DNA of 64,000 nt, taken from Patiriisocius marinus. Lineage in GTDB: Bacteria; Bacteroidota; Bacteroidia; Flavobacteriales; Flavobacteriaceae. The notes under the pieces are model-generated. The model did not search any database. It saw nothing but the letters and a program-made list of their open reading frames with translations, and had not been told where the DNA came from. Location of the stretch: positions 124,001 through 188,000 of the forward strand of contig NZ_BKCG01000003.1 of assembly GCF_008974325.1 (NCBI RefSeq). Reading direction: 5' to 3'. A program made the position numbers and the translations under genes. Below are positions 1-64,000 of this stretch, one piece after another; position 1 is the stretch's first letter; every line of letters starts with the position of its first letter.

Positions 1-79
1 AAGACTTTTTTTAATCAAATAGAGTAAAAATTGATGTTTTAATATTTCCGAAGATATTATTGAAACTCTTTAAAGTACA

Positions 80-1768
80 TTAATAACCTTCCTCATGTAC
101 TCCACCAACAGCGCGACCACTAGGATCATTCATATTTTTAAAACTCTCATCCCAATCTAAAGCTACTTGGCTACTACAGGCAACACTTGGTACAGAAGGT
201 ACTGTTAATGCTGCTGCATCACTAGGAAAATGTTCTTCAAAAATAGTACGATAATAGAATTCCTCTTTACTGGTTGGTGTCTGGATAGGGAAGCGGTATT
301 TTGCATTTGCCATTTGGTCATCGCTAACTTCACTATTCACTAATTCCTTTAAAGTGTCAATCCAGCTATAGCCCACACCATCACTAAATTGTTCTTTTTG
401 TCTCCAAGCAACTTCGTGTGGTAGCATATCGCCAAAAGCTTCACGTAGTACCCATTTTTCCATTGCTTGTTTATCAGTAGGTGCTTTTTGTCCGGCAATA
501 ATCATTTTGTCTTCAGGATTTAATCTCATAGCTACGTCCATAAATTCCTTGTCTAAAAATGGAACACGACCTTCAATTCCCCAGGATGCTAGTGATTTGT
601 TTGCACGTAGACAATCATACATATGTAACTTATCTAGTTTACGAACATTTTCCTCGTGAAAATCTTTTGCTGATGGTGCTTTATGAAAGTATAAATAACC
701 TCCAAAAATTTCATCGGCCCCTTCGCCAGATAATACCATTTTTATTCCCATAGCCTTAATTGCACGGGCAAGTAAAAACATAGGGGTGGAGGCTCTAATA
801 GTGGTAATATCATATGTTTCAACGTGATAAATTACATCACGTAATGCGTCAATTCCTTCTTGAATTGTAAAGTAAACTTCGTGGTGAACAGTTCCTAAAT
901 GATCTGCTACTTTTTTTGCAGCAATTAAATCTGGGGATCCTTCTAGTCCTATTGCAAATGAGTGGAGCTGTGGGTACCAAGCACCTTCAGTATCACCACT
1001 TTCTATACGTTTATCAGCATATTTTTTTGCAACAGCTGAAGTAATACTTGAATCTAAACCTCCTGAAAGTAATACACCATAGGGCACATCACTCATTAAT
1101 TGTCTATGCACAGCAGCATCGAGCGCTTCTCTTAAATCTGAAATACTCGTTTGATTATCCTTTACGTTATCATATTCCATCCAGTCTCTTTTCCACCATC
1201 GTTTTAATTCGCCATCACTACTATGTAAATAATGCCCTGGTGGAAATAGTTCAATTTTAGTACAGAATCCTTCTAATGCTTTTAATTCGCTTGCTACATA
1301 AAAGGTACCGTCTTTATCCCAACCCATATATAATGGGATAATTCCCATATGGTCTCTAGCTATAAGATACTCATTAGTAGCCACATCATATAATGCAAAT
1401 CCAAAAATTCCGTTTAGTTCATCTAGAAAATCAGTTCCTTTTTCTTTATAAAGAGCTAGGATTACTTCGCAATCACTTTTAGTTTGAAAATCGTAAGTAC
1501 CTTCAAATTGTTTACGTAGTTCTAAGTGATTATAGATTTCTCCATTTGCAGCAAGTACAAGTTTTTTGTCTTTACTAAAAAGAGGTTGTTTCCCAGAGGT
1601 TGGGTCTACAATTGCTAAACGCTCGTGAGTTAGTATCGCTCGCTTATTATTGAAAATTCCGCTCCAGTCTGGTCCGCGATGACGTAAACTTTTAGACATT
1701 GTTAATAATTGTGGTCGCAACGTTTCACTAGGTTGCTTTAGATCAAAGGCACATACAATTCCGCACAT
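80..1768 (-). CDS. asnB: asparagine synthetase B (glutamine-hydrolysing)
   Basis: Makes asparagine from aspartate, glutamine and ATP in the cytosol. The protein starts MCGIVC, so after removal of Met1 the N-terminal Cys2 is the class II glutaminase nucleophile. The glutaminase domain spans about residues 2-190. The synthetase domain carries the ATP-pyrophosphatase loop SGGLDSS at 235-241 and a downstream SGEGADEIFGGY motif. Length (562 aa) is normal for AsnB. The start is fixed by the need for Cys2. Upstream on the same strand are an Asn-rich leader peptide and an intrinsic terminator about 57 bases before the start codon, suggesting regulation by asparaginyl-tRNA supply. Confidence 0.97.
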   Translation of the reverse strand: MCGIVCAFDLKQPSETLRPQLLTMSKSLRHRGPDWSGIFNNKRAILTHERLAIVDPTSGKQPLFSKDKKLVLAANGEIYNHLELRKQFEGTYDFQTKSDCEVILALYKEKGTDFLDELNGIFGFALYDVATNEYLIARDHMGIIPLYMGWDKDGTFYVASELKALEGFCTKIELFPPGHYLHSSDGELKRWWKRDWMEYDNVKDNQTSISDLREALDAAVHRQLMSDVPYGVLLSGGLDSSITSAVAKKYADKRIESGDTEGAWYPQLHSFAIGLEGSPDLIAAKKVADHLGTVHHEVYFTIQEGIDALRDVIYHVETYDITTIRASTPMFLLARAIKAMGIKMVLSGEGADEIFGGYLYFHKAPSAKDFHEENVRKLDKLHMYDCLRANKSLASWGIEGRVPFLDKEFMDVAMRLNPEDKMIIAGQKAPTDKQAMEKWVLREAFGDMLPHEVAWRQKEQFSDGVGYSWIDTLKELVNSEVSDDQMANAKYRFPIQTPTSKEEFYYRTIFEEHFPSDAAALTVPSVPSVACSSQVALDWDESFKNMNDPSGRAVGGVHEEGY

Positions 1769-1825
1769 AATTTTATTTTTTAATTGATTAGTTTCAAGTT
1801 TTATTAAGCATTTTCAAAAAAGAGC

Positions 1826-1860
1826 AAAAAAAAACCGCCAAGTCTATAAAAACTTGGCGG
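1826..1860 (-). terminator. asnB attenuator terminator
   Basis: A 9-bp stem (1852-1860 with 1835-1843) closes an 8-base loop and is followed on the minus strand by nine U residues. It lies between the Asn-rich leader peptide and asnB. A competing pairing exists: 1875-1883 (AGAAACTTG on the minus strand, starting one base after the leader stop codon) can pair with CAAGTTTTT at 1848-1856, which includes part of the 5' arm, giving nine pairs with one G-U. A ribosome at the leader stop would cover 1875-1883 and let the terminator form. The hairpin could also end the upstream E1 transcript. Confidence 0.85.
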
Positions 1861-1884
1861 CTGAGTATAAGGTACAAGTTTCTG

Positions 1885-1938
1885 TTACGTCTTGGCGTTA
1901 TTATTATTGAAATTATTATTTATAACAGATGTAAACAT
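1885..1938 (-). CDS. asnB leader peptide (Asn-rich, 17 aa)
   Basis: A short open frame reads MFTSVINNNFNNNNAKT and then TAA. Seven of its 17 codons are asparagine, in two runs (three AAT; then AAT AAT AAT AAC). It sits upstream of asnB on the same strand and is followed by an intrinsic terminator. This is the layout of amino-acid attenuation: stalling at Asn codons when charged tRNA-Asn is low would favour an antiterminator. The frame and composition are seen directly; translation and regulation are inferred. There is no clear Shine-Dalgarno, as usual in this phylum. A TAATTTTA sequence at 1966-1973 (minus strand) is a possible -7 box. Confidence 0.8.
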   Translation of the reverse strand: MFTSVINNNFNNNNAKT

Positions 1939-2001
1939 TTCTTGTGTGTTGTCTTATTTGAAATTTAAAATTAGATAAAAAAAATGAATTAACACTGCAA
2001 T

Positions 2002-4416
2002 TTATCTCAATTTTGGAAATTTACTTGGATTAGCTTCGTGCATTATCTCGTAAACCTTCTCAAACACATCCTCAGTTGATGGCTTACTAAAGTAATCTCC
2101 ATCAGTTCCATAAGCTGGTCTGTGTGCTTTAGCAGCAAGTGTTTGAGGTTTACTGTCTAAATATTTATAACCGTCTTGATTGTCTAGAATTTCAGAAAGA
2201 ATATATGAACTAGCTCCTCCAGGAACATCTTCATCAATTACCAATAGTCGATTTGTTTTCTTCACACTTTCTACCATGTCTTTATTAAGATCTAGTGGTA
2301 ACAGTGATTGAACATCTATGACTTCTGCATCAATACCAACTTGTAATAACTCACGAGCTGCTTCTTCAACAATGCGTAACGTACTTCCGTATGACACTAA
2401 TGTGATATCATTTCCTTCTTTCACAGTTTCAACAACTCCAATAGGTGTTTTAAACTCTCCAAGATTTGTAGGAAGCTTTTCTTTAAGTCGGTAACCATTT
2501 AGACACTCTATAACCAATGCAGGCTCATCAGTATCTAGTAAGGTATTGTAAAAACCAGCGGCTTTTGTCATATTTCTAGGAACAAGAATATACATTCCTC
2601 TTAGTAAATGTATTAAACCGCCCATTTGTGATCCACTGTGCCAAATACCTTCTAGACGGTGTCCACGAGTTCTAACAATAAGGGGGGCTTTTTGCTTCCC
2701 TTTAGTTCTATATTGTACAGTAACAAGATCATCACTCATTATCTGTAAAGCATATAAAATATAATCTAGATATTGAATTTCAGCAATAGGGCGAAGGCCT
2801 CTCATTGACATTCCAATTCCTTGTCCAAGAATAGTAGCTTCGCGAATACCTGTATCACTCACACGCATTTCGCCATATTTTTCTTGCATTCCTTCAAGAC
2901 CTTGATTTACATCACCAATCTCTCCAGCATCCTCTCCAAAAATTAAAACTTCAGGATGTTTACTGAAAATTGCATCAAAATTATCACGTAATACTACACG
3001 TGCATCAACTTCTTCAGCACCATCTTTATAGGTTGGTTGTACTTCTGAAATACTCGGTGCATTATCACTAGCTTCACTATACAAATGACTACTATAATGA
3101 GGTTGAATAGTTTCGAAATAATTGTTTAACCAATCTTGAATTTGTCTTTTTTCGGCTGAAGTTTCACCTACTACATATCGTAATGCTTTTCTTACTGTTG
3201 AAGCAATTAATCGTCGTTCAGGTTCTTTTTCGCCAGCAAGATCATTTTTAAGTTTTTCAATAAAGTTTTTATTAGAAGAACTTTCAGCAAGATTAGTTAG
3301 TAATGTTACTGCTTCATCTTGTTCTCTTTTTTGTGGAGAAGAATAAGCTTCCCAAGCTGCTTTTTTACCTTCTCTAACTTGTTTTTTTATGTCTTTATCA
3401 ATTGCATCAAGTTCATCTTCAGTAGCAAAGTTGTTTTTTAAAATCCATTTTTTAAATTGAACATTACAATCGTATTCTCTTTCCCAAGCTAGACGGTCTT
3501 TACTTTTATATCTCTCGTGAGATCCAGAAGTGGAGTGTCCTTGAGGTTGAGTTAATTCTTTCACGTGTATTAAAACTGGTACATGCTCATCTCTTGCTAT
3601 TGTAGATGCTTTTTGATAAGCTTCTACTAATTGTGGATAATCCCATCCTATAACTCTAATGATTTCATAACCTTTAACGTCATTATCTCTTTGAAATCCT
3701 TTTAAAATTTCAGAAATATTTTCTTTAGTTGTTTGATGTTTTGCATGAACAGAAATTCCATACTCATCATCCCAAACGCTCATTACCATAGGTACTTGTA
3801 ATACACCAGCGGCATTTATCGTTTCCCAAAATAGTCCTTCACTTGTACTAGCGTTTCCAATTGTTCCCCAAGCAACTTCATTTCCGTTAGTAGATAAATT
3901 ACTGAAATTATCTAAACCGTCAACATTTCTAAAAACTTTTGAAGCTTGTGCAAGACCTAAAAGTCTTGGCATTTGGCCAGCAGTAGGAGAAATATCTGCG
4001 CTACTATTTTTTTGTTCTGCAAGATTACGCCAAGACCCATCTTCATTAATTGATTGAGTAGCAAAGTGACCACCCATTTGACGACCACCACTCATAGGGT
4101 CTGAATCCTTAGTAGTATCACCATATAATCCAGCAAAAAATTGCTGAATACTCAACTCGCCAATAGCCATCATAAAAGTCTGATCGCGGTAGTATCCACT
4201 ACGCCAATCTCCATTTTTGAATGCTTTAGCCCAAGCTAGTTGTGGTATTTCTTTACCGTCACCAAAGATTCCAAATTTTGCTTTTCCCGTTAATACTTCT
4301 CGACGGCCTAACAAACTACATTCCCTACTGGTTACAGCAAGTTTATAATCGTTTATGACTTCAGCTTTGAAGTTTTCAAAAGAAATTTCAGTTTCAGATT
4401 TTGGGTCTTTTTGCAT
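2002..4416 (-). CDS. 2-oxoacid dehydrogenase E1 component, fused alpha and beta subunits
   Basis: Thiamine-diphosphate-dependent E1 enzyme of a 2-oxoacid dehydrogenase complex, with the alpha part at about residues 1-400 and the transketolase-like beta part at about 465-804. The beta part shows FGEDAGEIGDVNQG and a C-terminal transketolase domain. The thiamine motif in the alpha half reads GNASTSEG ... WDDEYGIS, whereas the usual pattern is GDG/GEG ... NN. I chose the ATG at 4416 over one at 4473 because a good promoter (TTG-N20-TACTTTTG) ends between them and the extra residues look non-coding. Substrate is uncertain; branched-chain 2-oxoacids are likely. A second fused E1 lies at 59003-61009. 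Confidence 0.9.
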   Translation of the reverse strand: MQKDPKSETEISFENFKAEVINDYKLAVTSRECSLLGRREVLTGKAKFGIFGDGKEIPQLAWAKAFKNGDWRSGYYRDQTFMMAIGELSIQQFFAGLYGDTTKDSDPMSGGRQMGGHFATQSINEDGSWRNLAEQKNSSADISPTAGQMPRLLGLAQASKVFRNVDGLDNFSNLSTNGNEVAWGTIGNASTSEGLFWETINAAGVLQVPMVMSVWDDEYGISVHAKHQTTKENISEILKGFQRDNDVKGYEIIRVIGWDYPQLVEAYQKASTIARDEHVPVLIHVKELTQPQGHSTSGSHERYKSKDRLAWEREYDCNVQFKKWILKNNFATEDELDAIDKDIKKQVREGKKAAWEAYSSPQKREQDEAVTLLTNLAESSSNKNFIEKLKNDLAGEKEPERRLIASTVRKALRYVVGETSAEKRQIQDWLNNYFETIQPHYSSHLYSEASDNAPSISEVQPTYKDGAEEVDARVVLRDNFDAIFSKHPEVLIFGEDAGEIGDVNQGLEGMQEKYGEMRVSDTGIREATILGQGIGMSMRGLRPIAEIQYLDYILYALQIMSDDLVTVQYRTKGKQKAPLIVRTRGHRLEGIWHSGSQMGGLIHLLRGMYILVPRNMTKAAGFYNTLLDTDEPALVIECLNGYRLKEKLPTNLGEFKTPIGVVETVKEGNDITLVSYGSTLRIVEEAARELLQVGIDAEVIDVQSLLPLDLNKDMVESVKKTNRLLVIDEDVPGGASSYILSEILDNQDGYKYLDSKPQTLAAKAHRPAYGTDGDYFSKPSTEDVFEKVYEIMHEANPSKFPKLR

Positions 4417-4442
4417 TGGTTTTTGGGTTATTGTTGTTATTA

Positions 4443-4473
4443 CAAAAGTAGCTAAAATGGTAGTGTGAAACAA
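4443..4473 (-). promoter_or_regulatory. Bacteroidota-type promoter for the E1 gene
   Basis: On the minus strand, TTG (4471-4473), a 20-base spacer and TACTTTTG (4443-4450) match the phylum's TTG / TAnnTTTG sigma factor consensus. Transcription would start near 4436, about 20 bases before the ATG at 4416. This decides the start of the downstream gene. Confidence 0.65.
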
Positions 4474-4509
4474 TACTAAAGATTTGCGACTTTCGTAAAA
4501 TTTTACTAA

Positions 4510-4737
4510 TTATTTTGAATATTCAGTAATTTTAGCGCTCAAATTAACAATAACAATACGAATCAATAATATGAAAGGTGTTCCGTGGAGCACAACATCA
4601 AACCAATCTTTAAGGGTCATTCCTTCGGCACCTCCGACTATCCATTTAATTTTTCCCCAAAGATGTGGTTCTGGAAAAAAAGGGGCTAAACCAAGTGTTA
4701 GGCATAATAGTATGATTAGTTTCCAATTGTTTAACAT
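4510..4737 (-). CDS. small membrane protein of unknown function
   Basis: A 75-residue protein with two hydrophobic segments: residues about 5-21 (KLIILLCLTLGLAPFF) and about 50-67 (TPFILLIRIVIVNL). Between them are a Gly/Trp-containing stretch (WGKIKWIVGGAEG) and a charged linker. I do not recognise a named family, though short two-helix proteins of this kind recur in flavobacterial genomes. It is co-directional with the E1 gene, about 90 bases upstream of it, but that gene has its own promoter. A frame on the other strand at the same place looks like a shadow. Confidence 0.7.
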   Translation of the reverse strand: MLNNWKLIILLCLTLGLAPFFPEPHLWGKIKWIVGGAEGMTLKDWFDVVLHGTPFILLIRIVIVNLSAKITEYSK

Positions 4738-4897
4738 TTCGGTATTATTAAATATTATCTATCAAAAATATGCTTATTGATTTAATTTTTAGAATAATGA
4801 ATCGATAAGATAGTAAGTAACGTATGTATTTGTAGACTTACTTTATCTGTTTATTTGTTATTTAATCGAAAGTGTATTCCTAAGTGTTTGATATTTA

Positions 4898-4927
4898 TTG
4901 ACTTGAGATGTTGATTTGTTATTTTTG
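4898..4927 (+). promoter_or_regulatory. promoter for the 15-residue-repeat surface protein
   Basis: TTG (4898-4900), a 19-base spacer and TATTTTTG (4920-4927) match the Bacteroidota consensus. The expected transcription start is near 4934, giving a leader of about 19 bases. Confidence 0.65.
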
Positions 4928-4952
4928 CATGGTATTTGTATAAGAGTTTATT

Positions 4953-6947
4953 ATGAAAAAAATTATAAGTATTTGTTTAGTGTTAATTACTTATGTGAGT
5001 TTTGCGCAAGTTGGTATTGGTACTACTTCTCCAAGAGCTTCTTTAGAAATTTCTAATAGTGGTCAAGGCGGTGTTTTAATACCTCAATTTACTTTAACAG
5101 GAAACAATGACACTACAACTGTAGTAAATCCACAATCAGGTCCACTTGTTACAGGAACCTTAGTTTATAACACTACTGCAACAACAGGATTAAATGCCCT
5201 AGATCAAGGTTTTGTTTATTGGGATAACACTTTGGGAATTTGGGTAAATATTAATACTGATACTCAAGATCATGATTGGTATAAAGGTACTACTAACAAC
5301 TTAGCTTTAGATATAACAGATGATATTTACACAGAAGGAAAAGTTGGTATTGGTAAAAATCCACCAAGTTATACATTAGATGTATTGTCTGAAGAAGGTT
5401 TAAGAGGAATAAATTTAGATCTTGGCGGATCTCAGGATGGAACTCTAACAGGAATGTGGAGTACATTTACAAACACAGGTGTTGGTTCTCACACTGCATA
5501 TAAAACATCTATGAATGGTACTGGTAATGGAGCTCAAAATGGTTTTGTAGCTAATATAGTTGCAGCTAGTGCATCTGTTCAAGTAGGAACAAATAACTCT
5601 CTAAGTAATTCTGGTACAGGATCACAATATGGAACTAGAAATACTATTTCTGGAATTGGAAGCGGACAGCGTCGTGCAGTTTATAATATTGTTCAAGGTA
5701 GTAGTACTGCTAATCAATATGGTACTTGGAATACTGTAAATGTTGTTGGTGATAACTCTCATTTTGGAACATTCAACCAAATGGCAAATATTGGAAATGG
5801 TATTCATTACGGTACTTATAATTCCATGTCTGGTACAGGAACTGGTAAACAATATGGAGTTTATAATATACATGGAGGAGCAGGTACTGGCGAGAGAATA
5901 GGTATTTACAATATTGATGTAAACTCTGGCTCTGGAAGACATTATGGTGTTTTGACAGATTTGAGAGGTGATGGAACTGGAGAGATGATTGGTACTAGAA
6001 ATAACATAAGGAATACAGGTAACAGTACTCATTATGGAGTTCGAAATGAATTACAAGGTGAAGGAACAGGTACTCATTATGGTACTTTTAATTTACTTTC
6101 CGGAGATGGAACTGGATCTCAAAGAGGAATAAATAATACTATAACTAACACTGGAGATAACACTCACTATGGAGTAAATAATACTGTTTCTGGGATTGGT
6201 TCAGGCTCACATTTTGGTGTTAATAATGTAGTAAATGGTCCTGGTACAGGGTCACATTATGGAACTAATAATCAAATAAGTAGTACTGGTAATGGTACAA
6301 AAATAGGAACCAATAATAATATTAATAATTCTGGTAATGGTAATCATTTTGGTTCTAAAAACTCTTTAGGGGGATCTGGTACAGGAAATAAATATGGAAG
6401 TCATAATGTTATTGACGCAAGTGTTGGTGGTACACATTATGGTATTTATTCTAAAGTAGAAAAAGTCGGGTCTTGGGCAGGATATTTTATTGGTAATACA
6501 AGGATTAGTGGAAATTTAGAAACTACAGGACAAATATCTGCAAATAATTATGTTTCCAATTCAGGTTCTTCTGGGTATGCCGATTATGTGTTTGAAAAAT
6601 ATTATGATGGTTTTTCAAAAATAAATAAGGATTATACTTTTCTAAGTATTGAAGATGCAGAAGCATTTGTGAAAGATAATGGTCATTTACCTGGTGTGAC
6701 ATCATATAAAGAAGTAAAATCTAATAATTATAATTTTAGTTTAAGTGATCTTTCTCTTTCTAGTTTAGAAAAGATTGAAGAGCAGTTTTTATATATAGTT
6801 GAACTTAAAAATAATATTAAAACTCAAAATGATAAAGTGAATTCTCAAGAAAAAGAATTAATTTCATTATCAATGAGAGTAGAAAAACAAGAAGAAGAAT
6901 TACAAAAGTTAAAACAAATGATGCTTGATCTAAAACAAGAAAACTAA
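4953..6947 (+). CDS. secreted surface protein with 22 tandem 15-residue repeats
   Basis: A 664-residue exported protein. A signal peptide (about residues 1-18, ending VSFAQ) leads into an AQVGIGTTSPRASLEI segment common at the N-terminus of flavobacterial surface proteins. Residues 176-505 are 22 units of exactly 15 residues with a rough consensus GxGxHYGxxNxxxxx. After these come an ADYVFEKYYDGFSK segment and an END-type module resembling tail-fibre or adhesin C-termini in this family, closing in a coiled coil (about 615-664). The regular glycine and aromatic spacing suggests a beta-solenoid or beta-roll shaft, possibly trimerised by the coiled coil; this is inference. No T9SS sorting domain is visible. 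Confidence 0.8.
   Translation: MKKIISICLVLITYVSFAQVGIGTTSPRASLEISNSGQGGVLIPQFTLTGNNDTTTVVNPQSGPLVTGTLVYNTTATTGLNALDQGFVYWDNTLGIWVNINTDTQDHDWYKGTTNNLALDITDDIYTEGKVGIGKNPPSYTLDVLSEEGLRGINLDLGGSQDGTLTGMWSTFTNTGVGSHTAYKTSMNGTGNGAQNGFVANIVAASASVQVGTNNSLSNSGTGSQYGTRNTISGIGSGQRRAVYNIVQGSSTANQYGTWNTVNVVGDNSHFGTFNQMANIGNGIHYGTYNSMSGTGTGKQYGVYNIHGGAGTGERIGIYNIDVNSGSGRHYGVLTDLRGDGTGEMIGTRNNIRNTGNSTHYGVRNELQGEGTGTHYGTFNLLSGDGTGSQRGINNTITNTGDNTHYGVNNTVSGIGSGSHFGVNNVVNGPGTGSHYGTNNQISSTGNGTKIGTNNNINNSGNGNHFGSKNSLGGSGTGNKYGSHNVIDASVGGTHYGIYSKVEKVGSWAGYFIGNTRISGNLETTGQISANNYVSNSGSSGYADYVFEKYYDGFSKINKDYTFLSIEDAEAFVKDNGHLPGVTSYKEVKSNNYNFSLSDLSLSSLEKIEEQFLYIVELKNNIKTQNDKVNSQEKELISLSMRVEKQEEELQKLKQMMLDLKQEN
5478..6467 (+). 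repeat. coding tandem repeat, 22 units of 45 bp
   Basis: The repeats encode residues 176-505 of the surface protein. The unit length of 15 residues holds across all 22 copies without insertion or deletion. Conserved positions are Gly 1, Gly 3, an aromatic-Gly pair at 6-7 (often HYG or HFG) and Asn 10. The DNA copies are diverged, so the array looks old rather than recently expanded. Confidence 0.85.
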
Positions 6948-6973
6948 TTAATCATTGAGGGTAGTTCTGAAAT

Positions 6974-7010
6974 AAAAAAAGGCTCTAATAAATTTTAGAG
7001 CCTTTTTTTT
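6974..7010. terminator. bidirectional terminator
   Basis: GGCTCTAA (6981-6988) pairs with TTAGAGCC (6995-7002). An A-run precedes and a T-run follows, so it can end both the plus-strand surface-protein gene and the convergent PLP-enzyme gene. Confidence 0.85.
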
Positions 7011-7015
7011 TAATG

Positions 7016-8224
7016 TTATACAACTCCAACTTGAACCATACAATCACGCATCATTGCGTATGTACGTTCTATATCTGCATCAAGTCCAATTGAAAAACGT
7101 ATTAACCCATCGCTTAATCCCATTTCTTTTTGTTCGTCTTCAGGTATTTCTGAAGATGTAGAACTTCCAGGAGCACTAAATAATGTTTTGTAGAAACCTA
7201 AACTCACGGCTAAATATCCTAAATTCTTTTCTTGCATTAATTCCATTAAGGCATTTGCCTTCTCTAAAGAACCTGCATCTATAGTTAGCATTCCACCATA
7301 ACCATATTTATCATTCATCATTGAATTATAAAGCTCATGTCCTGGGTGAGATTTTAAACCTGGATACACAGTGCGCAATCCATCTTTTTCAAATTTTTCA
7401 GCTAAGTATAGTGCATTATGACTGTGTTGTTGCATTCTAATATGTAGAGTTCTTAAGTTTTTAAGAATACTTGCAGCTCGTAAACTATCCATTGAAGCTC
7501 CAAGTAGCATACAAGCACCATCATTAACATTACGAAGTGTATCAATTAATTCTTGGCTCCCACAAACAACACCACCCATAGTATCACTTGCACCATTAAT
7601 AAACTTAGTTAAACTGTGCATTACAACATCTGCTCCTAATTTAGCTGGTGAAATAGTTAAAGGAGAAAAGGTATTATCAACTAATAATTGTAAGCCGTGT
7701 TTTTTAGCAATTTTAGCTAGCCCTGCTATATCAGCTATTTCTAATAATGGGTTAGAAACACATTCACAAAATATAATTTTAGTTTTAGGAGTGATGGCAG
7801 CTTCAACAGCTTCAAGTTTTGTGATATCAACAAATGACGTTTGAATATTTAATCTAGGAGTAAAATTTTTAAGAAAAGCATATGTACCACCATAGATTGT
7901 TCTACTAGAAACAACGTGATCACCAGCTTCACAAAACTGTAAAATAGTAGGAGTGATTGCACCCATACCACTTGCAGCAACATTTGCAGTTTCAGTTCCT
8001 TCCATTGCAGCTAGTGCTTCGCCTAAATAAAGGTTAGAAGGAGTAGAGTGACGAGAATATAAGTAACATCCATCTGCATTACCTTCAAAGGTATCAAACA
8101 TAGTTTTTGCAGAAAGAAATGTGTATGTTGATGAATCAGAAATAGAAGGGTTAACACCTCCAAACTCTCCAAAATATTGAAGATCCTGAATATTATTTGC
8201 TGGTTTAAATTTTGTATCTTTCAT
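7016..8224 (-). CDS. Cys/Met-metabolism PLP enzyme, methionine gamma-lyase-like
   Basis: A 402-residue fold-type I PLP enzyme of the cystathionine gamma-synthase/lyase family. Visible family motifs include YSRHSTPSNLYL, SSRTIYGGTYAFL, LLVDNTFSPL and the PLP-lysine segment HSLTKFINGASDTMGG. It would cleave or form a sulfur-amino-acid side chain; methionine gamma-lyase or an O-acetylhomoserine sulfhydrylase are the main alternatives. It is divergent from an Lrp/AsnC regulator, an arrangement often seen for amino-acid catabolic lyases, which favours the lyase. A possible -7 box, TAGTTTTG, lies at 8272-8279 on the minus strand. Confidence 0.85.
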   Translation of the reverse strand: MKDTKFKPANNIQDLQYFGEFGGVNPSISDSSTYTFLSAKTMFDTFEGNADGCYLYSRHSTPSNLYLGEALAAMEGTETANVAASGMGAITPTILQFCEAGDHVVSSRTIYGGTYAFLKNFTPRLNIQTSFVDITKLEAVEAAITPKTKIIFCECVSNPLLEIADIAGLAKIAKKHGLQLLVDNTFSPLTISPAKLGADVVMHSLTKFINGASDTMGGVVCGSQELIDTLRNVNDGACMLLGASMDSLRAASILKNLRTLHIRMQQHSHNALYLAEKFEKDGLRTVYPGLKSHPGHELYNSMMNDKYGYGGMLTIDAGSLEKANALMELMQEKNLGYLAVSLGFYKTLFSAPGSSTSSEIPEDEQKEMGLSDGLIRFSIGLDADIERTYAMMRDCMVQVGVV

Positions 8225-8407
8225 AATAATTAAGGTAGTTTAGTGAAATTTTGTTAGTTTATATTATACACCAAAACTAAACAACCTTAGAAGATAAGTC
8301 ACTACATTAAAGTTATTATAGTTAATTAAACTAATTTAAGGGAAAATGCCTGTAAATTAATAAGCTCAATAAATTATAATACTGTAGTTTTATGAAAAAT
8401 TTTCTAA

Positions 8408-8866
8408 ATGAAATTGGATTCTATCGATAAAGGATTATTGCGTTACCTACAAGAAGATGCAAAACAGACCAATAAAGAGCTTTCAGCAAAATTAAACTTG
8501 TCTGTTACAGCAGTTTATGAACGTATTAAAAAATTAGAACGATCTGGACTTATAAAACAATATGTTGCTATTCTAGACAAAAAGCAATTGTCGCTTGGTT
8601 TTATGGTTTTTTGCCACGTAAAACTAGCCCAACATACAGAAGCAAATATTACAGACTTTGAAGCTGAAGTTTCAAAACTTCCAGAGGTTTTGGAATGTTT
8701 TCATGTTAGTGGAGAATATGATTATTTGTTAAAAGTTGTGGTGGAAGATATGGATGCTTTTAGAACCTTTATGATTAACAAACTAACATCTTTAAATCAT
8801 ATAGGGAGTACACAGAGTTCATTTAATATTAGTGAAGTTAAAAATAGTACAGCAATAAGTATATGA
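8408..8866 (+). CDS. Lrp/AsnC family transcriptional regulator
   Basis: A 152-residue regulator with an N-terminal winged helix-turn-helix (about residues 1-60; starts LDSIDKGLLRYLQEDAKQTN) and a C-terminal ligand-binding RAM domain (about 65-145; VLECFHVSGEYDYLLKVVV). Length is typical for the family. It is divergent from the methionine gamma-lyase-like gene, which is its most likely target. Its stop codon overlaps the start of the next gene in an ATGA, so the two are probably translated together. Confidence 0.93.
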   Translation: MKLDSIDKGLLRYLQEDAKQTNKELSAKLNLSVTAVYERIKKLERSGLIKQYVAILDKKQLSLGFMVFCHVKLAQHTEANITDFEAEVSKLPEVLECFHVSGEYDYLLKVVVEDMDAFRTFMINKLTSLNHIGSTQSSFNISEVKNSTAISI

Positions 8867-9513
8867 TAAAAAGTCGTGCGTTTTTAATTGGAGAGTTTTT
8901 ATTGTTGTTTATTTTATTACCATTAAGCCTTACTGCACCTATGGCAATTTGGATAAAAGTTGCATTAGTGCTTTTAGGTTTTGGATATCTATTAATGGTA
9001 CTTCGGAAATTTGAAAATTTAAAATTTCGGATTCATAAAAATTTAAATCGGGCATCTTTTTTTAAACGAATAGCAATTACTTTTACGACAATAATCATTT
9101 TAACGATATTATTCGTAAGGTATAAAGACCCATCTGCGTTATTTTATGTGCCTTTGAATAATCCTTTACTATTTGTAACAATCCTTTTGTTTTATAGTTT
9201 ACTTTCAGTGTGGCCACAGGAGATAATATATAGAACATTTTTCTTTGAACGCTATGTTTCACTTTTTCAGTCAAAATTTACTTTAGTGGTAGTTAATGCA
9301 GTGGTATTTTCACTTGCACATCTTTTCTTCAAAAATATTCTAGTGATTATTTTAACTCTTATCGGAGGTATTTTATTTGGGTTAACTTATATAAAATACA
9401 AGAGTACCACACTGGTTTCTATAGAACACGCACTTTATGGAAATTGGCTATTTACAGTAGGAATGGGGGAGATGTTAGCATTTCCAGGGATGGAGAATAG
9501 TACTACGATGTAA
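8863..9513 (+). CDS. CPBP-family intramembrane protease-like protein
   Basis: A 216-residue polytopic membrane protein with several hydrophobic segments. It contains motifs resembling the CPBP (Abi/Rce1-like) active site: QEIIYRTFFFER near residue 123, FSLAHLFF near 146, and a final SIEHALYGNWLF. The usual first motif is EExxxR; here the first Glu is Gln, so catalytic competence is uncertain. It overlaps the Lrp gene by four bases, implying co-expression. Substrate unknown. Confidence 0.8.
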   Translation: MIKSRAFLIGEFLLLFILLPLSLTAPMAIWIKVALVLLGFGYLLMVLRKFENLKFRIHKNLNRASFFKRIAITFTTIIILTILFVRYKDPSALFYVPLNNPLLFVTILLFYSLLSVWPQEIIYRTFFFERYVSLFQSKFTLVVVNAVVFSLAHLFFKNILVIILTLIGGILFGLTYIKYKSTTLVSIEHALYGNWLFTVGMGEMLAFPGMENSTTM

Positions 9514-9562
9514 CATTAGATACTAATAGCCGTCATATTTACGTAATTATAAAATCTACTTA

Positions 9563-11155
9563 ATGATCAAAAAGGCACTATTACTAGCACTTACGGCGAC
9601 TTCAATTATTAGTTGTAAAAGTGTGGAGCGTTATAATGAAGAGGTTACCAAAAAGCATAGCGTAGTTGCTTTAAAAGAGGATGTAGCTAAAGCTTATTTC
9701 AAACTTCAGCAAAACCATCCTCGTCTATATCAATATATTTCTAAGGATGAATTAGACTATAAATTTGATAGTTTACAAAATACCATTAATGAACCCTTGA
9801 CAAGTATGGAGCTTTATTTGAAATTAGCGCCCGTTGTTAAAACTGTTGGGCAAGGACATATTTCGGTAATTCCTCCACAAAAGAGAAGAACTAAAGAAGA
9901 ACGTAAAGCTAATAAGAATAAAAAATTTGATTTTTTCACGAGCGAATTTCAATATGTTGATAATCACTTAATCCTTGCAAGAGCTACAAATGGAGATTCA
10001 TTATTAGTAGGAAGCGAATTAATTTCACTAAATGGTGAGACACCACAGGAACTCATTAAAGATTATAATAAGAATGTAGCAAGTGATGGATATAACAAAA
10101 CACTTTTTGAAAGCTTTGTAGGAAAACGATTTCAAAGATATTATGCAAGAGATAAAGGTTTTATAGATAGTTTAAATGTTACCTATAAATTGAAAGATTC
10201 TGTTTTTAACCGAAAGTACAATTGGATTGATAAAAAGGCTAAAAAAGATAGCACAAAGGTTGATTCACTTAAAATTTCGGCTTCGCCAAAAAGACTGACT
10301 AAAGTAGCACGAAAGGCGCTTAGGAAAAAGAATAAACAAAAAAGAAAGGATCGTTCTAAATACGGCTATATCCCGCAAATAAAAGCAAATACTAGAGAAA
10401 TGACTTTTGTAGGGAAGGATAGTGTAACTGCTTATATGAAAATTAAAGGATTCACAAACGGAGATTATGAGGCATTTTATGAAGAGAGTTTTAAATTATT
10501 AGATAGTCTTCAAACAAAAGATTTAATTATTGATTTACGAGATAATGGTGGAGGTAGAATTGCCGAAATTAATGATCTTTATAGCTATCTCGCTCAAGAA
10601 GATTTTACTTTTATTAATGAAAGTGAAGTAACTACAAGAACTCCAATATTGAATATGTTTATGAGTAATGCTAAAAGTCCCGTATCTCAAGGTTTTGCAA
10701 TATTATTCTCACCAATTATAGTTGCACACAACTTATTAAAAACAAAAAAACGTGATGGTAAATTATATTATAAATTTAGACAATCGAAAGTACAATCGCC
10801 TCACGAACAAAATTATAATGGAAATGTATATGTTTTAATAAATGGTAACTCATTTTCAGCATCATCTATATTATCTACAAATTTAAAGGCGACGAAAAGA
10901 GCAACATTAGTTGGTCAAGAAACTGGTGGTGCTTATAATGGTACTGTTGCGGGTTTATTTAAACCTTATAAGCTACCTACTTCTAAAATTATAATAAATA
11001 TGGGGCTTATGCAGGTAGATGCACCTTATAAAGTTGAGCCTGATGGTTATGGGGTAACACCAGATATAGAAATTAATACAACACTCGCTGACTTGGAGTC
11101 TGGAAATGATCCAGTAATTAATTGGGTGCTTAACTCGATAGAGGAGAGAAAATAA
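9563..11155 (+). CDS. S41-family peptidase lipoprotein
   Basis: A 530-residue lipoprotein with a lipobox at SIISC (Cys18). The S41/tail-specific protease core is C-terminal: DLIIDLRDNGGGRIAE, followed by NGNSFSASSILSTNL carrying the likely catalytic Ser, and GQETGGAYNGTVAG. A Lys/Arg-rich insertion occupies about residues 222-275, between the N-terminal region and the protease core. No PDZ domain is obvious. Probably acts at the periplasmic face of a membrane; substrate unknown. Confidence 0.85.
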   Translation: MIKKALLLALTATSIISCKSVERYNEEVTKKHSVVALKEDVAKAYFKLQQNHPRLYQYISKDELDYKFDSLQNTINEPLTSMELYLKLAPVVKTVGQGHISVIPPQKRRTKEERKANKNKKFDFFTSEFQYVDNHLILARATNGDSLLVGSELISLNGETPQELIKDYNKNVASDGYNKTLFESFVGKRFQRYYARDKGFIDSLNVTYKLKDSVFNRKYNWIDKKAKKDSTKVDSLKISASPKRLTKVARKALRKKNKQKRKDRSKYGYIPQIKANTREMTFVGKDSVTAYMKIKGFTNGDYEAFYEESFKLLDSLQTKDLIIDLRDNGGGRIAEINDLYSYLAQEDFTFINESEVTTRTPILNMFMSNAKSPVSQGFAILFSPIIVAHNLLKTKKRDGKLYYKFRQSKVQSPHEQNYNGNVYVLINGNSFSASSILSTNLKATKRATLVGQETGGAYNGTVAGLFKPYKLPTSKIIINMGLMQVDAPYKVEPDGYGVTPDIEINTTLADLESGNDPVINWVLNSIEERK

Positions 11156-11180
11156 CATAATCTTAAATACTATTATTTCC

Positions 11181-11207
11181 TTGTTAATAGTAGAGTTTGT
11201 ACCTTTG
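11181..11207 (+). promoter_or_regulatory. promoter for lpdA
   Basis: TTG (11181-11183), a 16-base spacer and TACCTTTG (11200-11207) match the phylum consensus. The predicted transcript start near 11214 lies about 50 bases before the ATG at 11266. Confidence 0.55.
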
Positions 11208-11265
11208 TCTTATACTTTAAACGCCCATTATTTTGGGTAATTTCAATTTTAAAAATACAATAGAG

Positions 11266-12666
11266 ATGTCAAAATATGATGTAGCAGTAATAGGTTCAGG
11301 ACCTGGAGGTTATGTAGCAGCAATACGTTGCGCACAATTGGGAATGAAAACAGCAATCATTGAAAAATATAATACTCTAGGTGGTACGTGTCTAAATGTT
11401 GGGTGTATACCTAGTAAAGCATTATTAGATTCATCACACCATTATGAAGATGCTATGAAGCATTTTGAAGAGCACGGTATTGAAATACCTGGTGATGTTA
11501 AAATCAACTTTGAAAAAATGATTTCTCGTAAAGCTAGTGTTGTTGATCAAACAACAAAAGGTATCGAGTTTTTAATGAGTAAAAATAAAATTGACGTTTT
11601 TACGGGAATGGGAAGCTTTATAGATGCAACTCATATTGAAATTAAAGGAGATAAGAACGAAACTATTGAAGCTACTAATACTATAATTGCAACAGGAAGT
11701 AAACCTTCTACATTGCCATTTATTACATTAGATAAAGAACGCGTTATAACATCAACTGAAGCTTTAAAGCTAAAGGAAATACCTAAACACATGATAGTGA
11801 TAGGTGGTGGTGTAATTGGTCTAGAATTAGGTCAAGTGTATCGCAGACTAGGAGCAGAGGTTTCTGTTGTAGAATATATGGATCGTATTATACCTACAAT
11901 GGATGGAGCTCAAAGTAAAGAGTTAATGAAAGTTATGAAAAAGCAAGGAGTAAAATTCTTCCTTTCTCATAAAGTTTCTGCAGTAGAAAGAAATAACGAT
12001 GAAGTTACTGTAACTGCAACAAACAAGAAAAATGAGGAAGTAACTTTTTCTGGTGATTATTGTTTAGTATCGGTAGGTCGTAAGCCTTATACTGATGGTT
12101 TAAAAACTGAAAATGCAGGAGTAAAGGTTACTGAAAGAGGACAAATTGAAGTAAATAATCAATTACAAACTAACGTTTCTAATATTTATGCAATTGGTGA
12201 TGTAATTAAAGGAGCTATGCTTGCTCACAAAGCAAGTGAAGAAGGTGTTCTTGTAGCCGAAATATTAGCAGGTCAAAAACCTCACATAGATTATAACTTA
12301 ATTCCTGGCGTAGTTTACACTTGGCCAGAAGTTGCAAGTGTAGGTAAAACCGAAGAACAACTTAAAGAATCTAAAGTAGACTATAAATCTGGACAGTTTC
12401 CAATGCGTGCATTAGGTAGATCAAGAGCAAGTGGAGATACTGATGGATTCGTTAAAATACTAAGTGATTCTAAAACTGATGAAATTTTAGGGGTACATAT
12501 GGTAGGTGCTCGTTGTGCAGATTTAATTGCTGAAATGGTAGTTGCAATGGAATTTAGAGCAAGTGCAGAAGATGTTGCTAGAATGAGCCACGCTCACCCT
12601 ACATATGCTGAGGCAGTTAAAGAAGCAGCCCTAGCTGCAACTGGAGATAGAGCTTTACACGTATAA
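11266..12666 (+). CDS. lpdA: dihydrolipoyl dehydrogenase (E3)
   Basis: Flavoprotein that reoxidises dihydrolipoamide in 2-oxoacid dehydrogenase and glycine cleavage complexes. It has the FAD-binding VIGSGPGGYVAAI motif at the N-terminus, the redox disulfide GGTCLNVGCIPSK near residue 40, an NAD-binding GGGVIGLELG segment and the C-terminal HAHPTYAEAV with the catalytic His. I start at the ATG giving MSKYDVAVIGSG (466 aa); an in-frame extension of 11 residues upstream does not resemble family members. It could serve either of the two E1 proteins in this window. Confidence 0.96.
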   Translation: MSKYDVAVIGSGPGGYVAAIRCAQLGMKTAIIEKYNTLGGTCLNVGCIPSKALLDSSHHYEDAMKHFEEHGIEIPGDVKINFEKMISRKASVVDQTTKGIEFLMSKNKIDVFTGMGSFIDATHIEIKGDKNETIEATNTIIATGSKPSTLPFITLDKERVITSTEALKLKEIPKHMIVIGGGVIGLELGQVYRRLGAEVSVVEYMDRIIPTMDGAQSKELMKVMKKQGVKFFLSHKVSAVERNNDEVTVTATNKKNEEVTFSGDYCLVSVGRKPYTDGLKTENAGVKVTERGQIEVNNQLQTNVSNIYAIGDVIKGAMLAHKASEEGVLVAEILAGQKPHIDYNLIPGVVYTWPEVASVGKTEEQLKESKVDYKSGQFPMRALGRSRASGDTDGFVKILSDSKTDEILGVHMVGARCADLIAEMVVAMEFRASAEDVARMSHAHPTYAEAVKEAALAATGDRALHV

Positions 12667-12690
12667 GAAACTTACGAAACACAATAAAGG

Positions 12691-12730
12691 CAAAAAGCTG
12701 AACAACGTTACGTTGTTCAGCTTTTTTTTT
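12691..12730. terminator. bidirectional terminator after lpdA
   Basis: An 11-bp stem (12697-12707 with 12711-12721) with a TTA loop, flanked by an A-run and a long T-run. It can end lpdA and the convergent surface-protein gene. Confidence 0.9.
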
Positions 12731-12774
12731 AAAACTTTTAAATAGTTCTACGCCTCAAAAAAAACTTTTATAAA

Positions 12775-13998
12775 TTATTGTAAAATTGGGGTAATATTAA
12801 ATTTGATACTTCCAGGGACGATAGTTGAGTTTGTAAAATTAGAAACTCTAACTTTTACTGTATTTGCTGCAGAAATATAACAACTCCACGTTAATCCGGC
12901 TGGTAAAACAGTTTCTGGGGCACAAGAACACGACATTCCTAATTGAGCTCCTGCAATATAAACTCCCCAAGAATCTACACTATTTTGAGCAGGGACATTA
13001 TAATAGATATTAGCTGATGTTGTACTTGGACCAGAACTTGAACTAGAAGAACTTCCGTTAATTACACTTCGAGTACCTGAGTTATTGGTAAAGTATAGAT
13101 TGGTACCGTCATATTCTAAAGCACCTCTTTCAGGTGTTGATAAAATTGAACCAGACGTTAATTTTATAGGTGCTGATTGAGCATTAGAACCACCAGCTCT
13201 CAAATGTAATGTTGCTGTAGGGTTAGATTCAGATATTCCTGTATTTCCATTATTTCTTACAACAATTCGTTCTTGCTGTGAAGTTGAACCTTGGGGTGTT
13301 GTATTAATGACAAAACGTGAAGGTGTACTTCCCGGTGTTGCAATTCCATCCATGTAAAACCTAAAACCACCATTTTCTCTAATTGTACTACCATCGTGGG
13401 TTTTTACAATAAAGGAACCTATTTCTCCATTTGCAGCTAGAGCAGAAGGGGATTCTAAAGTACCTCCAGTATTATAAAGTATAAAATTAGGAGGATTTGG
13501 ATTGGCACTTGTAATTTGAAAGTCATTATCTCCAGGCCCTTTAAATTCAAAACGTTCAACTGGGTCATCTGTTCCAAAACCTATTCTACCATCGTTGGTT
13601 ATTACCATGTCCGTTCCTGTTGCTTTTGCTCTTAAAGCATAAATTAAATCGTCCCCTGAAGGATTAACTCCTGGTTTCCATTCTTCGGCTCCAATAGGAA
13701 CCCATTTTGGAGTAGATAAATTATTATCCCAATAATGAAATCCTCTAGAGTATCCAGGAATATCTTGAGTTAAAAATGCCATCATACCATCCTGATCTGA
13801 ATTAGGTGATACAGATGGAAATTGACTTACGCGAGGTATTAGTATACCATCAGTGCTAGAAGGGGTAGTTGAACTCGATGCAGATATATCTAAAAGTGAC
13901 TTAGGATCTGAATTGTTTACACCAACTTGTGCAATACTTGATAAAGTTATACAGAAAGTAGCAGCTATAGCTAATTTGATATTACTAAACATAATCAT
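12775..13998 (-). CDS. secreted surface protein, flavobacterial type
   Basis: About 407 residues. The signal peptide (ends SSIAQ) leads into VGVNNSDPKSLLDIS and GILIPRVSQFP, the same kind of N-terminal segment as in the repeat protein at 4953-6947. The middle is rich in Ser, Gly and Asn, with a run of serines (about residues 320-328). The C-terminus has three cysteines (SCSCAPE plus a later WSC) and no T9SS sorting domain. The ATG at 13998 (or 13992) is chosen over one at 14034 because a TAATTTTG -7 box lies at 14032-14039, placing transcription start downstream of 14034. Function unknown; adhesin-like structural role is a guess. Confidence 0.75.
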   Translation of the reverse strand: MIMFSNIKLAIAATFCITLSSIAQVGVNNSDPKSLLDISASSSTTPSSTDGILIPRVSQFPSVSPNSDQDGMMAFLTQDIPGYSRGFHYWDNNLSTPKWVPIGAEEWKPGVNPSGDDLIYALRAKATGTDMVITNDGRIGFGTDDPVERFEFKGPGDNDFQITSANPNPPNFILYNTGGTLESPSALAANGEIGSFIVKTHDGSTIRENGGFRFYMDGIATPGSTPSRFVINTTPQGSTSQQERIVVRNNGNTGISESNPTATLHLRAGGSNAQSAPIKLTSGSILSTPERGALEYDGTNLYFTNNSGTRSVINGSSSSSSSGPSTTSANIYYNVPAQNSVDSWGVYIAGAQLGMSCSCAPETVLPAGLTWSCYISAANTVKVRVSNFTNSTIVPGSIKFNITPILQ

Positions 13999-14031
13999 AG
14001 GTTTTATTATTGAAGTTTGGGACTTCAAGAG

Positions 14032-14039
14032 CAAAATTA
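14032..14039 (-). promoter_or_regulatory. -7 box for the surface-protein gene
   Basis: TAATTTTG on the minus strand matches TAnnTTTG; no TTG element is seen at the right distance. The predicted start near 14025 excludes translation from 14034. Confidence 0.45.
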
Positions 14040-14055
14040 ATGCTAAACCATTGAT

Positions 14056-14259
14056 TTAATTAATAATAGCTGATAATTCAAAACTGTATTCGTTTAAAAG
14101 TTGTATAAACTCGACAAGATGCTCATTGAGTAGGAATTCATTTACATTTTTTTTAAAAAATAGGTCAAAACACGTTTTTTTATCCTTAAAAGGTTCTGTT
14201 AAGAGTGTTTTTTTTGTTTTAATAGACTCATTTTGAGTAATTAACAAAAAAAAAGACAT
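14056..14259 (-). CDS. hypothetical small protein
   Basis: A 67-residue open frame starting 32 bases after the TraB-family gene on the same strand. Residues 1-8 are hydrophobic, and the frame stays open for eight codons upstream, reading FKYILILI into MSFFLLITQ, which looks like a signal peptide with no start codon in front of it. The remainder is mixed charged and hydrophobic. No family recognised; it may be a decayed exported protein. Confidence 0.35.
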   Translation of the reverse strand: MSFFLLITQNESIKTKKTLLTEPFKDKKTCFDLFFKKNVNEFLLNEHLVEFIQLLNEYSFELSAIIN

Positions 14260-14291
14260 TATGAGAATTAATATGTATTTGAATTAATAAT

Positions 14292-17200
14292 CTAATCTTT
14301 AACTACGTTAAGTTCATTTATGCTTTCTACTACTTGTGTTTTCCAATCTTCTTTTTGTATTTCCCAAGTAGCTATTGCTTCACTTGTCTCTAAATTAGAT
14401 ATATCTGCTTTTGTAGCTATGGAGTATCCTAAATATTTCTCGTTTGGTTCTTCTTCCATTATATAATTGTAAACATGATAGAGAGTACTTTTAACAGTAA
14501 CATCACCTAAATAGGTTACTTTATCTGGATAGGTATCATATTCATAACCAACGGCATTATATAAACCTAATTGACAATACGATGTAGACTCTAAATATTC
14601 AATCGGAATTAACTTAGATTGATCAGTTGCAATAAGTGCTTCCATTACTTCAAACCTTGAATATAATCTGTGTAATTTATCTATTAAAACCTTTTCAGGA
14701 ATGTCAATATTTAAGTTAATTGCTGTAATTAATGCTGTAGTTTGTACCCAGTTTTTTGGCTCTTGTCCTGTTGCTAATGTTAACAGCGTTTCAGTAGAAA
14801 TAGGATCTTTAGAGGATTCCGCTTTTATAATGTTTACGTAATTATCAACCAATGTATAATTAATATATGGATATATTTTACGCTTTAAAGTATCTGCATA
14901 TCTTTTAGAATCTTCGATAAAATGTTCTTTTAATTTCTTTTTAAATGATGGAATTTCATGACTATAAATACTGTCATTTAATATGTAATTTGAATACAAC
15001 CTAACTAGTTTATCGCGATAAAGCTCATTGTCTAATAGACTGATTAGTTTATTTTCTTCATTTATTAAAAACTGTGCACTATCTGGTATGTACTCAAATA
15101 CATCAAACGAAGAATCACTTGTTCTTGTAGGTGGGTTTGTTTGAATAAGCTCCATAAATAGTTGTTGTGAAGCAGGTTGCGTGAATGCTCCTAAAGTACT
15201 TAAGGCAGATATTTTCAAGTCATTATCAGATTCTTTATTATAAAATTCGACAATTTTTTTAGCTGAAATACTCATATCTAAAGTAGATAACTCATCTAAA
15301 ATGCGATACTTAACTCCGAAATATTCTCCTTTATCCAAAAAGTTAGTGTCTAGATTATCGAGTAATATTTTATTATCAGCTTTATCAAAAACATAGTAAT
15401 CAAAGGTTCCGGCTGCACGACTAAAAGTTATGGAGTCTTTAGATTTTAAATCTTTAAAAATATCTTTCGTTTTTGAAGCAGCGATATCAAACTTTTCTTT
15501 TGTCTTAAGAATTTTAAACGTGTTGAAAAACTTCTGTGAACGATCAATTTCACCTTCACCTAAATAACATAGAAGTGTAAATAAATTATCATTGTGTTGT
15601 AATACTAATAAGCTTTGTCTAACTAAAGTAATTTCGTTGAATATAGTTAATTGCTTTGCAGGTTGATTATTAATTATTACATTTTTAGAGTCAATTAAAG
15701 TATCTCCCCATTCCATTAGTTGTTCGGAATAATCATCAATATATTGTTGTTTAGAAACACTTTTAGCAAATTCTTTTAATTTCGTTTTTTGAAGTAAATA
15801 TGCTCCACCAGAGGTAGGGTCTAATCCACTTAATATTTCAGTAAAAACAAATTCCGAATCATTATCATATTCACTTACCGAATCTCTTACAATTTCACTT
15901 GGAAATGAAATTTCATAGCTATTATCAATCTTTAAAGTTTCAGGAAAAGTAGGGTTTTCAAAAGGTTCTAATGTAAACGACTTTAGGTATCTATAATCCT
16001 TGCTAACTTCAACTCCTGGTTTAAGTGATTGTGATAATAATAAGTAAACTCTGTTACCTCTAAATATTATTGTACCGCGTGTGTGGTACTTATCTGAAAG
16101 TAACACTTCGTAGTTTATTATTTTATTTCCATCGATGGTTTCTTCAGTAGGTTCTCCAATTATGGTTCCTTTTTGATTAAAATAATTATCGAATTCTTGT
16201 TTAAAAAGCGATTCGTCTTGAAGATAATAGCCATTGGGTTGATCATTATAACGAAACAAGTTGAAAATACTTTTTTCAGTATCCAAAACCGTAAATATTT
16301 TGAGATCATATTCTACAGAAGGATCATCTGGGCTAGGAGTAGTCTGGGAGATATCCTTAGTGTCTCCAGGAACTTCTATGCTAAAAGCTCCTAATTTATC
16401 TGTGTGTACTTTCCAATTTACAGCAGGCAGTTCTGGTTCAAAAACTTCAACCGAATCAAAAAAAGCATCTACATAAGTAGACTCAATTTCCTTAGCCTCT
16501 CCATCTACATTAAAAACATAGAGATAGCGGCCATTATAATAAATTTGCATTCTATTGTTTTTCCCTTCAGTTTTTGCTATTACTTGAGTAACATCAAAAC
16601 CTTTGTTTTTAAAAGTTTTTCTTGATATGAGAGTTACATGTTCTTTTAACAATTGGTTTTTTATCAACTCATCAACAATTTTGTATCCTTCAGGATATGT
16701 TGCTTGGCTAGTATCGAAAGCAAAATATGAAAACTCACTTCCAGAAAGTAAGTCAATTGAAGTAATCATATTTTTTCCTTTTCCCATTGGTATTTCCGAT
16801 CCTTTTGTTGGCATTTTTAAGGAATATCCTAGAGTTCGGTCTTCGTGTAAAATCCATTTTTCTACTTTAGGAATAAGTTCGAATGTAGAATTGTCTTTTT
16901 CAAAAGTTGCAGGAACCTGAGTTACGGTAAATCCTTTTTTTCTCAATAAGTTAATTACACCATTATCACCAGGTAAATGAGCAGCTCCCACAGCAGAGAA
17001 TAGACTTTTAGTATTCATAATTGAATCCATACTTTTCACCATTTTATTATTACGCGATAGCATAACTGGATCGTTAGTATCATATTTCTGAATGTAATTC
17101 TGTATTAGTTTTAAGTCTCCTTGATAGTAAAGAGATGTCATTTCTTCGAGCGTTTTATCTTGTTCTTCTTGATCGTTTTCTATTAAATATAGAACACCAT

Positions 17201-17762
17201 CTCTCAGTTCATCATCAGTTATATCCTCAATATTTGGAAACTGATCAGTTAACTCTTCTAAGCCAGTAATTTCTTTATCATAGTTATAGGCAATGCTATA
17301 TAAAAATGCATCTAGGAAAGTACGTCTATCATTAGGTCTATCAATTTCTTTAGTCAACATCGATTCAATCATAAAAGGATGTTGTAGAGGAAAACTATCT
17401 AAATCAACTTCATTAATTTCATAAAAACGCTCCTTCAATTTCTTATACTCTTCTTTTGAAAGTACTTCTTTATAAGCATTTTTATAATCTGAATTTAAGA
17501 AAGTGCCAATTAATGCGTCCGATACAATTTCGGGATTAATTTCAAGGGCAAATACATTGGTGCTTTTAATTGCAGGAATGAGGGCATCTGGAAATTGAAA
17601 AGCTCTATTATCTTTGATGTGCATAGTCCCAAAAAGATATGATTTTTGCGAACTATTGTTTTTTGATATTTCCCATAACAATTGATAATTTGGTCGTTCC
17701 TGACCAAATGTGAAATAACTTATAAAAAGGACAAGCAGACTTAGGATGTATTTCTTTCTCAT
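14292..17762 (-). CDS. TraB/GumN family protein with a very long C-terminal extension
   Basis: A 1156-residue exported protein (signal peptide about 1-20, ending YFTFGQ). The TraB/GumN domain covers about residues 25-290: LFGTMHIKDNRAF, VFALEINPE and AVGAAHLPGDNGVINLLRKKGF carry the family's GTMH, E and GxxH signatures. Usual family length is about 280-300 residues. Beyond it I see about three related modules of roughly 150 residues (near 300-430, 435-590, 595-750), each starting with a beta-strand motif such as LGYSLKMP, LGAFSIEVP or SYEISFP and ending with F-x-S/T-F, then an alpha-helical repeat region (about 780-1150, including LKISALSTLGAF). The extension's function is unknown. Confidence 0.8.
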   Translation of the reverse strand: MRKKYILSLLVLFISYFTFGQERPNYQLLWEISKNNSSQKSYLFGTMHIKDNRAFQFPDALIPAIKSTNVFALEINPEIVSDALIGTFLNSDYKNAYKEVLSKEEYKKLKERFYEINEVDLDSFPLQHPFMIESMLTKEIDRPNDRRTFLDAFLYSIAYNYDKEITGLEELTDQFPNIEDITDDELRDGVLYLIENDQEEQDKTLEEMTSLYYQGDLKLIQNYIQKYDTNDPVMLSRNNKMVKSMDSIMNTKSLFSAVGAAHLPGDNGVINLLRKKGFTVTQVPATFEKDNSTFELIPKVEKWILHEDRTLGYSLKMPTKGSEIPMGKGKNMITSIDLLSGSEFSYFAFDTSQATYPEGYKIVDELIKNQLLKEHVTLISRKTFKNKGFDVTQVIAKTEGKNNRMQIYYNGRYLYVFNVDGEAKEIESTYVDAFFDSVEVFEPELPAVNWKVHTDKLGAFSIEVPGDTKDISQTTPSPDDPSVEYDLKIFTVLDTEKSIFNLFRYNDQPNGYYLQDESLFKQEFDNYFNQKGTIIGEPTEETIDGNKIINYEVLLSDKYHTRGTIIFRGNRVYLLLSQSLKPGVEVSKDYRYLKSFTLEPFENPTFPETLKIDNSYEISFPSEIVRDSVSEYDNDSEFVFTEILSGLDPTSGGAYLLQKTKLKEFAKSVSKQQYIDDYSEQLMEWGDTLIDSKNVIINNQPAKQLTIFNEITLVRQSLLVLQHNDNLFTLLCYLGEGEIDRSQKFFNTFKILKTKEKFDIAASKTKDIFKDLKSKDSITFSRAAGTFDYYVFDKADNKILLDNLDTNFLDKGEYFGVKYRILDELSTLDMSISAKKIVEFYNKESDNDLKISALSTLGAFTQPASQQLFMELIQTNPPTRTSDSSFDVFEYIPDSAQFLINEENKLISLLDNELYRDKLVRLYSNYILNDSIYSHEIPSFKKKLKEHFIEDSKRYADTLKRKIYPYINYTLVDNYVNIIKAESSKDPISTETLLTLATGQEPKNWVQTTALITAINLNIDIPEKVLIDKLHRLYSRFEVMEALIATDQSKLIPIEYLESTSYCQLGLYNAVGYEYDTYPDKVTYLGDVTVKSTLYHVYNYIMEEEPNEKYLGYSIATKADISNLETSEAIATWEIQKEDWKTQVVESINELNVVKD

Positions 17763-18054
17763 CCTTGAAAAATACTAAAATGACAGGAATTATTTCCTCT
17801 AAATTAATAAGTTAACTAATTAATTTTTTTGATTATAAAATCAACAACTTCCTAAATTGATGTGTCTTTTGTTTAGCAATGTCTGTAAGTTGTTACATTT
17901 CAGACTTTAATATGGAGATTGTTTGGATTTATTGTGATTTATAAGAAATTTTAATGAATTATAATCTGGTCAATTAATTAGCATCTTATTCTAATTGTAA
18001 AATTTAAATCATTCAATTAATTAGTATTTTAGCTTTCTAATAAACATCTATTTT

Positions 18055-19350
18055 TTGAGAGCTTATAAAACCATTTCCATTAAATTAAACTCAGCCTTAA
18101 TTGAACGCATACTACAATGGGCGCAACAATTTGAAGAAGTGATTTGGTTAGATTCTAACAGTCACAATCAAAAACATAGTAACTATAATGCCATATTAGC
18201 GGTTGATGCGCTTACGGTATTAAAAACCGATGCCCATCAAGCTTTCGAACAATTAGATGAATATCAACGACTCACTAACGATTGGATATTTGGCTACCTT
18301 AGTTATGATTTAAAAAATGATGTAGAGCTATTAACTTCTAAGAATGCTGATGGCGTAGCATTTCCAGAGTTGTATTTTTTTCAGCCTAAAAAAATCTTTC
18401 TATTTTCTGAAAATGAAGTTACGCTTCAGTATATGAATATGGTTGATGATGAATTAGAAAGTGATTGGGAAGAAATTTTAAATATAGAAATTGAAAAAGC
18501 AGTTGTAAATGATGATAAAGTAAAAATTCGATTACGTACAAGTAAAGATTCCTATTACGAAAAAATTGAAGGAATATTAAATCACATTAACCGTGGTGAT
18601 ATTTATGAAGCTAATTTCTGCCAAGAATTCTTCGCAGAGAATACCAGTATCAACCCGTTGAAATCATTTCTTCATTTAAATGAAATTTCTAGACCACCAT
18701 TTGCCACTTTTTTAAAGCTAGAATCTAATTATGCCTTATCAGCTTCTCCGGAGCGATATATTAAAAAAGTAGGTTCAAAATTAATTTCACAACCCATAAA
18801 AGGTACTGCTAAAAGAGCAGCAACCTTAGAAGAGGATGAGTTGTTAAAACAGCAATTAGAGCAAGACCCAAAAGAGCGAAGCGAAAATATAATGATAACA
18901 GATCTTGTTAGAAACGACCTTTCTAAAATTGCAGCTAAAGGTTCTGTAACTGTTGAGGAGCTTTGTGGTATTTACACATTTGACCAAGTACATCAAATGA
19001 TATCAACAATTACCTGTGAGGTTCCTGCTTCAATCTCACCAGCAACCATATTAAAAAATACTTTCCCGATGGGAAGCATGACTGGTGCTCCTAAAGTAAG
19101 AGCAATGCAATTAATTGAAGAATTTGAAGATGCTAAACGTGGTATATATAGTGGAGCAATAGGGTATATTTCGCCAGAAAATGACTTTGATTTTAATGTC
19201 GTTATTCGCAGTATTTTATACAATGAACTAAAAAAATACGTTAGCTTTTCAGTAGGAGGAGCGATAACTGCATTATCAACTGCTGAAGGAGAATATGCTG
19301 AGTGTTTACTAAAAGCTAAAGCTATGCGAGAAGTGCTTGAAAACGCTTAG
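18055..19350 (+). CDS. pabB: aminodeoxychorismate synthase component I-like (chorismate-binding)
   Basis: Chorismate-utilising enzyme of the anthranilate/aminodeoxychorismate synthase family, most likely the PabB step of folate synthesis. Core motifs are in the C-terminal half: GDIYEANFCQEF, ASPERYI, QPIKGTAKR, ENIMITDLVRNDL, FPMGSMTGAPKVRAM, RGIYSGAIGY and a final GGAI segment. The start is TTG (giving MRAYKTISIK); no ATG is available nearby. It is 51 bases upstream of tilS. A pabC-like gene is at 51193. An isochorismate synthase or anthranilate synthase role is less likely from the motifs and lack of a trp context. Confidence 0.87.
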   Translation: MRAYKTISIKLNSALIERILQWAQQFEEVIWLDSNSHNQKHSNYNAILAVDALTVLKTDAHQAFEQLDEYQRLTNDWIFGYLSYDLKNDVELLTSKNADGVAFPELYFFQPKKIFLFSENEVTLQYMNMVDDELESDWEEILNIEIEKAVVNDDKVKIRLRTSKDSYYEKIEGILNHINRGDIYEANFCQEFFAENTSINPLKSFLHLNEISRPPFATFLKLESNYALSASPERYIKKVGSKLISQPIKGTAKRAATLEEDELLKQQLEQDPKERSENIMITDLVRNDLSKIAAKGSVTVEELCGIYTFDQVHQMISTITCEVPASISPATILKNTFPMGSMTGAPKVRAMQLIEEFEDAKRGIYSGAIGYISPENDFDFNVVIRSILYNELKKYVSFSVGGAITALSTAEGEYAECLLKAKAMREVLENA

Positions 19351-19401
19351 CTTTACATATTGTTATCGTTGTAAAAAACGAAATTTTAAAACGAACAACC
19401 A

Positions 19402-20712
19402 TTGATCAATCAATTTCAATCTCACCTTTCAAAGACATTTCCAGATTTAAAAAATCAGAAAATCCTTCTTGCTTTTAGTGGAGGATTAGATAGTACAGTT
19501 TTACTAACCTTATTACATCAATTAGGGTATAATGTTGCTGCAGCACATTGTAATTTTTCCTTACGAAATATGGAGAGTGACGAGGATGAAATATTTGTAA
19601 AAACCTATTGTAAAAAACTAGGGATCCCAATTTACATTGAAACTTTCGACACTAAAACATTTGCAAACGACCAAAAGCAATCAACACAAATGGCAGCCCG
19701 AACATTGCGCTACACTTGGTTTGAAGAGTTAATGGAAAAAGAAAGTTTTGATGTTTTAGCAACTGCTCATCACGCAGATGATGATCTTGAAACGTTTTTA
19801 ATTAATCTTTCAAGAGGTACAGGATTGCGTGGTCTAATAGGTATTCCAGAAACTAATAATCGCATAATTAGACCATTACTACCTTTTTCTAGAGCCGAAA
19901 TTTTAAGTTGGGCAAAAATAGAGCAACTTCATTGGAGAGAAGACAGTAGTAATAGTTCAAGGGCTTATACAAGAAACCAACTTAGATTAGATGTAATACC
20001 TAATTTAAAGAAAAGTAAAAAGCGTTTTTTAGAAAGTTTTAAAACGACTAAAGAGCATTTGATTAAATCTCAAGCTTTAGTAGAAGACTATTTAAGTCTT
20101 GTCTATAATTTAATAATCACCCAACGAGAAGATGGTTATCAAATTTCAATAGATAAGCTAAAAGAGTTACCAAACACAGAGGCGCTTTTATATGAATTAT
20201 TAGCTCCTTTTGGTTTTACAGATCATAAAGCGGTGTTAGATATATTAAATGCGCAAGCTGGTAAGTATGTTATTTCTCCTTCTCATAGATTATTGAAGGA
20301 TAGAAACAGCCTTATTTTAACCGAAAATGTAATAAAAGAGCCAAATAAATGTCATTGGATTAAAAAAAATCAAAAAAATATCAACAATCCATTAAATATT
20401 TCTCTTACTCCTACCAATAAAATGGGGCTTACTAATCTATCTACTATTTACGTAGATAGTGAATACTTAACATTTCCGCTTTGCGTTAGAAAATGGCAAC
20501 AAGGCGACGTTTTTCAACCGTTTGGGATGAAAGGAAATAAGAAACTAAGTAAGTTTTTTAAAGATGAAAAGCTATCTTTAGCAGCGAAAGAAGCACTCTG
20601 GATCTTAACTAGTGATGATAAAATAGTTTGGGTTATTGGTTATAGAGCAGATGATCGTTTTAAAGTTAGTGAAAAAACAAAAAGCATATTAAAAATTAAA
20701 ATTTCAGAATAG
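19402..20712 (+). CDS. tilS: tRNA(Ile)-lysidine synthase
   Basis: Modifies the wobble cytidine of tRNA-Ile(CAU) to lysidine so that it reads AUA. The N-terminal PP-loop ATPase motif is SGGLDSTVLL (about residue 26-35), with ATAHHADDDLETFLINLSRGTG further on and a C-terminal domain ending near residue 430 (QGDVFQPFGMKGNKKLSKF). Start is TTG. It lies between pabB and dsbD on the same strand, one base before the dsbD start, so these probably share a transcript. Confidence 0.95.
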   Translation: MINQFQSHLSKTFPDLKNQKILLAFSGGLDSTVLLTLLHQLGYNVAAAHCNFSLRNMESDEDEIFVKTYCKKLGIPIYIETFDTKTFANDQKQSTQMAARTLRYTWFEELMEKESFDVLATAHHADDDLETFLINLSRGTGLRGLIGIPETNNRIIRPLLPFSRAEILSWAKIEQLHWREDSSNSSRAYTRNQLRLDVIPNLKKSKKRFLESFKTTKEHLIKSQALVEDYLSLVYNLIITQREDGYQISIDKLKELPNTEALLYELLAPFGFTDHKAVLDILNAQAGKYVISPSHRLLKDRNSLILTENVIKEPNKCHWIKKNQKNINNPLNISLTPTNKMGLTNLSTIYVDSEYLTFPLCVRKWQQGDVFQPFGMKGNKKLSKFFKDEKLSLAAKEALWILTSDDKIVWVIGYRADDRFKVSEKTKSILKIKISE

Positions 20713-20713
20713 A

Positions 20714-22660
20714 ATGAGAAAATTTCTTGCCACCCTTTTAGTTTTAGTAATTTCATTTTCGGCTTATAGTCAAATACTAGAACCTGTAAAATGGAAAAAT
20801 GAAGTAAAGAAAACGGGAGATGACACCTACGATGTCATTTTTAATGCCTCTATTCAAGAAAACTGGCACCTTTATAGTATTGAGTTACCAGAAGGTGGCC
20901 CATTCGCTACAGCTTTTGATTTTGAAAACGAAGAAAATAAATTTGAGTTGATTGGTAGCGTTACGGAAAGTGAACCACATTCTGGTTTTGATCCTATTTT
21001 TGAGATGGATGTCTCGTATCACGATATTTCAGCAACTTTTATTCAAAAAATTAAAGTACTTGACCCATCATTAGATAAACTTACGGGAGATTTAATTTTC
21101 CAAACTTGTGATGATGAGAAGTGTATTTTCCCAATGGAAACTTTTGAGATTGCTATGCCAGGAGCAAAAGCTAGTGCAGCAGATGCGGATGCTAACAGTG
21201 GTGGGGATAGCGATGATGACGAAGGAAACTCTAGAGGAATGTGGACAATATTTATTTTAGCATTTTTCTCAGGTTTTGCAGCATTATTAACACCTTGTGT
21301 GTTCCCAATGATTCCTTTAACGGTGAGTTTCTTTACTAAACAAAGTAAAAGCAAAGCAGCTGGGATTAAAAATGCAATTCTTTATGGAATATTCATCATT
21401 GTTATATACGTATTATTAGGAACCGTTGTTACTTGGGTTTTTGGAGCCGATGCTTTAAATGCATTATCTACTAACGTTTGGTTCAATATCATTTTCTTTA
21501 TTTTATTAGTTGTATTTGCAATGTCATTTTTAGGAGCTTTTGAGATTGTATTACCACAATCATGGGCAAATAAAGTTGATAGTAAAGCAGACAAAGGTGG
21601 TATTGCAGGAATTTTCTTTATGGCATTAGCCTTAGCAATTGTATCGTTTTCTTGTACTGGACCAATTGTAGGTACTTTATTAGTAGAAGCAGCATCTAAC
21701 GGAGGTTTAGCGCCAATTATTGGGATGCTAGGATTCTCATTAGCAATTGCATTGCCTTTTGCATTATTTGCTATGTTCCCAGGATGGTTAAACTCATTAC
21801 CAAAGAGTGGTGGATGGTTAAATACTGTGAAAGTTGTACTAGGATTTTTAGAATTGGCTTTAGCATTCAAATTTTTATCGCAAGCAGATTTAGTTTTACA
21901 ATTACATTGGTTGGAACGTGAAGTTTTTATAGCAATATGGATTGCAGTATTTGGTACTTTAGCATTGTACTTATTTGGAAAAATTAAATTACCACACGAT
22001 TCTCCTTTACAGTTTATATCTGTAGGTAGATTAATGTTAGGTCTTGTAGTATTATCATTTACAGTGTATTTAATTCCTGGTTTATGGGGAGCACCTTTAA
22101 ATTTAATAAGCGCATTTCCGCCGCCACAAGAATATAGTGAATCGCCTTATGGAGTAGGATACTCTAAACTAGGAGGTGGTGTAGCTGCAGACCATTCTAG
22201 TTTACCAGATGGAGGTCATTTAATGGCACCACATGATATTTTACATTTCTATGATTATGACAAAGGAGTAGCATACGCTAAAGAGGTTGGAAAACCTGTT
22301 ATGATTGATTTTACAGGATATGCTTGTGTAAATTGTCGTAAGATGGAACAAAACGTATGGACTAAAGGAGATATTCTTTCAATACTTAAAAATGAAGTAG
22401 TACTTATTTCATTGTATGTTGATGAAAAGAAAGAACTTCCAGAAAGTGAAAAATATACAAGTGAAGAAACAGGTAAAAAAATTAAAACCTATGGTAACAA
22501 ATGGAGTGATTTTCAAATAACTCGTTATAAAGCTAACGCGCAACCTTATTACGTATTAATGGGGCACGATGAAAGTAATCTTGTGAAACCTGTGGGGTAT
22601 ACACCAGACGTAGAGGAATATCAAAACTGGTTACGTGAAGGGATAAAAGCTTTCAAATAA
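20714..22660 (+). CDS. dsbD: thiol:disulfide interchange protein DsbD
   Basis: Transfers reducing power from cytosolic thioredoxin across the inner membrane. The 648 residues show a signal peptide (about 1-20), a periplasmic N-terminal DsbD-alpha domain with an FQTCDDEKCIFP cysteine pair (near 135), a membrane domain of about eight helices (near 175-460) with TPCVFPMIPL and a second Cys in FSCTGPIVG, and a C-terminal thioredoxin-like domain with CVNCRKM (near 540). It begins one base after tilS ends. Confidence 0.95.
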   Translation: MRKFLATLLVLVISFSAYSQILEPVKWKNEVKKTGDDTYDVIFNASIQENWHLYSIELPEGGPFATAFDFENEENKFELIGSVTESEPHSGFDPIFEMDVSYHDISATFIQKIKVLDPSLDKLTGDLIFQTCDDEKCIFPMETFEIAMPGAKASAADADANSGGDSDDDEGNSRGMWTIFILAFFSGFAALLTPCVFPMIPLTVSFFTKQSKSKAAGIKNAILYGIFIIVIYVLLGTVVTWVFGADALNALSTNVWFNIIFFILLVVFAMSFLGAFEIVLPQSWANKVDSKADKGGIAGIFFMALALAIVSFSCTGPIVGTLLVEAASNGGLAPIIGMLGFSLAIALPFALFAMFPGWLNSLPKSGGWLNTVKVVLGFLELALAFKFLSQADLVLQLHWLEREVFIAIWIAVFGTLALYLFGKIKLPHDSPLQFISVGRLMLGLVVLSFTVYLIPGLWGAPLNLISAFPPPQEYSESPYGVGYSKLGGGVAADHSSLPDGGHLMAPHDILHFYDYDKGVAYAKEVGKPVMIDFTGYACVNCRKMEQNVWTKGDILSILKNEVVLISLYVDEKKELPESEKYTSEETGKKIKTYGNKWSDFQITRYKANAQPYYVLMGHDESNLVKPVGYTPDVEEYQNWLREGIKAFK

Positions 22661-22678
22661 TTATTAAGATCTTAACTT

Positions 22679-22711
22679 AAAAATGCCTGTATTTAAATAC
22701 AGGCATTTTTT
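22679..22711 (+). terminator. terminator after dsbD
   Basis: A perfect inverted repeat, AAATGCCTGTA (22681-22691) with TACAGGCATTT (22698-22708), followed by a T-run. Confidence 0.85.
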
Positions 22712-23031
22712 ATGTATATAAAAAATAGAGCGTTACATGTCGATGTAACGCTCTTAACAAACCTAACTTAGTAAATTATTTGATGTATTTAGAAATGACT
22801 TTTTATCCCCACAAAAAATCACTCAACATACAACATTCACTAATTCATTCCTCAAAAGTATAGCATTAGTCTATCTACTACAATAGGTATTTACACGTAT
22901 TTTAATACGTATTACCCATTAAATATACTGATAACTAGTTTATTAATAGTGGTCATATTAACAAAATATTAGTGTGAAACTTGACTAGTTATTAAAAATC
23001 TAGCCTTAATTTTATAGCATAAATATTTTCT
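22712..23031. other. intergenic region with an orphan hairpin and a palindrome
   Basis: No gene seen. A 12-bp stem (22727-22738 with 22743-22754, GTCG loop) is followed by a U-rich tail only when read on the minus strand, where no gene ends. A 16-base palindrome, ACGTATTTTAATACGT, is at 22895-22910. A weak promoter-like pair (TTG 22981, TAATTTTA 23007-23014, spacer 23) precedes the esterase gene. Confidence 0.5.
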
Positions 23032-24021
23032 ATGCGAATTTTAAGTTTAATTTTCAGTATCTTTTTTTTAATCAGTTGTTCAAATAACATTAGTGAATCT
23101 TTAAATAATTCCTCCAAAGAGACTAAAAAGACTTTTAAACCTGAAACTATCCCTTCTACTAAAATTATAAATGAAAATATAGCTGGTTCTATTGATAGGT
23201 ATGATTCATTTCCTTCAAGTTTTATAAAACCTCGTACAATAGATGTTTGGTTACCTGAAGGTTATTCTCCTAAAAAGAAATATTCCGTTTTATATATGAA
23301 TGATGGTCAGGATTTATTTGATCCTTCAGTAGATACGAGAAAACCAGAAATGGAAATTGACGAAACTATTACTAGACTTGTAGCTGAAGGAAAAATTAAA
23401 AACACGATTGCTGTAGGGATATATAATATTGCTAGCGATAGGAGCGAAGACTACCTTCCGCAGAAACCAATTGATAACTTACCTACAAAAACTAGAGACT
23501 CAATGCTCAAAATAGTAAGAGCTTTTGATAAAACATTTGAAATCAATTCAGATAACTATTTAAAGTTTATTACAACTGAAGTAAAACCATATATAGACGC
23601 AACTTACAGCACTCAAACTGATATAAATAATACGTATATAGCTGGCGCAAGTATGGGTGGTTTAATATCCATGTATGCTGTTTGCGAATATCCTGAAACT
23701 TTTGGTGGAGCTATAGGAATGAGCACACATTGGGTAGGAGCAATACCAACACCAGGAAACCCTTTGCCAGAACAGTTTTTTAATTATATGAAAGTCAATT
23801 TACCCTCACCAACGTCACATAAATTCTATTTTGATTTTGGAACTAATGGGCTAGATCGGTTTTATACTCAATATGAAGATGAAGTAAATGAAGTTTTTAC
23901 TAACAATGGGTATACTGATGAATCACATTTCAGAAACTTAAAATTTGAGGAAGGCAATCATAATGTAGAATCTTGGATGCCTCGCTTTCCAGATGCATTA
24001 GAAATGATGTTAGGGAAATAG
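23032..24021 (+). CDS. esterase D/Fes-like alpha/beta hydrolase lipoprotein
   Basis: A 329-residue lipoprotein with lipobox FLISC (Cys16). The hydrolase domain resembles the putative-esterase family (enterochelin esterase/esterase D/mycolyltransferase type): DVWLPEGYSPKKKYSVLYMNDGQDLFD, then the nucleophile elbow GASMGGLISMYA and a late FEEGNHNVESW with the likely catalytic His. Substrate unknown; carbohydrate esters or siderophore esters are possible from family precedent. Flanked by long intergenic regions, so probably a single-gene transcript. Confidence 0.85.
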   Translation: MRILSLIFSIFFLISCSNNISESLNNSSKETKKTFKPETIPSTKIINENIAGSIDRYDSFPSSFIKPRTIDVWLPEGYSPKKKYSVLYMNDGQDLFDPSVDTRKPEMEIDETITRLVAEGKIKNTIAVGIYNIASDRSEDYLPQKPIDNLPTKTRDSMLKIVRAFDKTFEINSDNYLKFITTEVKPYIDATYSTQTDINNTYIAGASMGGLISMYAVCEYPETFGGAIGMSTHWVGAIPTPGNPLPEQFFNYMKVNLPSPTSHKFYFDFGTNGLDRFYTQYEDEVNEVFTNNGYTDESHFRNLKFEEGNHNVESWMPRFPDALEMMLGK

Positions 24022-24360
24022 TCTTTCAATACTTCTTCGGAAATATTACTTGTTTAAAACCTGCACATCCTTAAAATGGAGGTTATTATTTAGGAATAAC
24101 AAAGCGATATTTATTGATAATTTTTCAATAAAAATGATGCAATATTTATTGATTTAATATTTCAGCATTAAATATTTGATATAAATTCTGTAAAATATCA
24201 ATTAATTTGATTGCGATTCTTTCTCAAGAGTACAAATTACACACTACAATTAACTAAAATTTCGATTTATTACTATTTCGAAAACGATTTCGTCTTAAAA
24301 AAGGGCAATTGCTAATCAAGTTTATTTGTCATTATATTTTAACAAACTATCTTTACTACA
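24022..24360. other. intergenic region upstream of pfkA
   Basis: AT-rich, no gene or convincing terminator seen. TTTATTTG (24321-24328) and TATCTTTA (24348-24355) are near matches to the -7 box; the second would leave almost no leader before the pfkA ATG. Confidence 0.4.
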
Positions 24361-25347
24361 ATGAAATCCACAATTAAAAAAATAGCTGTTTTAACTAGCG
24401 GAGGAGATGCTCCAGGAATGAATGCAGCAATAAGAGCCGTGGTTAGATCATGTGCTTACCATAATTTAGAATGTATTGGCGTTTATAGAGGTTATGAAGG
24501 TTTAATAGAAGGAGATTTTAAAGAACTCGATGCTCGTTCTGTAAAAAACATAATCAATCGTGGTGGTACATTTCTGAAATCTGCAAGATCTGATGGTTTT
24601 CGCACCAAAGAAGGAAGAGCTGAAGCTTTTAAACAATTAAAGAATGCGAATATTGATGCCTTAGTAACAATAGGTGGAGATGGAACATTTAAAGGAGCAA
24701 TTGTTTTTAATGAAGAGTTTGATTTTCCTATAGTTGGATTACCAGGAACTATTGATAATGATATAAATGGTACAGATTTTACAATAGGCTATGATACAGC
24801 TTTAAACACCGTTGTTGAAGCAATTGATAAAATAAGAGATACCGCTAATTCTCACAATAGACTTTTCTTAGTCGAAGTAATGGGAAGAGATGCTGGAGAC
24901 ATTGCCATAAATGCTGGAATAGGTGCAGGTGCTGAAGAGATTTTAATTCCAGAACAAAATATGGGGAGAGATCGATTAGTTGCTTCATTAAAGCGAAGTA
25001 AACTTTCTGGTAAATCATCAAGTATTGTAGTCGTATCAGAAGGAGATCAAATAGGAAAAAATATATTTGGTCTTGCCGAATATATCCGAGAGAATTTAGA
25101 AGACTATGAATGTAAGGTAACAGTATTAGGCCATATTCAACGTGGAGGAGCTCCAAGTTGTTATGATCGTGTACTTGCAAGTAGACTTGGTGTAGGTGCC
25201 GTTGATGCCCTCTTAAACGGTGAGCGAGACGTTATGATTGGTATTGTACACAATAAAGTAGTGTCTGTTGATTTTGTTGAATCTCTCAAAGGAGCTAATA
25301 ATATTGACGAAGACTTAATACGAGTAGCAGATATTACTTCAATTTAG
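24361..25347 (+). CDS. pfkA: ATP-dependent 6-phosphofructokinase
   Basis: Phosphorylates fructose 6-phosphate to the 1,6-bisphosphate. Contains the nucleotide-binding TSGGDAPGMNAAIRA at residues 13-27, GGDGTF, the catalytic GTIDNDINGTDFTIGYDTAL and a C-terminal LGHIQRGGAPSCYDR segment. At 328 residues it matches the bacterial single-domain enzyme. First gene of a same-strand glycolytic cluster with gapA, a sugar-kinase-like gene and pgi; intergenic gaps are short. Confidence 0.97.
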   Translation: MKSTIKKIAVLTSGGDAPGMNAAIRAVVRSCAYHNLECIGVYRGYEGLIEGDFKELDARSVKNIINRGGTFLKSARSDGFRTKEGRAEAFKQLKNANIDALVTIGGDGTFKGAIVFNEEFDFPIVGLPGTIDNDINGTDFTIGYDTALNTVVEAIDKIRDTANSHNRLFLVEVMGRDAGDIAINAGIGAGAEEILIPEQNMGRDRLVASLKRSKLSGKSSSIVVVSEGDQIGKNIFGLAEYIRENLEDYECKVTVLGHIQRGGAPSCYDRVLASRLGVGAVDALLNGERDVMIGIVHNKVVSVDFVESLKGANNIDEDLIRVADITSI

Positions 25348-25391
25348 AAATTTAATAAAATATAAAATACACACTTTAATAAGGATTGAAT

Positions 25392-26387
25392 ATGACAAAA
25401 ATAGGAATAAACGGTTTTGGCCGTATTGGTAGAATAGCATTTAGAATAGCATCACAAAATCCAAAAGTTGAAGTAGTAGCTGTAAACGATTTACTTGACG
25501 TAGACCACTTAGCTTATTTATTAGAATATGATTCAGTTCACGGTAAATATCCCGGAACTGTGGAGGTTAAGGATGGTCAATTAGTTGTAGATGGAAGAGC
25601 CATTAGAGTTACAGCAGAACGTGATCCTGAAAATTTGAAATGGGGAGAGGTAAATGCTGAGATTGTTTTAGATTGTACAGGAATATTTACAGACTTAGAT
25701 AACGCACAAGCACACATTACAGCTGGTGCAAAGAAAGTTGTTATCTCTGCACCTTCTAAAACAGCACCAATGTTTGTAATGGGTGTAAATCATTTAGATG
25801 TAAAACCAACAGATACAATTGTATCTAATGCTAGTTGTACAACTAACTGCTTAGCTCCATTAGCTAAAATTATTGATGATAATCTAGGTATTGTTGAAGG
25901 ATTAATGACAACAGTACACGCATTAACTGCAACACAGTCTACAGTTGATCAACCATCAAGAAAAAACTACAGACTAGGTAGAAGTGGAGTTGCTAACATT
26001 ATCCCTACTTCAACAGGTGCTGCTGTTGCTGTTACTAAAGTTATACCTGCATTAGAAGGGAAACTTACCGGAATGGCATTTAGAGTTCCTACTGTTGATG
26101 TATCTGTAGTAGATTTAACAGTACGAACAAAAAAATCGGCTACTGAAGAAGAAGTAAAACAGCTATTTAAAGATGCAGCAAATGGTGCCTACAAAGGAAT
26201 TGTTAGTTATACAGATGAGCCTGTAGTTTCTATGGATTTTCGAAGTGACTCACATACCTGTAACTTTGATGCAGAAGCAGGGATTGCCCTCAATGACAAT
26301 TTCTTCAAATTAATAGCTTGGTATGACAATGAATATGGTTATTCAGCTAAATTAGTTGATTTAACATTACACATTGCTTCTTTATAA
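25392..26387 (+). CDS. gapA: glyceraldehyde-3-phosphate dehydrogenase, type I
   Basis: Oxidises and phosphorylates glyceraldehyde 3-phosphate. NAD-binding starts at [11 protein letters not shown], the active-site Cys is in [13 protein letters not shown] (near residue 150), and the C-terminal [10 protein letters not shown] is present. I use the ATG giving [11 protein letters not shown] (331 aa) rather than a TTG two codons upstream. It lies 44 bases after pfkA and 15 before the kinase-like gene. Confidence 0.97.
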
Positions 26388-26402
26388 ATTTCAACAAAAT
26401 AA

Positions 26403-27278
26403 ATGATATTAATAACTGATGGAGGTTCTACAAAATGCGATTGGATATTACTAGATGAATCAGGTAATGTTATGCTTCGCACTAGAACCTTAGGTCTTAA
26501 TCCTGCGGTAATTAGTGAAGATGAACTAAAGTTTAGGATTAAGGATAGTGAAGCCTTAAGAGCACTTTTTGATAAAGTAAAAATAGTTGATTTTTATGGT
26601 GCAGGTTGTGGAACAAAAACTCCAACCGAACTTCTTAAAAAAGTAATTAAATCATTATTTATAAATGCAGCCGTAACAGTTAGTGAAGATACTGTTGCGG
26701 CTGTTTATGCTGCTACCCAAGAACCAGGGGTTATTTGTATTTTAGGAACTGGATCTAATAGTTGTTACTTTGATGGAACTGAAATTCATAAATCAGTGGA
26801 GTCTTTAGGATATATATTGATGGATGAAGCAAGTGGTAATTATTACGGAAAACGCCTCATTAGAGACTATTTCTACAATAAAATGCCTGCAGTATTAGCA
26901 AAGGAATTTGAGAATAGATTTGATTTAAATGCAGATACTATTAAAGAAAATGTATACAAAAAGGCAAATCCTAATATGTACTTAGCTAGCTTTGCTGAGT
27001 TCATTTTTAATCCTGGACAAAACAGACCAGAAAACGTGATGGAAATAAATGGTTATTTTTACGCGTTAATAAGCGAAGGAATAAATAAATTTATAGAACG
27101 TAGAATACTTTGTTTCAAAGAAGCACAACATGTACCTATCCATTTTATAGGTAGTATTGCTCATTTTAGTGAAGATATTATTCGCGATTGTATGAAACCA
27201 TATCACATAGAATTAGGACACATAATTCGCCGCCCCATTGATGGATTAATTGAATATTACAAACAAAAAAGGTTGTAA
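26403..27278 (+). CDS. BadF/BadG/BcrA/BcrD-type ATPase, N-acetylglucosamine kinase-like
   Basis: A 291-residue ASKHA-fold protein. The phosphate-1 motif is [11 protein letters not shown] at the N-terminus, phosphate-2 is [13 protein letters not shown], and an adenosine-like [12 protein letters not shown] lies near residue 250. The family includes eukaryotic GlcNAc kinase and ATPases that activate radical enzymes. With its position between gapA and pgi, an amino-sugar or hexose kinase is the best guess. It starts 15 bases after gapA and ends 26 before pgi, so co-transcription is likely. Confidence 0.8.
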
Positions 27279-27304
27279 TTAACGAAAAACTACAAATTAA
27301 TAAT

Positions 27305-28798
27305 ATGCCTTTACCTAAAATAAATCCAACAAAAACTGATTCTTGGGAAAAACTCAAATTACATTTTGAGCAATTGAAAGATGTGAAAATGCAGGACTTA
27401 TTTTCTTCTGAAACTTTAAGGAATGAAAATTTCAGAATTAACTGGGAAGATTTTGATGTAGATTTCTCAAAAAATAGAATTACTTCTGAAACGCTAAATT
27501 TATTATACAATCTTGCTAAAGAATGTGAATTAACCAGCGCAATAAATGCTCAATTTGCAGGGGAACATATAAACGAAACAGAAGATCGAGCTGTACACCA
27601 TACAGCACTTAGAGATTTTGAAAATCTAAAACCTGAAGTCGCCACTACCTTGAAACAGATGAAAAGATTTTCTAGTGAGGTGATTTCTGGAGAATGGAAA
27701 GGATACACAGGTAAAGCAATTTCAACCATAGTTAATATTGGAATAGGCGGGAGTGATCTAGGTCCAGCAATGGCTACTGAAGCACTTAAATTTTATCAGA
27801 ATCATTTAGAAGTTATTTATATATCTAATGTTGATGGAGATCACGTGATGGAAACATTGAAGCCTCTAGATATAGAGACTACACTTTTTATTATTGTCTC
27901 TAAGACTTTTACAACGCAAGAAACATTATCTAATGCTACAACCATTAGAAAAATTTTTTTGAAAGATGCTTCGGAAACTGATATCGCTCAACATTTTGTA
28001 GCTGTTTCTACAAATCTTGATGCTGTTAAAGCATTTGGAATTTCCGCTGAAAATACATTCACATTGTGGGACTGGGTAGGAGGTAGATTCTCTTTGTGGA
28101 GTGCCGTTGGACTTTCAACTTGCTGCGCTGTTGGATATGATAATTTTAAAGAATTATTAGAAGGTGCTAACGAAATGGATGTCCATTTTAAAGAAACACC
28201 ATTCACAAAAAACATTCCGGTTACCTTAGCTTTAATATCAATTTGGTATAATAACTTTTTCAATTCCGAAACGGAAGCAGTACTTCCATATTCTCAATAT
28301 TTATCTAAATATATTGACTATTTACAACAAGCTGTAATGGAAAGTAACGGTAAATCTGTTGATAGAAATGGTGATTTTATTGAATATCAAACAGGAACTA
28401 TAGTATGGGGAAGTACAGGAACTAATGTGCAACATGCATTTATGCAATTAATACACCAAGGAACTAAATTAATACCTTGCGATTTTATATGTTATACGGA
28501 ATCTCTTCACAAACTTAAGGATCACCAACAAAAATTATTAGCTAACTGTTACGCTCAAACTGAAGCATTAATGCAAGGAACTTATGGTGAAATTGTAAAA
28601 AACAATTTTAAAAATTTTGATGGTAATAAACCTTCAAATCTTATGGAAATTAAAAAACTAACACCAAAAAGTTTAGGAAAACTAATAGCGCTCTATGAAC
28701 ATAAACTTTTTGTTCAAGGAATTATCTGGAATATCTTCAGTTATGACCAGTGGGGTGTAGAATTAGGAAAAAAACTTGCCGTAAAACGCTTACAATAA
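27305..28798 (+). CDS. pgi: glucose-6-phosphate isomerase
   Basis: Interconverts glucose 6-phosphate and fructose 6-phosphate. Signature regions include [68 protein letters not shown] and a final GVELGK. At 497 residues it is shorter than the enterobacterial enzyme (about 549) but the signatures are complete. Last gene of the glycolytic cluster; no clear terminator follows, only a 185-base AT-rich gap. Confidence 0.96.
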
Positions 28799-28983
28799 GT
28801 TAGTTTAAACGTATTTTTCAGATAAAACTTTTATTGATTTAAGTTTATTTACAATTATGATATTTACTCTAAACGGGAGAGATATCTGTTAACTAACTAA
28901 ATTAAACCTAATATTTATATCATGTTAACAATATACAGCTGTTGTTTTTTGTAAATTGCAATTGAATATAACTTATTTTATCT

Positions 28984-31461
28984 ATGAAAAAGAACTCACT
29001 CTTTTCTGCTGGAATAGCACTTTTATTTGCTACTGCAGGATTTTCTCAAACACCTCAGCAACAGGCTGAAATAACAAAAGATTACGATCAAGTAAAACTA
29101 GCACAGTTAGAAGCTAAACTATTTGCAGAATTTCAGTCCAATCAAGATGAAGCTATACGTTTAGCTGCAATTAATGGATGGGAAACATCTATAGAACTAG
29201 ATAATGGAGGACAAGCCTTATTAGTAGGTGTGTTTTCTGACGGAACACCTAAATATTATACTACAGATAATCGCGAAGCAGGTATTACTACAAGAACCGA
29301 TAGAGTTCATACAGGTGGTTCTGCAGGGTTAGATCTTAATGGTGAAGGTATGATTGCCGGTATATGGGATGGTGGACGTGTACGCGGAACACATAATCTA
29401 TTAACCGATAGAATAACACAACTTGATAATCCTAACTCAATTAGTAATCATTCTACTCACGTTGCAGGTACAATGATTGGTAACGGCGATGAATTTGCAG
29501 GTGCAGTTAAAGGTATGGCACATATGGCTACATTATTAGCTCACGACTTCGCTAATGATACTCCAGAAATGGTTGCAGCAGCAGCTAATGGATTATTAGT
29601 TTCTAATCATAGTTACGGTATCCCAGCTGATAATGTTCCTCTTTGGTATTTAGGGTACTATGATAATGAAGCTCGTAATATGGACGCCATTATTTATAAC
29701 GCTCCCTATTATTTACCAATCTGTTCAGCAGGAAATGACAGGCAATCTGGAGCAAATACTGCAGATGGAGGTTACGATTATATTACTGATAGAAGTGTAG
29801 CTAAAAACAACATTGTTGTTGCGGCTGTAAACGAATTATTAAACTATACAGATGCATCAGATGTAACAATGTCTAGCTTTAGTAGCTGGGGACCTACAGA
29901 TGATGGTCGTATTAAACCAGATATTTCAGCAAAAGGTGTTAACATGACATCTTCAAATGGTACTAGTGATAGTTCTTATACAGTTATGAGTGGTACTTCA
30001 ATGGCAACTCCTAATGTTTCAGGAAGCTTATTACTTTTACAAGAACACTATAATAATATTAATAGTGAATTTATGTTAGCCTCTACTTTAAGAGCTATAG
30101 CATTACACACTGCAGATGAAGCTGGTAACAACCCAGGGCCAGATTATCGTTTTGGATGGGGATTATTAAACACTGAACGAGCTGCACAAGTAATAACAGA
30201 CAACGGCGGAACATCGCGTATTGAAGAAGCTAATATAGTAGCAGGTGGAGCATATACTTTCACTTTTCAAGCTGATGGAACTAATGAAGTTTCAGCTACA
30301 CTAGCTTGGACTGACCCAGCGGGTAATTTACTTCCAGGTGGAAATGAAGATGTAGCTACACCAAGCTTAATAAATGATCTTGATTTGAGAATATCACAAG
30401 ATGGTGGAACAACTTGGATGCCTTGGATTTTAGATGTTTCGACTCCAACTGCAGCTGCTACATTAGGAGATAATGTTGTAGATAATGTTGAAAAAATTGA
30501 AATGGGTGTGGTTCCTGCAGGAGAATATATAGTTCGTGTTTCACATAAAGGAGAAGAACTAATTGGTGATGAACAAGCTTTCTCATTAGTTATTACTGGA
30601 ATTGCTGATGAAACTTTCTTTGTTTCTACTGAAGAAGCTAACGTAACAGCTTGTGAAGGATCTAATGAAGTTTCTTTTGAAATGGACGTTGATTTTGACG
30701 CTGGTTTAGAAGCAAATGTAGATTTTACTGTAACAGAAAATACTACTGGTTTAGTAGCAACTGTAACACCATCTTCGATTGCAGCAAATGGAACAGTAAC
30801 AGTTACAATTGATGATGTTTCTACATTGGCATTAGGTAATTATTTACTTGAAGTTACTGCAACTGGAGCTTCGGAAACAATTATTACTTATATTTCATTA
30901 ACTATCGTAGATGAAATTCCAATTAGTGAAGTTATTCTTGATGACCCTAATAACAATGCTGGAAATCGACCAGTAGATGGATTAGATTTTGTTTGGGAAG
31001 CTGCTACTAACGTAACGTTAGGTTATAGTTTAGAATTAGCATTAGATGAAAATTTCACAAATATCGTACAAACAGTTGATACGCCAGATTTGACAACTAA
31101 TATTGCTGGACTTGAATTTGACACTCAATATTTTTGGAGAGTGAAAGCTGCTAATGACTGTAACGAAGGAGATTACTCTCAAGTAAGAAACTTTACAACA
31201 GAGGAGTTAGTTGGTTTTGAAGATAATGCAATAGTAGATTTACTTGCGTATCCAAACCCTACACAAAATATATTATTTATTGAAGCAGGAGTAGAGCTGT
31301 CTCAAGTTACAATCTATACAGTATTGGGTCAACAAGTATTACAACAAGAATTAAACAAAACTAGCGGTACCGTAGATATGTCAAGCTTAACAGCAGGAAC
31401 ATACTTCGTAAAAGTTAGTTCAGCTACTAATAACTCCGTTTTACAGGTTATTAAACAATAA
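28984..31461 (+). CDS. subtilisin-like (S8) serine protease with T9SS sorting domain
   Basis: An 825-residue secreted protease. Signal peptide about 1-21. The catalytic triad reads Asp129 (GIWDGG), His159 (NHSTHVAG) and Ser339 (SGTSMATPNVSG). After the protease domain come a P-domain-like beta segment (about 400-545), a second beta region, a fibronectin type III-like stretch ending near 745, and a type A T9SS sorting domain from about 750 (LLAYPNPTQNILFIE ... GTYFVKV). It is therefore predicted to be exported across the outer membrane and cut or anchored there. Probably monocistronic. Confidence 0.93.
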   Translation: MKKNSLFSAGIALLFATAGFSQTPQQQAEITKDYDQVKLAQLEAKLFAEFQSNQDEAIRLAAINGWETSIELDNGGQALLVGVFSDGTPKYYTTDNREAGITTRTDRVHTGGSAGLDLNGEGMIAGIWDGGRVRGTHNLLTDRITQLDNPNSISNHSTHVAGTMIGNGDEFAGAVKGMAHMATLLAHDFANDTPEMVAAAANGLLVSNHSYGIPADNVPLWYLGYYDNEARNMDAIIYNAPYYLPICSAGNDRQSGANTADGGYDYITDRSVAKNNIVVAAVNELLNYTDASDVTMSSFSSWGPTDDGRIKPDISAKGVNMTSSNGTSDSSYTVMSGTSMATPNVSGSLLLLQEHYNNINSEFMLASTLRAIALHTADEAGNNPGPDYRFGWGLLNTERAAQVITDNGGTSRIEEANIVAGGAYTFTFQADGTNEVSATLAWTDPAGNLLPGGNEDVATPSLINDLDLRISQDGGTTWMPWILDVSTPTAAATLGDNVVDNVEKIEMGVVPAGEYIVRVSHKGEELIGDEQAFSLVITGIADETFFVSTEEANVTACEGSNEVSFEMDVDFDAGLEANVDFTVTENTTGLVATVTPSSIAANGTVTVTIDDVSTLALGNYLLEVTATGASETIITYISLTIVDEIPISEVILDDPNNNAGNRPVDGLDFVWEAATNVTLGYSLELALDENFTNIVQTVDTPDLTTNIAGLEFDTQYFWRVKAANDCNEGDYSQVRNFTTEELVGFEDNAIVDLLAYPNPTQNILFIEAGVELSQVTIYTVLGQQVLQQELNKTSGTVDMSSLTAGTYFVKVSSATNNSVLQVIKQ

Positions 31462-31480
31462 TCAAACATTAATATTTGCA

Positions 31481-31515
31481 AGCCGCTATCATAATTTTGA
31501 TAGCGGCTTTTTTTT
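31481..31515 (+). terminator. terminator after the subtilase
   Basis: An 11-bp stem (31481-31491 with 31498-31508) and six-base loop followed by eight T residues. Confidence 0.9.
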
Positions 31516-31564
31516 GTTATCTTTCAAGCACTTAAGCTCCCCAAGCATAGTAAAACAAACCAAT

Positions 31565-33106
31565 ATGCTAACTAAAGTTTACGGTAGTGCCGTATTTGGA
31601 GTAGAAGCCACAACTATAACCGTTGAAGTTAATGTAGCTAATGGAATAGGATATCATCTTGTAGGGCTTCCAGACAATGCTATTAAAGAAAGTAATTACC
31701 GTATCGCTGCAGCTTTGCAGAATAACGGATACAAAATTCCAGGTAAAAAATTAATCCTTAATATGTCTCCAGCAGATCTTCGAAAAGAAGGTTCAGCTTA
31801 TGATCTTACTCTAGCAATGGGAATTCTCATTGCTACAGAACAAATTGAAGAGAAACATCCATTAAATAATTATATTATCATGGGAGAACTATCACTTGAC
31901 GGTAGTTTGCAACCTATTAAAGGGGCTTTACCTATTGCAATTAAAGCACAAGAAGAAGGTTTTAAAGGCTTTATTCTTCCAAAACAAAATGCTAAAGAAG
32001 CAGCTATTGTTGAAGGTTTAAATGTCTACGGAATTGAAAAAATTAGCCAAGTAATCGATTTTTTTAATGCTGAAATTCCACTTGAACAAACCATAGTTGA
32101 TCTAGAAGCTGAATTCTACGAACACCTTTCAAACCCCGAATTTGATTTTGCTGATGTTAAAGGACAGGAATCTATAAAACGCTGTATGGAAATTGCAGCA
32201 GCTGGTGGACATAATATTATTTTAATAGGACCCCCAGGTTCAGGTAAAACAATGTTAGCTAAAAGACTTCCTAGTATATTACCTCCAATGACTTTACAAG
32301 AATCTCTTGAAACAACTAAAATACATAGTGTTGCAGGACGCACATTAGAAAAAGCTGGAATTATGACCGCTAGACCATTTAGAAGTCCGCATCATACAAT
32401 TTCAGATGTAGCATTAGTGGGAGGTGGTCAATACCCACAACCCGGCGAAATCTCTTTAGCACATAATGGTGTATTGTTTTTAGACGAATTACCAGAATTT
32501 AAACGCGGTGTACTCGAAGTAATGCGGCAACCCCTAGAAGATAGAGATGTAACAATATCTAGAGCGCGTTTTACAGTTACTTATCCTTCAAGTTTTATGC
32601 TTGTAGCAAGTATGAATCCTAGTCCAAGTGGTTATTTTAATGATCCCGATGCACCAGTACAATCATCGCCACAAGAAATGCAACGATACCTTAGTAAAGT
32701 ATCTGGGCCTTTATTAGATCGAATTGATATCCATATTGAAGTAACTCCTGTACCTTTTGAGAAGTTAAGTGATACAAGAAGAGGTGAACCTAGTACTGCA
32801 ATACGAGAACGAGTTTCCGTTGCAAGAAAAATACAAACCGAAAGATTCGCCATTTTAGAAAATGTACATTATAATGCACAAATGGGCGTAAAGCAAATTA
32901 GAACGTACTGTAAACTTGATCCAGCTTCATTAGACTTATTAAAAAGTGCAATGGAACGTTTAAATCTATCCGCAAGAGCTTATGATCGTATTTTAAAAGT
33001 AGCAAGAACAATTGCCGATTTAGATGGCAAAAAATCAGTCGATGGTACTCACATAGGCGAAGCAATTCAATATAGATCGTTGGATAGAGATGGATGGTTT
33101 GGATAA
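31565..33106 (+). CDS. comM: YifB/ComM-family AAA ATPase (Mg-chelatase-like)
   Basis: A 513-residue member of the YifB/ComM family, which in naturally transformable bacteria extends heteroduplex joints during recombination. It begins MLTKVYGSAVFGVEA, has an N-terminal Lon-protease-like fold domain (about 20-170), Walker A GPPGSGKTMLAKR, Walker B NGVLFLDELPEF and a C-terminal helical Mg-chelatase-related domain. I chose the internal ATG at 31565; 17 further in-frame residues upstream overlap the T-run of the preceding terminator and do not fit the family N-terminus. Confidence 0.93.
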   Translation: MLTKVYGSAVFGVEATTITVEVNVANGIGYHLVGLPDNAIKESNYRIAAALQNNGYKIPGKKLILNMSPADLRKEGSAYDLTLAMGILIATEQIEEKHPLNNYIIMGELSLDGSLQPIKGALPIAIKAQEEGFKGFILPKQNAKEAAIVEGLNVYGIEKISQVIDFFNAEIPLEQTIVDLEAEFYEHLSNPEFDFADVKGQESIKRCMEIAAAGGHNIILIGPPGSGKTMLAKRLPSILPPMTLQESLETTKIHSVAGRTLEKAGIMTARPFRSPHHTISDVALVGGGQYPQPGEISLAHNGVLFLDELPEFKRGVLEVMRQPLEDRDVTISRARFTVTYPSSFMLVASMNPSPSGYFNDPDAPVQSSPQEMQRYLSKVSGPLLDRIDIHIEVTPVPFEKLSDTRRGEPSTAIRERVSVARKIQTERFAILENVHYNAQMGVKQIRTYCKLDPASLDLLKSAMERLNLSARAYDRILKVARTIADLDGKKSVDGTHIGEAIQYRSLDRDGWFG

Positions 33107-33256
33107 AAAAAATATATCATTTTATAGATTTAGTGCAATTTTTATTTGATTAACTAATATAAATTCATTAAAATTTCCGAAGCCTCAATACACCTATCTA
33201 CAAAGAGTTTCAACGTTAATTAACAAATTTTTATGAGACTTATATCGTCTTAATGA

Positions 33257-33264
33257 TAACTTTG
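33257..33264 (+). promoter_or_regulatory. -7 box for the M16 peptidase gene
   Basis: TAACTTTG matches TAnnTTTG. The predicted start near 33271 leaves about 19 bases before the ATG at 33290 and argues against a TTG start at 33266. Confidence 0.5.
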
Positions 33265-33289
33265 GTTGTTGAATTTTAAACCAACTTTG

Positions 33290-36160
33290 ATGACTAATTT
33301 AAGACTAAGATGGCCCATGCTCTGTGCATTGGCTTTAAGTATTGTTGTTACTTCTTGTAAAGAAAGCAGTGATAATGCACCAACTGAAGAGGCTGCTAAT
33401 CTTTCAGTAGATTATGAAAAATATACTTTAGATAACGGTCTGGAGGTAATTTTACACGAAGATAAGAGTGATCCTGTGGTTTCTGTAGCTATCCAATATA
33501 GCGTAGGATCAAATAGAGAAAAAACTGGTCGTACTGGTTTTGCTCACCTTTTTGAGCACATGTTATTTCAAGAATCTGAAAACGTTCCACAAGACCAATT
33601 TTTCAAAAACATTCAAGATGTTGGAGGAACTTTAAATGGTTTTACTCAAAAAGATAGAACTGTTTATTATGAAATCGTTCCTAATAATGCTCTTGAAAAA
33701 GTATTATGGATGGAAAGTGACCGTATGGGATTCTTAATAAATACAGTAACTGAAGCTGCTTTTTATAACCAACAAGATGTTGTTCAAAATGAAAAAAGAC
33801 AACGTGTAGATAACAACCCTTATGGTCATACTAGTTGGGTTATTGACAAAAACTTGTATCCTGAAGGTCACCCTTACAGCTGGCAAGTTATTGGTGAGTT
33901 AGTTGATTTACAAAGCGCTACTGTTGAAGATGTAAAAGAATTTTACGATAGATTTTATGGTCCTAACAATGCTACTTTAGTAATAGCTGGTGACTTTGAT
34001 AATGCTGAAGCTAAGGCAATGGTAGAAAAATATTTTGGCGAAATTAAAAAACGTCAAGATGTTCCTAAAATGAAACCAATGCCAGTTACGCTTTCAGAAA
34101 CTAAACGCTTATTCCACGAAGATAATTTTGCAAAAGCACCACAGTTAAATATGGTTTGGCCTACAATTGAAGAGTATACTCCAGATGCATATGCATTAAA
34201 TTTTTTAGCTGAATTATTCTCACAAGGAAAAAAAGCTCCTTTATATAAAGTATTAACTGAAGAAAAAGAATTAAGCTCAAGAGCTTTTGCTTTTAATAGA
34301 TCAACAGAGTTAGCTGGAGCATTTAGAATAAGTGTAACTGCTAACGAGGGAGTTGATCTTGATGAAGTAGAAGCTGGGATTAATGAAGCATTTGCTCGTT
34401 TTGAAAAGGACGGAATTACAGAAAAAGATGTAGAACGCATTAAATCTGGATTAGAAACAGATTTTTATAATGGTATTAGTAGCGTGCTTGGAAAATCATT
34501 CCAGTTAGCTAGTTATAACGTATCTAAAGGAGATCCTGGTTTTATTGAAACAGATATCGAAAACATTAAAAAAGTGACTAAGGCTGATGTAATGCGTGTG
34601 TATGACACATACATTAAAGGTAAAAACTATGTAATGACAAGTTTTGTTCCTAAAGGGCAACTAGAATTAATTGCTGAAAACTCTACAAAAGCACCAGTTG
34701 TTGAAGAGGTAGTTAAAGAAAACGTAGATGTAAAAGTGGAAAGTGCAAATAGCGAAGTTGTAAAAACTCCATCAGCTTTTGATCGTTCAGTAGCTCCTGA
34801 AACAGGAGAAACACCAGCTCTTAAAATACCTTCTTCTTGGACAGCTGAATTAAGCAATGGTATGGAAGTTTACGGAATTGAGCAAAATGAAATCCCAACT
34901 GTTAACTTTAGTATTGTTATGGAAGGTGGTCATTTATTAGATGATAAAAATAAGAACGGTGTAGCTAACTTAATGACTGACATTATGATGGAAGGTACGG
35001 CAACTAAAACACCTCAAGAATTAGAAGAAGCGATTGAGTTATTAGGAGCTTCTTTACGAATGTATACAACACGTGAGTCTATCGTTATTCAAGGTAATAC
35101 ACTTACACGTAACTTCAGTAAAACAATGGATCTTTTAGAAGAAATTCTATTATCTCCAAGATTTGACGAAGCCGAATTAGGACGTATTAAAACGAAAACT
35201 ATTAACGATATTAAGCGTTCAGAAGCTAACCCAAATAGAGTTGCAAATAATGTTTATAACAAATTATTATACGGAGAAGACCATATTTTCAGCTACCCTA
35301 CAAGCGGTACAGTTGCATCTGTTGAAGCTATTACTATGGAAGATTTAAAAGGATTCTATAACACTAATTTCTCTCCATCAATAAGTCGTTTTCATATAGT
35401 TGGAAAAATAGACAAGGCCACTGTAATGAACGAATTGAAAGATTTAGAATCTAAATGGGAAGCAAAAGAAGTTACAATTCCAGAATATGCTATTGTTGAC
35501 AACAGAGATAAAGCATCACTTTACTTTGTTGATATCCCAGATGCTAAACAATCTGTAATTAATATTGGTTACATTGGAATGCCACGTACAGATAAAGATT
35601 TTTATCCTGCAGAAGTAATGAACTACAAATTAGGTGGATCATTTAGCGGAAATGTAAATCTTATTTTAAGAGAAGAAAAAGGATATACATATGGCGCTAG
35701 AACAAGCTTTAGCGGATCTAAAATTCCTGGAACTTTTACAGCTTCATCAAGTGTTAGAACTAACACAACAGGTGAATCGGTAAAAATCTTTAAAGAACAA
35801 ATTGAAGCATATAAAAACGGAATTTCTCAAGAAGATTTAGATTTCACGAAAAATGCTTTAATTAAATCTAATGCACGTCGTTTTGAAACTCAAGGATCAT
35901 TACTTGGTATGTTACAAGAAAGAAGTGCTTACGATCTTCCAGCAAATTATATTGAAAGTGAAGAGGGTATAGTAAAAGCGATGACTTTAGAAGAGCACAA
36001 AGCTTTAGCTAATAAATATTTGGATGAGTCGCGTATGGCTTATTTAGTAGTTGGTGATGCCGCTACTCAATACGCTCAGTTTAAAGATATGGGCTTTGAT
36101 GAAGTTAAATTACTAGATACAAAGGGAGATGAAATTAAACTAGATAACGTGAAAATGTAA
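33290..36160 (+). CDS. M16-family zinc peptidase lipoprotein (two tandem domains)
   Basis: A 956-residue lipoprotein (lipobox IVVTSC, Cys23). The N-terminal M16 unit has the inverted zinc motif HLFEH (His86-Glu89-His90) and a later QNEKRQRVDN segment with the third ligand. The second M16 unit, from about residue 520, lacks HxxEH (MTDIMMEGT at the equivalent place) and would be the non-catalytic partner half. A Glu/Val-rich linker joins them near 480-520. Such proteins are periplasmic or surface oligopeptidases in Bacteroidota. Confidence 0.92.
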   Translation: MTNLRLRWPMLCALALSIVVTSCKESSDNAPTEEAANLSVDYEKYTLDNGLEVILHEDKSDPVVSVAIQYSVGSNREKTGRTGFAHLFEHMLFQESENVPQDQFFKNIQDVGGTLNGFTQKDRTVYYEIVPNNALEKVLWMESDRMGFLINTVTEAAFYNQQDVVQNEKRQRVDNNPYGHTSWVIDKNLYPEGHPYSWQVIGELVDLQSATVEDVKEFYDRFYGPNNATLVIAGDFDNAEAKAMVEKYFGEIKKRQDVPKMKPMPVTLSETKRLFHEDNFAKAPQLNMVWPTIEEYTPDAYALNFLAELFSQGKKAPLYKVLTEEKELSSRAFAFNRSTELAGAFRISVTANEGVDLDEVEAGINEAFARFEKDGITEKDVERIKSGLETDFYNGISSVLGKSFQLASYNVSKGDPGFIETDIENIKKVTKADVMRVYDTYIKGKNYVMTSFVPKGQLELIAENSTKAPVVEEVVKENVDVKVESANSEVVKTPSAFDRSVAPETGETPALKIPSSWTAELSNGMEVYGIEQNEIPTVNFSIVMEGGHLLDDKNKNGVANLMTDIMMEGTATKTPQELEEAIELLGASLRMYTTRESIVIQGNTLTRNFSKTMDLLEEILLSPRFDEAELGRIKTKTINDIKRSEANPNRVANNVYNKLLYGEDHIFSYPTSGTVASVEAITMEDLKGFYNTNFSPSISRFHIVGKIDKATVMNELKDLESKWEAKEVTIPEYAIVDNRDKASLYFVDIPDAKQSVINIGYIGMPRTDKDFYPAEVMNYKLGGSFSGNVNLILREEKGYTYGARTSFSGSKIPGTFTASSSVRTNTTGESVKIFKEQIEAYKNGISQEDLDFTKNALIKSNARRFETQGSLLGMLQERSAYDLPANYIESEEGIVKAMTLEEHKALANKYLDESRMAYLVVGDAATQYAQFKDMGFDEVKLLDTKGDEIKLDNVKM

Positions 36161-36185
36161 CGTTTAATTATTATTAAATTACACC

Positions 36186-36217
36186 AACGTTCTGTCGAAA
36201 GGCAGAACGTTTTTTTA
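36186..36217 (+). terminator. terminator after the M16 gene
   Basis: AACGTTCTG (36186-36194) pairs with CAGAACGTT (36203-36211) and is followed by a T-run. Confidence 0.88.
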
Positions 36218-36311
36218 TGCCGAAATTTTAATATAAATGAACATTTAAGCTAAAAACTATAATAATTCAAGATGCTTTAGTAATTTACAGACAGTTATAT
36301 AAACGCCAATT

Positions 36312-37427
36312 ATGAAAAAAATAGTACTTCTTTTTTGCCTACTTCTTTGTATCTCTTGCGACGAAAAAGTGATAAATAAAACTAACACTACTTCTACAAC
36401 AGAAGCAGTTGTAATAAAACAGTACAAAGCTCCGGTGTTTAGTATTTCAGAAGCAAATACCTTACTTCAATTACCATTGCATTGTGTAGAAACGGAGTAT
36501 CCAAATAAATTAGGACAGACTATTGGTTCAGCAAATGATATGGGCGAACCAAAAACATTACACCCTATTTTTTATGGTTGTTTTGATTGGCACAGCGCAG
36601 TTCACGGTTATTGGTCAATGGTGACTTTAGTTTCTCAATTTCCAGAACTTGATGAAGCTGAAGCAGTAAAATCAATGCTAAAGAAAAATATTACAAAAGA
36701 AAACGTAGCACAAGAAATAGCGTATTTCGAAAAGAAAATTAATAATAGTTATGAGCGTACTTATGGTTGGGCTTGGTTACTTAAATTATCGCAAGCGCTA
36801 CACGAATGGGATGACCCAATGGCTGCTCAATTGGAAGCGAATTTAAAGCCATTAACAACTTTAATTTCTAAAAAATATATTGAATTTCTACCTAAATTAG
36901 TTTACCCAATTAGAGTAGGAGAACATACTAATACTGGCTTTGGACTTAGTTTTGCCTATGATTATGCAGTTGCTTTAAATGATGAAAACCTTAAAAAAGC
37001 TATTGTAACTAGAGCTCGCGATTTCTTTTTGAAAGATAAAAATTGTCCAATACAATGGGAACCTAGTGGCTACGATTTTCTATCACCATGCTTAGAAGAA
37101 ATAGACATTATGCGTAGGGTATTATCTAAAGAAGAGTTTGCAAAATGGATTAGTCATTTTATGCCAGAATTAACTTCAGCTAATTACCAATTAGAAGTTG
37201 GAAAAGTAGGAGATAGGAGTGATGGTAAATTGGTACATCTAGATGGATTAAATTTTAGTCGTGCATGGGTATTTTATGGATTAGCAAATCAATTTTCAGA
37301 ATACAAACATTTAAAAAATATAGCTAATCAACATGTTGCTTATTCTTATCCTAATCTTTTAGGAGATAGTTATGAGGGCGGTCATTGGCTTGGGAGTTTT
37401 GCTATCTATGCTTTAACTCAATACTAA
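36312..37427 (+). CDS. DUF2891-family lipoprotein
   Basis: A 371-residue protein with a lipobox (LLCISC, Cys16). The body matches what I know as DUF2891: HPIFYGCFDWHSAVHGYWSM, ERTYGWAWLLKL, RVGEHTNTGFGLSFAYDYA and WEPSGYDFLSPCLEE. The family looks like an alpha/alpha-barrel with conserved His, Trp and Glu; its biochemical role is not known to me. Its stop codon overlaps the start of the Nramp-like gene by one base (TAATG), which suggests translational coupling and a joint function. Confidence 0.85.
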   Translation: MKKIVLLFCLLLCISCDEKVINKTNTTSTTEAVVIKQYKAPVFSISEANTLLQLPLHCVETEYPNKLGQTIGSANDMGEPKTLHPIFYGCFDWHSAVHGYWSMVTLVSQFPELDEAEAVKSMLKKNITKENVAQEIAYFEKKINNSYERTYGWAWLLKLSQALHEWDDPMAAQLEANLKPLTTLISKKYIEFLPKLVYPIRVGEHTNTGFGLSFAYDYAVALNDENLKKAIVTRARDFFLKDKNCPIQWEPSGYDFLSPCLEEIDIMRRVLSKEEFAKWISHFMPELTSANYQLEVGKVGDRSDGKLVHLDGLNFSRAWVFYGLANQFSEYKHLKNIANQHVAYSYPNLLGDSYEGGHWLGSFAIYALTQY

Positions 37428-38644
37428 TGAAAAGCCTATTTAAAAATATTGGTCCAGGCACTCTAGTAGCAGCTGCGTTTATAGGCCCAGGAACTGTAAC
37501 GGTATGTACATTAGCAGGTGTAACCTATGGTTTCACGTTACTTTGGGCAATGGTGTTTTCGATAATAGCGACCATTGTTTTACAAGAAATGGCAGCCCGT
37601 TTAGGTGTAATTCACGGTAAAGGTCTTGCTGAAACAATCACTTCTCAACTGAAGTCTCCTATTGCTAAAACCATTGCAGTTTTGTTAATGCTTTCTGCAA
37701 TTTTAATTGGTAATGCAGCCTACGAAGCAGGAAATATAAGTGGTGGTGCATTAGGTTTACAAACCCTCATTGGAACCTTACCAATCAATATTTTTAATAC
37801 TGAACTATCAAGCATTCCACTTATTATTGGGTTTTGCGCATTTGTGATTCTTTATATTGGTAAATACAAAATCTTAGAGCGTATTCTTGTGGCACTTGTA
37901 TTATTGATGAGCGTTTCATTTTTAATTGCTGCTATACTTACTATTCCAAATGCTTCGGAAATTTTAAAAGGAATATTTATTCCTAAAATGCCAGATGAAA
38001 GTATTCTTACAATAATTGCCTTAGTTGGAACAACTGTAGTGCCTTACAATCTGTTTTTGCACGCCTCATTAGTAAAAGAGCGTTGGAGTGGTTCAAAGAG
38101 TTTACCTAAAGCTAGAATGGACCTATATGCTTCTATAGTATTAGGAGGTATTGTTTCTATGGCTATTATTATTTGTGGAGCAGCAATTCAAGGAGCCGAA
38201 ATAATAAGCGCTGCAGATTTAGCAAAGGGACTCGAGCCAGTTTTTGGTTCGTTTGCTACGTATTTTCTTAGTATTGGTTTATTCGCAGCTGGTATAACTT
38301 CAGCAATAACTGCACCTTTGGCTGCTGCTTATGTTACAAAAGGTTGTTTTGATTGGGAAGATGGATTAAGGTCTAAACGTTTTAGAGCCGTGTGGATGAT
38401 AGTTTTAATTATAGGAGTTATCTTTTCATCAATTGGATTTAAGTCTATTGAAATTATCAGGTTTGCACAAGTTGCAAATGGATTATTACTGCCTATTGTT
38501 GCGGGATTTTTATTATGGATTGTTAATAAAAAAGAAGTGCTTGGAGACTATTCAAATACCAAATTTCAAAATATTTTAGGGTTCACTATTTTAGGATTAA
38601 CAATTATTCTAAGTCTGCGTAGTTTAGCTAAGGTATTTTTATAA
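37427..38644 (+). CDS. Nramp-like transporter with altered metal-site motifs
   Basis: A 405-residue polytopic inner-membrane protein of the Nramp fold. Canonical metal-ion transporters carry DPGN in helix 1 and MPH in helix 6. Here helix 1 reads FIGPGTVTV (Gly20, Thr23 in place of Asp and Asn) and helix 6 reads VVPYNLFLHASLV (Val instead of Met). Substrate is therefore uncertain. I start at the ATG overlapping the DUF2891 stop; a 14-residue upstream extension inside DUF2891 is not plausible. Coupled to the DUF2891 lipoprotein. Confidence 0.88.
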   Translation: MKSLFKNIGPGTLVAAAFIGPGTVTVCTLAGVTYGFTLLWAMVFSIIATIVLQEMAARLGVIHGKGLAETITSQLKSPIAKTIAVLLMLSAILIGNAAYEAGNISGGALGLQTLIGTLPINIFNTELSSIPLIIGFCAFVILYIGKYKILERILVALVLLMSVSFLIAAILTIPNASEILKGIFIPKMPDESILTIIALVGTTVVPYNLFLHASLVKERWSGSKSLPKARMDLYASIVLGGIVSMAIIICGAAIQGAEIISAADLAKGLEPVFGSFATYFLSIGLFAAGITSAITAPLAAAYVTKGCFDWEDGLRSKRFRAVWMIVLIIGVIFSSIGFKSIEIIRFAQVANGLLLPIVAGFLLWIVNKKEVLGDYSNTKFQNILGFTILGLTIILSLRSLAKVFL

Positions 38645-38649
38645 TTTTG
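38642..38649 (+). promoter_or_regulatory. -7 box for the 158-residue protein gene
   Basis: TAATTTTG matches TAnnTTTG and overlaps the end of the transporter gene; start expected near 38656, 20 bases before the ATG. Confidence 0.4.
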
Positions 38650-38675
38650 CAGCCTGAAAAAAAAGCTGTGTTATT

Positions 38676-39152
38676 ATGAAGTATGCAAGATTAACAAAAG
38701 AACAATTAGAAGATTTACACCAAGAGTTTATTAACTTTTTAGCTACGCAATCCATTACAGGAGAGGAGTGGGATAATTTGAAAGTAAATAAACCTGAAAT
38801 TGCTGAACAAGAAATTGATATTTTTAGTGATCTTGTTTGGGAAGGTGCCTTAACTCAAGCTCAATATTTAGAAAACCTTTCTCCTAAATTATTATTTCTT
38901 TTCAAACTTGGAGATTCAGAAATTTCATTAATCTCTTTAAAGATTTTGGATGAAGACCAAGATATTACTACAAAAGAGGGTTACGCTTGGTTACAGCAAA
39001 ACTATATGAATGATTCTGTTGAGTTTTTTACAGCAACAAAAGCATATACAGAAGATAGAAACTTAGATGCGTTTAAGTTAATCCAACAAGGAGCCAATAT
39101 TACTAAAGGTGCATTGTATGGTTTCTTTGAAAAAATAATCCAAGGAGCTTAA
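38676..39152 (+). CDS. conserved hypothetical flavobacterial protein
   Basis: A 158-residue cytosolic, acidic protein without signal peptide or membrane segment. It begins MKYARLTKEQLEDLHQEFIN and contains WDNLKVNKPEIAEQEIDIFSDLVWEG and a C-terminal GANITKGALYGFFEKII. I recall this type as DUF6495, but that is from memory. It appears to be a mostly helical single domain. Convergent with the M23 gene 12 bases away. Confidence 0.75.
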   Translation: MKYARLTKEQLEDLHQEFINFLATQSITGEEWDNLKVNKPEIAEQEIDIFSDLVWEGALTQAQYLENLSPKLLFLFKLGDSEISLISLKILDEDQDITTKEGYAWLQQNYMNDSVEFFTATKAYTEDRNLDAFKLIQQGANITKGALYGFFEKIIQGA

Positions 39153-39164
39153 GTAGCTATTAGC

Positions 39165-40370
39165 TTAGTTAATTTCAATTAAACCAAATCCAACGGGAAA
39201 CTCGTTGTTTTTAGTAATGGGTTTTAACAAATCAATTGGTACTTGGAGGCTATTTAAAAATAGCGACATATCATTCTCGTTATAGGTGTCTAATTGTGTA
39301 AACGAGTTTAGTAAATATGCCATTCCTTCACCACCAAAAAAATGGTTGTTTTTAGTTTCTAAGTGAAAGTGTAAATGAGGAGCATCACTGTTTCCGCTAT
39401 TTCCAAGTAATCCTAAAACTTGACCTTTTTTAATGGTATCTCCAACATTTACCTTAAGACTACCAGGAATTAGGTGGCCGTAAAAAGCGTTTGTATCATT
39501 ACCAATATCAAGTATAACATAGTTTCCACCTATAGTTTCGAGTGTGTTCTTTACTGCCAATTCATCAGAAAGTGGAATGTTTTCTATAATACCGTCATTG
39601 ATTGCTGTAATCGTTCCGTCTGCAATTGCTATAAGTTCAATTCCGTAGGTATACCAGTTTTCATTTTGTGAAGCATCCCCTTTTGTAAAATTTCCATTTT
39701 CATCAACAAACGTGTAATCAATTGCAAAACGTTGAGGATAGGTGATTTTTCCTTCAGTTATATAACGTGCTCCTTTATGTCCTTCAGCTTCATAAAACCA
39801 TTTTCCTTTTTTATTAAACGGAAAACCTAATGTATTTCTGGTAATAGGAGGTACGGTAAGTTTGGCAACTTCCATTGGGTATGTCACTATTTCTCCACTT
39901 TTAGTAGCTCTATCAAAATAGAGTTTGTGATAAATTTTCTTCGGAAATTCTCTTTGGACATCAAATGCCACATTAAGATGTAATGTCCCAAACTGGTTAG
40001 CTGTAAGAACTTTTAAATCACCTTCTCTAATTCCAGGACGCTCAAAATTTTCATCTATATAATCTGAATCAAATGTTGCTATAGAAATCGCATCGTTATC
40101 AAGATTATATATTTCAACCTTAGTTAATGTAAAAGGTATTCTATAATTATTAGAAATAGATAGCTCGTAACGTAATTGCTGCTGTCCATCTACTATAATC
40201 AAATCTGGGACATATAAAACATATGCGGCAATTACTTCAATAGGTAAATCAGGTCTGTTTAATGTACGTTCAGATTCAATTGTATCAACCGCTATTGCTT
40301 GAGTAGTATCTGTTTGTTTTTTACAAGCAACAAACAACATTAAAACAACTAAACAATAAATAGGTTTCAT
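39165..40370 (-). CDS. M23-family peptidase-like lipoprotein
   Basis: A 401-residue lipoprotein (LMLFVACKK, Cys17). An N-terminal beta domain of about 180 residues precedes a LytM/M23 domain with GNYVILDIG, YGHLIPGSLKVNVGDTIKKGQVLGLLGNSGNSDAPHLHFHLE. The HxH metal motif (HLHFH) is intact, but the first motif reads PQRFAIDYTF, with Asp kept and the usual preceding His absent. Peptidoglycan endopeptidase activity is likely by family but reduced or altered activity is possible. I start at the ATG at 40370, which directly gives the lipoprotein signal; an upstream GTG/TTG-type extension is not needed. Confidence 0.83.
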   Translation of the reverse strand: MKPIYCLVVLMLFVACKKQTDTTQAIAVDTIESERTLNRPDLPIEVIAAYVLYVPDLIIVDGQQQLRYELSISNNYRIPFTLTKVEIYNLDNDAISIATFDSDYIDENFERPGIREGDLKVLTANQFGTLHLNVAFDVQREFPKKIYHKLYFDRATKSGEIVTYPMEVAKLTVPPITRNTLGFPFNKKGKWFYEAEGHKGARYITEGKITYPQRFAIDYTFVDENGNFTKGDASQNENWYTYGIELIAIADGTITAINDGIIENIPLSDELAVKNTLETIGGNYVILDIGNDTNAFYGHLIPGSLKVNVGDTIKKGQVLGLLGNSGNSDAPHLHFHLETKNNHFFGGEGMAYLLNSFTQLDTYNENDMSLFLNSLQVPIDLLKPITKNNEFPVGFGLIEIN

Positions 40371-40406
40371 ATAATAGTATCTTAATTTAACTAAAAGCAA
40401 AAAAGG

Positions 40407-41648
40407 TTATTCGTGTCTCAAACTCTCAATAGGATCTAATTTAGCAGCTTTAGAAGCTGGATATGATCCTGCAATTACAGCAACTACAAACGTGATTATG
40501 GTTGCCGATATCATAGCGGTTATTGGTAACGTAAATTCAAAATCGAATATCCGGGCAAAGGCATAACCAGTTGCTACACCTAAAATAATTCCTAGAATAC
40601 TTCCAAACTGACCTATAACAATTGTTTCTATAAAAAATTGAGTAGAAATAGTTCCATTTTTAGCACCTAACGCTTTACGCACGCCAATTTCTCGCGTTCG
40701 TTCAGTTACTGAAACTAGCATAATATTCATCAATGCAATGGAAGAACCTAAAATAGTAATAATACTAATAATCCAAGCTGCAGCAGAAAGATAGCCACCT
40801 ATTTGAGAAACTTGATTTAATAAATCGTCACTACGTGTTATCCCAAAGTTATTTTTCTCGACAGGACTTAAACCTCTAATATTTCGGAACGTAACAGTAG
40901 CTTGGTCTTGTGCTGCTTGCATCATTTCTTTATTATCAACTTTAATACTAATTGAATAATTAATATTAGGCTGCGTGTAAATACCACGAGCATTTTGAAT
41001 AGGAATAAGAACCTTCAAATCTTGATTATTTCCAAAAGTAGAACCCTTAGATTCAAGAACACCAATAATTTTAAATTTTACACCTCGAATACTGATTACT
41101 TTATCAATAGGACTTTCATTTTCAAAAAGATTGTTTTGGAAATCTGAACCAACTAAGCAAACGTTATTATTATTCTCAATATCAAACACATTAAAATTTC
41201 GGCCTAAATCAACCTTAACACCAGTATTATCAAGGTAATTTTCATTTACACCATACACCTGAACTTCAGGATCTGTTTTTTCACTTTCGTATCTTACTTC
41301 AGCGGTACGTGTTCCTAAAAACGACACAGAAGTACTTGTATATGGAAACTCATAAAGGTCTTTAAACTCTCTAATATTGTCATATTTTATTATAGGATTT
41401 TGTTTCGTACGTCCACCGCGACCACCTCTATTCATTGAAAATTCATATTGTTGGATGCTAAAAGTATTAGCTCCCATTGATGCAAAATTTCCTGCAATAT
41501 TATTCTCTAATGCTTTTACAGCACTTAATATTCCCACAAGAGCCCAAATTCCAATTCCCATTATTATGATGGTTAGAATAGTTCTAAGTAGCTGTGTTCT
41601 AATGGAATCTAGTGCGATGCGCACATTCTCTCTAAAAAGTGAAAACAT
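40407..41648 (-). CDS. MacB/FtsX-type ABC transporter permease
   Basis: A 413-residue permease. One transmembrane helix near the N-terminus (about 20-42), a periplasmic MacB-PCD-like domain (about 45-270) and three C-terminal helices with the FtsX signature region VTERTREIGVRKALGAK near residue 315. A Gly/Arg patch (NRGGRGGRTKQ) lies near residue 75. No ATPase gene is adjacent on this strand; the partner must be elsewhere. It lies 36 bases upstream of the M23 lipoprotein, a pairing consistent with envelope work. Confidence 0.88.
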   Translation of the reverse strand: MFSLFRENVRIALDSIRTQLLRTILTIIIMGIGIWALVGILSAVKALENNIAGNFASMGANTFSIQQYEFSMNRGGRGGRTKQNPIIKYDNIREFKDLYEFPYTSTSVSFLGTRTAEVRYESEKTDPEVQVYGVNENYLDNTGVKVDLGRNFNVFDIENNNNVCLVGSDFQNNLFENESPIDKVISIRGVKFKIIGVLESKGSTFGNNQDLKVLIPIQNARGIYTQPNINYSISIKVDNKEMMQAAQDQATVTFRNIRGLSPVEKNNFGITRSDDLLNQVSQIGGYLSAAAWIISIITILGSSIALMNIMLVSVTERTREIGVRKALGAKNGTISTQFFIETIVIGQFGSILGIILGVATGYAFARIFDFEFTLPITAMISATIITFVVAVIAGSYPASKAAKLDPIESLRHE

Positions 41649-41820
41649 AGTGTAAAGGCTGGTTTGCTATTAGACTTCGTAAGTTAAATAATGTTACATA
41701 AAGAAAAGAGAAATTGAAAATGAAATCGAATTTAAACTTGAAATATTATTAAGATATTTGCAGCAAAACAAAGCAAACATCCTAAGTACATACTTTAGGA
41801 TTCATTTTAATACTATTATT

Positions 41821-43191
41821 TTGTCAAAAAAACCATCTATACCTAAGGGGACACGCGATTTTTCACCTGCTGAAGTTGTAAAACGACAGTACATTATGGA
41901 CGCTATTAAAAGTTGTTTTACAACGTACGGTTTCGCACCAATTGAAACGCCAAGTTTTGAAAATAGTGATACTTTAATGGGTAAATACGGTGAAGAAGGA
42001 GATAGATTGATATTTAAAATATTAAATAGTGGAGATTTTCTTCGGAAAGTTGACGATGCTTTATACACTGCTAAAGACAGTGGTAAAATGACTCCTAAAA
42101 TTTCAGAAAAAGCACTTCGTTATGATTTAACAGTACCTTTTGCTAGATATGTAGTACAACACCAAAACGAAATAACATTTCCGTTTAAAAGATATCAAAT
42201 CCAACCTGTATGGCGTGCAGACCGTCCACAAAAAGGAAGATTTAGAGAGTTTTTTCAGTGTGATGCAGATGTTGTAGGAAGTAAATCACTCTGGCAAGAA
42301 GTTGAATTAGTACAATTATACGATGCTGTTTTTACTAAACTGAATTTAAACGGAGTAACTATTAAAATGAATAACCGCAAAATACTAAGCGGTATTGCTG
42401 AAGTTATAGGTGCTGAAGACAAACTAATCGATTTTACAGTAGCATTAGATAAGTTAGATAAAATAGGGGAAGAAGGCGTTAAAAAGGAAATGCGCGAAAA
42501 AGAAATTAGTGAAGAAGCAATCACTAAAGTGCAACCACTTTTTGAAATGACTGGAACCGCAAAAGAACAGTTAGATGCTATTGCAGCATTATTAGCAAGT
42601 TCTCAAACTGGAATGCAAGGTGTTGAAGAATTAAACTTTATTGTAGAGAATGTTGCTGCTTTAGGTTTAGAAACTGCACAACTAGCTATAGATGTAACTT
42701 TAGCACGTGGTCTTAATTACTATACGGGAGCTATATTTGAAGTTTCAGCACCAGAAGGCGTGTCTATGGGAAGCATTGGTGGTGGAGGTCGCTACGACGA
42801 TTTAACAGGTATTTTCGGAATGAAAGATGTTAGTGGTGTTGGTATTTCTTTTGGGTTAGATCGTATATATTTAGTACTTGAAGAATTAAATTTATTTCCC
42901 GAAACTGCATCTGCTAATACGAAAGTGTTGTTTATCAACTTTGGAGAAAAAGAATCTTTATACGCGCTTAAAGCCATTAAAAGATTAAGAGCTGCAGGTA
43001 TAAATGCTGAGTTGTATCCGGATAAAGCTAAAATGGGTAAACAAATGGGGTATGCAGATAAGCGAGATATTAAATTTTCTGTATTGGCTGGTGATAATGA
43101 AATCGCTGCAGAAACATTCACTTTAAAAAATATGAAAAGTGGAGAGCAAGATGTGGTTGATTTTAAAACTTTACTAATTAAGTTACAATAG
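41821..43191 (+). CDS. hisS: histidyl-tRNA synthetase
   Basis: Charges tRNA-His. Class II synthetase motifs: motif 2 KRYQIQPVWRADRPQKGRFREFFQCDAD, the His-specific LARGLNYYTGAIFEV and motif 3 GVGISFGLDRIYLVL, followed by the anticodon-binding domain (VLFINFGEKESLYALKAIK onward). I start at TTG 41821 (MSKKPSIPKGTRDF, 456 aa), which matches the family N-terminus; a TTG 21 codons upstream would add residues that do not. Confidence 0.95.
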   Translation: MSKKPSIPKGTRDFSPAEVVKRQYIMDAIKSCFTTYGFAPIETPSFENSDTLMGKYGEEGDRLIFKILNSGDFLRKVDDALYTAKDSGKMTPKISEKALRYDLTVPFARYVVQHQNEITFPFKRYQIQPVWRADRPQKGRFREFFQCDADVVGSKSLWQEVELVQLYDAVFTKLNLNGVTIKMNNRKILSGIAEVIGAEDKLIDFTVALDKLDKIGEEGVKKEMREKEISEEAITKVQPLFEMTGTAKEQLDAIAALLASSQTGMQGVEELNFIVENVAALGLETAQLAIDVTLARGLNYYTGAIFEVSAPEGVSMGSIGGGGRYDDLTGIFGMKDVSGVGISFGLDRIYLVLEELNLFPETASANTKVLFINFGEKESLYALKAIKRLRAAGINAELYPDKAKMGKQMGYADKRDIKFSVLAGDNEIAAETFTLKNMKSGEQDVVDFKTLLIKLQ

Positions 43192-43212
43192 CTTAAAAGC
43201 ATATAAAAATTA

Positions 43213-43250
43213 AAAAGCAGGTTAAACTATTTTTAGTTTAACCTGCTTTT
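43213..43250. terminator. bidirectional terminator between hisS and the B12 operon
   Basis: A 16-bp perfect stem (43213-43228 with 43235-43250), A-rich at the left arm and T-rich at the right, separating convergent transcripts. Confidence 0.9.
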
Positions 43251-43288
43251 GTCTGTTGTCAAAAAAGATTACAGCTTCGTTTTTAAAG

Positions 43289-44263
43289 TTATTCTTTGAT
43301 AAATTTCTGTTGTAGTGTAACTCCTTTATAATTTGCAGTTAAGATATACATTCCTTTAGCAAATGCTGAAACATCAATTGTTTCTGTTGCTTTATTAAAA
43401 GCTGAAAAAACTACATGTCCTTGCACATCATATATTTGAAAATCCATTGCATTCGTTGTATGTATGTTTAGAATATCACTAACAGGATTAGGATACATAG
43501 ACAAAATAGAGATTTCTTTATCATCAATATCTAAAACTTGTTCATTGATAACTCCCACTGCATCTAAATCAAATCCACCTGAAAAAAAAGGCGTATTAAA
43601 AGGATCATTAATAGCATTACCAAAACTATCAATGCTCGCATACATAGGGTCAATACTACCCACCACGTCAATTATCTTAATATGAGTGATACTGTTTTTA
43701 TCTAAAAGTGAATTCTCTTGTATTTCTGAAATGTCAAAAGGAGTTCCAAATAACGCTCTATATTTTCCAGCTAGGTTATTAATGTATGTAGGGTCAACAT
43801 TTCCGAAGCCATCAATTTGAGTATCAGTTTGCGTTTGGCTATGTGATGGAAATCTAAAATAATTTATCCCATCGGAACTTACTTCTACAAAAGCCAATTC
43901 TAAAAAGGTGTCACTAAAACTATTTTCAAATACAGCGAAGTCAAAACCAGGGCCATCACTAATAGGTACGTTGAATGACAGTATAGCTTCTCCAGCATCA
44001 CCTAAACTAACAGCGCTATTCGTAGCTGGCCCAAGTGCATCCTCAGGGTTACCAAAGGATGCATAATTGCTGCCATTATCTTCTGCACTAGTATTTGAAA
44101 CATCTATAAACCCACGTGTTACCTCAATTCCAGTAGCCCAAGATGTAAAAACAGGACTATCCGCAGCAATAGCTGAAGTGCCAGTTTCATTTGCGGCAGG
44201 AGGATAACTTTGTGCTAATAGCACAGCGTTTGTAAAAAGAACTATTAGTGTTAGTTTTCTCAT
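43289..44263 (-). CDS. T9SS-sorted surface protein of the cobalamin operon
   Basis: A 324-residue secreted protein. Signal peptide about 1-17 (ends VLLAQ). The body (about 20-235) has ASFGNPEDALGPA, GPGFDFAVFENSF, FVEVSSDGINYFRFPS and GNAINDP motifs, a beta-sandwich-like domain also found near B12 uptake genes in this phylum. A type A T9SS domain starts near residue 250 (ILSMYPNPVSDILNIH). Fourth gene of the riboswitch-led operon; its start overlaps the end of the preceding gene by four bases. A cobalamin-binding or scavenging role is inferred from context. Confidence 0.78.
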   Translation of the reverse strand: MRKLTLIVLFTNAVLLAQSYPPAANETGTSAIAADSPVFTSWATGIEVTRGFIDVSNTSAEDNGSNYASFGNPEDALGPATNSAVSLGDAGEAILSFNVPISDGPGFDFAVFENSFSDTFLELAFVEVSSDGINYFRFPSHSQTQTDTQIDGFGNVDPTYINNLAGKYRALFGTPFDISEIQENSLLDKNSITHIKIIDVVGSIDPMYASIDSFGNAINDPFNTPFFSGGFDLDAVGVINEQVLDIDDKEISILSMYPNPVSDILNIHTTNAMDFQIYDVQGHVVFSAFNKATETIDVSAFAKGMYILTANYKGVTLQQKFIKE

Positions 44264-45549
44264 TTCACGATTAATTTTTGTGTTGTGATTGCACCATTGT
44301 TTTCAATTTGAACTACATAAATTCCTGCATTTAAACCTTCAACTGAAACCGCTTGGTTTGTATATTTTAGTTGTTTTACCATTCTTCCTGTAATGTCAAA
44401 CATTGTGATGTTTACATTTTCAGAAGTATTCAATAAGAAACTTCCAGAAGTAGGGTTAGGATATAATGAAATAGTTGAAGAAATAAAACCTGGAGTACTT
44501 AGTACATCTTCTGAAGTATAAAATCCATTTGGTAATGCTCCTACAGTATATTCTGAAATAAATGAACCATCTTCTTCATAAACAAATACTTTTCCATCGC
44601 TTACAAAATCGACTGCATCACCTATATAAAGTTTGTCATCAATTTTATTAAAACCATAAGGTACTGAAATGCTTTGTGCTGCTGTAGAAATAAATGGTGT
44701 GGTAGGTAAATCAGTTGCTGTTATTGACATTTTATAAACATCAGCATTTAATGTATAAAATACATCAGTAGCATCTAAACCTAAAAATGTAGGGTGCTCT
44801 AAACCTGGGAAACTGAATTCAGTTGTAGCTGAAATATCTGATAAGTCAATCTTTACTAAAGATCCTGTTGTTTCATTCCCTGAAAAACTTGGGCTACCAC
44901 TACAAAGAACATATAAATAATTATCATCTATTCTTAATGCAGATGGAACATCACCTACAGGAACACTTTGAATAGCGTTTGTAGATGCATCAATTACCGA
45001 AACGGTGTTTCCATAACCAAAACCACCTTGATGAGCAACATATAACATACCATCTTGTTGTACAATTTCTTCTGGTCCTTCTGCTACTGTAATTGTTTCG
45101 AGTACAGTGTTAGTTGCTAAATCTATCACTGCAACAAAATCGTCATCAGTAATACCTCCGTCACCCCAGTTTGTAACATAACCTTTACCATCAAAAAATG
45201 CAATATTTCTAGGATTTGCCATTTGATCTGTGATTGTTGTAACAAGTTCAAAACTAATTTTATTAATCACTTGCACGGCATTACTACCGTTTAAAACGAT
45301 ATAAGCAAAATCGCCATCAAAGCCCATTCCTTGAGCTGTATTCCCTAAAGCCATCCCGCTGTTTTGCGTGCTGAAAATACCATTTTCAAGAGTTCCTGTA
45401 ACATCAAAATGAGATACTGAAGCTGTATCAGAACCAAAAAGTCCTTCGTTTAGTACAATAACACCTTCTGAAAAGTCTTGAGAAAATGAAGTTGCAGAAC
45501 ATAAAATTCCTGCAATGATTGCCATTGATTTTTTGTAATAATTTTTCAT
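44260..45549 (-). CDS. T9SS-sorted YncE/BtuG-like beta-propeller protein
   Basis: A 429-residue secreted protein (signal peptide about 1-23). It is a paralogue of the next gene upstream: both share NEGLFGSDTAS/NEGGFGSSNAS, VTNWGD/ITNWGD, VAEGPE, LYVAHQGGFGYGN and LYVLCSG blocks, typical of DUF5074/YncE-like beta-propellers. Unlike its paralogue it lacks a lipobox and carries a C-terminal T9SS domain (SLYPNPTSGSFLLNT onward). In Bacteroides the surface propeller BtuG binds cobalamin very tightly; this protein is probably an analogue exported by another route. Confidence 0.82.
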   Translation of the reverse strand: MKNYYKKSMAIIAGILCSATSFSQDFSEGVIVLNEGLFGSDTASVSHFDVTGTLENGIFSTQNSGMALGNTAQGMGFDGDFAYIVLNGSNAVQVINKISFELVTTITDQMANPRNIAFFDGKGYVTNWGDGGITDDDFVAVIDLATNTVLETITVAEGPEEIVQQDGMLYVAHQGGFGYGNTVSVIDASTNAIQSVPVGDVPSALRIDDNYLYVLCSGSPSFSGNETTGSLVKIDLSDISATTEFSFPGLEHPTFLGLDATDVFYTLNADVYKMSITATDLPTTPFISTAAQSISVPYGFNKIDDKLYIGDAVDFVSDGKVFVYEEDGSFISEYTVGALPNGFYTSEDVLSTPGFISSTISLYPNPTSGSFLLNTSENVNITMFDITGRMVKQLKYTNQAVSVEGLNAGIYVVQIENNGAITTQKLIVK

Positions 45550-45558
45550 GCTTTTTTT

Positions 45559-46644
45559 TTAATTGTTTATGTAAAATGAATTTGGGATAATTTCTACTGA
45601 AAATTGCTGTTGTAAAATACCTGTACTATCGTAAATAAAAACTTCCCCGTTTGAGTCGTAATCCTTGGCATCTGCGATATAAATGCTACCATTATTAACC
45701 TTAAAACCATATAGGCTTTCTAAACCATTATTAGAAGTTTGAAATATAGGAGTAGTAGGAAGTTGGAAATCTATAATACTTACAACATAAACATCGCCAG
45801 CTATTGTGTAATAAAGATTGTTGTTGTCTAATTCCAAAAAACTAGGGTGTATTTCTGATGGAAATGTAAGTGAGGCTTCAACGGTATCTGTAGCGGTATT
45901 TATTTTAAATAATTTAGCGACAGTTTCATCATTTGTAAAAGGAGCTTTTCCGGAGCATAAAACATATAATGAACCATTTGCTACTATAATTCCCGAAGGT
46001 ACATCAGCTACTTCAATAGAAGTAACAACAGCTTGTGTTTCCACATCAATAACAGTAACTGAATTTCCATAACCGTAACCACCTTGATGTGCTACATATA
46101 ATTTCCCATTATGAATAACTAACTTTTCAGGGCCTTCTGCAACAGGTATTTTTGTTTCAACTTGATTTGTTGTTAAGTTAAGTACTGCAACATAATCGTC
46201 ACTAACATCATTTGGGTCACCCCAATTAGTAATAAAACCTTTAGAGTCGCTAAACTCAATAAAGCGAGGGTTTACAATCATTGATGTGGTAGTTGCAATA
46301 CTTTCAAACGTATTTCTGTTTACAATTTCGATAGTAGAGGAGTTGTTTACCACTACATATGCATTATCCTCATTGAAACCAATGCTTTGAGCTACATCTC
46401 CTAAATCACGATTATTAACTCCTGAAAAAATAGAATTATATACTTGGTCATCATTATCTAAAAAAGTAATTGATGCATTTGAAGAACCAAATCCACCTTC
46501 GTTTAAAATAAAAAGGCCATTATTATAGGCACCACTTATTGGTGTTTCTTGTACAATATCGTCTCGGTCATCACTTGTACAAGACACTGTAAATACCGAA
46601 ACAAACAACAATAAAAAAACATATTTAGAAATTGATTTTTTCAT
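45559..46644 (-). CDS. BtuG-like YncE/DUF5074 beta-propeller lipoprotein
   Basis: A 361-residue lipoprotein (lipobox FTVSCTSDD, Cys22; the acidic residues after Cys suit surface export in this phylum). The remainder is a seven-bladed-propeller-like chain with repeated V-I-D/N-T-N-V blade motifs. It lies three bases after the BtuB-like receptor gene and under the cobalamin riboswitch. By analogy with Bacteroides BtuG it should capture cobalamin and pass it to the receptor; binding itself is not shown by the sequence. Confidence 0.83.
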   Translation of the reverse strand: MKKSISKYVFLLLFVSVFTVSCTSDDRDDIVQETPISGAYNNGLFILNEGGFGSSNASITFLDNDDQVYNSIFSGVNNRDLGDVAQSIGFNEDNAYVVVNNSSTIEIVNRNTFESIATTTSMIVNPRFIEFSDSKGFITNWGDPNDVSDDYVAVLNLTTNQVETKIPVAEGPEKLVIHNGKLYVAHQGGYGYGNSVTVIDVETQAVVTSIEVADVPSGIIVANGSLYVLCSGKAPFTNDETVAKLFKINTATDTVEASLTFPSEIHPSFLELDNNNLYYTIAGDVYVVSIIDFQLPTTPIFQTSNNGLESLYGFKVNNGSIYIADAKDYDSNGEVFIYDSTGILQQQFSVEIIPNSFYINN

Positions 46645-46647
46645 AAT

Positions 46648-48483
46648 TTAAAAATTTAAGTTGAGATAGAAATTAAAGTTACGTCCTGGCAATGGTCTGT
46701 TGAGAACACTCTCATAAGCTTCATCCCAAAGGTTTAATATTTGAACTCCTATTTTATAATTTTTTTGACGTCCTAGCGTATAGTCTATACCTAAATTGGC
46801 AACCATATAACTGTCTAATATATTTGCTGAAATAGTATCGGTTGTAGTAAATACTTCTCCATTATTTAAATACTGATAATAAGCCGAAAGGTTTTTGTAT
46901 CCATAACCAAATGCCGCAGTTAGTTTATGAAATGGAACATATATAAGTTGTTTGTCTGTTTCCTTATTTTCTGAAACTGTATAAGCATATGTAGCATTGA
47001 AACTAACTGAATGACTAGCGATCTTCTTTTTGTAACTGAAAATACCTTCTAGACCATAAATTTCTACTTCATTTGTATTTTCGGGTCTAAAAACACCATC
47101 GTTTCCAGGAACGTAGCGTAATAAATCAGTTACTTGGTTATAATATCCTGTAACTGTTAGCATAGCATTTTTATGAGAAAATAAGTGACTCATTTCAGCC
47201 TGATAGGATGTTTCGGGTTTTAGGTTTGGATTTCCTAAACCTGTCCAATATAAATCGTTATAGGTTGGAATTCGGAAATTTTTAGAAGTGTTAATTTTCA
47301 GTTGATAAAATGAAGAAGCTTTATAATGTACTCCAAATGAATAAAGTAAAGGGTTACCGAAATCCTCATTAGTTTCTTGCCGAAGTCCTATTTCATATAA
47401 AAAGGATTTGGATATTTCGTGTTTCAGACTTAATGTAGCTGCAGCAAGATTGCGCGTTTTAGATTGGATATCTGAACCACGTCCATTGTTATGAGTGTAA
47501 GTTGCACCAGCAGATAGCAACATTTTACGACTCACTAAATAATCAAGTTTATACTTAGCTATAAAATTCTGCACATTTCCGAAGGTGAAAAAATCACTAT
47601 TAATATTTGCAAAATATTCATATTCCTCTGTGGTGGTAGCGAGTTTCAAATTTGAGTTAAAATCGCCAATGTAACTTTCCCATTCAATTAATGAGCGTGT
47701 ATTAAAATCGGTATACTTTGTTCTTAGAGCGTTAGGTGTTGGAACCGAAAAGTTTCTTCGTCCCTTGTAAAGGTTAGCAAAGACGTTAATAGTATTTTTA
47801 CTATTTAATTTAAAACCAGAAGCAAAACTCACATTGTTATTATGGTATTGACCATTCACATTAATTTGATCAGTTTCAGGATATGGGTAATTATTATCAG
47901 ATGCGTTTCTAGAAAGGCCCAGCATCACACTTGTTTTTTTAGAAGCGTATTGTGTTTGATAATTTACACCATAGGTATTATAGGCACCATAATTTATAAA
48001 TAAGTCATTAGTGAAACCTGTATTATAGGTAATTTCATTGATAAGATTTATAGAGCCTCCAATAGCGCCACTACCATTTGTAACACTACCACCTCCTGCA
48101 GTCACTTCAATAGTATTGAAGCCACGAGTGTTAATGGTGTTGAAATCGGTTTGTCCTGTGGTTTGAGAATTGATGTTAATGCCATTCCATAAAACGGCAG
48201 TTTGTGATGCAGTTGTACCTCTAAAAGAAGGAGAGGAAACCATCCCTAATCCATTTTCTTTTAAATAAATAGTACTATTAAAGTTTAGTAAATTAGTTAA
48301 TGAAGCTTGGTTTAAGCGAAGGACACTGTCTTTTAATTTAATTGTGTTTGTGGTGTATACTGAATCCTTAAGACGGGTGGTGGTAAGAAATACCTCTCCC
48401 AAAACATTTATAGAATCTGTTTGGGAATAGAGCGCATTAGTAAAACTAACACAGGTTAGAAAAATAAAAACTAATAGTTTCAT
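46648..48483 (-). CDS. btuB: TonB-dependent receptor, BtuB-like (cobalamin)
   Basis: A 611-residue outer-membrane receptor. Signal peptide about 1-20; a plug domain (about 45-150; LTNLLNFNSTIYLKENGLG, SFRGTTASQTAVLWNGININ, SGAIGGSINLINE) is followed by a beta-barrel ending in Phe. Size is close to E. coli BtuB and smaller than SusC-like receptors; no CarboxypepD-like N-terminal domain. First gene of an operon with two propeller proteins and a T9SS protein, directly downstream of a cobalamin riboswitch, which supports vitamin B12 as substrate. Confidence 0.9.
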   Translation of the reverse strand: MKLLVFIFLTCVSFTNALYSQTDSINVLGEVFLTTTRLKDSVYTTNTIKLKDSVLRLNQASLTNLLNFNSTIYLKENGLGMVSSPSFRGTTASQTAVLWNGININSQTTGQTDFNTINTRGFNTIEVTAGGGSVTNGSGAIGGSINLINEITYNTGFTNDLFINYGAYNTYGVNYQTQYASKKTSVMLGLSRNASDNNYPYPETDQINVNGQYHNNNVSFASGFKLNSKNTINVFANLYKGRRNFSVPTPNALRTKYTDFNTRSLIEWESYIGDFNSNLKLATTTEEYEYFANINSDFFTFGNVQNFIAKYKLDYLVSRKMLLSAGATYTHNNGRGSDIQSKTRNLAAATLSLKHEISKSFLYEIGLRQETNEDFGNPLLYSFGVHYKASSFYQLKINTSKNFRIPTYNDLYWTGLGNPNLKPETSYQAEMSHLFSHKNAMLTVTGYYNQVTDLLRYVPGNDGVFRPENTNEVEIYGLEGIFSYKKKIASHSVSFNATYAYTVSENKETDKQLIYVPFHKLTAAFGYGYKNLSAYYQYLNNGEVFTTTDTISANILDSYMVANLGIDYTLGRQKNYKIGVQILNLWDEAYESVLNRPLPGRNFNFYLNLNF

Positions 48484-48527
48484 AAACGCAAAGCCTTTTA
48501 CCCGAAAGCCAACTGTTTTAAATTAAA

Positions 48528-48745
48528 ATGACATTGGCAGGTCTCCTGGCTTGCGTATTGTAATTGTCCTTCCCATCGAAAATATTGGACAGTGGAATTT
48601 GAAGTTTTTAATTACAATCGTTCCTAAATAGTGGAACTAAGCTTACAGTTGCGGGAACAGCTCAAGATTATTAGATAGTTTATCTATCATTTTACTTGAT
48701 TCCCTTTTAATTGTTTCCATATAAAAAACGGAAACAAACCAAATA
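48528..48745 (-). promoter_or_regulatory. cobalamin riboswitch
   Basis: Read on the minus strand, the region contains in order AAAAGGGAATC (about 48699-48709), CCCGCAACTGTAAGC (48641-48655), CCACTG (48590-48595), GGGAAGG (48568-48574) and the B12 box GCCAGGAGACCTGCC (48536-48550), the full set of adenosylcobalamin riboswitch core motifs. The 3' part (GCCAATGT) can also pair with ACAGTTGGC downstream, a possible expression platform before the btuB start 44 bases away. High cobalamin should repress the operon. Confidence 0.95.
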
Positions 48746-48955
48746 CTTCGCGAAAGTAATCAAATGCTCTTCTATAATCCAATAAAAACAACTTTTACAT
48801 CTGTAAAGATTTATTTATTGAATAGAGCGTAGATAATTTTAAATTTAAAATTTAATAATTTGAAGTAGAAATACAAGGAGGTAATTTAGTTATTTAGTGG
48901 GTCCAAAAAGCCTCATTGTTAGAAGAATGCCTATAAGAAAGATAACTTTATTCCA
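48746..48955. other. intergenic spacer between riboswitch and tRNA
   Basis: No gene seen. The promoter for the riboswitch transcript should lie here on the minus strand, but I find no clean TAnnTTTG match. Confidence 0.4.
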
Positions 48956-48988
48956 TAAAAAAAGTCCCTAATAAAATTAGGGACTTTG
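48956..48988 (-). terminator. terminator after tRNA-Met
   Basis: A 12-bp inverted repeat (48961-48972 with 48976-48987) followed on the minus strand by a T-run, immediately 3' of the tRNA. Confidence 0.85.
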
Positions 48989-49062
48989 TAGCGAGAACGA
49001 GACTTGAACTCGTGACCTCCGGGTTATGAATCCGACGCTCTAACCACCTGAGCTACCTCGCC
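48989..49062 (-). tRNA. tRNA-Met (CAT)
   Basis: A 74-base cloverleaf on the minus strand: acceptor GGCGAGG, D arm GCTC...GAGC, anticodon loop TTCATAA with anticodon CAT, T arm with GTTCAAGTC, discriminator A. No CCA is encoded. The acceptor begins with a G-U pair, not the C-A mismatch of initiators, so elongator Met is favoured; a lysidine-modified tRNA-Ile cannot be wholly excluded. Confidence 0.93.
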
Positions 49063-49157
49063 AAATTTGCTTAATACTATTCTAAGCGGCTGCAAAGATA
49101 AAAACAAAATTATCTAGTGCAAACAATCGGGCATTTTTATTAAATTTATTTCTAAAA

Positions 49158-49184
49158 TTGCTGATTAAATAAAGCGTACCTTTG
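49158..49184 (+). promoter_or_regulatory. promoter for the DEAD-box helicase
   Basis: TTG (49158-49160), 16-base spacer and TACCTTTG (49177-49184). The transcript leader would be about 53 bases, longer than for most genes here. Confidence 0.55.
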
Positions 49185-49243
49185 TCATTCACAAAAGAAA
49201 TGACCTATAATTACTACAGTGTTCATTTCATTTAACACAATTT

Positions 49244-50551
49244 ATGTCATTTAAATCTTTAGGGCTTAACGAAGCCTTGCTAAAAGCAATTAGCAAAAAA
49301 GGGTATACAACACCCAGTCCCATTCAACAAAAAGCAATTCCAAAAATACTTGAAGGTCGCGATGTCCTCGCCTCAGCTCAAACAGGTACAGGTAAAACTG
49401 CAGGGTTTACATTACCTATGCTTGATATTATGTTGCAAAGTAAACCTTTGCACAAACGTCCTATTAGAGCGTTAATTTTAACTCCCACGCGGGAACTAGC
49501 TGCGCAAGTTATGGATGATGTACGCTCATACTCTGAGTTTACAGATTTACGTAGTATGGTAGTTTTTGGTGGTGTAAATGCAAATCCACAAATTAAAACG
49601 TTACGTCAAGGAGTGGATGTATTAGTAGCAACACCAGGTAGATTACTTGATTTACACAGTCAAGGTGCTATGTCATTCAATAAAGTAGAGTTTCTAGTCT
49701 TAGATGAAGCTGACAGAATGCTTGATATGGGTTTTCTACGCGATATTAAAAAAGTTTTAGCGCTATTACCTAGTAAAAGACAAAACTTGTTATTCTCGGC
49801 AACATTTTCAAAAGAGATAAAAAAACTTGCGGGTAGTTTTTTAACAAACCCTGTAATGGTCGAAGCTGCACCAGAAAACACAACTGCAGAGAAGGTAGAG
49901 CAAACTATCTACAGAACAAATAAAGGTCTTAAAACTGAACTTCTTATAAAATTAATGAAGGAAGGTAACTGGGATCAAACACTTGTTTTTACAAGAACAA
50001 AACACGGAGCTAATAAACTTTCAGAAAAACTAGGGAAAGCAGGAATTAAAAGTGCTGCAATCCACGGTAATAAGAGCCAAGGAGCACGAACAAAAGCGCT
50101 TGCAGGTTTTAAAAGTGGTTCCATTAAAGTACTTGTAGCAACTGATATTGCTGCTAGAGGGCTTGATATTCCATTATTACCTTATGTTGTAAACTACGAG
50201 TTACCTAATATACCTGAAGATTACGTTCACCGTATAGGTAGAACAGGTAGAGCAGGAGCAAGTGGTCAAGCAATTTCAATAGTTAGTGTAGACGAGTTTG
50301 AATACGTACGTGGTATTGAAAAATTACTAGGAGAGAAATTAGGAAATGAGATTATTGAAGGTTTTGAACCTACAGAATCACTTAAAGAGATACTTGATAA
50401 AAAAGCTGCTAATAAAGCGCAACATCAACAAAGTAGATCTAGAAACCCTAGAAATTCAAGTAAAAAGTCTAGTGGCGGAAACCGAAATTCTAATTCGGGA
50501 AATTCTGGCTCTAATAACGGAAATCGCTCACGCGGAAGAAATAGATCTTAA
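49244..50551 (+). CDS. DEAD-box RNA helicase, RhlE-like
   Basis: A 435-residue ATP-dependent RNA helicase. It has the Q motif ([11 protein letters not shown]), motif I AQTGTGKT, motif Ia PTRELAAQ, motif II DEAD, motif III SAT, and motif [12 protein letters not shown]. The last 50 residues are rich in Ser, Asn, Arg and Gly, an unstructured RNA-binding tail common in RhlE-type helicases. Likely roles are ribosome assembly or RNA decay, often cold-induced. Confidence 0.95.
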
Positions 50552-50586
50552 GAAAATAACATTAGTTTCTATTATTAAAAATACCT

Positions 50587-50614
50587 AGGGTGAATTTATT
50601 TTCACCCTTTTTTT
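50587..50614 (+). terminator. terminator after the helicase
   Basis: AGGGTGAA (50587-50594) pairs with TTCACCCT (50601-50608), followed by a T-run. Confidence 0.87.
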
Positions 50615-50746
50615 ATGATTATTAATTAAATTCTAAGTCTTTAAAATTTCGGCTTTGCCCTATCAAAATTTTCTTACACGAAAAAATAGCAACTTGTCTT
50701 TTTCGTTCGCATTGAAATATATATATTGGAGGTCTAACAAAAGACT

Positions 50747-51133
50747 ATGGATGATAAAATAAAATACGAAATGGAGTTTCCAATGCAAGTTTCTCCAAGC
50801 CTTTTATATACCTATATATCAACACCTTCAGGAATGAGTGAGTGGTATGCAGACAATGTAAACTCAAGAGGAGAGTTTTTTACTTTTATTTGGGAAGGAA
50901 GTGAAGAAAAGGCGAAATTGCTTAGTAAAAAAAGTGGTGAGCGTATAAAATTTAGATGGATGGAGGATGAAGGAACCGAATATTTTTTCGAGTTACGCAT
51001 TCAGGTAGATGGTGTTACTAAGGATGTTGCGTTGATGGTAACCGATTTTGCAGAGGAGGATGAAGTAGAGGAAGGAAAACTATTATGGGAAAGTATGATA
51101 GGAGAATTAAAACAAATCTTGGGTTCAAAGTAA
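50747..51133 (+). CDS. START-like domain protein
   Basis: A 128-residue cytosolic protein with a START/AHSA1-like helix-grip pattern: FPMQVSPSLLYTYISTPSGMSEWYADNV, then alternating beta strands (FTFIWEGSEEKAKLL, IKFRWMED, FFELRIQV) and a C-terminal helix (LLWESMIGELKQILG). Such proteins usually bind a hydrophobic ligand or act as co-chaperones; the specific role is unknown. It is followed by a terminator that abuts the next gene. Confidence 0.82.
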   Translation: MDDKIKYEMEFPMQVSPSLLYTYISTPSGMSEWYADNVNSRGEFFTFIWEGSEEKAKLLSKKSGERIKFRWMEDEGTEYFFELRIQVDGVTKDVALMVTDFAEEDEVEEGKLLWESMIGELKQILGSK

Positions 51134-51153
51134 CCTAAAGAAAACCTTATAAG

Positions 51154-51161
51154 TATCTTTG
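51154..51161 (+). promoter_or_regulatory. -7 box for the pabC-like gene
   Basis: TATCTTTG matches TAnnTTTG; no TTG at the expected distance. The predicted start near 51168 falls within the left arm of the adjoining terminator hairpin. Confidence 0.45.
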
Positions 51162-51162
51162 C

Positions 51163-51192
51163 ACCGCCTCCACAAAATGAGGCGGTTTTTTT
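51163..51192 (+). terminator. terminator abutting the next start codon
   Basis: ACCGCCTC (51163-51170) pairs with GAGGCGGT (51179-51186), followed by seven T residues ending at 51192; the next gene's ATG starts at 51193. Confidence 0.88.
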
Positions 51193-52038
51193 ATGATTAA
51201 TTTTAACGGACAACTTTCAGAACATTCAATGAAAACTCTTTCTGTGAGTAATCGCGGACTTAATTACGGTGATGCTGTTTTTGAAACTTTACGTGTTTCG
51301 GCAGGGAAAATTCTTTTTTGGGAAGATCATTACTTTAGGCTAATGTCTTCAATGCGAATTCTACGTATGGAAATCCCAATGAATTTTACACAGGAGTTCC
51401 TTGAAGAGCAAGTACTTAGTACTATTGAAGCTCAAGATGCAAATTATAAAACATATAGAGCAAAAATACTTGTATGGAGAAAAGAAGGTGGCCTTTATAC
51501 ACCTACTTCTAATGATATTGAGTATGCTATAACGTGTTCTCCGTTAGAAAATCCATTTTACACCTTAGATGATTCACCTTGTGAAGTAGAGCTTTTTAAG
51601 GATCATTATATCACTTCTGGTATTTTAAGTACATTAAAAACAAACAATAAAATAATTAATGTTTTAGGTAGTATTTATGCTAAAGAGAATGATTATCAAA
51701 ACTGCTTGCTTCTAAACGAAAAAAAACAAGTTATAGAAACATTGAATGGTAATTTATTTTTAGTAAAAGGAGATACTATTAAAACACCTCCATTAGCCGA
51801 TGGTTGTCTAAAAGGAGTGATGCGCAAGCAGATTTTATCAATGTTTGATAAATTACTAGATTACGATTTTGAGGAAGCATCAATATCACCTTTCGAACTT
51901 CAAAAAGCTGATGAACTTTTTACCACTAATGTTGTGACGGGTATTACTTCAATAACTAAATACCGTAAAAAAGAATATAGCAATTCGGTAGCAAAAGAAC
52001 TATTGGGTAAACTTAATATGAAAGCTAGACTGGGGTAG
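51193..52038 (+). CDS. pabC: class IV aminotransferase, aminodeoxychorismate lyase-like
   Basis: A 281-residue fold-type IV PLP enzyme. It shows NRGLNYGDAVFETLRV near the N-terminus, the PLP-lysine region LSTLKTNNKIINVLGS (near residue 150) and a C-terminal ADELFTTNVVTGITSI. Size and start (MINFNGQL) suit 4-amino-4-deoxychorismate lyase, the second step to p-aminobenzoate, which would pair with the pabB-like gene at 18055. Branched-chain or D-amino-acid aminotransferase are alternatives. The start directly follows a terminator T-run, so translation must use an unusual leader. Confidence 0.82.
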   Translation: MINFNGQLSEHSMKTLSVSNRGLNYGDAVFETLRVSAGKILFWEDHYFRLMSSMRILRMEIPMNFTQEFLEEQVLSTIEAQDANYKTYRAKILVWRKEGGLYTPTSNDIEYAITCSPLENPFYTLDDSPCEVELFKDHYITSGILSTLKTNNKIINVLGSIYAKENDYQNCLLLNEKKQVIETLNGNLFLVKGDTIKTPPLADGCLKGVMRKQILSMFDKLLDYDFEEASISPFELQKADELFTTNVVTGITSITKYRKKEYSNSVAKELLGKLNMKARLG

Positions 52039-52039
52039 T

Positions 52040-52447
52040 TTATAAAAACTTAGCTTTTAACTCAGGTGTAGGAATCATACAGCTATCCTTTTTACCATAC
52101 CATTTGTATCTGTTTTTAGCAATATAATCATAGACTACATCACGTATAAAAGCTGGTACTATAATAAAAACATAGAGAAGTGGCCAAGCTCCTCCAAGGT
52201 ATTTTGCGGTTCTTAAAGCTGCGGAAGATTTAACGTATGCTTTACCATTTTCAATGAGTACAATTGAGTCAATGTTTTTTGGATCGATATTATATTTGGT
52301 TAAATAGGACTTTCCAGGTTCTTCCTGTAATGCAGTAAATCGAAATACATCTTTATTATCAAGTTTAATAACAAAGTTGACAGCGCTATTACAAAGATTG
52401 CAAACGCCATCAAAGAGTAAAATTTTATGTTCTTTAGTGTCAATCAT
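52040..52447 (-). CDS. DCC-family thiol-disulfide oxidoreductase (DUF393)
   Basis: A 135-residue protein with the family signature LLFDGVCNLCNSAVNFVIK; the DxxCxxC cysteines are Cys16 and Cys19. One hydrophobic segment (about 88-105; WPLLYVFIIVPAFI) may attach it to the membrane. Its ATG overlaps the MutS2-like stop codon by one base, so the two are translationally coupled. Redox partner unknown. Confidence 0.88.
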   Translation of the reverse strand: MIDTKEHKILLFDGVCNLCNSAVNFVIKLDNKDVFRFTALQEEPGKSYLTKYNIDPKNIDSIVLIENGKAYVKSSAALRTAKYLGGAWPLLYVFIIVPAFIRDVVYDYIAKNRYKWYGKKDSCMIPTPELKAKFL

Positions 52448-54612
52448 TATTTACCAACGTATTCTAATTCATCAAGACTCACATTTGTTGTGAAAATTCC
52501 ATAATTAACAGTTGCTTTATTTTTTTCAATTTTATCAATAGTTCCTATTGCTTTACCATCTTTCATGCGTACTCTATGCCCTAATTTTAATGGAACTTCA
52601 GGTTTAGGAGCAGGTGCTTTTTTAGCTTCGGCTTTTTCTATTTTTTTCTTTTGTCGTATTACTTCAACTTTTTTTTCAACTTCAGCTTCCGTAATTTTTT
52701 TCTTTGCTTTTACTTGCTTCTTTTGCTTTGGAGCTATCTTTTTACGTTTAGAATTTTCCACAAGAACCATTTTAAATAGTTCGTCAATTAACAATTTTTT
52801 CTTTTTGTTGTTATGGAAGCGCTCAGATAAAACATCAAACTTTTTACCAATAGAAATCAACTTTTGATTGCTATCAAAAAGCTCTTGATAATTTTCTAAT
52901 TTGTCTTGTACTTTAGCATTAATCTCTTTTAGTTGCTGTTCTTCTTTACGAGCTTTTTCAGCTGAAGTCTCAAGGTTCTCTGAAGTTTTACGAAGCTTTG
53001 ATCTTTCTTTTTGTAAATCGGCAATTGATTTATCAAATCTAATTTTACCTCTAGCAACTTTCTTTTTAGACTTATTAATTAAGCTATAAGGAATTCCGTT
53101 TTTTTGAGCTACTTCAAATGTAAACGAACTCCCAGCTTCCCCTAAAAACAATTTATATAGTGGTTCTAAGGTTTTGCTATCAAATAACATATTTGCATTA
53201 ATTGCGTGTGGCAACTCATTTGCAAGTAATTTTAGGTTAGCGTAGTGTGTTGTTATTATTCCGAAAGCTTCTCTTTCATAGAAAACCTCGAGGAATGTTT
53301 CAGCTAATGCACCACCCAATTCTGGGTCACTTCCGGTTCCAAATTCGTCAATAAGAAATAGTGTATTACTGTTACATTTCCGAAGAAAATGATTCATCTT
53401 TTTTAAACGGTAACTATAAGTGCTTAGGTGATTTTCAATAGATTGATTATCGCCAATGTCAGTTAGTATCCTATCAAAAAAGCAAAATTCACTTTGTGGT
53501 TCTACTGGAATTAGAAAACCTGTTTGCAGCATAATTTGAAGCAGACCAACGGTTTTCAATGTTATACTTTTTCCACCTGCATTTGGTCCCGAAATCACGA
53601 TAATGCGTTCTTCGTGTTTTAACGAAATACTTTGTGGATAGGTTTTTTCTTTACGAGCCTTATTAGTTAACAATAGTAAAGGATGGTAGGCGTTTATTAA
53701 AGATAACCTTCTTGCTTTAGTAATAATGGGTACGTTAGCATCCATTTTTAAAGCGTATTTCGCTTTCGCTGAAATAACATCAATCTTTACTAAAAAGCTT
53801 TGATAAGATTTTAATAAGGGGGCATACGGTCTAATATATTCCGTAAGCATTTTTAGTATTCGTTTAATCTCTTCGCGCTCTTCGTAAATAAGATTGCTCA
53901 ACTCAGTTGTAAACTCAAAAGTTTCCTGAGGCTCCATATACACAATACTACCCGTTTTAGAAGTTCCTAAAACAGTACCTCTCACTTTTTTACGGTACAT
54001 TGATTTTACCGCTAGTACGCGTCTGTTTTCTACAACCGACTCTCTAATTTCATCTAAATAATCATTACTAGAATATGCGCTAAGTGCTTTGTTGAAAGAT
54101 GAATTAATTTGTCCTTTAACACTATTTAATCGTCTTCTAATAGCTAGTAATTGTGGGGAAGCTTCATCTTTAACTTCGCCATATTTGTTGATAATAGCTT
54201 TAATTTCTTCGCTTATATGTTGCTTAAAATCTATTGTATTAGACAATGAATGTAACTCAATATAAAACTCTTCATATTTCTTGAAAAATTTGAGTATCAT
54301 TCCAGTCGAATCAATAATAGCTCCCATTTTTCTAAAGCCCGATATCTCCAAAACACTATTTTCAATATCTAACAAATAGAGTTCTCTTGTTATATCGTCA
54401 AAACCGTGGTTAGGTACTGGCGCATCACTGTGTATAGAAGCTTTATATTCATTTACGCGAGTTAATGCTGGTATAATTTCGGCTTCATCAGTAAATGGTA
54501 ATAGTGTTACCATGTGTTCTTTCCCTAAGGTTGTAACGCAATACTCTGCAGTTTGCTTTAATATCGTAGGAAATTCTAAATCTAAAAGGGTCTTACTGTC
54601 TATTTTAATCAT
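52447..54612 (-). CDS. mutS2: MutS2-like DNA-binding ATPase lacking the Smr domain
   Basis: A 721-residue MutS-family ATPase. MutS core and lever regions (about 1-310) precede the ATPase domain with Walker A SGPNAGGKSITLKT, Walker B LFLIDEFGTGSDPELG and TTHYANLKLLA. A long Lys/Glu-rich coiled coil (about 510-665) follows, then a short KOW-like beta segment (LKLGHRVRMKDGKAIGTIDKI). Standard MutS2 ends in an Smr nuclease domain; none is present. MutS2 acts on recombination intermediates or collided ribosomes in other bacteria. I start at MIKIDSKTLLDLEF; four more residues upstream are possible. Confidence 0.9.
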   Translation of the reverse strand: MIKIDSKTLLDLEFPTILKQTAEYCVTTLGKEHMVTLLPFTDEAEIIPALTRVNEYKASIHSDAPVPNHGFDDITRELYLLDIENSVLEISGFRKMGAIIDSTGMILKFFKKYEEFYIELHSLSNTIDFKQHISEEIKAIINKYGEVKDEASPQLLAIRRRLNSVKGQINSSFNKALSAYSSNDYLDEIRESVVENRRVLAVKSMYRKKVRGTVLGTSKTGSIVYMEPQETFEFTTELSNLIYEEREEIKRILKMLTEYIRPYAPLLKSYQSFLVKIDVISAKAKYALKMDANVPIITKARRLSLINAYHPLLLLTNKARKEKTYPQSISLKHEERIIVISGPNAGGKSITLKTVGLLQIMLQTGFLIPVEPQSEFCFFDRILTDIGDNQSIENHLSTYSYRLKKMNHFLRKCNSNTLFLIDEFGTGSDPELGGALAETFLEVFYEREAFGIITTHYANLKLLANELPHAINANMLFDSKTLEPLYKLFLGEAGSSFTFEVAQKNGIPYSLINKSKKKVARGKIRFDKSIADLQKERSKLRKTSENLETSAEKARKEEQQLKEINAKVQDKLENYQELFDSNQKLISIGKKFDVLSERFHNNKKKKLLIDELFKMVLVENSKRKKIAPKQKKQVKAKKKITEAEVEKKVEVIRQKKKIEKAEAKKAPAPKPEVPLKLGHRVRMKDGKAIGTIDKIEKNKATVNYGIFTTNVSLDELEYVGK

Positions 54613-54699
54613 TGAGAAAGGCACATTGAGCGTGCTACATTTAATTTTCTTCTGAAATTTTAATCACTTTACAATAGTTAAGTCGCCTTAAAGTTTTGC

Positions 54700-54707
54700 T
54701 ATTTTTG
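54700..54707 (+). promoter_or_regulatory. -7 box for ung
   Basis: TATTTTTG matches TAnnTTTG; expected start near 54715, about 24 bases before the ATG. Confidence 0.45.
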
Positions 54708-54738
54708 AAAGTAGATTGCAACTACAAAAATAGACAAT

Positions 54739-55407
54739 ATGGATGTAAAAATGGGGCCTCAGTGGGAGGCAGTTTTGGAAGATGAAATACAGAAAGATTA
54801 TTTTAAATCTTTAGTTGAAACCATTGAAAGCGAATACCGTCTAAATACCTGTTATCCTCCGTCTAATAGTATTTTCTCAGCTTTTGAGTATACGCCATTT
54901 AATGATATTAAGGTGGTAATTATTGGGCAAGATCCTTATCACGGTAGAGGACAGGCTAACGGGCTTTGTTTCTCCGTAACTGATGGTATAACGCATCCAC
55001 CATCATTAAAAAACATTTTTAAAGAAATAGTTTCGGATATTGGAATTGCATATCCAGAAAGCGGAAACCTAGAACGATGGGCTAAACAAGGTGTGCTATT
55101 GCTAAATGCAACTTTAACAGTAAAAGAAGCAGCAGCTGGGAGTCATCAAAAAATAGGATGGGAAACATTTACTGATGCTGTAATTAAGAAAATTTCAGAA
55201 AAACGTACTGATGTAGTCTTTTTATTGTGGGGAGGTTTTGCTAAAAAGAAGGCTAAACTTATTGACGGAAACAAACACCACATTCTATTAAGTGGTCATC
55301 CTTCTCCATTAAGTGCAAATAGGGGGTATTGGTTTGGTAATCAACATTTTTCTAAAACCAATTCATTTTTAGCATCTAAGGGTAATTCCTTAATTGATTG
55401 GAAATAA
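54739..55407 (+). CDS. ung: uracil-DNA glycosylase, family 1
   Basis: Removes uracil from DNA. Contains the catalytic water-activating motif GQDPYHG (Asp65), LLNATLTV, and the HPSPLSANRG loop with the catalytic His. At 222 residues it matches E. coli Ung. Divergent from the mutS2-like gene, with a -7 box in the intergenic region. Confidence 0.97.
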   Translation: MDVKMGPQWEAVLEDEIQKDYFKSLVETIESEYRLNTCYPPSNSIFSAFEYTPFNDIKVVIIGQDPYHGRGQANGLCFSVTDGITHPPSLKNIFKEIVSDIGIAYPESGNLERWAKQGVLLLNATLTVKEAAAGSHQKIGWETFTDAVIKKISEKRTDVVFLLWGGFAKKKAKLIDGNKHHILLSGHPSPLSANRGYWFGNQHFSKTNSFLASKGNSLIDWK

Positions 55408-55451
55408 AAAACTATCTATAAAATGGTTGGCATACATTTTACAGATAGTTT
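55404..55451. terminator. terminator hairpin between ung and the small peptide gene
   Basis: A 17-position stem (55409-55425 with 55435-55451) with one A-C mismatch and nine-base loop. The U-rich tail is on the minus-strand side, so it best serves the convergent 35-residue gene, and may also stabilise the ung 3' end. Confidence 0.65.
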
Positions 55452-55480
55452 AGTTCACTTAAACTATAAACTAAAAAAAA

Positions 55481-55588
55481 TTACTTCTCTTCTTTTTGAT
55501 TAGACTCTGTTGCATCATTACAACTAAACTGTAGTAATAAAAAATTGATACCTACTAAACTGCCTAAAACTATTAAAAATGTTGTCAT
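55481..55588 (-). CDS. small membrane or lipoprotein-like peptide (35 aa)
   Basis: A complete frame from ATG to TAA encodes 35 residues: a hydrophobic helix (about 3-23; FLIVLGSLVGINFLLLQFSC) ending at Cys24, then a polar tail NDATESNQKEEK. The sequence resembles a minimal membrane-anchored peptide or a tiny lipoprotein. It is bracketed by its own candidate terminator (55404-55451) and sits alone in the gap between ung and the substrate-binding gene, which supports it being real. Function unknown. Confidence 0.55.
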   Translation of the reverse strand: MTTFLIVLGSLVGINFLLLQFSCNDATESNQKEEK

Positions 55589-55691
55589 AATTGTGAGATT
55601 ATATATGTTAGATGCAGCATTCCTTAAAGGGTTGCGTCAAGCTTAAAAAAAATAGTAGCTTTAGTAATATATATAGTTAATTTAAAAAAAA

Positions 55692-55720
55692 ATCATAAAA
55701 AACACCCTCGAAGGGTGTTT
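55692..55720 (-). terminator. terminator after the substrate-binding gene
   Basis: A 9-bp stem with a tight CGA-type loop (55700-55708 with 55712-55720), followed on the minus strand by a T-run. Confidence 0.85.
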
Positions 55721-55725
55721 AATTT

Positions 55726-56580
55726 TTATCCTAAAATATCATTAATGGGTTTTTCGCTTTCAATTAACTGTAGTTGTTTGAGTTTTTTCTGAACCCTTGT
55801 TACTTCAGCTTCTGATAGTTGCTCTTGGCTCCATTCAGTAAGTGATAACCATTCCTGTACATCTTCAATATTTTGATCGTATCTATTAGATATCATTTGA
55901 TCAATACAAGGGATTTCCTTAAACTCTTCTGTAGTAGCGTTGATAATGTCTAAAATTTTAGAAACAGCATCAGGATCATTTTCTAATACCTCGTTTCTAA
56001 CTGCAATTACAAAACATGGCCAAGGAGTAGGGCATTCGCCTACGATGTTAAAGGGGCCATTATCTACATAAGGTTTTGTAGTAAATTTTTCCCACATAAA
56101 ATAATCACCTTTTCCTTCTGGCAATCCATTTAATGCACCTTCTAAATTTTTTATAACTTCAAAATCAAGATCCTTCTCGGTATCCCAACCTTGCTTTTCA
56201 GCATTTACATAAGCCATTAAATGAGATCCAGAACCGTATCTACTTATAGCAGCTTTAGTACCTTTTAAATCTGAAATACTCTTATAATCGCTATTTTTTG
56301 CTGTGTGGATCCCCCATATCAATGGCGATTTTACAAACACCTGAACAATTTTACTTGGGTTACCATTAATAATATCTCTTATAATTCCTTCTGTGAGGAT
56401 TACAGCCATATCAATTTCACCTTCTCGCAATGCTTTACACATTTGTCCCGTACCACCATAGTAATCTGTCCATCGTAAATTGATGTCCACCTCATGATAT
56501 TCCTTATTTTTTAAAGTTAAATACCAAGGAAGATTAAAATGCTCTGGTACTCCGCCTATTTTAAATTGTTTCATACTCAT
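55726..56580 (-). CDS. substrate-binding-domain protein without signal peptide
   Basis: A 284-residue protein with a periplasmic-binding-protein type 2 pattern (NMT1/ThiY-like): FKIGGVPEHFNLPWYLTLKN, REGEIDMAVILTEG, SDLKGTKAAISRYGSGSHLMAY and a C-terminal helical part. It lacks any signal peptide or lipobox, and no ABC permease or ATPase lies beside it. It may therefore be a cytosolic ligand-binding protein or an enzyme of the same fold. It starts 17 bases after the nucleoside phosphorylase, so the two are probably co-transcribed. Confidence 0.75.
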   Translation of the reverse strand: MSMKQFKIGGVPEHFNLPWYLTLKNKEYHEVDINLRWTDYYGGTGQMCKALREGEIDMAVILTEGIIRDIINGNPSKIVQVFVKSPLIWGIHTAKNSDYKSISDLKGTKAAISRYGSGSHLMAYVNAEKQGWDTEKDLDFEVIKNLEGALNGLPEGKGDYFMWEKFTTKPYVDNGPFNIVGECPTPWPCFVIAVRNEVLENDPDAVSKILDIINATTEEFKEIPCIDQMISNRYDQNIEDVQEWLSLTEWSQEQLSEAEVTRVQKKLKQLQLIESEKPINDILG

Positions 56581-56597
56581 CTTGTAACAGAAGCAAA

Positions 56598-57494
56598 TTA
56601 AAGTGTTACTAATTTATTTAATGTATTTTCAATTAACAAAGCTACAGTTTCTTTAGGTTTTTCACTAAAAGTACCATTTGCTCTATTTGCTATAATTGCA
56701 TTTAAAGATATGGCTTTGTGTCCTAGTAGTTTAGCTAATCCATATATTCCAGAAGTTTCCATTTCCAGATTAGTTATTACTTGGTTATTGTAATTAAAGG
56801 ACTCTAATTTAGAATTCAACAAATCGTCTTGTAGTACTAAACGAAGTTTTCTTCCTTGAGGCCCGTAAAATCCAACATTAGTAGCAGTTATTCCTTTTCT
56901 GAAATTTTCGCCAGTAAAAAGATTAAGCAACGTTTCGTCACCATTTACAACATATGGTTTTGAATTAGACGTATTCCATTGAGTATGCTTAACAAATGCT
57001 TCAGATAATTCTGAATTAATAAAAGAAGCTGTTTTATAAAAATGGAGTAGATTGTCAAAACCTATTCCTATTTCAGAAACTAAAAAACTATCTAAAGGGA
57101 TATGTTCTTGGATTGCTCCAGAAGTTCCTATTCTGATAATATTTAATTGTGTTAGTTCGTCTTTTATAGTTCTTGTTTTGAAGTCGATATTTACAAGTGC
57201 ATCAAGTTCATTAAAAACAATGTCTATATTATCAGTTCCTATTCCAGTTGAGATAACCGTAAGGCGTTTACCTTTATATAATCCGGTTTCGGTTTTAAAT
57301 TCTCTTTTGTGCTTAGATACTTCTATCACATCAAAGTGTTTCGTGATAGCGCTTACCCTATCAGGATCACCTACAGTAATTATTGTATGAGCTATATCTT
57401 TAGGTAATAAGTTAAGGTGGTAGATGCTACCATCCTTATTTAATATAAGTTCGCTAGGAGCGAGTGGATTAGAATTTTTGATATGTAACGGTAT
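56598..57494 (-). CDS. nucleoside phosphorylase (purine/uridine type), start codon not canonical
   Basis: Phosphorolysis of nucleosides to base and ribose 1-phosphate (PNP/UDP family). From a GTG at 57329 the frame gives 243 residues (RIGTSGAIQ, GFYGPQGR, LEMETSGIYGLA). But the same frame stays open upstream to 57500 and encodes family-typical SELILNKDGSIYHLNLL and the phosphate-binding VGDPDRV, so the true N-terminus is near 57480-57497. No ATG, GTG or TTG exists there; only ATA (57497, 57494), TTA (57488) and ATC (57482). I place the start at the second ATA as a guess. A sequence error or a damaged start is also possible. Confidence 0.75.
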   Translation of the reverse strand: MPLHIKNSNPLAPSELILNKDGSIYHLNLLPKDIAHTIITVGDPDRVSAITKHFDVIEVSKHKREFKTETGLYKGKRLTVISTGIGTDNIDIVFNELDALVNIDFKTRTIKDELTQLNIIRIGTSGAIQEHIPLDSFLVSEIGIGFDNLLHFYKTASFINSELSEAFVKHTQWNTSNSKPYVVNGDETLLNLFTGENFRKGITATNVGFYGPQGRKLRLVLQDDLLNSKLESFNYNNQVITNLEMETSGIYGLAKLLGHKAISLNAIIANRANGTFSEKPKETVALLIENTLNKLVTL

Positions 57495-57521
57495 TATATT
57501 AGTTTGTTATTTCGCTTAAAA

Positions 57522-57851
57522 TCAACCGCCTACACGTTTAGTTTTAAAACCTTTATCCTGTAAAAAATTCATGATTTTATCACGATAATCACCTTGAATA
57601 ATAATTTGCTCATTTTTAAAACTACCTCCCACACTTAGAAGTTTTTTTATCTCTTTAGCAAGTTGTTTAAAGTCACTATCAGCACCAGTGTATCCTTCAA
57701 TTATTGTAATAGGTTTTCCCTTACGCTTTTCATATTTGCAAATCATTGGTTCTTCCTGTAGCCATATTTGATTGTTGTCAACAACTGGCTCTGGTACATT
57801 AGACTCTTCGTGATCTGGAAATAGGTTTTTTAATTGATCTTTTAAATCCAT
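57522..57851 (-). CDS. SUI1/YciH-family translation initiation factor-like protein
   Basis: A 109-residue protein. The C-terminal 75 residues form the eIF1/SUI1 fold: KRKGKPITIIEGYTG, LAKEIKKLLSVGGSFKNEQIIIQGD and a final FLQDKGFKTKRVGG. The N-terminus is acidic. Bacterial YciH proteins influence start-codon selection and initiation under stress. Ends 27 bases before the expected start region of the nucleoside phosphorylase. Confidence 0.92.
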   Translation of the reverse strand: MDLKDQLKNLFPDHEESNVPEPVVDNNQIWLQEEPMICKYEKRKGKPITIIEGYTGADSDFKQLAKEIKKLLSVGGSFKNEQIIIQGDYRDKIMNFLQDKGFKTKRVGG

Positions 57852-57862
57852 TTATTTAGGTT

Positions 57863-57896
57863 ATGATTTATTTCTCAATAAATCATGAGAAATAAA
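57863..57896 (-). repeat. overlapping, mutually exclusive inverted repeats
   Basis: ATGATTTATT (57863-57872) is complementary to AATAAATCAT (57877-57886), while TTTATTTCTC (57867-57876) is complementary to GAGAAATAAA (57887-57896). The two 10-bp stems share bases and cannot form together. They lie in the leader of the SUI1-like gene, just after a terminator. Confidence 0.6.
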
Positions 57897-57922
57897 AACC
57901 TGCTCAACTTATAGCTGAGCAG
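57893..57922 (-). terminator. terminator after the 2OG oxygenase gene
   Basis: On the minus strand CTGCTCA (57916-57922) pairs with TGAGCAG (57900-57906), followed by TTTTTATTT. Confidence 0.8.
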
Positions 57923-57929
57923 AGGTCTA

Positions 57930-58880
57930 CTATTTTTTAATTAAACCAATTTCAACAAGTCGTTGGTGTAAAAATTCACCAGCTGTAATATCGTCAAATG
58001 CTTTTGGGTTTTGTTCATCAACACATTCGGGCATACAGTTCAATTTCATATCACCTCTTGGGTGCATAAAAAATGGAATTGAATATCTTGGGTTTCCCCA
58101 TTCTTCTTTTGGCGGGTTAACCACGCGGTGTATTGTAGAGCGCAACTTATTATTAGTATGTCGTTCAAGCATATCGCCTACATTAATAACTAATTCATCT
58201 TCTTCAGGAATTGCATCAATCCATTCTCCATCCTTACGTAATACCTGAAGACCTCCTGTAGAAGCTCCCATTAATAACGTAATTAAATTAATGTCTCCGT
58301 GAGCACCTGCACGAACTGCTCCTTGAGGTTCCTCAGTAATAGGTGGGTAGTGGATAGGTCTTAAAATACTGTTTCCATTTGCTGCCCAATGATCAAAATA
58401 ATGCTCGTCAACTCCAATATATAAAGCCAAAGCTCTTAAAACATTGATTCCAGTTTTTTCAAGCATTCTGTAAGCTTCCATTCCTGTTTTGTTGAAATCT
58501 GGAAGTTCTTTAACAATCACATTTTCAGGATAGTCTTCTGGTAAATTAGCATCTTCTGTTGGTTCTTGTCCAAAATGCCAAAACTCCTTTAAATCTCCTT
58601 CTTTTTTACCTTTAGCGTGTTCTTTACCAAAAGAAACATAACCTCTTTGACCACCTAAACCTTCTATTTCGTATTTCTTTTTCTCTGCTACGTCTAAAGC
58701 AAAAAAAGCTTTAATTTCTTTATATAATTCTGAAACAAGTTCATCGCTTAAAAAATGATTTTTTAATGATACAAAACCTATTTCTTCATAAGCTTTACCT
58801 AATTCATTTACAAACTTTTGCTTTCGAGCAGCATCACCGCTTAGAAAGTCAGCAAGATCTACACTTGGAATATTATTCAT
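57930..58880 (-). CDS. 2-oxoglutarate/Fe(II)-dependent oxygenase, isopenicillin-N-synthase-like
   Basis: A 316-residue cytosolic oxygenase. An N-terminal DIOX_N region (IPSVDLADFLSGD ... FVSLKNHFLSDEL) is followed by the double-stranded beta-helix with iron ligands His194 and Asp196 (AHGDINLITLL), His251 (STIHRVVNPP) and the 2-oxoglutarate-binding RYS (265-267). Substrate unknown; no biosynthetic cluster is adjacent. It is divergent from the second E1 gene. Confidence 0.92.
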   Translation of the reverse strand: MNNIPSVDLADFLSGDAARKQKFVNELGKAYEEIGFVSLKNHFLSDELVSELYKEIKAFFALDVAEKKKYEIEGLGGQRGYVSFGKEHAKGKKEGDLKEFWHFGQEPTEDANLPEDYPENVIVKELPDFNKTGMEAYRMLEKTGINVLRALALYIGVDEHYFDHWAANGNSILRPIHYPPITEEPQGAVRAGAHGDINLITLLMGASTGGLQVLRKDGEWIDAIPEEDELVINVGDMLERHTNNKLRSTIHRVVNPPKEEWGNPRYSIPFFMHPRGDMKLNCMPECVDEQNPKAFDDITAGEFLHQRLVEIGLIKK

Positions 58881-58900
58881 AATACATACATTTTATGTTA

Positions 58901-58908
58901 CAAAGATA
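58901..58908 (-). promoter_or_regulatory. -7 box for the 2OG oxygenase gene
   Basis: TATCTTTG on the minus strand; transcript start expected near 58893, giving a leader of about 13 bases. Confidence 0.45.
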
Positions 58909-58975
58909 CCAAATTACTAATGGAAACCGAATTGAAAAAAAAGTCTTAATTATAGTCCTAGTGTGCTATTTTTTC

Positions 58976-58983
58976 TACTTTTG
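58976..58983 (+). promoter_or_regulatory. -7 box for the second E1 gene
   Basis: TACTTTTG matches TAnnTTTG; start expected near 58990, 13 bases before the ATG. No clear TTG element. Confidence 0.45.
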
Positions 58984-59002
58984 ATTTACATTAAAAATAA
59001 TT

Positions 59003-61009
59003 ATGAGTACTAAAACAGCTGCACAAATTTCATTCGACTATAATCGCGCTTCGCTATCTAATGAATTATTACTAAAGTTATATAAATCAATGCTTAAGCC
59101 TCGAATGATTGAGGAAAAAATGCTAATTTTATTACGACAGGGAAAAATATCTAAATGGTTTAGTGGTATTGGTCAGGAAGCAATCTCAGTTGGTTTAACA
59201 TCTGTACTTGATAATGAAGAGTATATTTTACCTATGCACCGTAATCTTGGTGTATTTACAACAAGAGAGATTCCGCTACATAGATTATTCTCCCAATGGC
59301 AAGGAAAAGCGAACGGCTTTACAAAAGGTCGTGATCGTAGTTTTCACTTTGGAACACAAGAATATAATATTGTAGGGATGATATCGCATCTTGGGCCACA
59401 ATTTGGTGTTGCAGATGGAATAGGACTAGCAAACAAATTAAAAGGAAACAATCAAGTTTGCGCAGTATTTACTGGTGAAGGAGGAACAAGTGAAGGAGAT
59501 ATTCATGAAGCTTTAAACGTAGCTAGTGTATGGCAATTACCTGTTTTATTCTGTATTGAAAATAATGGATATGGACTATCTACTCCTTCAAGCGAGCAAT
59601 ATAATTGTGAAAACCTTGCAGATCGTGGTAAAGGTTACGGTATGGAATCTCACATTATTGAAGGAAATAATATTCTTGAAGTTTATACAAGATTAAATGA
59701 TCTTGTTATTGATATGCGTAAAAACCCAAGGCCTGTTTTACTAGAGTTTAAAACTTTTAGAATGCGTGGGCACGAGGAAGCAAGTGGAACAAAATACGTT
59801 CCTCAAAACTTATTAGATGAATGGCAAGCAAAAGATCCATTAATAAATTTTGAAAATTTCTTATTACAGGAAGATGTTTTAACCGAAACTATAAAGAAGA
59901 AATATAAAGCTGAAATTAAAACTGAAATCAATAACGGATTAGACCTAGCTTTTGCTGAAGAAGTTATTGAAGCAGACTTAAGTACTGAGTTAAATGATGT
60001 GTATCAAAGTTTTATATATCAAGAAGTTACATCAAACAATAAAACAGAAGAACTTCGTTTAATCGATGCTATTTCCGAAGGATTAAAGCAATCAATGGAA
60101 CGTCATCATAACACGGTTATTATGGGGCAAGATATTGCCGAGTATGGAGGTGTGTTTAAAATAACTGACGGCTTTTTAGAAGCTTTTGGTAAAGAACGTG
60201 TTCGTAATACTCCCATTTGTGAGTCGGCTATTGTGTCTGCTGCGATGGGACTTTCTATTTGTGGCTATAAAGCCATAATGGAAATGCAATTTGCAGATTT
60301 TGTTACTTCCGGATTTAATCCAATAGTTAATTATTTGGCCAAATCTCATTATAGATGGAATCAAAAGGCTGATGTAGTAATACGTATGCCTTGCGGTGCA
60401 GGTGTAGGAGCAGGACCGTTTCATAGCCAAACAAATGAAGCTTGGTTTACTCACACTCCTGGATTAAAAGTAGTTTACCCAGCTTTTCCATACGATGCTA
60501 AAGGTTTATTAGCTACAGCTATTGAGGACCCTAACCCGGTATTATTCTTTGAACATAAAGCATTATATAGAAGTATACGCCAGCAAGTACCAACAGATTA
60601 TTACACATTACCTATTGGTAAAGCAGCAACATTGCAAGAAGGAAATGATGTAACTATCATTAGTTATGGTTTAGGTATTCATTGGGCTATGGAAACATTA
60701 GAGAAGAATCCTAATATTTCAGCAGACCTTATTGACCTTAGAACGCTTTCGCCTTTAGATACTGAAACAATTTTTGCTTCGGTTAAAAAAACAAGTAAGA
60801 TTATTATCCTACAAGAAGATTCAATGTTTGGTAGTATGGCTAGTGATATTTCAGCATTAGTAACTGAAAATTGTTTTGAATATCTAGATGCTCCTGTAAA
60901 AAGAGTAGCTAGTTTAGAAACACCAATTCCTTTTGCGGCAAATCTTGAAGCGCAGTATCTACCTAAAAATAGATTTGAAGATCAATTATTGGCACTTTTA
61001 GCTTATTAG
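59003..61009 (+). CDS. branched-chain 2-oxoacid dehydrogenase E1, fused alpha and beta subunits
   Basis: A 668-residue thiamine-dependent E1. The alpha half (about 1-330) carries GKISKWFSGIGQEAISVG, the thiamine motif GEGGTSEGDIHEALN ... ENNGYGLSTP, and RGHEEASGTKY. The beta half (from about 345) carries GQDIAEYGGVFKITDGF, ESAIVSAAMG, HSQTNEAWFTHTPGLKVVYP and a C-terminal transketolase domain (ISADLIDLRTLSPLDTETI). The motifs and length fit a 2-oxoisovalerate dehydrogenase. The thiamine motif is canonical, unlike the larger E1 at 2002-4416. E2 is not in the window; lpdA at 11266 may supply E3. Confidence 0.93.
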   Translation: MSTKTAAQISFDYNRASLSNELLLKLYKSMLKPRMIEEKMLILLRQGKISKWFSGIGQEAISVGLTSVLDNEEYILPMHRNLGVFTTREIPLHRLFSQWQGKANGFTKGRDRSFHFGTQEYNIVGMISHLGPQFGVADGIGLANKLKGNNQVCAVFTGEGGTSEGDIHEALNVASVWQLPVLFCIENNGYGLSTPSSEQYNCENLADRGKGYGMESHIIEGNNILEVYTRLNDLVIDMRKNPRPVLLEFKTFRMRGHEEASGTKYVPQNLLDEWQAKDPLINFENFLLQEDVLTETIKKKYKAEIKTEINNGLDLAFAEEVIEADLSTELNDVYQSFIYQEVTSNNKTEELRLIDAISEGLKQSMERHHNTVIMGQDIAEYGGVFKITDGFLEAFGKERVRNTPICESAIVSAAMGLSICGYKAIMEMQFADFVTSGFNPIVNYLAKSHYRWNQKADVVIRMPCGAGVGAGPFHSQTNEAWFTHTPGLKVVYPAFPYDAKGLLATAIEDPNPVLFFEHKALYRSIRQQVPTDYYTLPIGKAATLQEGNDVTIISYGLGIHWAMETLEKNPNISADLIDLRTLSPLDTETIFASVKKTSKIIILQEDSMFGSMASDISALVTENCFEYLDAPVKRVASLETPIPFAANLEAQYLPKNRFEDQLLALLAY

Positions 61010-61089
61010 ATTTTTTTTAATTTTTGAATATTAATCAATTACATTACTGCTATATTTTAACATAAAAACTGTTAAAATACAATTTAAAC

Positions 61090-61132
61090 AAAGCCTTAAA
61101 CACTTATTATACAGTTGTTTAAGGCTTTTTTA
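61090..61132 (+). terminator. terminator after the second E1
   Basis: A 12-bp stem (61091-61102 with 61116-61127) followed by a T-run. Confidence 0.85.
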
Positions 61133-61242
61133 ATCTTCGTTGATTTATTTAACAAGTTCAGTTAAATTTAAGACAAACATTATTGTTTCGCTCTTTCTTC
61201 ACAGTACATTAGCGTCAATATTAACAATCAAAAACTTTTATT

Positions 61243-61404
61243 ATGATACGTTGGATAATTATCTTTTTAGTAATCGCTTTAGTAGCGGCAGTATTTGGAT
61301 TTGGAGGAATAGCAGATGGAGCAACAGACATTGCAAGAATTATATTTTACATTTTCATTGTTCTATTAGTATTTTCATTACTATCTAAATTACTTAGAAA
61401 ATAA
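61243..61404 (+). CDS. DUF1328 small membrane protein
   Basis: A 53-residue protein starting [22 protein letters not shown] and continuing [25 protein letters not shown]. Two transmembrane helices joined by a G-x-A-D-G-A turn are typical of the DUF1328 (YtjA) family. A longer frame over the same bases in another phase is a shadow. It is 30 bases upstream of the lipocalin-like gene and probably the first gene of a stress-type envelope operon. Confidence 0.9.
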
Positions 61405-61434
61405 ACTAGTCTTTAATCAAACCTATATTTTAAG

Positions 61435-61920
61435 ATGAAAAAAATCATAGCAATTGCTGTTTTGGCATTCACCATTATTTCTTGTGGTGTGCCAAAAACA
61501 GTTATTCAGTCTAAAAAAGTTGTGAAGGGTAATTGGACTTTAGAAGCAATTACGTACAATCAAACTGGAACTTATAATGTTTCATTATTTAATGACACAT
61601 CTAAAGAGTGTTTTGAAGGATCAACCTGGCGTTTTATACCGAATAATAATTCTGGTATATACACCATAAATGGAGCAAATTGTCAAACAGGAGATCGAAA
61701 TTTTATATTTACAATTCAAGAAGTAGATGCTGATTCCGGTTTGTACGATTTTTTACTTAAACCTACAGTAAAACAAGGAAGTTCTAACAAAACTGAAACT
61801 ACAGGTTTTAGAGTAAATCTAACGCAATTAAGCGATACAAATATGCGTTGGGAACAAACCGTAGATTTAGACGGTAAACCTTTTAAAATCAATATGGACT
61901 TTACTAAAATTCAAGAATAA
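61435..61920 (+). CDS. lipocalin-like lipoprotein
   Basis: A 161-residue lipoprotein (lipobox TIISCG, Cys17). After the anchor, GNWTLEAITYN starts a single beta-barrel-like domain, with ECFEGSTWRFIPNNNSGIYTI and a late MRWEQTVDLDGKPFKINMDF. This pattern is annotated as lipocalin-like in this family. Ligand unknown. Its stop codon overlaps the OmpA-family start by one base (TAATG). Confidence 0.85.
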   Translation: MKKIIAIAVLAFTIISCGVPKTVIQSKKVVKGNWTLEAITYNQTGTYNVSLFNDTSKECFEGSTWRFIPNNNSGIYTINGANCQTGDRNFIFTIQEVDADSGLYDFLLKPTVKQGSSNKTETTGFRVNLTQLSDTNMRWEQTVDLDGKPFKINMDFTKIQE

Positions 61921-62630
61921 TGAAAAATATAATTAAGAAATTTACTATTACTGCATTGAGTTTATTGTTAGTAATTGGATTAACTAGTTGCGAAGCAACC
62001 AAGAACGCAAATAACAAACAGAAAGGTGCTGTTATTGGTGCTACCGGTGGTGCTGTTTTAGGAGCAATTCTAGGAAACAACATAGGTAAAGGTGGTAATG
62101 GTGAAATTGGAGCCGTTATAGGGGGAGTAGTAGGTGGTGGTGCTGGTGTCCTTATTGGAAATAAAATGGATAAACAAGCACAACAAATTGAAACTGAAAT
62201 TCCTGGTGCAAAAGTAGAACGTGTGGACGATGGTATTGTGGTAACGTTTGATGAAAATAGTGGTGTCTACTTTGACACTGCTAAATATAACATTAACGCA
62301 GCATCAAAAGCTACTTTAGACAAGTTATCTGGTGTTTTAAAAGAGTATGTTGATACTAATGTACTTGTTGTAGGACATACTGATAGTGTAGGTAGTGACG
62401 AAAATAATATGACTTTATCTAAAAATAGAGCTTATGCTGTAACAAACTATTTTACAGGAACCAAAGGGATGAATGCTTCTCGATTTACAACAAATTGGTA
62501 CGGTGAACAAACACCAGTAGGAGATAACAATACTGCCGAAGGTAGAGCTGAAAATCGTAGAGTGAACATAGTAATAGTTCCAAATGAAAAAATGAAAAGT
62601 GACGCTGAAAAAGAAGCAAATGGAAACTAA
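61920..62630 (+). CDS. OmpA-family protein with glycine-zipper segment
   Basis: A 236-residue lipoprotein (lipobox GLTSC, Cys24). Residues about 36-82 are a glycine zipper (GAVIGATGGAVLGAILGNNIG ... GGVVGGGAGVLIGNKMD, read in two parts). The OmpA C-terminal peptidoglycan-binding domain follows (about 110-225) with LVVGHTDSVGSDENNMTLSKNRA and ENRRVNIVIVP. It anchors the outer membrane to the cell wall. Coupled to the lipocalin-like gene upstream. Confidence 0.92.
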   Translation: MKNIIKKFTITALSLLLVIGLTSCEATKNANNKQKGAVIGATGGAVLGAILGNNIGKGGNGEIGAVIGGVVGGGAGVLIGNKMDKQAQQIETEIPGAKVERVDDGIVVTFDENSGVYFDTAKYNINAASKATLDKLSGVLKEYVDTNVLVVGHTDSVGSDENNMTLSKNRAYAVTNYFTGTKGMNASRFTTNWYGEQTPVGDNNTAEGRAENRRVNIVIVPNEKMKSDAEKEANGN

Positions 62631-62655
62631 ATAGTTTTATTTGTAATATATTATT

Positions 62656-62690
62656 AAACCCATTCATAAAGTTTTGTGAATGGGTTTTTT
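62656..62690 (+). terminator. terminator after the OmpA-family gene
   Basis: An 11-bp stem (62656-62666 with 62677-62687) with a ten-base loop, followed by T residues. Confidence 0.87.
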
Positions 62691-62719
62691 ATGTGCCATA
62701 CAATCCCGAAATTAGAGCA

Positions 62720-63865
62720 ATGATAAAACTAACGCATTTTGATGTATTAATTATTGGAGGAGGACTTGCAGGTTTAAGTACCGCAATCCATCTTTCAAAA
62801 CAAAACGTAAAGGTGTTGGTTATTGAAAAACAAAAATATCCACATCATAAGGTTTGTGGTGAATACGTTTCTAACGAGGTATTGCCATATCTCAAACAAT
62901 TAGGCGTTAATCCACTTTATCATAATGCTGCTGAAATATCTAAATTCAAAATAACTGATACGTTTAATATTGAAATAGATGTACAGTTAGATCTTGGTGG
63001 TTTTGGGATAAGTAGATTTTCATTAGATGCTATTCTGTATGATGAAGCTAGAAAAAATTCGGAATTCATCTTCGATACTGTCACTAGTATTACATACGAA
63101 GTAAATGATATTTCTAAAAAATCTATATTTTCTGTGCTAACAAGTGCTAATTCTCTGTATACAGCAGATTATGTTGTAGGGTCTTTTGGAAAACGAAGCA
63201 ATTTAGATAAATCACTTAATAGAACATTCATTCAAAAAAAAACTCCTTGGATGGCAGTAAAAGGGCATTATACTTATGAAATGCCAAACAACCAAGTTCA
63301 ACTACATAATTTTAAAGGAGGCTATTGCGGACTCTCTAAAACGGAAACAGGACAGGTCAACGCTTGTTACCTCTCTAAAGTTTCAGCTTTTAAAAAATAT
63401 AAAAGTATAAAAGCATTTCAGAAAGAACATCTATCAAAAAACAAACATCTTAAGCATTTCTTTGAAACTGCAGTTCCTGTGTTTGAAAAACCCTTAACTA
63501 TTAGTCAGATTTCATTTGAGAATAAAGAACCGATATCTAACCATATATTTATGCTAGGAGATAGTGCAGGTTTAATCCATCCACTTTGTGGAAATGGAAT
63601 GGCTATGGCAATACATAGCGCCAAAATTTTTAGTGAATTATATTTAAAATCTAGGAACGAATCTAGTGATAGTAGACAGTGGCTAGAGGATAACTATGCT
63701 TTAAAATGGAATAATGCATTTCAAAAAAGATTAAAAGCGGGGAGTGTTATACAGCGTATTTTACTTAATGAAACATCATCTAAAATAGGACTAAAAATAG
63801 CGAGTGTATTTCCTCAAATAGTACCTTCAATTATAAAAAAAACGCATGGCAGCCCAATGATATGA
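62720..63865 (+). CDS. FAD-dependent oxidoreductase, geranylgeranyl-reductase-like
   Basis: A 381-residue flavoprotein. It has the dinucleotide-binding motif FDVLIIGGGLAGLSTAIHLS near the N-terminus, IEKQKYPHHKVCGEYVS, and the FAD ribityl-contact motif MLGDSAGLIHPLCGNGMAMAI near residue 283. The fold is that of halogenase/geranylgeranyl-reductase-type enzymes. In many flavobacteria a gene like this accompanies a methyltransferase and a type III polyketide synthase; here the methyltransferase start overlaps its stop by four bases. I start at the internal ATG 62720 because upstream residues overlap the terminator. Confidence 0.85.
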   Translation: MIKLTHFDVLIIGGGLAGLSTAIHLSKQNVKVLVIEKQKYPHHKVCGEYVSNEVLPYLKQLGVNPLYHNAAEISKFKITDTFNIEIDVQLDLGGFGISRFSLDAILYDEARKNSEFIFDTVTSITYEVNDISKKSIFSVLTSANSLYTADYVVGSFGKRSNLDKSLNRTFIQKKTPWMAVKGHYTYEMPNNQVQLHNFKGGYCGLSKTETGQVNACYLSKVSAFKKYKSIKAFQKEHLSKNKHLKHFFETAVPVFEKPLTISQISFENKEPISNHIFMLGDSAGLIHPLCGNGMAMAIHSAKIFSELYLKSRNESSDSRQWLEDNYALKWNNAFQKRLKAGSVIQRILLNETSSKIGLKIASVFPQIVPSIIKKTHGSPMI

Positions 63866-64000
63866 TAAAAATTTCAGATACATATCGCTCAACACAAGAA
63901 GAGATTATGGACGACTTTGCTCTTCAAGGCAAGGAGTTAGAACTATTGCTTAATGATTTAAAGCGTGTTAATAAATTATTGGGTGGGAATGCTATCACTA
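63862..64000 (+). CDS. SAM-dependent methyltransferase-like protein (partial, 3' end outside window)
   Basis: Only the first 46 residues are present (MIKISDTYRSTQEEIMDD, then FALQGKELELLLNDLKRVN, then KLLGGNAIT). This resembles the N-terminus of class I methyltransferases paired with the flavoprotein in flavobacteria. The glycine-rich SAM motif lies beyond the window, so the call rests on context and N-terminal resemblance. Confidence 0.6.
   Translation, partial: MIKISDTYRSTQEEIMDDFALQGKELELLLNDLKRVNKLLGGNAIT

Follow-up and report, generated by a model that had tools for sequence, protein, structure and literature searches.

The window, by which we mean the whole 64,000-nucleotide stretch of Patiriisocius marinus DNA analysed here, carries asnB on its minus strand at 80-1768, with the start at 1768. 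The product, a glutamine-hydrolysing asparagine synthetase B of 562 amino acids, scored 913.5 bits against the equivalog NF006949 (asparagine synthase B; cut-off 499). An intergenic region of 233 nt lies between asnB and the upstream dehydrogenase gene (2002-4473), and all of the features described below are read from its minus strand. In the direction of transcription, they begin with a candidate flavobacterial -7 box, TAATTTTA, at 1966-1973, which is a relaxed match only to TAnnTTTG and thus a putative element. Directly 5′ of the leader start codon lies segment 1 (1941-1945), a putative protector strand of sequence ACAAG, whose partner is CTTGT at 1878-1874. The leader ORF itself occupies 1885-1938 and has 17 codons (MFTSVINNNFNNNNAKT, then a stop codon); it is one of 57 distinct Asn-rich leaders that we collected. 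Seven of its codons, at 1897-1920, specify Asn (six AAT and one AAC, with a single Phe codon between them), and the last of these stands three codons ahead of the stop. Downstream of the ORF are segment 2, the antiterminator strand (AGAAACTTG, 1875-1883), and its partner segment 3 (CAAGTTTTT, 1848-1856), which forms the inner 5′ arm and the loop of the terminator; of the nine positions paired between them, one is a G-U. The intrinsic terminator, in which segment 3 pairs with segment 4, is a hairpin of 13 pairs with a loop of 4 at 1833-1862, and its T9 tract (1826-1834) ends 57 nt before asnB. A sequence-only reading of this DNA had already recognised the frame with its seven Asn codons, the pairing of 1883-1875 with 1856-1848 and the terminator with its T tract, all at the right coordinates, and had missed segment 1 together with its pairing to segment 2 (1:2).

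When the 126-nt leader was folded without constraint (fold z = -3.96), the structure combined the ACAAG:CTTGT helix with the terminator. The terminator of the window reaches -20.1 kcal/mol, and its 2:3 hairpin, at -5.2 kcal/mol, marks the weak limit among the 57 elements (mean -8.7). A search of Rfam 15 over the leader returned no family at the gathering threshold, the T-box included; there were only weak matches below it, the best scoring 23.5 bits against 120.3. Elsewhere in the window, a cobalamin riboswitch (81.2 bits) was found at 48519-48758 on the minus strand, with a tRNA nearby at 48989-49062.

Occurrence of the element in relatives

When we scanned named genomes, taking the 80 top-ranking asnB loci from a longer list, 76 of which were usable in having at least 200 nt of upstream sequence, we found the element in 30 of the 76. 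Its carriers include Aequorivita, Patiriisocius, Cochleicola, Altibacter and Marixanthomonas as well as Pukyongia, Thermobacterium, Luteirhabdus, Gilvibacter and Planktosalinus. An asnB-like match was present in 250 of 299 genomes of the family; the element occurred in 29 of the 30 that matched best, and in one of 60 more taken from the asnB match list, a sample that excludes G118 and G263, two lower-listed genomes already known as carriers. After identical sequence copies had been merged, 95 loci from all sources yielded the 57 distinct elements; L202, which passed the leader filter but carried neither segment 2 nor the terminator, was removed before these were counted, and four loci (L035, L061, L066 and L074) had no usable upstream sequence.

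A lack of Asn leaders in relatives, with the terminator alone conserved, had been named beforehand as the finding that would speak against attenuation, and the comparison showed the opposite. Indeed, when the parsed asnB upstream regions were scanned for an ATG-initiated ORF ending shortly before a terminator, with no requirement for Asn and with the ORF richest in Asn shown where several qualified, each of the 53 distinct cases had at least three Asn codons. Where the element is absent, the short ORF richest in Asn contained 0-4 Asn in 95 of 98 asnB upstream regions and 5-6 in the other three. Ten loci with an unrecognised start motif (L026, L036, L056, L060, L062, L063, L066, L068, L069 and L074) were left out of the 53-case scan and of the tree described below; those of them with upstream DNA were inspected, and the element was absent. 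By eye, we also observed in asnB upstream regions without the element (L047, L054 and L063, for example) a recurring GTAANTATAA ... ATATTTGC arrangement at most about 100 nt from the start codon, which suggests a short 5′ UTR, perhaps with a regulator site in place of an attenuator.

Of the 74 rows of an asnB protein tree, 34 carry the element. One supported clade (100/99) has it throughout, in each of its 32 rows, and a second has it in two, L147 and L157; it is absent from the other sampled genera. Three label changes account for this distribution, one of them resting on L061, which was coded as lacking the element solely since its contig holds no upstream sequence. L147 and L157 have an Asn leader, a different terminator (CCGCCGGG) and altered 1:2 pairs, and because the core of segment 2 is kept though the terminator differs, the element of the second clade is probably homologous rather than convergent. 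The asnB of L035, whose contig is labelled Chitinophagaceae, groups with those of Gelidibacter and Aquaticitalea (Flavobacteriaceae), possibly as the result of a binning error.

A covariance model of the element, R1, is unspecific when used alone, since 245 of 397 family genomes match it at E <= 0.01. The element was present in all of its top 30 matches, and among 20 regions fetched with it, an Asn leader and asnB were found in four (L147, L148, L149 and L157); the other 16, which include L146 at 48.0 bits, lack any leader carrying an Asn run. Across the order, in 395 genomes that include members of the family, R1 gave four matches at E <= 1e-6, namely our own genome, one of the same genus, G044 (L153) and L226. 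The G044 match is a plain terminator, and L226, from another family, has MWEQKH as its sole listed ATG ORF and was not counted. Outside the family, this order-wide search, with its strict filters and many genomes of the same family among the 395, thus returned nothing credible. A DNA pattern for segments 2-3 with three mismatches allowed did not recover the element in our own genome, and the number of its matches was equal to that of a reversed control.

Asn codons, spacing and alternative pairings

Across the 57 distinct leaders, Asn accounts for 379 of the 805 residues that follow the start codon, and it is the commonest residue, or tied for commonest, in every one. The number of Asn codons ranges from 3 to 10 per leader, with only three in L017, L037 and L111, and the two codons (AAT 274, AAC 105) are exchanged at the same positions. 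The gene downstream of these leaders is asnB, so that the enrichment in product codons that marks a leader-peptide attenuator was found here for asparagine. The Asn run ends three codons ahead of the stop in 49 of the 57, and six nt separate the stop from the [CT]TTG of segment 2 in 52. A ribosome covers about 15 nt beyond the first base of its P-site codon and, because of this footprint and the observed spacing, a ribosome standing at the last Asn codon would just spare segment 2, while one at the stop would cover it.

Asn runs, the competing pairing and the terminator, whose covariation the sequence-only reading had proposed as a check, recur together in the elements compared; the pairings 2:3 and 3:4 covary, as does 1:2. 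In the terminator, two-sided changes occur at six of 11 pairs (29 distinct rows). For 2:3, 95.0% of cells are paired, with two-sided changes at three of 11 pairs, and pairing falls to 31-65% when the partner is slid along; the count of further 2:3 pair types was not above that of shuffles (210 of 500). The outer 2:3 pair, which is A:T in 33 elements, G:C in 13, G:T in six and C/A in one (four were unparsed), is free of the terminator constraint because it is located in the terminator loop; L003 is a locus in which this pair is broken.

We also compared pairing energies between native and exchanged partners. For 2:3, the native combination gave -10.77 against -10.06 for swapped partners, a value as low being reached in none of 10,000 permutations, and 1:2 gave -5.93 against -5.51 (2 of 10,000); such permutations reduce the effect of relatedness, part of which is still present. 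With 43 representatives, the corresponding numbers were 0 of 10,000 for 2:3 and 6 of 10,000 for 1:2. Of the seven decoy pairings, that of segment 1 with a reversed segment 2 came closest to significance, at 770 of 10,000 on all loci and 521 of 10,000 on the representatives. Matched but altered 1:2 pairs occur in L077, L095, L102, L147 and L157, and in L037 and L148 this pairing is almost absent.

When the 57 elements were folded with an assumed ribosome footprint of -14 to +15 around the P site held unpaired, the outcome before synthesis of segment 4 depended on where the ribosome stood: 2:3 formed in 51 of 57 with the ribosome placed on the final Asn codon of the run, compared with 2 of 57 with the ribosome at the stop, which supports the attenuation geometry originally proposed. 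With no ribosome, 2:3 was the outcome for 32 of the 57, and only 20 elements folded into 1:2. Once segment 4 was complete, 3:4 was formed in all 57 elements in every ribosome state, and because the complete terminator is the preferred fold throughout, the switch must be kinetic. A ribosome stalled on Asn leaves segment 1 uncovered, so that 1:2 could form again around the ribosome, as it did in 44 of 57 folds with segment 4 present.

Mechanism and competing explanations

We regard it as highly probable that the element works by classical ribosome-mediated transcription attenuation, with asparagine as the amino acid sensed. From its parts, their conservation and spacing, the covariation and the folding preferences, we infer leader translation, ribosome stalling, read-through and a response to asparagine. 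Transcription would start about 20-30 nt ahead of the leader ORF, and a ribosome would trail RNA polymerase along the leader. With Asn-tRNA charged, the ribosome would reach the stop and cover segment 2, the terminator 3:4 would form and asnB would be off. With charged Asn-tRNA scarce, it would halt at the Asn codons with segment 2 left exposed by the three-codon spacer, and 2:3 would form before segment 4 is synthesised, allowing read-through into asnB. If no ribosome is loaded, 1:2 can pair and termination would be the default. The asnB enzyme would thus probably be made mainly when asparagine is short. The same specificity might also operate through a variant layout in which 1:2 sets ribosome loading and thereby asnB expression, a possibility that we take seriously though we rather doubt it; the 1:2 helix, which would enclose the whole leader ORF, would then block initiation and free the terminator, and the loading of the first ribosome, besides its stalling, would set asnB expression.

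An explanation without attenuation would make the hairpin the terminator of the dehydrogenase gene and the Asn ORF an accident of A/T-rich DNA, with the asnB promoter lying downstream. The region is A/T-rich, and dinucleotide shuffling of the 233-nt intergenic sequence produced a short ORF with seven or more Asn in 10 of 5000 cases, so that the Asn count of the window is by itself moderately unlikely; the comparative evidence is far stronger, as the ORF is kept in 57 distinct relatives and the spacing and pairings in most of them. A promoter-like site of the E. coli type does lie at 1797-1770, though sites of this kind are no commoner in 1-9000 of the window (39) than in shuffles (40.4), and the gap between terminator and asnB, which shrinks to 18 nt in the shortest case, is hardly promoter-sized. 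The flavobacterial -7 consensus TAnnTTTG is given in the available text of PMC9723704. Relaxed matches to it, with a pattern picked after the sequences had been seen, occur upstream of the leader in 37 of 57 windows against 13.2 in shuffled sequence (maximum 23), mostly 31-39 nt ahead of the leader start, and are not enriched in the gap between terminator and asnB (8 of 57 against 7.1). The strict consensus is not enriched (2 against 2.1 shuffled), and since the relaxed pattern is also post hoc, the -7 boxes give moderate evidence for a putative promoter upstream of the leader. We consider the accidental origin of the ORF very improbable.

Two further explanations keep the terminator under control and assign the Asn ORF another role. 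A protein or small molecule might bind the segment 2 region, the ORF being secondary or serving to hold a ribosome, as might be suggested by the consensus of segment 2 (CAAAAACTTGTCGCGATAT), which is better conserved than the peptide. That conservation is accounted for by the two pairing partners of segment 2, however, and a bound ligand sits poorly with the lack of an Rfam match at the gathering threshold over the leader, with Asn being the top or tied residue throughout, with the exchange of AAT and AAC and with the near-fixed distance to the stop; this explanation seems to us as improbable as the accidental one. Least probable of all is an arrest peptide, in which an Asn-rich nascent chain rather than a shortage of Asn-tRNA would halt the ribosome. 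The Asn-rich stretch does lie close to the C terminus of the leader, but the Asn number varies between leaders, the runs are interrupted (NNNFNNNN, NTNNNN), the N-termini differ, and asnB makes exactly the amino acid that is repeated.

Relation to known leaders and significance

The leaders of the enteric trp, his, ilv, leu, thr and phe operons are the classical amino-acid attenuators. The asnB leader has in common with them a short ORF rich in product codons, the alternative pairings 2:3 and 3:4 with a putative 1:2, and a terminator before the first structural gene. It differs from them in sensing, as we read it, Asn and in having asnB as its target, and its putative protector strand lies directly 5′ of the start codon, whereas that of trp lies within the regulatory codons. 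In Firmicutes, asn genes are under T-box control, in which the tRNA is bound directly and no leader peptide is involved. A T-box resembles the asnB leader, as interpreted here, in sensing uncharged tRNA before a biosynthesis gene of that amino acid; unlike a T-box, the asnB leader has a leader peptide, and it gave no T-box match.

Within the same phylum as the asnB leader, the accessible text on Flavobacterium psychrophilum describes strong clues that leader peptides attenuate amino-acid biosynthesis operons, and lists pheA and hisG among the genes preceded by conserved structured 5′ elements (PMC9723704), and that on Bacteroides thetaiotaomicron describes sORFs reminiscent of attenuating leader peptides (PMC7366714); the main texts of these two papers contain no match to 'Asn'. 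The attenuators described in actinobacteria for the Trp, Leu, Ile/Val and Cys pathways (PMC1262725) and for Corynebacterium ilvB-II (PMC10272879) likewise have candidate leaders rich in the amino acid of the pathway, several with a terminator and an antiterminator; they belong to another phylum and concern other amino acids, and neither 'asparagine' nor 'asn' occurs in the main texts of the two. We found no asparagine attenuator in print within the literature covered, which is partial and has most subscription papers outside it. The mechanism is classical, and its asparagine specificity apparently unreported.

Other leaders of similar design occur in the same genome. Upstream of hisG we found a His-rich leader, MNNNQVHHHHLINHAPARK, with a terminator (L227:1278-1394), a candidate for a second attenuator. 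Two tandem Ile-rich ORFs, MKKYSIIASIIEIVIISHES and MTNLLINIIIIISIIILPHKVRE, each with its own terminator (L228, 228-542, reverse strand), lie before an apparent aminotransferase gene (judged by eye) that precedes ilvD, and these ORFs are possible tandem attenuators. No terminator was found upstream of asnS in this genome. Because the His and Ile leaders are similarly built and are followed by terminators, leader-peptide attenuation appears to serve several amino acids in this organism.

Asparagine would be a further amino acid apparently sensed through leader-peptide attenuation, and the Bacteroidota would gain a well-supported family of leader-peptide switches, the earlier reports from the phylum being brief in the text available. 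The R1 covariance model may be used for annotating genomes, provided that the leader and asnB are checked for each match. Since the element is limited to certain clades, the gain or replacement of amino-acid control should be traceable in this family.
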